Below the pieces are notes generated by a model. The model searched no databases and was not told the origin of the DNA. It was given only the letters and a program-made list of their open reading frames with translations. Positions 1 to 33,886 of a stretch of 33,886 bases of DNA are shown in pieces. The DNA lies in assembly GCA_017465865.1 (NCBI GenBank), contig JAFTVF010000018.1, positions 1-33,886 of the forward strand. Reading direction: 5' to 3'. Both the position numbers and the translations under genes were made by a program. Positions within the stretch are counted from its first letter, which is position 1, and every line of letters begins with the position of its first letter. Source of the DNA: Clostridia bacterium. Lineage in GTDB: Bacteria > Bacillota > Clostridia > Christensenellales > Borkfalkiaceae.

Positions 1-1
1 C

Positions 2-421
2 TTAGACGCGAAGTCCGAACCGTTCATAGCGCCGAAAACGCCGACGGTACGGATTACGGCGGAGCGGTTTACCTCTCTTGCGGAAGAAGCGATGAAAGAG
101 TACGCGATCACGAACCGAAATATGCGCAGGTTAGAGCGGTTAGACGAATACATGGTCAAAGTTTTCCATATCACGTTCGGTAACCGAATTATGAAACAGA
201 TCAAGACGTATATTCCCGTATACGTAGCGTGCGGGGGTGAAGAGCTGGACGCGCTGGACGATATTTTATCGAAGAAAGTGCTTAGAAAGCTGGAAACGCA
301 AAACCCCGTATATATCCGAAGCGTGGTAGACGGGTTCTGCGATTATTTAGACGAACTGTTTGGACAGGACAGAATGAAACTTTGCAAAGACTACGTACAG
401 CGGTTGAAAAAGAACGCGTAA
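2..421 (+). CDS. C-terminal part of an AAA-type ATPase (5' end outside window)
   Basis: The frame is open to the left edge, so this is the last ~139 codons of a longer gene; the ATG at 92 lies inside the frame and has no convincing ribosome site. The visible part is highly charged and helical. It holds a stretch around TFGNRIMKQIKTYIPV, a VACGGEELDALDDIL segment and a KVLRKLE segment. This resembles the C-terminal lid region of McrB/MoxR-like (AAA_5) ATPases as I know them. Walker A and B motifs would lie outside the window, so the ATPase call is an inference. It is followed after 36 bases by a membrane-anchored transglutaminase-like gene with its own strong ribosome site. ATPase plus transglutaminase recalls MoxR-type gene clusters. 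The alternative is an unrelated helical regulatory protein. Confidence 0.6.
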   Translation, partial: LDAKSEPFIAPKTPTVRITAERFTSLAEEAMKEYAITNRNMRRLERLDEYMVKVFHITFGNRIMKQIKTYIPVYVACGGEELDALDDILSKKVLRKLETQNPVYIRSVVDGFCDYLDELFGQDRMKLCKDYVQRLKKNA

Positions 422-457
422 AAAAGTAAAACGAAAACGGCAAAAGGAGGGTGTCTG

Positions 458-2848
458 ATGGTGAAACGATCGAAATTCGTTTACATAATAGGCTCTGTCA
501 TCATAGGCATCATATCGATTATTTTTATATTCGCGGGTTTGGCGCTCAGCGGCGTGATCGACGCGGGCACGACCAAGCTCATTCTCAAAAGCGCGTCTGC
601 GGATAAGATCTACGACGGGCAGGTTTTGACGTGCGAGGACTGGTCGATCGTGGACGGCGCATTGAAAAAAGGACATACCGCGAAAGTCGTTATGCTCGGC
701 GAGCAGACGAACGCGGGCGTGAGCGAGAATAAATTCGATATCACGATCACGGACAAAAACGGCGCGGACGTGAGCAAGGATTATAAAATCGTAACCGAAT
801 TCGGTACGCTTACCGTCAATCCGTTCCCGCTGACCGTACAGAGCGGCAGTGCGGAAAAGGACTACGACGGTACGCCTTTGACTTTCAACGAATACACGGT
901 AGAGTCCTTTCGCGAACTTTTGGAAGGGCACGAGATTCTCGTTAATATCACAGGCTCTGCCGTTTCGCGCGACGCGAAAAATAAGATCGCGGACGTGCGC
1001 GTGATAGCCGACGGCATAGACGTTACGCATAATTACGATATTACGAAAATCGAGGGCGATCTCGTAATCAAAGGCGCGCCCTCGGGTGCGGGCGAGCTTT
1101 CAGACGGTAGCGCGGGAGAACTTTCGGGCACGAGCGCGGGAAATCAGCAGGATGTCCCGTTGTTCTACGTTACGACGGATTCAAACCAAAAAGCGATTTA
1201 TCTTCGCGAAAAGAGCCTTGGGGAGTATCTGTACAACGATTGGGCAAACCCGGAGGTGTATAAAAAAGCTACAAATCCTCTGTATTATTCGGGGCTTGCG
1301 TTGCAACAGAGCGGTGCTACGGCGTATACCTTGACGGTAGATATCGCGGAAGAAAATCCCTACGGGGAAGTGCCCTATCTTTTACCTTATTACGTGCCAG
1401 CTTCCTCGTCCGAGGAGAACAACGACACCAAGCTGTCTTTAAGCGGGTTGACCGATTACACGGTCGAGAAATTTTACGCCTACGATTATTTTTCAACCGA
1501 CACGCCCGTAACGTACCAAGGGGAAACTGCGGATTACGTCGAATTCGTAAAAGGATACTATACCGCATTACCCGAGGACACGGCGGGGAAAATGCGCGAA
1601 ATCGCGGAAACGAACGGTATCGAAAAGACGAGCGCAACGCTGATACAGGACGTTGCGAGCTTCGTGCAAGGCTATCTGCCGTACAGCTTAGAGCTTACCA
1701 AGAACTATGAGGGCGATTACGCGGTGTTCTTTTTCGAGGAAGCGGAAGAGGCTTATTGTCAGCACTACGCGACGGCGGCGACGGCAATGTACCGCGCCTT
1801 GGGCGTTCCCGCAAGATGGACGAGAGGTTATCTCGTAAGGAATGCGGGCGCGGGCGAGAGTACGCTCGTCAGATCGCTGGATTGCCACGCGTGGGTAGAA
1901 GTCTATATGGACGGCTTCGGCTGGGTGCCCGTGGAAGTAACGGGAGGACCGTACGGCAACCAAGAAATCGATGATGAAGAATGTGATTTAATCATTAGAG
2001 CGATGAACCGCTCGCAACTTTATGACGACAAGAAAGACGACAACATTCTTGTAGCAAATCCCGATGATTGGTACATTGTAAAAAATGAACTTAACTTAGG
2101 GGTGTTAGGGGTGGACTATGAGATTGTTGCGACGGTAGTCGGCGAGCAGGTTGGGATAGGCAAGAGCGACGCGACGATCGATATAAATAGCGTGGCTATT
2201 CTCAAAGACGGTCAAGACGTAACTTCCGAATATACGATCAAATGTAAGACGGGTAAGCTGCATATTTACAAATACAAAATCACGGTTTCCACGGATCCTG
2301 CGGAACAGGTATACGACGGAACGCCGCTTAGCACGGCTGAGGACGATTATACAATCGATGACGTGTATCGGCAGTTGATTGCAAATAACGGGCATACGAT
2401 CTCCGTGGTTGTCAACGGCGAGCAAACGAACGTGGGTACGGGTGTAAACGTCGCGGATATTGTCATTACCGACGAAAGCGGAAAGGACGTTACCGATTAT
2501 TATAAGATAACGAAGAATTTCGGCGAGCTGAAAGTAACCTTATTGAAAATGACCATTACGGCAGGCTCGGTGGAAGAGTATTACGACGGCACGGAATGGA
2601 CTTGCAACAAATACACTTGCGAGGGTGTAACGGTTGTAGACGGCGTAATCCAACAAACAGGGCATACGATCGAGGTACTCATTGTAGGCTCGCAAACGAA
2701 CGTCGGACAGAGTGCGAATACGGTGGAAGACGTCATCTTTAAGGACGCAGACGGCAATGACATAACGAATGAGGTAAAGAGCAATTATCTCATCACCAAT
2801 ATTGACGGTACGCTTACGGTATTACCGTCGGAAACGCCGGAAGAATAA
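458..2848 (+). CDS. Membrane-anchored transglutaminase-like protein with MBG/YDG repeats
   Basis: 796 residues. AGGAGG lies 7 bases before the ATG. Residues 7-35 form one hydrophobic segment with positive residues before it, predicting an N-in anchor with the rest outside (or an uncleaved signal). Two MBG/YDG units come first (YDG at Y52 and Y136), then a Gly/Ser-rich linker near 206-230. A transglutaminase-like core follows: catalytic Cys434 in EAYCQHYATA, His477 in DCHAWVEVYMDGFGWVP, and Glu493 where many family members have Asp. Three more MBG units follow, the first divergent (YDD at Y522), then Y619 and Y709. Transglutaminase-like Cys-His-Asp folds act as peptidases or amide-crosslinking enzymes; which applies here cannot be told. 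The next gene encodes a giant protein of the same repeat type, so it is the obvious candidate partner or substrate. No LPXTG sorting motif is visible. Confidence 0.85.
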   Translation: MVKRSKFVYIIGSVIIGIISIIFIFAGLALSGVIDAGTTKLILKSASADKIYDGQVLTCEDWSIVDGALKKGHTAKVVMLGEQTNAGVSENKFDITITDKNGADVSKDYKIVTEFGTLTVNPFPLTVQSGSAEKDYDGTPLTFNEYTVESFRELLEGHEILVNITGSAVSRDAKNKIADVRVIADGIDVTHNYDITKIEGDLVIKGAPSGAGELSDGSAGELSGTSAGNQQDVPLFYVTTDSNQKAIYLREKSLGEYLYNDWANPEVYKKATNPLYYSGLALQQSGATAYTLTVDIAEENPYGEVPYLLPYYVPASSSEENNDTKLSLSGLTDYTVEKFYAYDYFSTDTPVTYQGETADYVEFVKGYYTALPEDTAGKMREIAETNGIEKTSATLIQDVASFVQGYLPYSLELTKNYEGDYAVFFFEEAEEAYCQHYATAATAMYRALGVPARWTRGYLVRNAGAGESTLVRSLDCHAWVEVYMDGFGWVPVEVTGGPYGNQEIDDEECDLIIRAMNRSQLYDDKKDDNILVANPDDWYIVKNELNLGVLGVDYEIVATVVGEQVGIGKSDATIDINSVAILKDGQDVTSEYTIKCKTGKLHIYKYKITVSTDPAEQVYDGTPLSTAEDDYTIDDVYRQLIANNGHTISVVVNGEQTNVGTGVNVADIVITDESGKDVTDYYKITKNFGELKVTLLKMTITAGSVEEYYDGTEWTCNKYTCEGVTVVDGVIQQTGHTIEVLIVGSQTNVGQSANTVEDVIFKDADGNDITNEVKSNYLITNIDGTLTVLPSETPEE

Positions 2849-2854
2849 AAGACT

Positions 2855-5800
2855 ATGATTTACGAACAATACAGGGCAAAAATTAAAAAGTGGGCGAAAG
2901 TATGGGCAACGATCAAGCGGTTTCGTGTGCTCATACTCTCCGTGCTGATCACCGTAACGGCGACGGTTACGGGGCTTTTGGTCGCGCGCGGCACGGTGTA
3001 CGGCACGACGGATATGCCCTCGGTAATCACCTACGGCGACGGTTTTACCTATAAGGCAAAGAGCTTTATGAGTAAGGTTTCCTACGAATACAGCCTCGTA
3101 AGCTCGGACGAATGGACGGACGAGATCCCCAACGTCCCCGGTACGTACCGCGTGCGCGCTGTAACGAAAGCCGCGTTCGGCGGGAAACGCTACGGAAAAG
3201 CACAGCAGTTTACTTTGCAACCCAAACCCGTTTCGCTGTCGGTTGCGCAGTCGGAGCTTGTCTACGGCAACGCGCCCACGCTTATAGGCGACTTGATACA
3301 AGGCGATAGGGCGGTTTGTAGCGAATACGCGTATACGGGCATAGGCACGGATACGGTTACGGTACAGGCGAAGCCCCAGTACGTTCGTATCTACACCCAA
3401 GACGGCAGGGACGTAACGGGCTGTTATAGCGTGCAGACGGTGGAAAAAAGTATCGCGTTTACCGCCCGTCCGATCACGCTTGAAGTAACGGACGCGACCC
3501 ACGTTTACGACGGTACGGAATTTTTCTCAGAGGCGTATACCGTTTCGGACGGCTCGCTCGCCTTTGCCGACGAAATTTCCGCGTTATTCCCCGCGCGCGT
3601 AACCGATTACACGGCGCAACCGATAGAAAATACCGCAACGTTCTCGATTTCGAATGCAGACGGCGTAAACGTTACGCAGTATTACGATATTACTGCGGTT
3701 TCGGGTACGCTGACGGTGGAAAAACGCCCGCTGTTCATTCAAACGGAAACGCACTCTAAACCCTATGACGGCACGCCCCTTTCCGCCGCCGATCTCGCAT
3801 ATACGTACGACGGGCTTGTGGACGGGCAGACGATTGCAATCAAGGACGGCACGGCAAATTGGGTTATCAAAACGGGCAGCGTGCAGAACGCTTTTACGCC
3901 CGTGATCACCGACGGCGCGGGCAACGAAACCACGGGCAATTACGAGTATTCTTTCCCCGAGGACAGTATGCTCACGATTACCCCCCGCGATTTGACGATA
4001 AAATCAAAAGCAGTCAGCAAAACGTACGACGGCACGCCGCTTACCTGCGAGGAATTTGCAACCAACGGTCTTATCGGAATTGTCGAGGGCGATGACGTCA
4101 AAGCAACCTTTACGGGAACAATAACGAACGCGGGCGAGGCGATGAACGATTTTACCGTTGACAAGATTGTAAGCGAAAACGAAATGCTCGGCGACGTTAC
4201 CGATTGTTACATAATCACCCCGCAATACGGCACGCTGACGGTGGAAAAACGTACGATTAAAGTGGTTACGAGTACGCTGGAAAAGGTATACGACGGCACG
4301 GTGCTCCAAGAAAAAGGGGTTGACGGCGATTACGCTAATTTGATACAGGTAGACGAAGCAAACGGCTGTTACGGTCTTGTAACGGGGCATAGGCTGATTG
4401 CCAAAACTTATTATAATTCTATAAAGGACGTGCAGTGGGTCGGTGAAGGAGATAACAAAGAGGTTACTTCGGTAGAAAACAAAATCGATTTCCTTGTCAG
4501 CAATGCAGAAATCGATAAAAATTACGATATTCAATGCACCTACGGCACGCTAAAAATAACCCCGCGCCCGATTACGGTGAAATCGGAGGGGCTTGATGAG
4601 GTATACAACGGTCAGCCGTACACGAATGCAAATTACGATTATCTGAAAGAGGAGGATAACGCAGGGTTGTTGGAAAGCCTTGGGCATAGCATCACGGCGA
4701 CGTTTACAGGCTCGCAAACCAACGCGTACGACGAAAATAACGAAACGCAGGGTTACGGCGCGAGCGATAACCTGTTTACAATTAAAATAGCCTCACCTGA
4801 AAACGACGTAACGAAGAATTACGAAATAACGTACGTATACGGGATATTAAAAGTAACGCCGCGCCTGATAACGATTACGGCGGAAAGCAGAGAGACCGTT
4901 TACAGCGGCGAAACGCAAAAAATAGAGAAAGACCCGCTTGTGAAAATCGACAACTTGGTGTCTTGGCATACGCTCTCTGGTGTAAAAACTATGGGGGGAA
5001 GCGGTATAAACGCGGGCGAATATCCGCACGAAATCAATCATGCGGAAACTGTCGTTTGCATAAAAGACGGAGATAACGAGGTAACGAAAAATTATCAAAT
5101 TTCCTTTGAAGACGGTAAGCTGATTATTAAGCAACGCGCCGTGTATATCGTTACGCAAGACGTGCGCTGGCTCTACGACGGCAACGAACACTACGACGGC
5201 GACGGGATAGAATATACCTATAAAGGCGTTACTTATAAAAACGACGGCGAAGTAAGCTTCAAAACGGGCGTTATCGACGGCGTAGAATATTATGAGCTTG
5301 AGAAATGGCAAGAATTAGAAGAGGACTATGCTTATCGCTCTACGATGACGGACGTTCTTTGGAAGAACGGCGAGGTTTCGTCGCAAGAAAATAAACGCGA
5401 ATTCCGTATCGTAGGGGAAGACGCGGACAACTACACAATCAAATACGAATACGGAACGATGACGATCGATCCCCGCCCGATTACCGTAAAATCGCTTGAC
5501 GCGCATAAAGTCTACGACGGCACGCCGCTTACGAAAACGGAATGGAATGTAGTCATATCGGCAAACAGCCCTTACGATTTCGTAGACGGGCAAAACGGCG
5601 TGGCGATTGGCTCGGCTTGGGGTAGTCAGACGAATGCCAACGCCGAGTTTGGCAAAATTAAGTATGACTTAACAAATAATACCTTTGAATTGACAGTCCA
5701 AATAACGGCGACGGGCGAGGATATCACGAGCAATTACGATATTACCCCCGAATACGGCTCGTTGACCGTACAAAAACGCCCGCTTCTTGTAACCACTACG

Positions 5801-7861
5801 CACGATTGTACTTGGACGTACGACGGCGAAGAACATTGGGATAATACGTCGTACACAAACGATGACCTCACCTATGATAATGATACCTATTATTCGCTCG
5901 TAGACGGGCATAGTCTGTATATCGATACCTTTACGAAAGTACGTTTCTATATAGACAGCGGTACGGATAACGAGCTTACCTTTAAGGTGAGAAAGGGAAA
6001 CGACGATATCAACGCGAATTATACGATAACGGTTAAAGCATGCGGCAAGCTGACGATTAAAAAACGCCCGATCTATATTCAAGGCACGCACACTATCGAG
6101 TGGATATACGACGGTAAAACGCACTACGACGGCGACGGACAATCCGCTTCCTACGGCGACGGACAGTCTGCGCTCTACGGCAACGACGATTTGTCCGACG
6201 AGGGGTATGAATTGGTAGAGGGCGATAGCCTTATAATCGCAACGCAGCCAAACGCACGACCTCATGCAACCTACGTATGGGATAAAGATATAGTCAACGA
6301 GCTTACCTTTACTGTAACGGATAATCAACGATATTACGACGGTAAAAAATATGAGGGTAACTACGCGGATAACTATGACATTAAGTGGGCGGAAAATTAC
6401 TATTACGGCACGCTGACGATAGCTCCTCGTAAGATCTACGTGGAAAAAACGCACGATTGTACTTGGACGTACGACGGCGAAGTACATTACGACGGCGACG
6501 GAAAGGGCAATACTGTTGCGTACGGAAATAACGATCTTGTGATCGATACAGAGTATTATTCCCTCGTAGGAAACGATACTTTGATTATCGCAACACCCGA
6601 AGACGAACGCTCGGTAACCTACGTATGGGATAGTGTCGCAAACGAGCTTACCTTTACCGTGCAAGCAGGTAATTATCGGGGCAGTGAAGATTACACCGAA
6701 AACTACGATATCCGCCAGCCTGATGATTACGGTACGCTGACGATCAAAGCTCGTCCGATTACCATTGTAACGAACGACGGCACTTGGGTATACGACGGAC
6801 TTAAACACTACGACGAAACCACGTATAGCAACGCGGACGTTATAAACGGTACAATGGTGAAAGAGGATTATATTTCTCTGCTAACCTCCGACGAGCAAAA
6901 AGTACGCGTGAAAAGCGTTGCGTATAGCGAAAAAGAAAACGTGCTTACATTTACCGTAATCGGAAATTACGTAGGCGAGCATGACTACGCGGATAATTAC
7001 AAAATTTCCTACGAATACGGAAAATTAAATATCACTCCGCGCCCGATTTGGATTTCGACGGGCTCGGCAAGCAAAATCTATGACGGTACGCCACTTGTTA
7101 AGAACGAAAGCGAGTATCAAATTGAGGGCGACGGCGTAGGGCTGTTGGAAAGCCTCGGACATACGATTGTCATTAACGTTACGGGCACGCGAACGGACGT
7201 AGGGAAGAGCGATAATACCTGCGAAGTAACGATTTCCGACGAAAACGAGTTTAACGTCAACGATAACTACGCCATTGTGGAGGGCTTGGAGCTTGGCACG
7301 TTGGAGGTTACAGGCGGTAAAGTGGTAATCGGGTTGAAAGAGCTTTGGAAATACTACGACGGCACACCGCTTGCCTACACGGATAAATCTTGGTGGATCA
7401 TAGACAGCAACCTGCCCGAAGATTGGGACGTCGATCTGGCTATTGAGGGTTTATCTTTGACGAAAGTGGGCGCGTTGACCCCTGAAATTCTGAGGGCATA
7501 TCTAACCATCACAGACGAAAACGGAAACATAGTAGTTGACGACGGTGAAAATTTCACCGTTGAGTTCAGAGGCGATCCGTTAAGGATAGAAAAAAGAAAG
7601 ATTACGCTCACGGCGAAAACGATTGCGAAGGTGTTCGACGGTGAAGAGCTTACGGGCGGAAATACCGCGGATATTACCTTCGGTACGCTGGCGGCGGGGC
7701 ATAGACTGCAAGTCGTAACTCAAGGAGAGCAACTCTATCCGGGAAGTAGTGAAAACGTGATTATAGAATATAAGATCTTGGACGCAGGCGGTAACGACGT
7801 AACGGACAATTACGAAGTTGACCGTCGGCCGGGAATACTTACGGTATTAGAAGACGAGTAA
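2855..7861 (+). CDS. Giant membrane-anchored MBG/YDG-repeat surface protein
   Basis: 1,668 residues, starting 6 bases after the upstream stop; a GGAAGAA inside the end of that gene can serve as ribosome site, so translation is probably coupled. Residues ~24-47 form a single hydrophobic segment after a basic N-terminus. The rest is a string of about 15 repeats whose key tyrosines (one is Phe) fall at 218, 304, 391, 479, 584 (YNG), 683 (YSG), 774, 887, 989, 1085, 1206, 1313, 1409, 1501 and 1594 (FDG). Spacing is 86-121 residues. One or two degenerate units precede them. Most units start YDGTPL and end with a GTLTV strand followed by RPI. A second subtype (near 774, 989, 1085, 1206, 1313) reads W-x-YDG-x-x-H-(Y/W)-D. 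No catalytic domain, Cys-rich part or C-terminal sorting signal is seen. MBG/YDG domains are known from bacterial adhesins; an extended surface stalk or adhesin is inferred. Confidence 0.85.
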   Translation: MIYEQYRAKIKKWAKVWATIKRFRVLILSVLITVTATVTGLLVARGTVYGTTDMPSVITYGDGFTYKAKSFMSKVSYEYSLVSSDEWTDEIPNVPGTYRVRAVTKAAFGGKRYGKAQQFTLQPKPVSLSVAQSELVYGNAPTLIGDLIQGDRAVCSEYAYTGIGTDTVTVQAKPQYVRIYTQDGRDVTGCYSVQTVEKSIAFTARPITLEVTDATHVYDGTEFFSEAYTVSDGSLAFADEISALFPARVTDYTAQPIENTATFSISNADGVNVTQYYDITAVSGTLTVEKRPLFIQTETHSKPYDGTPLSAADLAYTYDGLVDGQTIAIKDGTANWVIKTGSVQNAFTPVITDGAGNETTGNYEYSFPEDSMLTITPRDLTIKSKAVSKTYDGTPLTCEEFATNGLIGIVEGDDVKATFTGTITNAGEAMNDFTVDKIVSENEMLGDVTDCYIITPQYGTLTVEKRTIKVVTSTLEKVYDGTVLQEKGVDGDYANLIQVDEANGCYGLVTGHRLIAKTYYNSIKDVQWVGEGDNKEVTSVENKIDFLVSNAEIDKNYDIQCTYGTLKITPRPITVKSEGLDEVYNGQPYTNANYDYLKEEDNAGLLESLGHSITATFTGSQTNAYDENNETQGYGASDNLFTIKIASPENDVTKNYEITYVYGILKVTPRLITITAESRETVYSGETQKIEKDPLVKIDNLVSWHTLSGVKTMGGSGINAGEYPHEINHAETVVCIKDGDNEVTKNYQISFEDGKLIIKQRAVYIVTQDVRWLYDGNEHYDGDGIEYTYKGVTYKNDGEVSFKTGVIDGVEYYELEKWQELEEDYAYRSTMTDVLWKNGEVSSQENKREFRIVGEDADNYTIKYEYGTMTIDPRPITVKSLDAHKVYDGTPLTKTEWNVVISANSPYDFVDGQNGVAIGSAWGSQTNANAEFGKIKYDLTNNTFELTVQITATGEDITSNYDITPEYGSLTVQKRPLLVTTTHDCTWTYDGEEHWDNTSYTNDDLTYDNDTYYSLVDGHSLYIDTFTKVRFYIDSGTDNELTFKVRKGNDDINANYTITVKACGKLTIKKRPIYIQGTHTIEWIYDGKTHYDGDGQSASYGDGQSALYGNDDLSDEGYELVEGDSLIIATQPNARPHATYVWDKDIVNELTFTVTDNQRYYDGKKYEGNYADNYDIKWAENYYYGTLTIAPRKIYVEKTHDCTWTYDGEVHYDGDGKGNTVAYGNNDLVIDTEYYSLVGNDTLIIATPEDERSVTYVWDSVANELTFTVQAGNYRGSEDYTENYDIRQPDDYGTLTIKARPITIVTNDGTWVYDGLKHYDETTYSNADVINGTMVKEDYISLLTSDEQKVRVKSVAYSEKENVLTFTVIGNYVGEHDYADNYKISYEYGKLNITPRPIWISTGSASKIYDGTPLVKNESEYQIEGDGVGLLESLGHTIVINVTGTRTDVGKSDNTCEVTISDENEFNVNDNYAIVEGLELGTLEVTGGKVVIGLKELWKYYDGTPLAYTDKSWWIIDSNLPEDWDVDLAIEGLSLTKVGALTPEILRAYLTITDENGNIVVDDGENFTVEFRGDPLRIEKRKITLTAKTIAKVFDGEELTGGNTADITFGTLAAGHRLQVVTQGEQLYPGSSENVIIEYKILDAGGNDVTDNYEVDRRPGILTVLEDE
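5798..5831 (+). repeat. 34-base direct repeat, copy 1, within the MBG array gene
   Basis: A 34-base stretch identical to 6449-6482, coding for the HDCTWTYDGE part of the W-type MBG repeat. Identity over 34 bases at the DNA level, in a gene whose repeats are otherwise diverged, suggests a recent duplication or conversion between units. Confidence 0.9.
6131..6178 (+). repeat. Tandem duplication of a 24-base unit in the MBG array gene
   Basis: Two adjacent 24-base units (6131-6154 and 6155-6178) encode GDGQSASY and GDGQSALY. They match at 19 of 24 bases. This is a local in-frame slippage-type duplication inside one repeat; it accounts for part of the extra length of the unit beginning at Y1085. 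Confidence 0.8.
6449..6482 (+). repeat. 34-base direct repeat, copy 2, within the MBG array gene
   Basis: Identical to 5798-5831, lying 651 bases downstream, an exact multiple of three. Recombination between the copies would delete about two repeat units and keep the reading frame. Confidence 0.9.
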
Positions 7862-7870
7862 ACGAAAAAA

Positions 7871-7902
7871 AACGGGAATGAACGATTTCATTCCCGTTTT
7901 TT
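7871..7902. terminator. Rho-independent terminator, probably bidirectional
   Basis: A 12-base-pair stem (7871-7882 with 7887-7898) has a CGAT loop and a T run after it (7897-7902). An A run precedes it on the other side. It lies 10 bases after the MBG array stop codon and just after the end of the convergent AraC gene, so it can serve both. Confidence 0.9.
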
Positions 7903-7917
7903 CGTGCTAAATAAAGA

Positions 7918-8712
7918 TTAGTTTTCGGTTTCGTGATCGGTAATGTTTTTATCGTAGTATTTTTTGAACAGTCTGCTGACGTAATTGGGATCACTGTAAC
8001 CGTACAACTCCGCCGCCTCGTACAGCTTCAAATTTTCATGTTTCATGACTTCTCGGATCTTCGAGAGCTTTACTTGGTTTACGAAATGCATCAACGGCAT
8101 ATCGTTCGCTTTTTTGAATACCGCGCAAAGATGCTCGGGCGTGATATTAAGCTGTCGCGCAATCTCCTTTTGTGTGATCGGTCGGTGCAGATTTTTATAA
8201 ATATACTCCTTTGCCTTGCGTACGTACAGCGCCGCGCTTTGATACTGCTTTTCTCCGCCCGTTTCGCTGAGTAATGAATATTCCTCTAAAAGCTGTAAAA
8301 ACAGCCCTGAAAGAGTAAAATGCCGTTCGGGGTGCAAGGTGTTAAGACGAATAATCTCGTCGATCAGCTCGTGGATATGCCCGTATGTAGATAACGACAG
8401 ACGGCTGGGTAAACTTAATGCGGTTTCTTGCCTTTCTTCGGTGATTTCGAACGGCACTTGAAAAGCGGTGGTGTGATGCTCATGGAAACATTTGCAATTT
8501 ACCAAAGTTTTCGTAAGGTATAAATTACACGAAACGTCGTATTTTTCGTTCGTGTAGCTTACGCCTCCTTTCACTCCGCTCATACGCCCCTCGGAAACGT
8601 AGCTGATTTCGATTTTGTTTTTGCAAGCGGGCAATTCGTTTACGTATTCCTCCGCGCCGTAAATATGCGCGAAATACAGCTTGGGTAGTCCCGTTAATTT
8701 TACGTATGCCAT
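7918..8712 (-). CDS. AraC-family transcriptional regulator (cassette 1)
   Basis: 264 residues when started at the ATG at 8712, which has AGGAGG 6 bases upstream; a longer frame to 8823 would run through its own promoter and is not used. The C-terminal ~100 residues carry the two helix-turn-helix motifs of the AraC/XylS family: ITQKEIARQLNITPEHLCAVFKK, then a second motif ending GYSDPNYVSRLFKKYY. The N-terminal ~150 residues should be the effector-binding part but lack an obvious HxH cupin signature. It is transcribed away from a transporter-glycosidase-esterase operon, with back-to-back promoters in a 126-base gap. Its likely role is to control that operon in response to a sugar; the inducer is unknown. 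Confidence 0.9.
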   Translation of the reverse strand: MAYVKLTGLPKLYFAHIYGAEEYVNELPACKNKIEISYVSEGRMSGVKGGVSYTNEKYDVSCNLYLTKTLVNCKCFHEHHTTAFQVPFEITEERQETALSLPSRLSLSTYGHIHELIDEIIRLNTLHPERHFTLSGLFLQLLEEYSLLSETGGEKQYQSAALYVRKAKEYIYKNLHRPITQKEIARQLNITPEHLCAVFKKANDMPLMHFVNQVKLSKIREVMKHENLKLYEAAELYGYSDPNYVSRLFKKYYDKNITDHETEN

Positions 8713-8730
8713 AATACGCCTCCTGAAAAT

Positions 8731-8759
8731 ATTATAACAAAACGTCTTAATTTTGTCAA
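8731..8759 (-). promoter_or_regulatory. Promoter of the AraC gene
   Basis: Read on the minus strand, TTGACA (8754-8759) and TATAAT (8731-8736) are perfect consensus boxes with a 17-base spacer. The leader would be very short (about 12 bases) but still holds the AGGAGG ribosome site. Confidence 0.9.
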
Positions 8760-8778
8760 GATTTATTAACTTTGTGCA

Positions 8779-8807
8779 TTGCAAAAATTTTTTATCTGCG
8801 GTATACT
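8779..8807 (+). promoter_or_regulatory. Promoter of the transporter-glycosidase-esterase operon
   Basis: TTGCAA (8779-8784) and TATACT (8802-8807) are separated by 17 bases. Transcription would start near 8814, about 25 bases before the transporter ATG. The -35 box lies 20 bases from that of the divergent AraC promoter, a natural arrangement for shared control. Confidence 0.8.
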
Positions 8808-8838
8808 TTTTTCGATAAAACAAAAAAAGGAAAAGAGT

Positions 8839-9714
8839 ATGCCGTATCTTTATTTAATCAGCTCCGTATTCTTTATGTCCTCGTCGAGCGTGTTCGGGGC
8901 GTTTTATAACCGTAAAAGCGCGGGGAAAAAAGACGCGCCCGCACTGTATAGCTTTATTTATCTGTTCACCGTATTCCTCGGCTGGGCGGTATTATTTGCT
9001 ATTACGCCGTCGTTCGAGTGGAAAGTATTACCGTATTCTTTGGCGTTCGGTGCGTTTTATACCGTTTGCCAAATCGGAAATATCAACGCCTTAAAGACAG
9101 GTCCTACGGTGCTTACCTCGTTAATGTTACAGCTTTCTCTGATCGCCGTAACCGCTTGGGGGTTCTTTTTCTGGGATTCGGAATTTACTTGGCTCGTGGG
9201 CGTAGGTCTAATTTTGGTCGCGCTGGCGTTATGGCTGTGTTTGTACACGGGCAAAAAAAAGGTTGGAGAGGACAAAAAGATCTCCCTGAAATGGTTTCTT
9301 CTTGCGCTTATGGCGCTCGTTGGCAACGCAGGCTGTTCGATCGTGCAAAAAACCCAGCAAATGAAATTCGACGGCGAGCACGGCAATATGCTGATGCTGT
9401 TTGCAACGGGGATCTCTACCGCGTTTTGTTTGATTAATTATCTGCGGAGCGATAAAACGGACGGCAAGGCGATCTTAAAAACCTCCGCGCCGTTCCCGAT
9501 CGTGGCGGGCGTGTGCAACGTGTTGTTAAACCTGTTCGTCATGCTTTTGGCAACTTCTACAATCTCGCCGAGCCTGATCTATCCCGTGCTCGCAGTCGGC
9601 GGACTTTCCATTACCTCGATATTCTCCGCGCTGGTGTTCAGGGATAAGCTGGCTTGGTGGCAATGGCTGGGGATTGCCGTCGGCGCGCTTGCCGTAATTT
9701 TATTGTCGATATAA
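8839..9714 (+). CDS. DMT-superfamily (EamA-like) transporter
   Basis: 291 residues from the ATG at 8839, preceded by a modest AAAAGGAAAAGAG ribosome site; the frame reaches back to 8779 but that part overlaps the promoter. About ten hydrophobic helices are visible in two similar halves, typical of the drug/metabolite transporter superfamily. The second half ends with PSLIYPVLAVGGLSITSIFSALVFRDKLAWWQWLGI, split here by function: a helix, then the ALVFRDKL loop conserved in EamA proteins. It sits in the plasma membrane. Members move sugars, amino acids or metabolites. Downstream are a glycosidase-like and a carbohydrate-esterase gene, both without signal peptides, so uptake of a modified sugar or small glycan is a reasonable guess. 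Export cannot be excluded. Confidence 0.85.
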   Translation: MPYLYLISSVFFMSSSSVFGAFYNRKSAGKKDAPALYSFIYLFTVFLGWAVLFAITPSFEWKVLPYSLAFGAFYTVCQIGNINALKTGPTVLTSLMLQLSLIAVTAWGFFFWDSEFTWLVGVGLILVALALWLCLYTGKKKVGEDKKISLKWFLLALMALVGNAGCSIVQKTQQMKFDGEHGNMLMLFATGISTAFCLINYLRSDKTDGKAILKTSAPFPIVAGVCNVLLNLFVMLLATSTISPSLIYPVLAVGGLSITSIFSALVFRDKLAWWQWLGIAVGALAVILLSI

Positions 9715-9732
9715 TTATTAAGGAGAAAATAT

Positions 9733-10860
9733 ATGAGCAACTTTTTTGACAAACACACGATTGTAATCGGAGAAAAAACGGAAAGTCCGTTTATGCAGAA
9801 GTATAACAATTACCAAGACGGCACGACGCCTATGTACCGCGACGTAGATGGCAAGCTCTGGGCAATGAGCGGACATTCGCATATGGGCGCGATCAATATG
9901 TTCTGCGGTACGAGCCTTGATGATATGAAAAAGGTATACGAGATCAATACGAATTTCTGCGTAGGGCACGCGGATTACGCCTTTTCGGGTATCCGTTATC
10001 CCGACGGCAACAAGCCCGTGGGCAGTATGTGGCCGTTTGGATTGTATATCTGCCCAAATACGTATAGGTTTTTCTGCTTTTTCCACAACGAAACGGGCTG
10101 GAACGGCAAGGGCACGGGCTACGACGCGTACGGGCTTTGCAATACGCCGAAAATCGATTCGGATTTCCGTCATATCGGGCTGATGCACTCGGACGACGAA
10201 GGGAAAAACTGGACGTTCGATCGCTGGGTATTGACGGGCGAGGACGTGAATTTTACGGAAAAATACAACCCCGGTGCAGGCAACGTTATCGGGCAGAAAT
10301 CGGGTAAAATTTGCCTCGGTAGCGGGGATTTCTCGTTGTTCGTAGATCCCGACGGCGAGTATATGTACATTTTCTATAACAAGATTTATCAGGATACCGA
10401 AAAAGCGCTTTGGGAGGGTTGCGACGTGTTCGTGGCTCGCACTCGTAAGCGTACGGACGGGATTATGGGCGATTTTGTCAAGTATTACGACGGCGCGTTC
10501 TGCGAGGCGGGCAATTTCGGTAAGGAAACGGCGATTGCTACCCGTTCGTGGCATCCGCGCGTGCTGTATTCGAAAAAACACGGACTGTATTTTATGAGCT
10601 CTTCACGCGTAAACGTACCTGCGGATAAAGGGGTCGTCGAGCATATTATGGAAGTGCGTACAAGCAAAGACCTCGTAAATTGGAGCGAGCCGACCCATTT
10701 TATGCACGAGGGGAAAGAGTTCGGAAACCACTACGTTGCGATGGTTGCCGAGGATAATAAAAACCAGCCCTGTGAAATCGACGGCGACGAGTTCTCTATT
10801 TTGTCCAACCACAACGGCACGGACGTAATGCGCTACAAAGCAAAATTTACGGAGAAATAA
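9733..10860 (+). CDS. Beta-propeller glycosidase-like protein (sialidase/GH43-like fold)
   Basis: 375 residues, AAGGAG 7 bases before the ATG. No signal peptide or membrane segment, so it should be cytoplasmic. The sequence alternates aromatic-rich strands and turns as in five- or six-bladed propellers. It contains one exact Asp-box, S153-x-D155-x-G157-x-x-W160, the hallmark of sialidase-type propellers, plus a blade-like HPRVLYSKKHGLYFMSSS near 276-293. I could not place a full catalytic set (the arginine triad of GH33 or the three acids of GH43), so the enzyme class stays open. The next gene encodes a SASA-type esterase starting 2 bases after this stop, so the two proteins probably act on the same substituted sugar. 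Confidence 0.65.
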   Translation: MSNFFDKHTIVIGEKTESPFMQKYNNYQDGTTPMYRDVDGKLWAMSGHSHMGAINMFCGTSLDDMKKVYEINTNFCVGHADYAFSGIRYPDGNKPVGSMWPFGLYICPNTYRFFCFFHNETGWNGKGTGYDAYGLCNTPKIDSDFRHIGLMHSDDEGKNWTFDRWVLTGEDVNFTEKYNPGAGNVIGQKSGKICLGSGDFSLFVDPDGEYMYIFYNKIYQDTEKALWEGCDVFVARTRKRTDGIMGDFVKYYDGAFCEAGNFGKETAIATRSWHPRVLYSKKHGLYFMSSSRVNVPADKGVVEHIMEVRTSKDLVNWSEPTHFMHEGKEFGNHYVAMVAEDNKNQPCEIDGDEFSILSNHNGTDVMRYKAKFTEK

Positions 10861-10862
10861 GC

Positions 10863-11636
10863 ATGGATATTCTCATTTTCGGTGGTCAGAGCAATATGCA
10901 GGGTCAGACGGAGGGCTTGCCCCAAGACAACGCGCCCGTAAACGGCGCGCTGGAATACCGCTATTTAACGGACGAATTCGTACCGTTACAGCACCCCGTG
11001 GGCGAGGACGTGTGTCCTGAAAAATGGATTGCGGCTTCGGCGGATGCAGGCGGTTCGCTCGTACCTGATTTTTGCCGTGCGTATACGTTAGCGACGGGTA
11101 GAGAGGTGCTTGCGGTGCATACGGCGAAAGGCTCGACGACGCTTGCGGAATGGTTGCACGGCACGCAACACCATTATTGGGCGCAAAAGAAATGGCTGGG
11201 CGCGCTTAAAAAAGCCAAAACTCTGGGCGAGGTCGGGCATATCTATTACGTCTGGTTGCAGGGTGAATCGGACGCGCTGATCCAAACTTCTGAAAAGGAA
11301 TATTTGCAAAAGCTGATCGCCTATAAAAACGAACTTAAAGCCGAGGTCGGCATTGAAAAATTCGGGATTATCAAAGTCGGATATTTCGCACGTCTGGCAA
11401 GCTGGGTTGCGGGGAGTCTCGAAGAAAAAACGGCTTGGGACGAAGCGATCATGTCCGCGCAGGAGCGCGCGGTGAAAGAGGACGGGGATTTCGTCATGCT
11501 CACGCGCATTTGTACGGAGCTGAGCCAAAACCCCGAACATATCAATCCCAAAGCGGTGGGGCATTACAACAACGCTTCTATGACGCGTATCGGCACGGAG
11601 GCAGGCAACGCACTTGCGGAAATCGCCAAACAATAA
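10863..11636 (+). CDS. SASA/SGNH carbohydrate esterase (sialate O-acetylesterase-like)
   Basis: 257 residues, translationally coupled to the propeller gene (GGAG inside its last codons). The N-terminus carries the block I motif GGQSNMQGQ with nucleophile Ser10. Block III is WLQGESDA (G134, E135, S136, D137). C-terminal His226 in NPEHINP (or His234) is the candidate base. This matches the SASA domain found in sialate O-acetylesterases and CE6 acetylxylan esterases. No signal peptide, so it would deacetylate an imported sugar or glycan in the cytoplasm. Whether the substrate is O-acetyl sialic acid or another acetylated sugar cannot be told. It is the last gene of the operon and is followed by a strong terminator. 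Confidence 0.85.
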   Translation: MDILIFGGQSNMQGQTEGLPQDNAPVNGALEYRYLTDEFVPLQHPVGEDVCPEKWIAASADAGGSLVPDFCRAYTLATGREVLAVHTAKGSTTLAEWLHGTQHHYWAQKKWLGALKKAKTLGEVGHIYYVWLQGESDALIQTSEKEYLQKLIAYKNELKAEVGIEKFGIIKVGYFARLASWVAGSLEEKTAWDEAIMSAQERAVKEDGDFVMLTRICTELSQNPEHINPKAVGHYNNASMTRIGTEAGNALAEIAKQ

Positions 11637-11651
11637 AATATGCATAAAAAG

Positions 11652-11688
11652 CCAGCCTGTTCTTTTCGCAAGAACAGGCTGGTTTTTT
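11652..11688 (+). terminator. Rho-independent terminator of the carbohydrate operon
   Basis: A 13-base-pair perfect stem (11652-11664 with 11670-11682), a five-base TTCGC loop, then six T. It ends 2 bases before the 3' end of the convergent tRNA-Asp gene. Confidence 0.95.
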
Positions 11689-11689
11689 A

Positions 11690-11766
11690 TGGCGACCCAG
11701 AACGGGCTCGAACCGTCGACCTCCAGCGTGACAGGCTGGCGCTCTAACCAACTGAGCTACTGGGCC
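11690..11766 (-). tRNA. tRNA-Asp (GTC)
   Basis: 77 bases with encoded CCA. Acceptor GGCCCAG pairs with CTGGGTC (one G-U pair); the anticodon loop CTGTCAC gives GUC; the T-loop is GGTTCGAGCC. It is identical base for base to the copy at 33664-33740 on the other strand. Confidence 0.97.
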
Positions 11767-11787
11767 GTTTGGGATTATTTTTGGGTT

Positions 11788-11863
11788 TGGTGGGCCTTCA
11801 CGGATTCGAACCGCGGACCAATCGGTTATGAGCCGACAGCTCTGACCACTGAGCTAAAGGCCC
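11788..11863 (-). tRNA. tRNA-Ile (CAT anticodon, lysidine-type)
   Basis: 76 bases with encoded CCA; acceptor GGGCCTT pairs with AAGGCCC. The anticodon is CAU. The loop context CTCATAA and overall sequence fit the Ile2 tRNA, whose C34 is changed to lysidine by TilS, better than elongator Met, where the loop usually reads TTCATAC. Initiator Met is excluded by the normally paired first base pair. It lies upstream of tRNA-Asp on the same transcript. Confidence 0.85.
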
Positions 11864-11875
11864 AACGCTTTGTCT

Positions 11876-11904
11876 ATAATAAACGATTTACGGTAAAAAG
11901 TCAA
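11876..11904 (-). promoter_or_regulatory. Promoter of the tRNA-Ile/tRNA-Asp unit
   Basis: On the minus strand, TTGACT (11899-11904) and TATTAT (11876-11881) have a 17-base spacer. The start would fall about 5 bases before the tRNA-Ile gene. Confidence 0.8.
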
Positions 11905-12028
11905 GTGATTTTTTGTAAAAATCTAAAAAAACTTTTCGACAAAACTAAAAAAAAATCTCTCTTTTTTCACAAAATTCCCGTCGGGATATTTTTTACAATA
12001 TCGGTATATCTTTTCGGAGGTGATCGGT

Positions 12029-12337
12029 ATGAAGATTTGCGCGCAGAAAAAGGGCAATATCCTGTACATACGCCTCGTGGGCGAACTAGACGAGCACAAC
12101 GCCGCGCTAGCGCGGAAAGAAGCCGATAGGCTCGCGGACGAAAATGCGCAGATTGAACGCGCGGTGTTCGATCTTAGCGAGGTTTCGTTTATGGACTCCA
12201 CGGGCATCGGCTTTTTGATCGGCAGATACAAAAAATTCCACCGTTACGGCGTGCCCGTATCCGTAACCAACCCGTCCGTGGCAACGGACAGAATCCTTTG
12301 CATGAGCGGTATTTATACCCTGATGTCGAAAATATAA
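12029..12337 (+). CDS. spoIIAA: Anti-sigma F factor antagonist SpoIIAA
   Basis: 102 residues from the ATG at 12029, with GGAGG 8 bases upstream; an in-frame GTG at 12020 overlaps that ribosome site and is rejected. It is a STAS-domain protein with the phosphorylation site Ser57 in MDSTGIGFLIGRY. In sporulation, unphosphorylated SpoIIAA binds SpoIIAB and frees sigma F in the forespore; SpoIIAB rephosphorylates it. It is the first gene of the classic three-gene operon. The length is slightly below the usual ~115. No clear sigma A promoter and no sigma H-type (AGGA...GAAT) promoter was found in the 160 bases before it. Confidence 0.93.
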   Translation: MKICAQKKGNILYIRLVGELDEHNAALARKEADRLADENAQIERAVFDLSEVSFMDSTGIGFLIGRYKKFHRYGVPVSVTNPSVATDRILCMSGIYTLMSKI

Positions 12338-12355
12338 CGGGCAGGAGGAAACAGT

Positions 12356-12820
12356 ATGACCAATTATATGAAACTCGAACTTGCGGCGATCAGCGAAAAC
12401 GAGGGCTTTGCGCGCAGTGCCGTGGCGGCGTTTGCGTTGACCTTGAACCCCTCGTTAACCGAGCTTTCGGATATTAAAACAGCGGTCAGCGAAGCAGTTA
12501 CCAACTGCGTCGTACACGCGTACAAGGGCGGGGAAAACGCCTGCGTTATCATTGAATGTCGCGCGGAAAAAACGGAGGCAGGGGGCATTTTACATATCGC
12601 GATCGCCGACCGTGGCTGTGGGATCGAGGACGTGGATAAGGCGTTGACACCGTTTTTTACCACGCTTTCAGATGAAGAACGCTCGGGCATGGGCTTTACC
12701 ATTATGCAGACTTTCATGCACGAATTTTCCGTGGAAAGCGCAAAGGGCAAGGGTACGACGGTGCGAATGTGTAAAAAGATCGGTATGCCCGAAACGGAAA
12801 AGGAACGGCTGAATGCTTGA
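12356..12820 (+). CDS. spoIIAB: Anti-sigma F factor / serine kinase SpoIIAB
   Basis: 154 residues, ribosome site AGGAGG 8 bases before the ATG. It has the GHKL ATP-binding fold: N-box SEAVTNCVVHAY (E46, N50), G1 box DRGCGI (D85, G87, G89) and G2 box SGMGF (G111, G113). It holds sigma F inactive with ATP and phosphorylates SpoIIAA. It lies between its substrate and its target sigma factor and overlaps sigF by 8 bases, giving translational coupling and likely matched stoichiometry. Confidence 0.95.
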   Translation: MTNYMKLELAAISENEGFARSAVAAFALTLNPSLTELSDIKTAVSEAVTNCVVHAYKGGENACVIIECRAEKTEAGGILHIAIADRGCGIEDVDKALTPFFTTLSDEERSGMGFTIMQTFMHEFSVESAKGKGTTVRMCKKIGMPETEKERLNA

Positions 12821-13538
12821 CGACAAGACGACAATCGAATATATCCGAAACGCCAAAACGGGAGACGAGACAGCGAAAACTGCGCTCTTAGAGCACAACG
12901 TATCCCTCGTCAAGTGTATCGTCAAACGGTATCTGGGCAAGGGCGTGGACTACGACGATCTTTTCCAGATCGCGTGTATGGGGTTTTTGAAAGCCATCGC
13001 GGGCTTTGACGAGCGGTTTGGCGTAAAGTTCTCCACCTACGCCGTGCCGATGATCGCGGGCGAGATCAAACGCTTTATGCGCGACGACGGGTCGGTAAAG
13101 GTATCGCGTACGATGAAACAGACGGCGAAAGAGATCAATCTGTTTATCGAGGAATACACCCGCCTGAACGATCGCCAGCCGTCTGTGTCCGAGATCGCGA
13201 AAAAATTCTCGTTAGACGAGGCGGAAACGGTGTTCGTTATGGGCTCGTCCAAGATGCCTTTGTCCTTATACAGCGGCGCGGAATACAAGGACGGCAAGGA
13301 ACGGGAGCTGATCGAAACGCTGCCTGCGAGCGACGATCAGGACGACTGGCTGGATAAAATGCTGCTGCGCGGTGCGATCGACGAATTGCCCGAACGGGAA
13401 CGCAAAATTATCGTGCTACGGTATTTTCGGGATATGACCCAGAGCGAGGTCGCCGAGCGTATCGGCGTGAGCCAAGTACAGGTTTCGCGTATCGAAAGCC
13501 GTATCATTAAAGAGTTCCGAACCAAATTGAGTGGATAG
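12813..13538 (+). CDS. sigF: Sporulation sigma factor F
   Basis: 241 residues. Region 2 is clear: NVSLVKCIVKRY, then YDDLFQIACMGFLKAIAGFD and STYAVPMIAGEIKRFMRDDG. Region 3 follows near 95-150. Region 4 has MTQSEVAERIGVSQVQVSRIESRI. Position after spoIIAB identifies it as sigma F rather than the paralogue sigma G. The ATG overlaps the end of spoIIAB (ATGCTTGA). The stop codon TAG at 13536-13538 is made of a TA target site plus the first base of an inserted inverted-repeat element. Without the insert the stop would read TAA, so the protein is unchanged. Confidence 0.95.
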   Translation: MLDDKTTIEYIRNAKTGDETAKTALLEHNVSLVKCIVKRYLGKGVDYDDLFQIACMGFLKAIAGFDERFGVKFSTYAVPMIAGEIKRFMRDDGSVKVSRTMKQTAKEINLFIEEYTRLNDRQPSVSEIAKKFSLDEAETVFVMGSSKMPLSLYSGAEYKDGKERELIETLPASDDQDDWLDKMLLRGAIDELPERERKIIVLRYFRDMTQSEVAERIGVSQVQVSRIESRIIKEFRTKLSG

Positions 13539-13809
13539 CCATTTCGGAGCGAATTGAACCTGCCCAAAACAAGTCTTTTTTCCCCTTTAAGGCTTATCGT
13601 CATTACAATACGTACAGTATTGTTGCTTCCTCTGCGCCTTAAATCATAAAAAAATACTTCATTTTGGGTGCGAAGCAATTTTCAGTAGCCGAATTCAAAG
13701 TTATTCTAGGAAAAAGCCGCAGACAAACCATACGGTTTATCAAGGATTTTGACGAAGAAGAACAAAAAATTCGGCACTCAAAATCAGGTTCAACTCATTC
13801 CGAAATGGC
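13538..13809. mobile_element. MITE-like 272-base element with 25-base terminal inverted repeats and TA target duplication
   Basis: The left end 13538-13562 and the right end 13785-13809 are inverted repeats matching at 22 of 25 bases (GCCATTTCGGA... and ...TTGAACCTG parts exact). Both ends are flanked by TA (13536-13537 and 13810-13811), as for Tc1/mariner-IS630-type insertion. The interior is AT-rich against its neighbours and self-complementary in two lobes. Lobe 1: CCCAAAA 13563-13569 with TTTTGGG 13662-13668, TTTAAGGC 13586-13593 with GCCTTAAA 13636-13643, ACAATAC 13605-13611 with GTATTGT 13617-13623. Lobe 2: GCCGAATT 13688-13695 with AATTCGGC 13768-13775, enclosing an AAACC/GGTTT hairpin at 13725-13738. 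It holds no convincing gene. It fills nearly all of the gene-free stretch 13539-13883. Confidence 0.8.
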
Positions 13810-13810
13810 T

Positions 13811-13847
13811 AACCCGCCGTGAAAAATTTCACGGCGGGTTGTTTTTT
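13811..13847 (+). terminator. Terminator of the spoIIA operon, displaced by the inserted element
   Basis: Stem 13811-13822 with 13829-13840 (extendable by two A-T pairs), then G and six T. It now lies 272 bases from the sigF stop; with the element removed it would begin at the stop codon itself. Confidence 0.9.
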
Positions 13848-13849
13848 GT

Positions 13850-13877
13850 TTGCAAATACGGAAAAATCTGCTATAAT
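13850..13877 (+). promoter_or_regulatory. Promoter of the CPBP protease gene, leaderless arrangement
   Basis: TTGCAA (13850-13855) and a perfect TATAAT (13872-13877) have a 16-base spacer. The ATG follows only 6 bases after the -10 box, so transcription should start at or next to it. Confidence 0.75.
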
Positions 13878-13883
13878 ATTCGT

Positions 13884-14825
13884 ATGCAAAATCATCGCGG
13901 ACAAGATCAACGGAATAAAAAGGGGCTGTTTGGCGAATTGACGGCGGGAAAGACCTCGGGGCTTGCGTACTCGCTTGCCGCGGTGTTGCCCGTCGTGCTT
14001 TCGTTCGTGTTCCTGATCGTGATTTCGGCGTGCGGGCTTACGGAAAAAGCGGGCTACGAAACTTCCGAGTGGTATCTGTATTGCAGTTATATCTTACCCC
14101 AGCTCTCCTTTGCGATCGTGGCGGTATGGTATCTCCGCCGCACGGCTACGCCCGTTTCCGTCGTGGTCAAAAATCAGAAATGCCGCCCCAAATATTTCCT
14201 CGTCGCCGTAGCGTTACAAGTCGGCTTGCTGTGCTTATCCGAGCTGAATGCGCTGTTTTTGGAACTGCTCGGTAAATTCGGTTACGAGGACGGTGGGATA
14301 AATCTTCCGAGTATGGACGGGTTCGGGTTTATCGGCGTTTTGTTTGCCGTGGCGGTGTTGCCCGCGGTGTTTGAAGAGATCACGTTCCGCGGCGTATTGC
14401 TCAAAGGTATGCGCTCGTTCGGGGTATGGGGGAGCGTGCTTCTTTGCGGCGGGTTGTTCTCGCTGTATCACCAAAACCCCGCGCAGACCCTTTATCAATT
14501 CTGTTGCGGCGCGGCGTTCGCGCTCGTTGCGATCCGTTCGGGCAGTGTCCTGCCGACGGTGCTTTCGCACTTTATCAACAACGCGGCGATTTTGGTCTTG
14601 ACCAAATACAACATAGCGGAATTTTCCACGCCCGTGTTTATTTCGGTGATGAGCGTTTCCGTCCTGTGTCTGATCGCTTCTTTGGGGTATCTTATTTTTA
14701 TCGATAAAACCAAACCCGAACGGGAGGAAGACAAACGCGAAAGGAAAGGCTTTCTCGTTTACGCGCTCGTCGGGATCGCGCTGTGCGCGCTCTCGTGGCT
14801 GCTGACCCTTGCAGGGGGGATGTGA
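13884..14825 (+). CDS. CPBP-family (CAAX/Abi) intramembrane metalloprotease
   Basis: 313 residues from the ATG at 13884. There is no ribosome site, and the -10 box ends 6 bases upstream, suggesting a leaderless mRNA; a TTG at 13938 after AAAAAGGGG is the alternative start. About eight membrane helices. The three CPBP motifs are present: E164-E165-x-x-x-R169, F192-x-x-x-H196 and H229-x-x-N232/N233. These residues bind the catalytic metal in Rce1-type proteases. In bacteria such proteins process small secreted peptides, bacteriocins or lipoproteins, and some give self-immunity; no bacteriocin gene is visible nearby. It ends 2 bases before rlmH. Confidence 0.88.
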   Translation: MQNHRGQDQRNKKGLFGELTAGKTSGLAYSLAAVLPVVLSFVFLIVISACGLTEKAGYETSEWYLYCSYILPQLSFAIVAVWYLRRTATPVSVVVKNQKCRPKYFLVAVALQVGLLCLSELNALFLELLGKFGYEDGGINLPSMDGFGFIGVLFAVAVLPAVFEEITFRGVLLKGMRSFGVWGSVLLCGGLFSLYHQNPAQTLYQFCCGAAFALVAIRSGSVLPTVLSHFINNAAILVLTKYNIAEFSTPVFISVMSVSVLCLIASLGYLIFIDKTKPEREEDKRERKGFLVYALVGIALCALSWLLTLAGGM

Positions 14826-14827
14826 GT

Positions 14828-15265
14828 ATGCAGAAGATTATTTTTACGGTCGTAGGAAAGATCAAGGAAAGTTTTTACCGCGAAGCGGTGGCGGAATACG
14901 TCAAACGCCTTTCCCGCTTTGCGAAAGTGGAGATCAAAGAACTCCCCGAGGGCGCAGACCCCGAAGCGGAAGCGGACGATATCCTCCGCGCGTGTAAGGG
15001 CTATATTATCGCGCTCGCCGTCGAGGGGGAAAAGCTGTCGAGCGAAAAGCTTGCCCAAAAAATGCAAAAGCTCACGGACGAGGGCAAGGACGTTACGTTC
15101 GTCATCGGCTCGTCCTGCGGTTTGTCGGAACGGGTGAAAAAGGCGGCGGATTATCGGCTTTCCTTTTCGGATATGACCTTTCCGCATCAGCTTATGCGGG
15201 TGATCTTAGCGGAGCAGGTCTACCGCGCGTTTATGATCAACGCAGGCTCGACTTATCATAAATAA
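14828..15265 (+). CDS. rlmH: 23S rRNA (pseudouridine1915-N3)-methyltransferase RlmH
   Basis: 145 residues from the ATG at 14828, with a G-rich ribosome site in the last codons of the preceding gene; a longer upstream frame only shadows that gene. It is a SPOUT-class methyltransferase: the SAM-binding knot region has FVIGSSCGLSERV, and the C-terminus HQLMRVILAEQVYRAFMINAG followed by STYHK is characteristic (usually PYHK). It methylates pseudouridine 1915 of helix 69 in the 70S ribosome. Length is close to the usual ~155-160. Confidence 0.95.
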   Translation: MQKIIFTVVGKIKESFYREAVAEYVKRLSRFAKVEIKELPEGADPEAEADDILRACKGYIIALAVEGEKLSSEKLAQKMQKLTDEGKDVTFVIGSSCGLSERVKKAADYRLSFSDMTFPHQLMRVILAEQVYRAFMINAGSTYHK

Positions 15266-15301
15266 GAAAACTTTTTCGGGGTATCTGCGTATAGTAAATG
15301 C

Positions 15302-16120
15302 GTGGATATTTATCAAAGCGTCGAACAATTTTATAACGCCGCGGGAACGGAAAAGGCGATTATCGGCAAAAGCGTGCTGGGCAGAAACCTGTACGCGGTC
15401 AAAATCGGCGACGGCTCGCCCGTGGGTATCGCGCAATACGCCATGCACGGCAGGGAATATATCACCGCAAGACTCGCCTTTAAGCACTTCGCCGTCGGCG
15501 TAAAAAAGGGCAGTTTTTGGCTGATCCCCCTCGTCAACCCCGACGGCGCGCTACTTTGCGAAATCGGGCTGGACAGCGTAAAGCGGGAAAAGGACAGATC
15601 ACGGCTGTTGGAATTGAATAAAAGCACGGATTTTTCGCTGTGGAAAGCCAACGCGCGGGGCGTGGACTTAAACGTGAATTTCGCGGCAAGGTGGGGTAAG
15701 GGCGCGAAAAACGTCCGCACGGCAGGCGCGGAAAATTGTATCGGCGAAAGACCCTTTTCCGAGCCGGAAACAAAGGCGTTGAAAGCGTTTACGGAATATA
15801 TCCGTCCCGATTATACGGTGAGCTATCATACCAAAGGCGAGGAGATATACTGGTATTTTTATCAGTCCATTCGCGTTTGCCCGCGGGATAAATCGCTTGC
15901 CTTAGCGCTCTCCCGTTCGACGGGGTATCCGCTGTGTATGGCGAAAAACAGCGTGGGCGGGTATAAAGACTGGTGCATACAGCGTTTCGGTATCCCTGCG
16001 TTCACGGTCGAGGCGGGCATGGACGGATACGCGCACCCGCTCGGCGGCGAGGCGCTGCGGGATATCAACGAAAAGAACGGATACGCGCTCTACGACCTAT
16101 CGGAAGCGTATCAAGGATAG
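15302..16120 (+). CDS. M14-family zinc carboxypeptidase (gamma-D-glutamyl-DAP peptidase-like)
   Basis: 272 residues from a GTG at 15302. No in-frame ATG or good ribosome site is upstream; a TATAGT at 15290-15295 raises the possibility of a leaderless start, but no -35 box is seen. Zinc ligands are H49 and E52 in HGREY and H176 in SYHTKGEEIYW. Catalytic Glu237 is in FTVEAGM. NPDGA and VDLNVNF are family landmarks. No signal peptide, so it acts in the cytoplasm, which suits recycling of peptidoglycan peptides (MpaA-like) or degradation of imported muropeptides. It is followed 3 bases later by tadA. Confidence 0.88.
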   Translation: MDIYQSVEQFYNAAGTEKAIIGKSVLGRNLYAVKIGDGSPVGIAQYAMHGREYITARLAFKHFAVGVKKGSFWLIPLVNPDGALLCEIGLDSVKREKDRSRLLELNKSTDFSLWKANARGVDLNVNFAARWGKGAKNVRTAGAENCIGERPFSEPETKALKAFTEYIRPDYTVSYHTKGEEIYWYFYQSIRVCPRDKSLALALSRSTGYPLCMAKNSVGGYKDWCIQRFGIPAFTVEAGMDGYAHPLGGEALRDINEKNGYALYDLSEAYQG

Positions 16121-16123
16121 AAG

Positions 16124-16645
16124 ATGAAAAAATTAACGAGAGAAGAAAAATTTATGCGTGCCGCGATCAAGGCGGCGAAGCGCGGGCTTGCCGAGGGCGA
16201 AGTGCCGATCGGCGCGGTGATCGTGTACGGGGATAAGGTGATTTCCCGTGGCTATAACCGCCGTGCGAAATTACAGCTCGCCTCCGCGCACGCGGAAATG
16301 GCGGCGATCGACAAAGCCTGTAAAAAATTCGGGTCGTGGCGGCTGCCCGAGGGCTGCGAGCTGTACGTTACGCTCGAACCCTGTCCGATGTGCATGGGCG
16401 CGAGCTTGAACGCCCGCGTGGACAAGATCTATTTCGGCGCGTACGAGCAAAAGGGGCGTTCGCTGACCTCCGCGCTTGCCGAGGCGAACCTGCTGAACCA
16501 TAAAACGGAGGTGCTTGGCGGGGTGTTGCAAGAGGAGTGTTCGGCGCTGCTCAGCGGATTTTTTATCGCGATGCGGCAGAAACAGAAAGAGGAAAAGGAA
16601 CGCCAAAAATCGGCGGCAGAAAATTTTAACGAAAAAGAAATTTGA
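16124..16645 (+). CDS. tadA: tRNA-specific adenosine deaminase TadA
   Basis: 173 residues, with AAGGA in the end of the preceding gene as ribosome site. Zinc-dependent deaminase motifs: H56-A-E58 (E58 is the proton shuttle) and P86-C87-P-M-C90. It converts A34 of tRNA-Arg(ACG) to inosine. The C-terminal tail after ~150 is lysine/glutamate-rich and a little longer than usual. Free cytosine or guanine deaminases share the fold, but GEVPIGAVIV near the N-terminus and LEPCPMCMGA are typical of TadA. Confidence 0.95.
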   Translation: MKKLTREEKFMRAAIKAAKRGLAEGEVPIGAVIVYGDKVISRGYNRRAKLQLASAHAEMAAIDKACKKFGSWRLPEGCELYVTLEPCPMCMGASLNARVDKIYFGAYEQKGRSLTSALAEANLLNHKTEVLGGVLQEECSALLSGFFIAMRQKQKEEKERQKSAAENFNEKEI

Positions 16646-16663
16646 AAAACGCCCCGTATTTAG

Positions 16664-16692
16664 TTGACTTAAATTTGCGAAACGGGTATTAT
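16664..16692 (+). promoter_or_regulatory. Promoter of prs
   Basis: TTGACT (16664-16669) and TATTAT (16687-16692) with a 17-base spacer. Start predicted near 16699, giving a leader of about 148 bases before prs. Confidence 0.8.
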
Positions 16693-16699
16693 AAATAGT

Positions 16700-16847
16700 G
16701 TCTTATCACGCGCCAAAGTGTTCGGCGCGCAAACGGGGAAAAGAACGCAGTTCTAAGATGAGAAGATACCGATGAAAAAAAGTCCGAACGCCGTTTTTTG
16801 CGGAAAAGCGAAAGCGGCAGCGGATAAAAAAATAAGGATGGTTACAC
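16700..16847 (+). promoter_or_regulatory. Long 5' leader of prs with hairpins and a 31-codon upstream frame
   Basis: About 148 bases separate the promoter from prs. A GC-rich hairpin lies at 16709-16729 (CGCGCC/GGCGCG) and a tight hairpin at 16742-16754 (AGAAC/GTTCT, loop GCA). An upstream frame begins with the ATG at 16772 and ends at 16867, crossing the prs start codon in another frame; its ribosome site is weak. I do not recognise a known riboswitch. Control by nucleotide pools is a guess. Confidence 0.4.
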
Positions 16848-17792
16848 ATGATAACTCACGGCAATGAAATCAAGTTGTTTTCCGGTAACTCCAACAACGA
16901 GTTGGCGAAAGCGATCGCCAAAAAGCTCAATACCGAGCTTGGCGAAGTAGAAGTCAGCACGTTCTCCGACGGCGAGATCAACGTCCACATCGCGGAAACG
17001 GTCCGCGGTAGAGACGTGTTCATTATCCAGTCTACCTGTTCGCCCGTCAACGACAATCTGATGGAGCTTCTCATCATGATCGACGCGGCAAAGCGCGCGT
17101 CGGCTGGTCGTATCACGGCGGTTATGCCCTATTTCGGATACGCCCGTCAGGACAGAAAAGCGCGTTCGCGCGATCCCATCACGGCAAAGCTCGTGGCAAA
17201 TCTTTTGACCCACGCAGGCGCTGACCGCGTTTTGACGATGGATCTCCACGCGGACCAAATTCAGGGCTTCTTCGATATCCCCGTAGACAATCTGCTCGGC
17301 GGGCCTACCCTGTATAACTATTTCGCAAAACAGGGCAATATCGACGTCGTCGTCGCGCCTGATCTTGGCAGCGTAAAGCGTTCGAGAAAGGTTGCGGAAA
17401 AGTTCGGCGTGCCTCTTGCGATCATCGACAAGCGCCGTCCCAAGGCGAACGTTATGGAAGTTATGAGCATTATCGGCGACGTAAGCGGTAAGAGATGCCT
17501 TATGATCGACGACATGATCGACACGGCGGGTACGCTGTGCCAAGGCGCGCAGGCGATCAAGGACGCAGGCGCTACGGAAGTGTATGCAGGCTGTACGCAC
17601 GCGGTGCTCAGCGGACCTGCGATCGAGAGATTGGAAAAATCCGCGATCAATAAGCTCGTTATGCTGGATACCATTCATCTTCCCGAAGAAAAGAAACTCG
17701 ACAAATTCGAAGTATTGTCCGTTGCGGATATCTTTGCGGCGGCAATCGAAAACGTATACCTCGACAAACCGATGTCGAAACTCTACGACTAA
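16848..17792 (+). CDS. prs: Ribose-phosphate pyrophosphokinase (PRPP synthetase)
   Basis: 314 residues, full length for class I enzymes, with AAGGAT 10 bases before the ATG. It makes PRPP from ribose 5-phosphate and ATP for purine, pyrimidine, histidine, tryptophan and NAD synthesis. Landmarks: the start [13 protein letters not shown], the flexible-loop region [18 protein letters not shown], the [14 protein letters not shown] segment, and the PRPP-binding loop [12 protein letters not shown] near 219-230. It has its own promoter and a long leader. A short terminator-like hairpin follows the gene before pth. Confidence 0.98.
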
Positions 17793-17795
17793 GAC

Positions 17796-17827
17796 AAAGA
17801 GCCGCCGAATATAAACGGCGGCTCTTT
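17796..17827 (+). terminator. Hairpin after prs, partial terminator
   Basis: A 12-base-pair stem (17796-17807 with 17816-17827) with an eight-base loop. Only three T follow, so read-through into pth, 17 bases on, is likely; no separate pth promoter is seen. Confidence 0.7.
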
Positions 17828-17844
17828 CAAAAAGGAAAAACGGT

Positions 17845-18405
17845 ATGTATCTCATCGTAGGTCTGGGCAATCCCGACAAGCAATATGAAAAAACTTTCCA
17901 TAACATGGGCTATATCGCCGTAGGCGACGCGGCGGAAGCGCTTGGCGCAAAGTTCAAGAAAAAGGAATGCGAGGCGTCCGTCGCCGAGGCGTATATCGGC
18001 GGGGAAAAGGTGATCCTCGCCCGTCCTTTAACGTATATGAACAATTCGGGCAGAGCGGTGAAACAGCTGATGTCCAAATACAAGATCCCGCCCGAAAACC
18101 TGCTCGTGATCTACGACGATTACGACCTGCCCAAAGGCAAAGTCCGTATCCGCGCAAGCGGCAGCGCAGGCACGCATAACGGCATGCGCAGTATCATCGG
18201 CGAAACGGGCTTGAAAGAATTCCCCCGTATCCGTATCGGTATCCGCGACGAGGAAGTGGATATCCCTATCATAAATTACGTGCTTTCCGAAGTCCGCAAA
18301 GAGGACTACGAATTGTTTTCTCAGGCTTGCCGTAAAGCAGGCGAGGCGGCGGCGGAATTCGTTCGCGGATTAGATATTGAAAAGGTAATGTGTAAATTTA
18401 ACTAA
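17845..18405 (+). CDS. pth: Peptidyl-tRNA hydrolase
   Basis: 186 residues, AAAAGGAAAAA ribosome site. It releases peptides from peptidyl-tRNAs that drop off ribosomes. Substrate and catalytic motifs: GLGNP (N9), FHNMGY (catalytic H19, N20), LTYMNNSG (N66/N67), DDYDLP at 91-96, and RASGSAGTHNGMRSI. The order prs-pth-mfd is common in Bacillota. Confidence 0.97.
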   Translation: MYLIVGLGNPDKQYEKTFHNMGYIAVGDAAEALGAKFKKKECEASVAEAYIGGEKVILARPLTYMNNSGRAVKQLMSKYKIPPENLLVIYDDYDLPKGKVRIRASGSAGTHNGMRSIIGETGLKEFPRIRIGIRDEEVDIPIINYVLSEVRKEDYELFSQACRKAGEAAAEFVRGLDIEKVMCKFN

Positions 18406-18430
18406 ACGGCTCTAAAATAGGACAAACGGA

Positions 18431-21400
18431 ATGAAACGCGACTTCTTTTCCTTTCAACAAATCGGCGAGGAATACACCTCGTATGCGGAAGATATCCGCC
18501 GTGGCACGCCCACGGCGGTTTTCGGCGTTTCCGATCCCTTGAAATACCTCTTGGCAGGTCTGACCCCGTTCCCCGTCGTGTATATCACGGCGGACGGCGT
18601 ATCCGCGAGAAAAGCGGCGCAGAATATTTCCGCGCTGTCGGGCAAAAAGACGGCGACGATCGCCGCGAAAGACGAGGTGTTGCTCTATCGCAAAGCATTG
18701 TCTAAGGACGCTCTTTTCAAGCGTTTGGAGGGCATAAACGCCCTTCAAAGCGGCGCGGAGGTCGTAACGGCGGAGATCGACGCGCTCGTGCAACTGTTTC
18801 CGAAAACTCTGCCCGCCGTTACCTTTCAGGAGGGGGAGGAGTTTGATTTTACCTCTTTGACGGCAACGCTGACGAAAATGGGCTACGTCCGCGCGTTCGA
18901 GGTGGAAACGAAAGGGGTGTTCGCGCTCCGCGGGGATATTCTCGATATCTATCCCGTCAACGCCGAAAATCCCGTCCGTATCGACTTTTTTGGGGATACC
19001 GTGGAAAAGATCAAGCCCTACGACCACGCCACGGGCGAACGGCTTGCGGGCGTGAAAGAGATCACCGTGCTTTCCGCAACCGACGTGATCGTAACGGAAG
19101 AAGACAAACCGCGTATCCGCGCCGCGCTCGAAAAATCGGTGAAGAGTTTTAAAACCGCCGAGGCGTATACCCGCGCAAGAGAGATCGCGGACGAATTGCT
19201 GTCCGATGAAAATTTCGACAGCTCTTTCCTTTTGCCTTTGCTTGAAAATTCCACCGATTTTTTTTCGATTTTGCCGAAAAACACGGTGCTTATTTTCGAC
19301 GAGGGCAAAACACTCTGGGATAAATTCAACGCGCTGTATAAAGAACACGAGGAGCGTTTCCACCGCTTGCAAACGGGCGGGGAAGCCTTTGATTTTTCCC
19401 TTTCACAGTACGCGGACAAAAACGCGTTTGTCGAGGGAGTTTCGACGGTGCGGCGAGTGGCGATGCAGACGTTTACGGGCAATCCGTTTTTCTTCTCGCC
19501 TCTGCGTACCTATAATTTTTCCGCAACGCCCACGACCCGTTATCTCAACGGTATTCCCGCTCTGCTCGTCGATATCGCTAACTGGAAAAAGGGCGGGTAT
19601 CGCGTGCTGTTATACTGCGGCGACAACGCCCGCGCGGGGAAGATGGCGGAGCAGCTCGGAGAGGAATATATCTCCACCGTCAAGCTCCCCGATACGCTCA
19701 GCGAATTAAACGGCGTGTGTATTTTGGACGAACACCTCGATAAAGGGTTCGTTTTACACGCCTGTAAGCTCGCCGTCATCGGCACGGGGGATCTGTATAC
19801 CAAAGCGCCCGATACGCGCAGGATACGCAAAAAACGCGGGAATCTGTTCTCCGCGCCCGAGGTCGGGGATTTCGTCGTGCACGAAACGCACGGGATCGGC
19901 AAAGCCGTCGGCGTGAAAAAGATCGAAACGACGGACGGCACGAAAGAATACGTGGCGGTCTCCTATAAAGACGGGGATATGCTGTACGTACCCGCAGAGT
20001 GTATGGACGTACTCTCCAAATACGTCGGCGATACCGCGCCTACGCTGAGTAAGATCGGCGGCGCGGATTTCGAGCGCGTGAAAGCAAGGGTCAAAGCCTC
20101 GCTGAAAAAGCTCGCGTTCGATCTCAAAAAACTGTACGCCGACCGCGCGGAAAACCGCGGGTATCCGTTCCCCGACAACGAAGTGTTCATGCGTGAATTC
20201 GAGGACGCGTTCCATCACGAGCTTACCCCCGATCAGGCGTGTTCGGTGGCGGAGATCAAAGCGGATATGTGTTCGGAAAAGGTCATGGATAGACTGCTTT
20301 GCGGGGACGTGGGGTTCGGGAAAACGGAAGTCGCGTTCCGCGCCGTGTACCTTTGCGTGCTCGCGGGCAAGCAAGCCGCGCTCATGTGCCCGAGCACGGT
20401 GCTGTGCTCGCAGCATTTCAATACCGCGCTTGCGAGGTTCTCCGATTTCGGCGTTACAGTCGCTTGTTTGAACCGTTTCAATACCCCCAAGGAACAGGAA
20501 AAAATCCTCAAAGGCTTGCGGGAGGGCACGGCCGATTTCGTCGTCGGCACGCACCGACTGTTGTCTGCGGATATCCAATTCAAGGATTTGGGTTTGCTCG
20601 TTTTGGACGAGGAACAGCGTTTCGGGGTCGAGCACAAAGAAAAGATCAAGCATTTGCGGAAAAATATCGACTGTTTGACCATGACGGCAACCCCCATTCC
20701 GCGCACTCTGCATATGTCCTTGTCGGGGATACGGGATATCTCGACGATCCAGACCCCGCCGAGCGAGCGTTTGCCCGTCCAGACCTACGTCGTAGAGGAA
20801 ACGGAAACGCTGATCCGCGACGCGTGTATTCGGGAGCTTTCCAGGGGCGGGCAGGTGTTTATCCTGTATAACAAGGTGGAGAGTATTTTCACGTTCGCCG
20901 CGCAGATCAAGCGTATTCTGCCCGAAGCGACGGTGTCCGTGGCGCACGGCAGAATGGACAAAACCACTCTCGAAAACGCCGTGCTCGATTTCTACGGCGG
21001 GCGGTCGGATATCCTCGTTACGACGACGATCATTGAAAACGGGGTGGACCTGCCCAACGCGAATACCCTGATTGTGATCGACAGCGACAAGCTCGGCATA
21101 TCCCAGCTCTATCAGCTGCGCGGCAGAGTGGGGCGCGGGTCGAGGCTCGCGCACGCGTATTTCACGTTCAAAGCCGAAAAGGTAATGACGGAAAACGCCT
21201 CGTCGCGGTTAAAAGCGATTATGGAATTTACCGAGCTCGGTTCGGGCTATAAGCTCGCGATGCGGGATTTAGAGATCCGCGGCGCGGGGAACGTACTCGG
21301 CGCGGAACAGCACGGGCATATGGATAAGGTGGGCTACGAGCTGTATTCCAAACTCTTGAAAGAGGAGTTGACGGGCGAAAGCCAGACGGTTGCGGAGCTG

Positions 21401-21838
21401 GATATCCGTGTGAACGCCTATATTTCCGAGGGGTATATCGAATCGTCCGCGGGACGGCTGGATAGCTATAAACAGATCGCGGAGATCAATACGGTGGCGG
21501 ACTATAAACGGGTATACGCCTCTCTCCGCGATACCTACGGGGAACTGCCGCGCGCGGTGGAAAATCTGCTCGTGATCGCGGTGCTCAAAAGCTACGCCGC
21601 GAAATTCCACGTTAAGAAGATATCTCTCGTTAAGGGCGTGGGCGCGCTCGAATTCCCGTCGTTGGAAGCGCTGGGGGATAAACGGCTGCTCGCCGCGATG
21701 GACAAATACAACGCAGGGGTGCGGCTGAATATGTCCGAAGCGCCCGTGATGGAGTTTTTCGGGAAGCGGGATTCTATGGAATTGATGGCGGAAATGACAA
21801 AATTTTTGAAATTTGCGCTAACTTTCGCAAGTTTATAA
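18431..21838 (+). CDS. mfd: Transcription-repair coupling factor Mfd
   Basis: 1,135 residues, close to the usual ~1,150. N-terminal UvrB-like domains occupy ~1-330. The RNA-polymerase-interacting CarD-like domain begins GDFVVHETHGIGK at 479 and runs to ~550. The RecG-like translocase follows: Walker A GDVGFGKT at 625-632, DEEQ box at 726-729, TMTATPIPRTLHM after it, then QLRGRVGRGSRLAHAYF in the second motor domain. A C-terminal domain completes it. Mfd removes stalled RNA polymerase and recruits UvrA to the lesion. The start is 25 bases after pth; the ribosome site is weak (AGGACAAACGGA), so coupling to pth expression is likely. Confidence 0.97.
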   Translation: MKRDFFSFQQIGEEYTSYAEDIRRGTPTAVFGVSDPLKYLLAGLTPFPVVYITADGVSARKAAQNISALSGKKTATIAAKDEVLLYRKALSKDALFKRLEGINALQSGAEVVTAEIDALVQLFPKTLPAVTFQEGEEFDFTSLTATLTKMGYVRAFEVETKGVFALRGDILDIYPVNAENPVRIDFFGDTVEKIKPYDHATGERLAGVKEITVLSATDVIVTEEDKPRIRAALEKSVKSFKTAEAYTRAREIADELLSDENFDSSFLLPLLENSTDFFSILPKNTVLIFDEGKTLWDKFNALYKEHEERFHRLQTGGEAFDFSLSQYADKNAFVEGVSTVRRVAMQTFTGNPFFFSPLRTYNFSATPTTRYLNGIPALLVDIANWKKGGYRVLLYCGDNARAGKMAEQLGEEYISTVKLPDTLSELNGVCILDEHLDKGFVLHACKLAVIGTGDLYTKAPDTRRIRKKRGNLFSAPEVGDFVVHETHGIGKAVGVKKIETTDGTKEYVAVSYKDGDMLYVPAECMDVLSKYVGDTAPTLSKIGGADFERVKARVKASLKKLAFDLKKLYADRAENRGYPFPDNEVFMREFEDAFHHELTPDQACSVAEIKADMCSEKVMDRLLCGDVGFGKTEVAFRAVYLCVLAGKQAALMCPSTVLCSQHFNTALARFSDFGVTVACLNRFNTPKEQEKILKGLREGTADFVVGTHRLLSADIQFKDLGLLVLDEEQRFGVEHKEKIKHLRKNIDCLTMTATPIPRTLHMSLSGIRDISTIQTPPSERLPVQTYVVEETETLIRDACIRELSRGGQVFILYNKVESIFTFAAQIKRILPEATVSVAHGRMDKTTLENAVLDFYGGRSDILVTTTIIENGVDLPNANTLIVIDSDKLGISQLYQLRGRVGRGSRLAHAYFTFKAEKVMTENASSRLKAIMEFTELGSGYKLAMRDLEIRGAGNVLGAEQHGHMDKVGYELYSKLLKEELTGESQTVAELDIRVNAYISEGYIESSAGRLDSYKQIAEINTVADYKRVYASLRDTYGELPRAVENLLVIAVLKSYAAKFHVKKISLVKGVGALEFPSLEALGDKRLLAAMDKYNAGVRLNMSEAPVMEFFGKRDSMELMAEMTKFLKFALTFASL

Positions 21839-21848
21839 GCGAAAACGT

Positions 21849-21877
21849 TTGCACTTTGTAAAAAAATCGGTTATAAT
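21849..21877 (+). promoter_or_regulatory. Promoter of the foldase-like lipoprotein gene
   Basis: TTGCAC (21849-21854) and a perfect TATAAT (21872-21877) with a 17-base spacer, directly after mfd. Leader of about 80 bases. Confidence 0.8.
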
Positions 21878-21963
21878 AGAACTTGACGATATACGGGAGA
21901 AAGGGGAATTACGCCCTTTTGCGCGTTATCGGGAAATGCAGGATAAAAAATCGGAGCGATTTT

Positions 21964-24132
21964 ATGAATAAAAAACACACAATGAAAAAGACGGCGGCTT
22001 TGATGCTGGGCATGGCGCTTGCGATCGGCGGCGCAGGTTGTAATTTCGTCGTTACGGACAGCAACAACGACATGGCGCAGACCGTCGCTACCGTAAACAT
22101 TACCGAGAGCCTGAAAAAGGACAACGAAACTTCCGCAAAAGAAGTGGCGGCTCTGCTCGAAGTGATGAACGACGGCAAGACCTATTCGGAAATTTCCAAG
22201 CGCGATCTTATCGCGTACTTCCTCAGCACGGGCTATACCTACGTGCAGAACTACGGGTATTCTTACGAGGATACTTTCAATATGCTGCTCGACGGGCTGG
22301 TGAGCCGCGACGTTATGATCCAGTACGTGCTGGCGCATTACCTCACCCAAGACAACGGCATGACGGCGGCGGGTTGCAAGACGTATATCGACGAACAGCT
22401 TGCGGCGCTCTCCGACGATAACGCGGACGAGAAGAAAGTGAAAGCCTTGCTTACCGCGCACCCCGAAGTGCTTGCGTATAAATATTTCCTCACCGACGGC
22501 GGTAAGGGCAGCACGGAAGACTACGACCGCGCGGAATATTCGTTAAAGGTTTCCCTCAACGCCTCCCTCGATTCTTTGGAAGAGAGCTATATCACGGCAG
22601 AGGACGAGGAAACGACGGCGGAAGAAGCGCGCACGCTGCCTACGGGTGTGGGCACGGAAACGGAAGACTACTACACGACGAATTACGGCGTGTATACGGG
22701 TAGAAACACCCCCGATTCCTGCGGCGAATACGAGCGTATCAGCGGCTCTACGGCGGCTACCCGTCAGAAAGCGTATAACAACTTCCTTGCGAATTTGGAG
22801 GGATACAGCCTCATCGGTACGAGCGCGTCTAACGCCGAAAACACGGGGGATATCACCAAGCTCGATTACTACTACGTAGAACTCTCCTCGTCGCTCGGGC
22901 AGGCTCTTATCAACAAATATTACGAAGACCTCGAAGACTCGGTTATCGCGAAGCTGACGGATACCTACGTATCCAACAAGTATGACGAAATCCACGACCA
23001 ACAGGAGCTTGCGTATAAAAACGATCCCACCGCTTTTGAAACGGCGATCGGTTCTTTGTCCGACGATTCGTTCGTGCTTTACGGGTTGGAAGGTTACGGG
23101 TTTGTGTACAATATCCTGATCCCGTTCTCGGCTAGCCAGAACGTGAAATACACCGAGGCGAAGAACAAGGGCTTGAAAGACGACGAGCTGTTCAACGTCC
23201 GTAAGAGTATTTTGGAAAACGTAAAGGGCTACGATCAGCGCGACAGCTGGTTCTCCACAGCGGAGGATAAGCATTACGCGTACGAAGCGGACGGAAACTA
23301 TTATTTCTTCGAAGACAATATGACCGAAGCGGGCGAGGGCAAACGCTATGAAAAATTGCCCTTGTACAGCGGACTTCTGCCCTATCAGGGTACGGTAACG
23401 GAAACGGACGACGGCTACGAATGCGAGCCTACCGAAAAGACTTTGAAGAATATCCTCGACGAGCTGGCGGCGAATATTTCGACGGCGACGGACGGCAAAG
23501 CGACGATGACGGCGACGATCGACAACACCGATGCGGTCGATACCAACGACGGAAAATATAAGGATACGACCTATACCGATGCGAAAGGCGACGTAGATTA
23601 CAGCAAATTCGTTTACGTACAGGGTAAAGTGGATATGGGCGAAAACGCTTGGACGGCGGCGGATCATTTCAACCCCGACAGCGTTTCGTACAAAGCGCTT
23701 TCCGCGGTCAACGAGATCATGTTCGCGTACAGCACGGACACGGGCTGTCTGAACACCTACCTTGGCTACGCGGTATCTCCTTACGGCACGGACTTCGTTC
23801 CCGAATTCGAATACGCGGCGCAGGAAGTCGTCAAAGCGGGCGTTGGTTCGTATATCGTCTGCGCGACCGATTACGGCTGGCATATCGTATACTGCTCGTT
23901 CGTATACGGCGAGGGCGGCGACGTTTACGGCGGATACAAGCACGCGCAGGCTACGGGGGATGCGAAAGTGGAAGGCTCGTTCTCCAACCTCTTCTACGAA
24001 TCCTTGAAGACGACGGCTGTAAGCAATTACACGAACGAGGTGCAGAGCAATATCCTCACGAAGTACGACAACGACGACAGTGTAAAGCGTTACAAATCGA
24101 GATATAAAGATCTTTTAGAGCTTGACGCGTAA
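21964..24132 (+). CDS. Secreted lipoprotein, SurA/PrsA-like foldase with a degenerate parvulin domain
   Basis: 722 residues from the ATG at 21964 (GGAGCG ribosome site); the frame extends to 21883 but that is leader. The signal peptide ends in a lipobox IGGAGC, so Cys26 would be lipidated and the protein anchored outside the membrane. Residues ~40-150 are helical, like the SurA N-terminal chaperone domain. Around 609-650 the sequence EVVKAGVGSYIVCATDYGWHIVY (cut here) resembles the end of a parvulin prolyl isomerase, where a YGYHII-type strand is usual. The rest of that domain is hard to recognise. In Clostridia a prsA-like gene often follows mfd, which supports the call. It is much longer than PrsA (~300). 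Mfd-side synteny is family knowledge; activity is uncertain. Confidence 0.6.
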   Translation: MNKKHTMKKTAALMLGMALAIGGAGCNFVVTDSNNDMAQTVATVNITESLKKDNETSAKEVAALLEVMNDGKTYSEISKRDLIAYFLSTGYTYVQNYGYSYEDTFNMLLDGLVSRDVMIQYVLAHYLTQDNGMTAAGCKTYIDEQLAALSDDNADEKKVKALLTAHPEVLAYKYFLTDGGKGSTEDYDRAEYSLKVSLNASLDSLEESYITAEDEETTAEEARTLPTGVGTETEDYYTTNYGVYTGRNTPDSCGEYERISGSTAATRQKAYNNFLANLEGYSLIGTSASNAENTGDITKLDYYYVELSSSLGQALINKYYEDLEDSVIAKLTDTYVSNKYDEIHDQQELAYKNDPTAFETAIGSLSDDSFVLYGLEGYGFVYNILIPFSASQNVKYTEAKNKGLKDDELFNVRKSILENVKGYDQRDSWFSTAEDKHYAYEADGNYYFFEDNMTEAGEGKRYEKLPLYSGLLPYQGTVTETDDGYECEPTEKTLKNILDELAANISTATDGKATMTATIDNTDAVDTNDGKYKDTTYTDAKGDVDYSKFVYVQGKVDMGENAWTAADHFNPDSVSYKALSAVNEIMFAYSTDTGCLNTYLGYAVSPYGTDFVPEFEYAAQEVVKAGVGSYIVCATDYGWHIVYCSFVYGEGGDVYGGYKHAQATGDAKVEGSFSNLFYESLKTTAVSNYTNEVQSNILTKYDNDDSVKRYKSRYKDLLELDA

Positions 24133-24149
24133 CCGATAAAAAATACGAA

Positions 24150-24184
24150 GAAAAAGCCCGACTGCCTATCGGTAGTCGGGCTTT
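24150..24184 (+). terminator. Terminator after the lipoprotein gene
   Basis: Stem AAAGCCCGACT (24153-24163) with AGTCGGGCTTT (24174-24184), extended inward by three pairs to a TATC loop. The T run is short, so some read-through into the MATE gene 16 bases on is possible. Confidence 0.8.
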
Positions 24185-24199
24185 GATACGGATATATCT

Positions 24200-25594
24200 A
24201 TGAGATTTAGAAAAATAGCCAAGAAAGAAAAATTAGAAAGAATACATCTTTCCGACCATTTTAATTACAAGCGGCTGATACGGTTCGTTCTGCCGTCGGT
24301 GGTGATGATGGTGTTTATTTCCGTATACGGTATCGTAGACGGATTTTTCGTGTCTAATTTTGCGGGCGAATTGCCGTTTGCCGCGCTCAACCTTATCTAT
24401 CCGCTGATCATGATCTTAGGCTCGGTCGGGTTTATGCTGGGTACGGGCGGGAACGCCGTCGTGTCCAAGGTCCTCGGCGAGGGGGACAAGGAACGCGCCA
24501 ACGCCATTTTCTCTATGCTGATCTACGCAACGGTCGTGATCGGGGTCGTGCTCGCGCTCGTCGGTATCGCGATCGCCCGCCCCGTCGCGGAATTTTTCGC
24601 GCGCTCGGAAAAAAATATCACGGCAGAGGAAAAGGAACGGCTGATTGAGTATTGCGTGCTGTACGCCAGGATCATTCTTGCCGCATTGCCCGCGTTCATG
24701 CTCCAAAACGCCTTTCAGGGCTTTTTCGTTACGGCGGAAAAAGCAAGGCTGGGGCTGTTTATTACCATCGCCGCAGGGCTTGGCAACGTCCTGTTCGACG
24801 CGTTGTTCGTGGCGGTATTCAAGTGGGGTATCGTCGGCGCGGCGATCGCCACCGCGCTCAACCAAGTAGTCGGGGGAGTGCTCCCGCTCGTGTATTTCGC
24901 GCGTAAAAACGACAGCCTGTTACGGCTGGGGAAAACCCGTTTCAACGGCAAGGTGTTCGTGGGGGTGTGCGTGAACGGCTTGTCTGAGCTGATGACGAAT
25001 ATTTCGCTTTCCGTCGTTACCATTTTATACAACGCGCAGCTGATGCGCTATATCGGTATCGACGGCGTTTCGGCGTACGGGATCATGATGTATATCGGCT
25101 TTATCTTCGTCGGCGTATATATCGGCTACGCCGTCGGCAGCGCGCCGATCATCGGTTTCCATTACGGCGCGAAAAACCGCGGGGAATTGAAAAACGTATT
25201 CCGAAAAAGCATGTGCATACTCTGTTTGCTCGGCGTGGTAATGACCTCGATATCCGTTATCTTTGCGGGTATGCTGTCCTCGGTATTCGTACGCAAAGGC
25301 ACGGAGCTTTGGTCGCTCACGGCAAAAGGACTTCGTATCTATTCGCTGTCTTTCCTGCTCTGCGGATTGAATATCTTCGGTTCGTCGTTCTTCACGGCAC
25401 TCTCGAACGGCGCGCTTTCCTTGCTGATTTCCTTTTTCCGCACCTTTCTCTGTCAGGCGATCGCCGTGTTCGTCATGCCGCTGTTTTTCGGCGTAAACGG
25501 GATATGGAGCGCGGTTGTCGCGGCGGAGCTTGCTTCGCTCGTTCTCACCGTAATACTTTGGATAACCCAACGCAAACGCTACGGATACGCATAA
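24200..25594 (+). CDS. MATE-family efflux transporter 1
   Basis: 464 residues with about twelve membrane helices in two halves. The first helix region, RFVLPSVVMMVFISVYGIVDGFFVSNFAG split across helices, and GTGGNAVVSKVLGEGD in the helix 2-3 loop, are typical of MATE transporters, which export cationic drugs or metabolites using Na+ or H+. The N-terminus is unusually basic (RFRKIAKKEKLERIH). There is no clear ribosome site (GGATATATCT before the ATG) and no separate promoter was found; it may depend on transcription through the short-tailed hairpin upstream. Confidence 0.9.
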   Translation: MRFRKIAKKEKLERIHLSDHFNYKRLIRFVLPSVVMMVFISVYGIVDGFFVSNFAGELPFAALNLIYPLIMILGSVGFMLGTGGNAVVSKVLGEGDKERANAIFSMLIYATVVIGVVLALVGIAIARPVAEFFARSEKNITAEEKERLIEYCVLYARIILAALPAFMLQNAFQGFFVTAEKARLGLFITIAAGLGNVLFDALFVAVFKWGIVGAAIATALNQVVGGVLPLVYFARKNDSLLRLGKTRFNGKVFVGVCVNGLSELMTNISLSVVTILYNAQLMRYIGIDGVSAYGIMMYIGFIFVGVYIGYAVGSAPIIGFHYGAKNRGELKNVFRKSMCILCLLGVVMTSISVIFAGMLSSVFVRKGTELWSLTAKGLRIYSLSFLLCGLNIFGSSFFTALSNGALSLLISFFRTFLCQAIAVFVMPLFFGVNGIWSAVVAAELASLVLTVILWITQRKRYGYA

Positions 25595-25597
25595 TTA

Positions 25598-25628
25598 AAA
25601 AACGAGTCGTTGACAGCGACTCGTTTTT
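25598..25628. terminator. Bidirectional terminator between MATE 1 and the bPH-like gene
   Basis: AAAAACGAGTCG (25598-25609) pairs with CGACTCGTTTTT (25617-25628), a 12-base-pair stem with a seven-base loop. The ends supply T runs on both strands. It separates two convergent genes. Confidence 0.92.
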
Positions 25629-25640
25629 GATATATGCAGG

Positions 25641-26141
25641 TTATTTTTTCTTTTCGGGTTTGTCGGTTTCGTCTTTCTTTTCCGCGAGGGTGAAGCTGAA
25701 ATCGATATTCGGATTGACCTCGCGGAGCGCCGCGACAAACGCGTCGTTCCAAACGGGATCGATGGAAAGCACGGCGTACTGTTCGCCGAAATATACCGTC
25801 AGTTTATGCAGGTCGGTATTGAGCACGAGCGAGGTAATATCCTTGATCTGAAATTTGCTCTTGATAAGCCCGAATTGCGTGGTATAGTATTGTTCGTCCA
25901 CCGTGTATTGCGACTTGATCAGCATAGCGACGACGATCACGATACAGAGTACGCAAATGAGGATGAGAAAGGGGGATTTCAGCGCGTCGGAGAACCCGCC
26001 GATCCCGAATTTCATAATCCGCCATACGCTGACGGCGATACCCACGAGACTGAGCACGATTACCGCGTACGCGAGCGCGAGCATCGTCGGGGTGAATTTG
26101 TATTTGAAGCGTTTGATTTGCCCGTTCGTTTGCTTTTTCAT
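25641..26141 (-). CDS. Small membrane protein with two helices and a bacterial PH-like domain
   Basis: 166 residues starting at the ATG at 26141; a longer frame to 26522 only overlaps the divergent MATE gene. Two membrane helices lie at about 21-42 and 57-79. A soluble part with beta-strand pattern follows (YYTTQFGLIKSKFQIKDI, KLTVYFGEQYAVLSI) that resembles a bPH-type domain. The tail is a charged Lys/Glu stretch. Function unknown. The -10 box of its promoter ends 6 bases before the ATG, so the message should be leaderless; an AGGA only 3 bases before the ATG is too close to act as a normal ribosome site. Confidence 0.8.
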   Translation of the reverse strand: MKKQTNGQIKRFKYKFTPTMLALAYAVIVLSLVGIAVSVWRIMKFGIGGFSDALKSPFLILICVLCIVIVVAMLIKSQYTVDEQYYTTQFGLIKSKFQIKDITSLVLNTDLHKLTVYFGEQYAVLSIDPVWNDAFVAALREVNPNIDFSFTLAEKKDETDKPEKKK

Positions 26142-26147
26142 AGTCCT

Positions 26148-26176
26148 ATTATAACACGCGAAAAAAGAAAAAGCAA
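26148..26176 (-). promoter_or_regulatory. Promoter of the bPH-like gene, leaderless arrangement
   Basis: On the minus strand, TTGCTT (26171-26176) and a perfect TATAAT (26148-26153) have a 17-base spacer. The ATG lies 6 bases downstream of the -10 box. Confidence 0.78.
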
Positions 26177-26236
26177 CAAAGAAAGTCGAAAGAATAAAAA
26201 TTATCAAAATATTTTTCCGGAAAGCCTTTGCGGGGC

Positions 26237-26265
26237 TTGCCAAAAAGAAAAGAAAGGGGTATAAT
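26237..26265 (+). promoter_or_regulatory. Promoter of MATE 2, near-leaderless arrangement
   Basis: TTGCCA (26237-26242) and a perfect TATAAT (26260-26265) with a 17-base spacer. The ATG is 9 bases beyond the -10 box, leaving a leader of 0-3 bases. Confidence 0.78.
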
Positions 26266-26274
26266 AATTCTATT

Positions 26275-27705
26275 ATGAAAGAACGTACGAAAGACAATAT
26301 AACGGAAGACGAAGCAATCGTCGCCGAACGGGAGCGGAAACAATTCGTCAAAATGACGAAAAGCCCGATCTCGAAACTCATCGTCGGGCTGGGTATTCCC
26401 ACGATGCTGAGCATGATGGTTACTTCGCTGTACAACTTGGCGGATACCTTTTTCGTGTCGCTGATCGGCGACGACGCCATTACCGCGGCGGCGAGCAATC
26501 TGCTCGCGCTGATGTCCGTCATTCAAGCCATCGGCTTTACGTTCGGTATGGGCAGCGGCAGTATCGTATCTCGGCTTCTCGGCAAACGGGACAGAGAGGG
26601 CGCGGACAGAGTTACTTCTTCCTCGTTTTTTATCTCGGGCGCTTGCGGGCTTCTGATCTTGATTTTCGGATTTCTATTCTTAACCCCGCTGATGCGGCTT
26701 CTCGGCTCGCGTAATCCCAAAGTTCTCTTTTATTCTAAGCAATACGCACGCTATATTTTGCTCGCCGCACCCTTTATGTGTATGTCGTTCGTTATGAACA
26801 ACGTCCTGCGCGCGCAAGGCAAAGCGGTGCTGTCTATGATCGGACTGATCGCGGGCGCGCTCCTTAACGTCGTGTTAGACCCCATTCTCATTTTTACTGC
26901 GGATATGGGCATCACGGGCGCGGCGCTCGCTACCTTTATCAGTCAAGTGATCAGCTTTTTGATCCTGCTTGCCATGTTCCTTTCGGGGAAAACGGTCGTA
27001 CGGCTGCGCGTTAGGGCAATTTCACGGAAACTTTCCGTATACGGCGAAGTGCTTGCGACGGGCTTTCCCTCCTTTTGTCGGCAGATCCTTGCCAGCCTCT
27101 GTACGGTATTTTTGAACCGCGCGGCAGATCTGTACGGCGGAGAGGCGGCGCAGGCGGCGCTCGGCGTCGTGCAGAAAGTATTTATGCTCGCATTCTCCGT
27201 ATCGCTCGGTATCGGGCAGGGCTATCAGCCCGTGCTCGGGTATAATTACAGCGCAAAACGCTTCGATCGCGTTAAATCCGCGTATTTGTTCACGCTCGCG
27301 TTTTCTACCGCGCTTATGGCAGTATTCGGGCTGGTCTGCGGTATCTTCGCGCCGTACGTTATGAAAATGTTCAGCCTGTCCGAGGAAGCTACCGAAATCG
27401 GCGCGCTCGCGCTTCGTTTCCAGTGCGTTTGTATGCCGCTGCTGCCCCTGAACTTTATGGCGGGCTTGACCTATCAGGTGGTAGGGAATAAAGCGATCGC
27501 CGCTCTGCTTTCCACCTCCCGACAGGGCTTGTTCTATATCCCTGCGGTATTGATTTTGCCAAAGCTCTATAAACTTCGCGGCGTACAGCTTTGTCAGGCG
27601 GTGTCCGATTTCTTTGCGTTCTTCTTTGCGTTGCCGTTCACCTTTATTTTCTTCCGAACGCTGAAAAAAGAACAGCAAAAATGCGCCGATACAATAGAAG
27701 AATAA
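26275..27705 (+). CDS. MATE-family efflux transporter 2
   Basis: 476 residues, about twelve helices. The cytosolic N-terminal ~35 residues are charged. Family features: PTMLSMMVTSLYNLADTFF in helix 1, FGMGSGSIVSRLLGKRD after helix 2, and VLRAQGKAVLSMIGL and GYNYSAKRFDRVK later. It differs clearly from the MATE protein at 24200-25594, so this is not a recent duplication. Substrate unknown. The promoter is so close to the ATG that the mRNA is probably leaderless; the G-rich stretch AAAGGGG lies ~15 bases before the ATG and upstream of the expected start of transcription. Confidence 0.92.
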   Translation: MKERTKDNITEDEAIVAERERKQFVKMTKSPISKLIVGLGIPTMLSMMVTSLYNLADTFFVSLIGDDAITAAASNLLALMSVIQAIGFTFGMGSGSIVSRLLGKRDREGADRVTSSSFFISGACGLLILIFGFLFLTPLMRLLGSRNPKVLFYSKQYARYILLAAPFMCMSFVMNNVLRAQGKAVLSMIGLIAGALLNVVLDPILIFTADMGITGAALATFISQVISFLILLAMFLSGKTVVRLRVRAISRKLSVYGEVLATGFPSFCRQILASLCTVFLNRAADLYGGEAAQAALGVVQKVFMLAFSVSLGIGQGYQPVLGYNYSAKRFDRVKSAYLFTLAFSTALMAVFGLVCGIFAPYVMKMFSLSEEATEIGALALRFQCVCMPLLPLNFMAGLTYQVVGNKAIAALLSTSRQGLFYIPAVLILPKLYKLRGVQLCQAVSDFFAFFFALPFTFIFFRTLKKEQQKCADTIEE

Positions 27706-27716
27706 ACGCAATAAAA

Positions 27717-27748
27717 AACGCGCCTTCGAAATTTTTCGAAGGCGCGTT
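27717..27748. terminator. Bidirectional terminator between MATE 2 and the AraC 2 gene
   Basis: A 14-base-pair perfect stem (27717-27730 with 27735-27748) and a four-base loop, in the 46-base gap between two convergent genes. The A run before it gives a T run for the minus-strand gene; the plus-strand T run is short. Confidence 0.88.
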
Positions 27749-27751
27749 CGT

Positions 27752-28564
27752 TTATACGGTAAACGGTTTTTGTTCTTTACGGTATTTCAGAGGGGAAATT
27801 CCAAGCACTTTTTTGAAAGTATTACGGAAATAGTTGACCGAGGAAAATCCGCAGGCGATCGCGATATCGGCGATGGGCTTGTCGCTCGTTTGCAGCATTT
27901 TTTGCGCGTTGCGTAAGCGTAATTCGAGGATATAATCCATCACCGAACAGTCCATATAGCTTTTGAATTTCTTGCAAAGGCTGGCTTTGGACAGAAAAAA
28001 CCGTTCGCAAAGCTCTTTTAAGGTAACGGGCTGGTTGTAATGCTCGTTGAGATAGTGGATAATTTTCAGCATCTCCGAAGAGACGTATTTACAGCGTTCC
28101 TCGCCGTATGCGGGCAGAGTGGGGTTATGCTCTAAGCTCAGGTATAAGAACAGGAGCTTGACGACGGCGGAGAGATATTCGTCGCGCGTTTCGTCGAGGG
28201 TATACATGGTCTGTATTTCCGCGCCCTCGTTTAGAAGCCGTAAAATGGTATCTCGATACCGCTCGTTTAATTCCATTGCGGGGGTTTTTGCGCACCCGTC
28301 TAAAAATTTACGCTGCTGCTCGCTCAGTCTGTCGGGGTGAATATTCACGTTGATCCGCGTGAACGTACCGCCCTCCGTTTTATGCAGGGAGAAAGGGGGG
28401 ATCACGACCAAGGAATTTTCCTTTACCGAAAACATTTTATTGTCCAAGAACACTTCGCGGTTGCCCTCGGTGAGAAAGTACAATTCGTAATAATCGTGGC
28501 TGTGCGGTTTCGCCATAGTCGCGTTGCTGAGCGAAGCCGTTTTTGCAATTTCCAAAGTGCCCAT
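27752..28564 (-). CDS. AraC-family transcriptional regulator (pair 2)
   Basis: 270 residues, GAGGGAA ribosome site before the ATG at 28564. The N-terminal cupin-type sensor is visible: HSHDYYELYFLTEGNREVF, then LVVIPPFSLHKTEGG. The C-terminal HTH pair is VTLKELCERFFLSKASLCKKFK, then IADIAIACGFSSVNYFRNTFKK, ending GISPLKYRK. It is divergent from a DMT transporter gene across 203 bases containing inverted repeats and overlapping promoters. It most likely regulates that transporter and itself, probably in response to a sugar or small metabolite. Confidence 0.93.
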   Translation of the reverse strand: MGTLEIAKTASLSNATMAKPHSHDYYELYFLTEGNREVFLDNKMFSVKENSLVVIPPFSLHKTEGGTFTRINVNIHPDRLSEQQRKFLDGCAKTPAMELNERYRDTILRLLNEGAEIQTMYTLDETRDEYLSAVVKLLFLYLSLEHNPTLPAYGEERCKYVSSEMLKIIHYLNEHYNQPVTLKELCERFFLSKASLCKKFKSYMDCSVMDYILELRLRNAQKMLQTSDKPIADIAIACGFSSVNYFRNTFKKVLGISPLKYRKEQKPFTV

Positions 28565-28625
28565 AAATTCCCTCGCGCTTTTATTCGAAAGTCAATAAAC
28601 AGAATATTTTTGTCAATAACCCGTA

Positions 28626-28654
28626 TTGAAAAGAAAGCAGAAAACTTGTATAAT
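28626..28654 (+). promoter_or_regulatory. Second possible promoter toward the DMT 2 gene
   Basis: TTGAAA (28626-28631) and TATAAT (28649-28654) with a 17-base spacer. It lies 52 bases upstream of another plus-strand promoter. Its -35 box overlaps an inverted repeat TCAAT (28613-28617) / ATTGA (28625-28629), a possible regulator site. Confidence 0.55.
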
Positions 28655-28687
28655 AAACAACAGACGATTTTGTATATTTTCAAGTAA

Positions 28688-28716
28688 ATTATATACGTTT
28701 TTCACTTGAAAGTCAA
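28688..28716 (-). promoter_or_regulatory. Promoter of the AraC 2 gene
   Basis: On the minus strand, TTGACT (28711-28716) and TATAAT (28688-28693) with a 17-base spacer. Leader of ~117 bases. The -35 box is the right half of a 13-base palindrome at 28705-28717. Confidence 0.72.
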
Positions 28717-28734
28717 GCCGTTTTGTGATAAAAT
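28706..28734 (+). promoter_or_regulatory. Promoter of the DMT 2 gene
   Basis: TTGAAA (28706-28711) and TAAAAT (28729-28734) with a 17-base spacer. The -35 box is the left half of the palindrome CTTGA-AAG-TCAAG, so this promoter and the divergent AraC 2 promoter share one base of their -35 elements. Confidence 0.7.
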
Positions 28735-28767
28735 TATTAGGCTTGTAAAATCAGAGAGGTATAAAAA

Positions 28768-29682
28768 ATGCTCGTTGTTTTATCTTTCTGCGTTATCGCG
28801 GTTATGCGCGTGGTGCAGAAAGTCTGTTCAAAAAAAGTCAGCGATGAAGTCGGCGGAAAAACGTTTTTCCATTACGGCGGTTATTATAACCTGTTTTCGG
28901 CGCTGTTTTCCTTAATCACCCTTTGCATCGTCGGGTTTCACGGGTTCGATACGCCCACCGTGCTTTGCGCGCTGGGCACGGCGGTATTTATGGCGATAGA
29001 GCTGTTTTCGAGTATCGAAGCCCTGAAAGGCTGTTCGCTCATCGTCAGCCAAATGTTCAGCGTGGGCGCGCTGTTTATTCCTTGCCTTATCGGGATATTC
29101 CTCTTCGACGAACCGATGAGCCTTTGGCAATGGGTCGGGCTTGCGCTGTTTATGGTGTCGATGTATTTTCTCATCGCGCCCGCGAAAAAAGAGGACGAGC
29201 AAGTTAAACAGAAAATGTCCGTAAAAACGCTCGTAATGCTCGTTTTAAGCCTGATTGCGGGCGGGTTTGTCATGGTCTTGCAAAAGGTGTTCGCCGTGCT
29301 CGTTCCCGACGGAAACGTGGCAACGTATTCCTTTTTAATGTTCGCGCTCAACGCCCTTTTACTGTACGCCTGTTACGCCGTTTTGGCGTTTCAGAAAACC
29401 AAGCAAACGGTTGAAAAATCCGATCGGGGCTGGAAACCGCTCTCCAAAGCCTTGCTGATCTGCGGCGGTTTTTTGGCGCTTGCCGTGTTCGCCATCAATC
29501 AGCTGGTAACGACGATCGCGAAAACCGTACCGTCGGCAATTTTGTACACGGTATCTTACGCGATCAGTATTTTGATTACCTTGCTCGTCGGCGTGTTCTA
29601 CTATAAGGAAAAACTTACCGTAAAAAACGTCGTTGGCATCGTATTGTGCTTGGGTTCGATCCTGATTATCAATTTATTGTAA
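28768..29682 (+). CDS. DMT-superfamily (EamA-like) transporter 2
   Basis: 304 residues, AGAGAGGT ribosome site. About ten hydrophobic helices. Half 1 ends with FLFDEPMSLWQWVGLALFMVSMYFL (cut here: LFDEPMSLWQW is the EamA-type loop); half 2 ends with VFYYKEKLTVKNVVGIVL. A charged linker lies near 139-152. It is distantly like the transporter at 8839-9714, and both stand divergent to an AraC regulator, but this one has no enzyme genes after it. Substrate unknown. No strong terminator follows: 29683-29757 holds only a weak hairpin before TTTTTT near 29717-29747. Confidence 0.87.
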   Translation: MLVVLSFCVIAVMRVVQKVCSKKVSDEVGGKTFFHYGGYYNLFSALFSLITLCIVGFHGFDTPTVLCALGTAVFMAIELFSSIEALKGCSLIVSQMFSVGALFIPCLIGIFLFDEPMSLWQWVGLALFMVSMYFLIAPAKKEDEQVKQKMSVKTLVMLVLSLIAGGFVMVLQKVFAVLVPDGNVATYSFLMFALNALLLYACYAVLAFQKTKQTVEKSDRGWKPLSKALLICGGFLALAVFAINQLVTTIAKTVPSAILYTVSYAISILITLLVGVFYYKEKLTVKNVVGIVLCLGSILIINLL

Positions 29683-29757
29683 GGCTTTACTTTTTGTGAT
29701 GAGTAAGCGAAAAATGCACAAAAACGCAATAACGTTGTGTGTTTTTTGCGCGATTGC

Positions 29758-29786
29758 TTGACATTTTATTTTTCATTTGTTATACT
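29758..29786 (+). promoter_or_regulatory. Promoter of the small gene / Big2 surface protein operon
   Basis: Consensus TTGACA (29758-29763) and TATACT (29781-29786) with a 17-base spacer. Start predicted near 29793, inside the first arm of the following hairpin. Confidence 0.9.
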
Positions 29787-29787
29787 G

Positions 29788-29826
29788 AATTTCAAGGCGA
29801 GGAGTTTTGCTCCCCGCCTTGAAATT
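29788..29826 (+). promoter_or_regulatory. Strong hairpin at the 5' end of the mRNA
   Basis: AATTTCAAGGCG (29788-29799) pairs with CGCCTTGAAATT (29815-29826). After one A-C mismatch, GGAG pairs with CTCC around a TTTTG loop. Predicted transcription starts within the first arm, so the RNA would begin in a stable stem. There is no T run after it, so it is more likely a stabiliser or regulatory stem than a terminator. Confidence 0.7.
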
Positions 29827-29861
29827 TATAAAACCACTTTTTTCGCGGGGAGGAGAAAACG

Positions 29862-29975
29862 GTGAGAAAAACTTATGAAGAAATTTACGTGGAGGTCGAA
29901 CGGCTGTGCGTAACGGATGTGCTCCGCACTTCGTCGGATAATACGGACGGGTTCGACGAGGAAAATTGGGGGTAA
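29862..29975 (+). CDS. Small 37-residue protein, unknown
   Basis: A GTG start at 29862 with GGAGGAG 6 bases upstream, and a stop 7 bases before the ATG of the next gene. The product is acidic: a charged N-terminal half (RKTYEEIYVEVERLCVTDVL) and a tail RTSSDNTDGFDEENWG. No signal peptide or membrane helix. The perfect ribosome site, promoter upstream and tight spacing argue for a translated gene rather than chance. The next gene is a secreted surface protein, so the peptide could be a leader for translational coupling, a precursor peptide or a small partner; no modifying enzyme is seen nearby. I do not recognise the family. Confidence 0.65.
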   Translation: MRKTYEEIYVEVERLCVTDVLRTSSDNTDGFDEENWG

Positions 29976-29982
29976 GGGGGAT

Positions 29983-32199
29983 ATGAAAATTTTACGAAAG
30001 AAAAAATTCTGCGTATTCATTTGTTCGTTGCTCCTGCTATTTGGGCTTGCGTTCGGGTTTGCGTTTCAACGCCCCGTCCAAGCAGAAGCGGAGAGCGCCG
30101 TAACGCTTGAAACGTTTGCTCTGCAAACGGGCGCGTCGGTGCGTATGGAAGCGCCCTACGGGATTCGTTTTACCGCCCAGATATCCGAAACGGAATACGA
30201 AAGTCTGGGCGATAACGCCGTTTTCGGTACGCTGATTTTACCTGCAAATATACTCGGCGATCGGGAGCTTACGCTCGAGGCGGCGACCGCGCTCAAAGCC
30301 AAAAATATCGTGGCGGAGAAATGGAACGATAGTTTGGCGGAAGAAGTAACGGACGGCGCGGGGGAAAGGGTTAAAATGAAAGCGTATACGGGCGTTATCG
30401 TCGGGAGCTTGGAAGAGGATTTTCCCGAAACGCAGTTCGGCAGAGAAATGGCGGCGCGAGGTTACGTAACGTATACCGACAAAGACGGCGCAACGCATAC
30501 GATCTATACGCCGAACACGGAAATCCGCTCGATCGCGTACGTGGCAAGCGCGGCGATCGCCGACGGCGAAATGACGGAGTTTTTATACGATATCTGTGAA
30601 ACGGTATCGGGTGCAAACGATCTCGCGTTTACGAAATCCGAAATTTCCGTCAACGTCGGCGAAAGCAAAACGCTTGCGCTCGGCGGCGCGAACGGCTTGA
30701 CAGCGCACTATATATCGTCGAATGAAAACGTGGTTTCCGTCAACGAAACGGGCGAAGTGAAAGGTCTTGCCGTCGGCGAAGCGACGGTTACGGCGAAGCT
30801 CGGGCGGGTTAGCGCGCAAACGACGGTAACGGTAACCGCGCCTGAAAACGGCGTTCGGCTGAGCGCTTCTTCGGAGAATGGTAAAATCACCTCGGATACC
30901 AATTATTTGGTAGGGAATACGCGTACCGATTTTCCGTATATTGCTCTGCCTGCGACGGCGGAGGGCGAGTGGCTGGAAGTTACTTGGCGAGGCAAATATA
31001 TGCCGAATATTCACTTCTTGACGAATACGGTCAGCGCGAGCGCAAAGGTAGGTACGGGCTACCTTGTCAACAACGACGACGGCACGGGCGGAAATAATTT
31101 ACGCGTGTATGCCAACGTGCGGGGCGGTACGAGCTGTACGTTCGGCGCGGATTACGGCGCGGCAAACCTCTCCGAGGACAAAGAATATGCAATTCGATTA
31201 GGTTACGATATCAACCCTTCTGGCGTACCCGCGCTGTACCTGCTGATATTCGAGAAAACCGCGGACGGTTCGCTTGTCAAATTGACGGGCGGCAACGTTT
31301 CCGCGGCTGTAAATTCGGCGGTAACCTATAACGCGGAGGATACGCGGTATATCCTGATCATGGGTAACGCGCTCGGCAACGTAAACTTTGAGTACCGAAT
31401 TGTGGAAGGTCCTATGTTCTATACTACGGATTATACGAACTATCCGCCTGAATACGATCCCGTCAGCGGTGAGCTGAAAACGTTTACTACGGGGGTTCTA
31501 TACAATCAATCTTATTACGCGTTTTCGGGCAAACCCGACGAATATATAGAAATCAAATGGCAAGGCGTGGCAATGCCCACCGTTCGTCTTGCAACCGCCT
31601 TGATCACGCAAAAACAGAACGATACGACGGGCAAAGGCTATACGATCGGCAATTCCCGAGACGGTCAAGTATTCAGCGTTAAAAAAGGCGGGATCGCTTC
31701 GTCCGTGCTGGCCTCTTACGGGGTGCTGAATGCGGATTTTGAATACGTTTTACGCGCGGGGATAGAGGCGCGCAATGAAAAGTATTATCTGCACGTATAC
31801 CTGTATACGGAAACGGACGGGGTTTTGACGGAAGTGTTTTCGTACGCGGGCGCGGAGGCGGATAACGTGCCCGAGACGCAGTATTATACGGTCGTATATG
31901 CGAATACGGCGCTTGGCGGAGCAACGACCTGTCTTTTCCGAAAGATCGAACGAAAGCCCGTGGAAAATCTGATCTGTACAAAAACCTCGATCGTTTGGGC
32001 GAAAACGTACGGCGCGACCGATTACCAGATCCGTATCGACGGCGGGGAATGGCAAAGCGTTTCATCCGCTACGTATACCTACGCATACGCCGTAGCGGGG
32101 CTTACGGAGGGAGTGCATACGGTTGCGGTACGCGCAAAGAGCGAAAACGGCGATATATACGATATCTATTCGGAAAAGAGTTTCGTTTCCGAGCCGTAA
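29983..32199 (+). CDS. Secreted surface protein with Big2 domain, two lectin-like units and a C-terminal Fn3-like domain
   Basis: 738 residues from the ATG at 29983 (AAGGGGGG ribosome site); an in-frame start at 29917 would lie within the small gene. The signal peptide is about 1-35: basic KILRKKK, a hydrophobic core, and VQAEA before mature sequence. Residues ~45-210 form a domain starting GASVRMEAPYGIRF. A bacterial Ig-like (Big2) domain covers ~215-287, with ISVNVGESKTLAL and GLAVGEATVTAKL. Then two related beta-rich units follow, ~288-480 and ~485-660; each has a (W/Y)(L/I)E(V/I)(T/K)W(R/Q)G segment. An Fn3-like end at ~664-738 has YQIRIDGGEWQSV. No sorting signal or C-terminal membrane helix. 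A cell-surface or matrix glycan-binding role is inferred. Confidence 0.85.
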   Translation: MKILRKKKFCVFICSLLLLFGLAFGFAFQRPVQAEAESAVTLETFALQTGASVRMEAPYGIRFTAQISETEYESLGDNAVFGTLILPANILGDRELTLEAATALKAKNIVAEKWNDSLAEEVTDGAGERVKMKAYTGVIVGSLEEDFPETQFGREMAARGYVTYTDKDGATHTIYTPNTEIRSIAYVASAAIADGEMTEFLYDICETVSGANDLAFTKSEISVNVGESKTLALGGANGLTAHYISSNENVVSVNETGEVKGLAVGEATVTAKLGRVSAQTTVTVTAPENGVRLSASSENGKITSDTNYLVGNTRTDFPYIALPATAEGEWLEVTWRGKYMPNIHFLTNTVSASAKVGTGYLVNNDDGTGGNNLRVYANVRGGTSCTFGADYGAANLSEDKEYAIRLGYDINPSGVPALYLLIFEKTADGSLVKLTGGNVSAAVNSAVTYNAEDTRYILIMGNALGNVNFEYRIVEGPMFYTTDYTNYPPEYDPVSGELKTFTTGVLYNQSYYAFSGKPDEYIEIKWQGVAMPTVRLATALITQKQNDTTGKGYTIGNSRDGQVFSVKKGGIASSVLASYGVLNADFEYVLRAGIEARNEKYYLHVYLYTETDGVLTEVFSYAGAEADNVPETQYYTVVYANTALGGATTCLFRKIERKPVENLICTKTSIVWAKTYGATDYQIRIDGGEWQSVSSATYTYAYAVAGLTEGVHTVAVRAKSENGDIYDIYSEKSFVSEP

Positions 32200-32225
32200 A
32201 AATACAAAATCTTCGGGATAGAAGA

Positions 32226-32254
32226 TTTACAAATCGGCAAAGATATGTTATAAT
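32226..32254 (+). promoter_or_regulatory. Promoter of the L-serine dehydratase gene
   Basis: TTTACA (32226-32231) and TATAAT (32249-32254) with a 17-base spacer; a TG one base before the -10 box makes it an extended -10. A weak hairpin AAATCTTC/GAAGATTT at 32207-32228 precedes it. Confidence 0.82.
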
Positions 32255-32281
32255 ATACAAAAAACCACGGGTAGGAACATC

Positions 32282-33472
32282 ATGCGTTCGTTAAAAGAAT
32301 TATATCGGATAGGCAAAGGTCCGTCGTCCTCGCATACCATCGGACCGGAACGGGCATGCAAGCTCTTTTTATCGGAAAACGCCGCGGCGACGAGCTTTGT
32401 CGTACGGCTTTACGGCTCGCTTGCGAAAACGGGCGAGGGACACGGCACGGGCGAGGTCATCAAGAGCGTTTTGCCTAAGGTAACCGTGGAATACGATATG
32501 CAAACGGAGTGCCCGCATCCGAACACGATGGAGCTTTTTGCGTACAAAAACGGCGAAAAAACAGCGCAAATGCGGGTATTCAGCGTAGGCGGCGGCGCGA
32601 TCGAGATCGAGGGCAGAGAAAGCGCGGAGGGCGCGGAAGTGTACGCTTTACATACTCTGGCAAAGATCCGTGCGTATTGCGAGAAAAAGGGGATACGGCT
32701 GTACGATTACGTGTACGAATGCGAGGGTGAACAATTACGCGAATATCTCAAAGAGGTCTGGGAAACGATGCGCGCGGCGGTATCGCGCGGGGTAGCGAAA
32801 ACGGGCATGTTGCCCGGCGGTTTGGAAGTCGAACGCAGAGCAAAAGTTCTGTACGAGGGGCTTGCGCCCGATGAAAGCGCGGAAACGCGTGAAAACCGTT
32901 TGGTTTGCTCGTACGCGTTTGCCGTCAGCGAAGAGAACGCGGCGGGCGGAACGATCGTTACCGCGCCCACTTGTGGGGCTTGCGGGGTTTTGCCTGCGGT
33001 GCTGAAATACGCGCAGGAACGGCAGGGATATACGGACGAGCAGATTATAAACGCGCTGGCTACGGCGGGACTGATCGGGAATTTGATCAAAACCAACGCT
33101 TCGATTTCGGGCGCGGAATGCGGTTGTCAAGCGGAGATCGGCAGCGCGTGCTGTATGGCGACGGCGGCGCTCAGCGAGCTGAGAGAAATGTCCTTGGGAC
33201 AGATCGAATACGCGGCGGAAGTGGCGATGGAGCATCATTTGGGCTTGACCTGCGATCCCATTTGCGGTTTGGTGCAGATACCCTGTATCGAGCGAAACGC
33301 GGTGGCGGCTATGCGGGCGATCAACGCTTCGTCGCTGGCGTATTTCTTATCGGACAGTCGGAAAATATCTTTCGACCTTGTCGTGCAGACGATGTACGAA
33401 ACGGGCAAGGATCTGCGCAGACCCTACCGCGAAACTGCGGAGGGGGGGTTGGCGAAACTTTACAAGAGATAA
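32282..33472 (+). CDS. sdaA: L-serine dehydratase, iron-sulfur type, single chain
   Basis: 396 residues; ribosome site GTAGGAAC. It converts L-serine to pyruvate and ammonia using an oxygen-sensitive [4Fe-4S] cluster. The beta part is N-terminal (IGKGPSSSHTIGPERA, YGSLAKTGEGHGT, SVGGGAIEI). The alpha part follows (TAPTCGACGVLPAVL, NASISGAECGCQAEIGSACCM with Cys280, 282, 290 and 291, LTCDPICG with Cys324 and 328, QIPCIERNAVAAMRAINA). Three of these cysteines should hold the cluster. Both parts are in one chain, as in E. coli SdaA (~454 residues), whereas many Bacillota split them. It is shorter, mainly in the beta part. No ACT domain. The symbol follows the single-chain E. coli form. Confidence 0.94.
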   Translation: MRSLKELYRIGKGPSSSHTIGPERACKLFLSENAAATSFVVRLYGSLAKTGEGHGTGEVIKSVLPKVTVEYDMQTECPHPNTMELFAYKNGEKTAQMRVFSVGGGAIEIEGRESAEGAEVYALHTLAKIRAYCEKKGIRLYDYVYECEGEQLREYLKEVWETMRAAVSRGVAKTGMLPGGLEVERRAKVLYEGLAPDESAETRENRLVCSYAFAVSEENAAGGTIVTAPTCGACGVLPAVLKYAQERQGYTDEQIINALATAGLIGNLIKTNASISGAECGCQAEIGSACCMATAALSELREMSLGQIEYAAEVAMEHHLGLTCDPICGLVQIPCIERNAVAAMRAINASSLAYFLSDSRKISFDLVVQTMYETGKDLRRPYRETAEGGLAKLYKR

Positions 33473-33600
33473 ACGGCGGGGCAGATACTAGGCGAAAGCG
33501 GATAAACGCGAAAAGATCGGCGTTCTGCCCTAAAAATTTCGCTGTGTAAAAAAACTTGAAAATTTTTGAAAAAAAGTTGTAGAAAAAATCGAAAAAACGC

Positions 33601-33629
33601 TTGACAAATAAGTTCAAATAGATTATTAT
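33601..33629 (+). promoter_or_regulatory. Promoter of the tRNA cluster
   Basis: TTGACA (33601-33606) and TATTAT (33624-33629) with a 17-base spacer. Start expected near 33636, about 28 bases before tRNA-Asp. Confidence 0.88.
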
Positions 33630-33663
33630 ATACAGGCACTGTTTGAGAGCGACTTGTAAAAAT

Positions 33664-33740
33664 GGCCCAGTAGCTCAGTTGGTTAGAGCGCCAGCCTGTC
33701 ACGCTGGAGGTCGACGGTTCGAGCCCGTTCTGGGTCGCCA
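33664..33740 (+). tRNA. tRNA-Asp (GTC), second copy
   Basis: 77 bases with encoded CCA, anticodon GUC, identical to the copy at 11690-11766 in opposite orientation. First gene of a plus-strand cluster. Confidence 0.97.
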
Positions 33741-33745
33741 AACAT

Positions 33746-33821
33746 GCCTTGGTAGCTCAGTTGGTAGAGCAGCAGACTGAAAATCTGCCTGTCGGTGGTT
33801 CGATTCCGCCCCAAGGCACCA
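33746..33821 (+). tRNA. tRNA-Phe (GAA)
   Basis: 76 bases with encoded CCA. Acceptor GCCTTGG pairs with CCAAGGC, discriminator A; the anticodon loop CTGAAAA gives GAA. It starts 5 bases after tRNA-Asp. Confidence 0.97.
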
Positions 33822-33824
33822 CAC

Positions 33825-33886
33825 GCCGGTGTAGCTCAATTGGCAGAGCAGCTGATTTGTAATCAGCAGGTTGTGGGTTCGAGTCC
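33825..33886 (+). tRNA. tRNA-Thr (TGT), cut by the right edge
   Basis: The first 62 bases of a tRNA starting GCCGGTG. The anticodon stem GCTGA/TCAGC encloses the loop TTTGTAA, giving UGU. The T-loop begins GGTTCGAGTCC; the acceptor 3' half is outside the window. Confidence 0.93.

Follow-up and report, generated by a model that had tools for sequence, protein, structure and literature searches.

A probable non-autonomous mobile element in the sigF stop codon, one of a family with a conserved two-lobed core and changing arms

Several small repeats described from other bacteria come close to the element reported here. The RUP elements of Streptococcus pneumoniae are short and intergenic, use TA as their target, possess terminal inverted repeats and occur in many copies (PMC2229807, PMC3049150), and the Correia or NEMIS elements of Neisseria have 24-bp ends, a terminal TA and hairpin transcripts, the NEMIS transcripts having been proposed as substrates of RNase III (PMC2229807). 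In addition, the CIR elements of Caulobacter and its relatives consist of two adjacent inverted-repeat arms and are conserved between species, the mechanism of their mobility being left open in that account, and ERIC is a small foldback with TA ends whose orientation matters for mRNA stability (both PMC2229807).

The 272-base element at the 3' end of sigF in a Clostridia bacterium resembles RUP, as presented in those sources, in its short length, intergenic location, TA target, terminal inverted repeats and many copies. However, the ends of RUP are said there to resemble a resident IS630, whereas no IS630 was found in the bacterial family studied here, and the present element has ends that vary between genomes and a core that is kept over an order. 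The Correia and NEMIS elements are comparable in end length, TA and hairpin, but no two-lobed core is described for them in the account cited. Compared by description, CIR is without a terminal inverted repeat, unlike the present element, and ERIC differs in being a 127-bp element of enterobacteria with 7 contiguous base pairs at its ends. We consider it very likely that the sequence at sigF is a non-autonomous transposable element (MITE) that was inserted at a TA within the stop codon, belongs to an order-wide family and is moved in trans. It is best read as a TA-flanked bacterial MITE, a variant of the RUP/Correia/CIR kind that differs by its order-wide core and exchangeable ends; the family is not named in the papers listed by our literature searches.

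The insertion at sigF

The window, i.e., the whole stretch of 33,886 nucleotides that was analysed, is contig C12 of a 1.42-Mb assembly that is 73% complete. The features of the insertion site are listed below with their window coordinates, strand and basis.

12813..13538, + strand: sigF (sporulation sigma factor F), its stop now TAG at 13536-13538 (ORF list, NCBIfam)
13536..13537, no strand: TA left of the element (sequence, flank test)
13538..13809, + strand (the core orientation used for all copies): the 272-base element (ends, TA, copies)
13538..13562, + strand: left terminal inverted repeat, type A (repeat search, end pattern)
13556..13791, + strand: conserved core (covariance model R1 positions 1-238, this copy being among the 38 that built R1)
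13562..13669, + strand: lobe 1 hairpin (helices 1-3 of the covariation test; RNA fold)
13678..13784, + strand: lobe 2 hairpin (helices 4-6 of the covariation test; RNA fold)
13785..13809, - strand: right terminal inverted repeat, type A (repeat search, end pattern)
13810..13811, no strand: TA right of the element, the second copy of the target dinucleotide (sequence, empty sites)
13811..13848, + strand: the intrinsic terminator, still whole but now separated from sigF by the element and a TA (repeat search)

The left end, GCCATTTCGGAGCGAATTGAACCTG, matches the reverse complement of the other end at 22 of 25 positions, a level reached by none of the 33,535 other 272-base stretches of the window, and inverted 25-mer pairs of equal quality within 600 bases of each other occur only at positions inside the element. 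The arms extend to 30 nt at 87% identity (13533-13562 and 13785-13814; repeat search), and none of the listed open reading frames of at least 80 aa lies wholly within the 272 bases. When folded as RNA, the element forms two lobes at -90 kcal/mol; 200 shuffled versions averaged -50.3 (sd 4.7), which gives a z of -8.4. These scans bear out what a preliminary description of this DNA had proposed, namely 25-base inverted ends between two TA dinucleotides at 13538-13809, two stem-loop lobes, and the absence of a further copy inside the window, where none was found.

The sigF gene ends in ...AGT GGA TAG, and the element starts with the last base of this stop. If the element and one TA are taken out, the flanks read GGA-TAA-CCCGCCGTG, which runs into the 14-bp hairpin of the terminator (perfect 14-nt arms at 13811-13824 and 13827-13840, then a T-rich run, starting 2 bases past the element). 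The element brings in a G after the TA, and thus the stop codon is now TAG and the protein is unchanged. The reconstruction offered earlier, in which GGA-TAA is rebuilt before the terminator, TAA has become TAG with sigma F intact and the terminator hairpin has been displaced, therefore holds in each of these respects. The gene identities were taken from NCBIfam: SigF matched PRK05572 (3e-84) and TIGR02885 (3e-79), both below the curated cut-off, and SigBFG above cut-off; SpoIIAB was above its cut-off; and SpoIIAA was below that of its equivalog model and above that of the broader ant_ant_sig.

Relatives with an empty site, whose search had been suggested at the outset, were found. A search with the sigF protein matched all 57 congeneric genomes, and of the 30 loci fetched 28 were readable (our own and 27 others), two not being parsed. 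The site was empty in 27 of 27 other readable loci over the 82 bases after the stop; among the loci read, the insertion is thus specific to our own genome. These empty sites indicate a target-site duplication of TA at sigF, although an element with terminal TA of its own that inserted without duplicating its target would fit the TA at both ends as well. In the event we envisage, a MITE would have inserted at the TA of the stop codon and brought its G, leaving the same protein and a terminator that still follows. Such an insertion is most likely neutral, as the protein is unchanged and the terminator intact, the 3' untranslated part gaining a 272-base fold. This fold may nevertheless affect how stable the spoIIA mRNA is or where it terminates, as the preliminary description suggested.

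Two other features of the window were observed. Two similar pairs of tRNA genes face in opposite directions at a distance of 22 kb, at 11693-11863 (-) and 33664-33818 (+), with model scores of 68.2/70 and 68.2/71.3; these pairs are a possible pivot for inversion. Moreover, positions 458-7861 encode two large proteins of 796 and 1668 aa with many similar repeats, the 796-aa protein being transglutaminase-like by eye.

Copies across the order, their core and their arms

Our own assembly contains three copies in all and six type-A ends by end pattern. The two copies outside the window are as follows.

C10:136656-136927: second copy, 97% identity, full length
C17:10837-11005: third copy, lacking query positions 142-241 and with them almost the whole of lobe 2

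Inspection by eye places the C10 copy where a small reading frame ends, ahead of a hairpin that resembles a terminator, and shows the C17 copy flanked by a promoter-like sequence and a ribosome-binding site. In the genus, blastn matches were obtained in 18 of 57 genomes, our own included. The preliminary description had staked its reading on relatives with an empty site and on the existence of other copies with these ends. The former are the 27 loci above, and the latter are present in our own genome and in two others, G031 and G053.

Beyond the genus, a covariance model of the core (R1) was built from 38 genus copies, including our own, and matches were taken at E <=0.001. In the family it matched 91 of 301 genomes, which belong to 13 of the 18 genera. 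In the order it matched 56 of 396 genomes, spread over 23 of the 142 genera and 11 further family codes (weakest E 8e-4), our own genome being counted in both sets. As seven candidates per genome were scored in the family and five in the order, the resulting copy numbers are lower bounds; in G609 alone, 82 end matches were counted. The genus alignment (A1) was reduced from 46 distinct rows to 43 and then 38 by omitting damaged rows; in the family 78 of 116 matches were used, the rest being hits to these palindromes on their opposite strand, along with a few second copies that were partial, and in the order 31 of 80. Five divergent rows were removed ahead of the conservation profile. Titled records contained 15 stretches that fit a pattern of 26 fixed bases. 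All of these records are MAGs named Clostridia or Clostridiales, and in 13 of the 15 the title refers to a gut sample from deer, sheep or goat; phage and plasmid records gave no matches, and viral contigs gave none to one exact core pattern.

The copies share a conserved two-lobed core of approximately 235 bases, whereas the outer arms of approximately 20 bases differ between lineages and sometimes within one genome. The usual order in the copies inspected is arm, GAACC-like motif, lobe 1, hinge (consensus GGTGCGAAGCAAT), lobe 2, GGTTC-like motif and arm. TA at both ends with complementary arms (>=11/16) was found in 111 of 147 copies (110 with full flanks, and L086 at a contig end), and outside the TA the flanks merely lean to A/T. 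The arms of different lineages are seemingly unrelated, as in GCCATTACGG..., TACTATAAAGG..., ACCAAAGCAATATAATCC, TACTGTAAGGG..., ACCAAGTCAAAG..., TACCAGACGGG..., AAGCAGACGAG... and GCCTGACGAG..., and arm types are mixed in G031 (A and B) and in G045 (partial A, B and C). The arms of the copies at L092, L107, L108, L109 and L125 (G228, G297), with ..GGTTCGATTCCCTTCACCTTA, may resemble a tRNA 3' end.

The distribution of arm types does not follow the history of the cores. On the genus core tree, the five labelled arm types need at least six changes (2 of 54 rows unlabelled). Eleven TATACTATA-type copies fall on two core clades, and a tree that keeps the eleven as one group was rejected (p-AU 0.0006, with arm types labelled after the tree was seen, against the test's own warning). 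The two groups of TATACTATA arms agree at 17 of 19 bases, compared to 5 of 19 for an unrelated type, which indicates that ends and cores were reassorted or replaced.

Several derived forms were also found. Lobe 1 alone matched the model in G398 and G414; G522 contains a lobe-1 unit with other arms and a tandem array in which 150 bases recur 4.5 times (L246, G522 C3, 3836-4514), and G577 a lobe-2 unit of 158 bases repeated 2.6 times in tandem (L247, G577 C2, 3242-3659). In G236 and G264, five longer copies (377-513 bases) have additional nested hairpins, and two copies of 61 bases in G031 have neither lobe and may be deletions in place. At L220 (G233 C32 18400-18800), one copy apparently lies inside another, different copy of the family, with core-like motifs on both flanks (by eye).

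Thus, the element possesses terminal inverted repeats and a TA duplication with an empty site, is found at several unrelated sites and has no transposase reading frame, as is typical of MITEs; an autonomous partner with the same ends, which is also part of that definition, was not seen among the unpaired ends examined in eleven genomes. Two further results count against the MITE reading: 36 of the 147 copies are without a clean TA..TA and matched arms (2 of 38 in the genus, 18 of 78 in the family and 16 of 31 in the order), and the core is more conserved than a passenger MITE would be expected to need. We nevertheless infer transposition and mobilisation in trans. Each copy would consist of two conserved hairpin lobes within a closing pair of arms, its core motifs would be kept while the arms change, and an enzyme acting in trans would insert it at TA and would have to accept very different end sequences.

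Covariation and the level of selection

Both-side changes in the consensus structure amounted to 242 cells, compared to 67 in shuffles, and were spread over 34 of 56 pairs, with a covariation score of 0.326 versus 0.04-0.07 on sliding; the structure tested was derived from the same alignment. Further pair types were not clearly raised (71 versus 65.8 in shuffles, 33/500), and one-sided G.U changes accounted for 57 cells against the 242 double changes. This conserved fold with strong covariation is one point in favour of the alternative that the core is a structured RNA (a UTR regulator or sRNA) that is only incidentally mobile and is selected as plus-strand RNA. In that case, G.U should exceed A.C in imperfect helix pairs. 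Such a preference is indeed present in the inner lobe-2 helices of the genus alignment (10 G.U versus 0 A.C), but there is no excess overall: among 116 copies, G.U/A.C mismatches inside Watson-Crick helices were 79/114 in the arms, 16/50 in lobe 1 and 25/16 in lobe 2, i.e., 120 versus 180 on the plus strand, counts from copies that share ancestry and are hence not independent. As a yardstick, the 37 tRNAs encoded in the loci that were fetched showed 68 G.U and 0 A.C among 776 pairs, an outcome that the tRNA finder itself favours. Rfam likewise had no match in the core, neither in the window at gathering cut-offs nor in nine loci at E up to 1, where all 13 matches were outside the cores.

The genomic setting bears on the same alternative. 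Genes, called with a home-made codon caller, were overlapped by more than 40 bp in 3 of 116 copies, and another 4 of the 116 were in loci without a called gene. Gene edges within 150 bp were co-directional with the core in 82 cases and not in 45 (a copy may count twice), and this sense lean would suit an RNA; a like lean, with 60.8-63.3% on the leading strand, is reported for the BOX, RUP and SPRITE repeats of pneumococcus in the source cited (PMC3049150). Gene starts within 150 bp were also more numerous on the 3' side of the core than on its 5' side (44 versus 27), but this preference was not significant at the five distances tried (p 0.057-0.13; 0.057 at 150 bp). Taken together, we consider it very unlikely that the core is primarily a structured RNA.

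TATAC-type left arms were seen 16-18 bases past TTGACA-like boxes at L064, L059, L063, L042, L134, L091 and L104. A -35 box within one mismatch was present 16-18 bp upstream of 7 of 32 left and 3 of 36 right TATAC-type ends, a weak hint that such arms might serve as the -10 box in promoters of the host. At L033 (G053 C108, 2187-2240), an element remnant of approximately 50 bases gives the last residues and the stop of a mutY-like gene (by eye).

The fold looks to be kept at the DNA level. In the MITE reading that we prefer, arms and stems would stay complementary through changes in DNA, by selection on the folded DNA or by arm-to-arm template switching, which, as outlined in the source cited, predicts double changes without wobble intermediates (PMC8794818). 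An RNA role for the fold beside this maintenance is possible.

The search for a mobiliser and the meaning of the family

Duplication of TA points to IS630/Tc1, and a transposase of this type had been suggested at the outset. It was not found: PF13358 was above cut-off in none of 15 carriers and in none of the 301 family genomes (173 of them >=90% complete and <=5% contaminated), the latter giving a single weak match (E 4e-4); the same search was positive in 3 of 14 control genomes. The element could still be an IS630-derived MITE like RUP with its IS630 missing from the assemblies; the TA target of the 111 copies and the arm length fit this, and repeated insertion sequences are often lost from metagenome assemblies. 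Such losses make the absence of a mobiliser weak evidence in any one genome, and stronger evidence across 301. As no coding element was found between matching ends among those examined either, this derivation appears quite improbable.

Unpaired ends were accompanied by no transposase in G236, G264, G233, G031, G463, G593, G577, G569, G381, G609 or G641; seven of these eleven genomes are g80, the ends were fetched in part (in G609 two of many), and repeats assemble poorly in MAGs. The ends were unpaired by a contig break inside the element, as solo ends, or as 61-base derivatives. Among ten adjacent reading frames compared with Pfam, seven matched cellular families, three had no match and none was a transposase; most other frames were judged by eye. 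One pair of ends 2 kb apart (G053 C108) was rejected as an autonomous element, being two truncated copies around mutY (by eye) and another cellular gene. A recurrent protein family was observed in loci with element ends or copies in four genomes (L292 553-1227, L289 1844-2536, L291 303-851 and L143 3316-3987), matching weakly the end of sigma factors that binds DNA but no transposase and no Pfam entry; it is a lead only.

Two other transposases were considered as sources. IS30 was above cut-off in 8 of 30 carriers, our own genome included, and none of the four IS30 loci checked has the ends of the element next to it (7-10 mismatches of 20-24 at best), so that an IS30-derived origin does not fit; the IS30 of G236 may be bounded by different ends. 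A REP/RAYT origin does not fit either, since the Y1 transposase was above cut-off in just 21 of 47 carriers, our own genome included, and in G000 and G236 the Y1 loci had no element ends next to them (9-10 mismatches).

The result for Y1 also bears on a different mode of movement, in which a folded strand or cruciform would be recognised and the arms would be free to change as long as they match each other. A conserved core with changing yet complementary arms would be expected from this, and single-lobe forms exist in four genomes; however, Y1, the hairpin reader tested, was above cut-off in none of G609, G463 and G593, a TA at each end is the usual mark of double-strand cut-and-paste movement, and the 61-base derivatives, if not deletions in place, carry no lobe to be recognised. 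We regard this mode as possible but unlikely. A related proposal, that the folded core is an identity tag read by a TA-inserting enzyme, with ends replaceable wholesale if both arms change together, is in our view unlikely as well.

For the host, the insertion in sigF is itself a neat and probably neutral event. The family as a whole inverts the usual rule for MITEs, which have constant ends and a loose middle, and it has spread over an order of gut bacteria, with tens of copies in some genomes, without a visible mobiliser. Its inverted repeats, a large collection provided by nature, could also be used to test template switching against RNA selection as the maker of apparent covariation.
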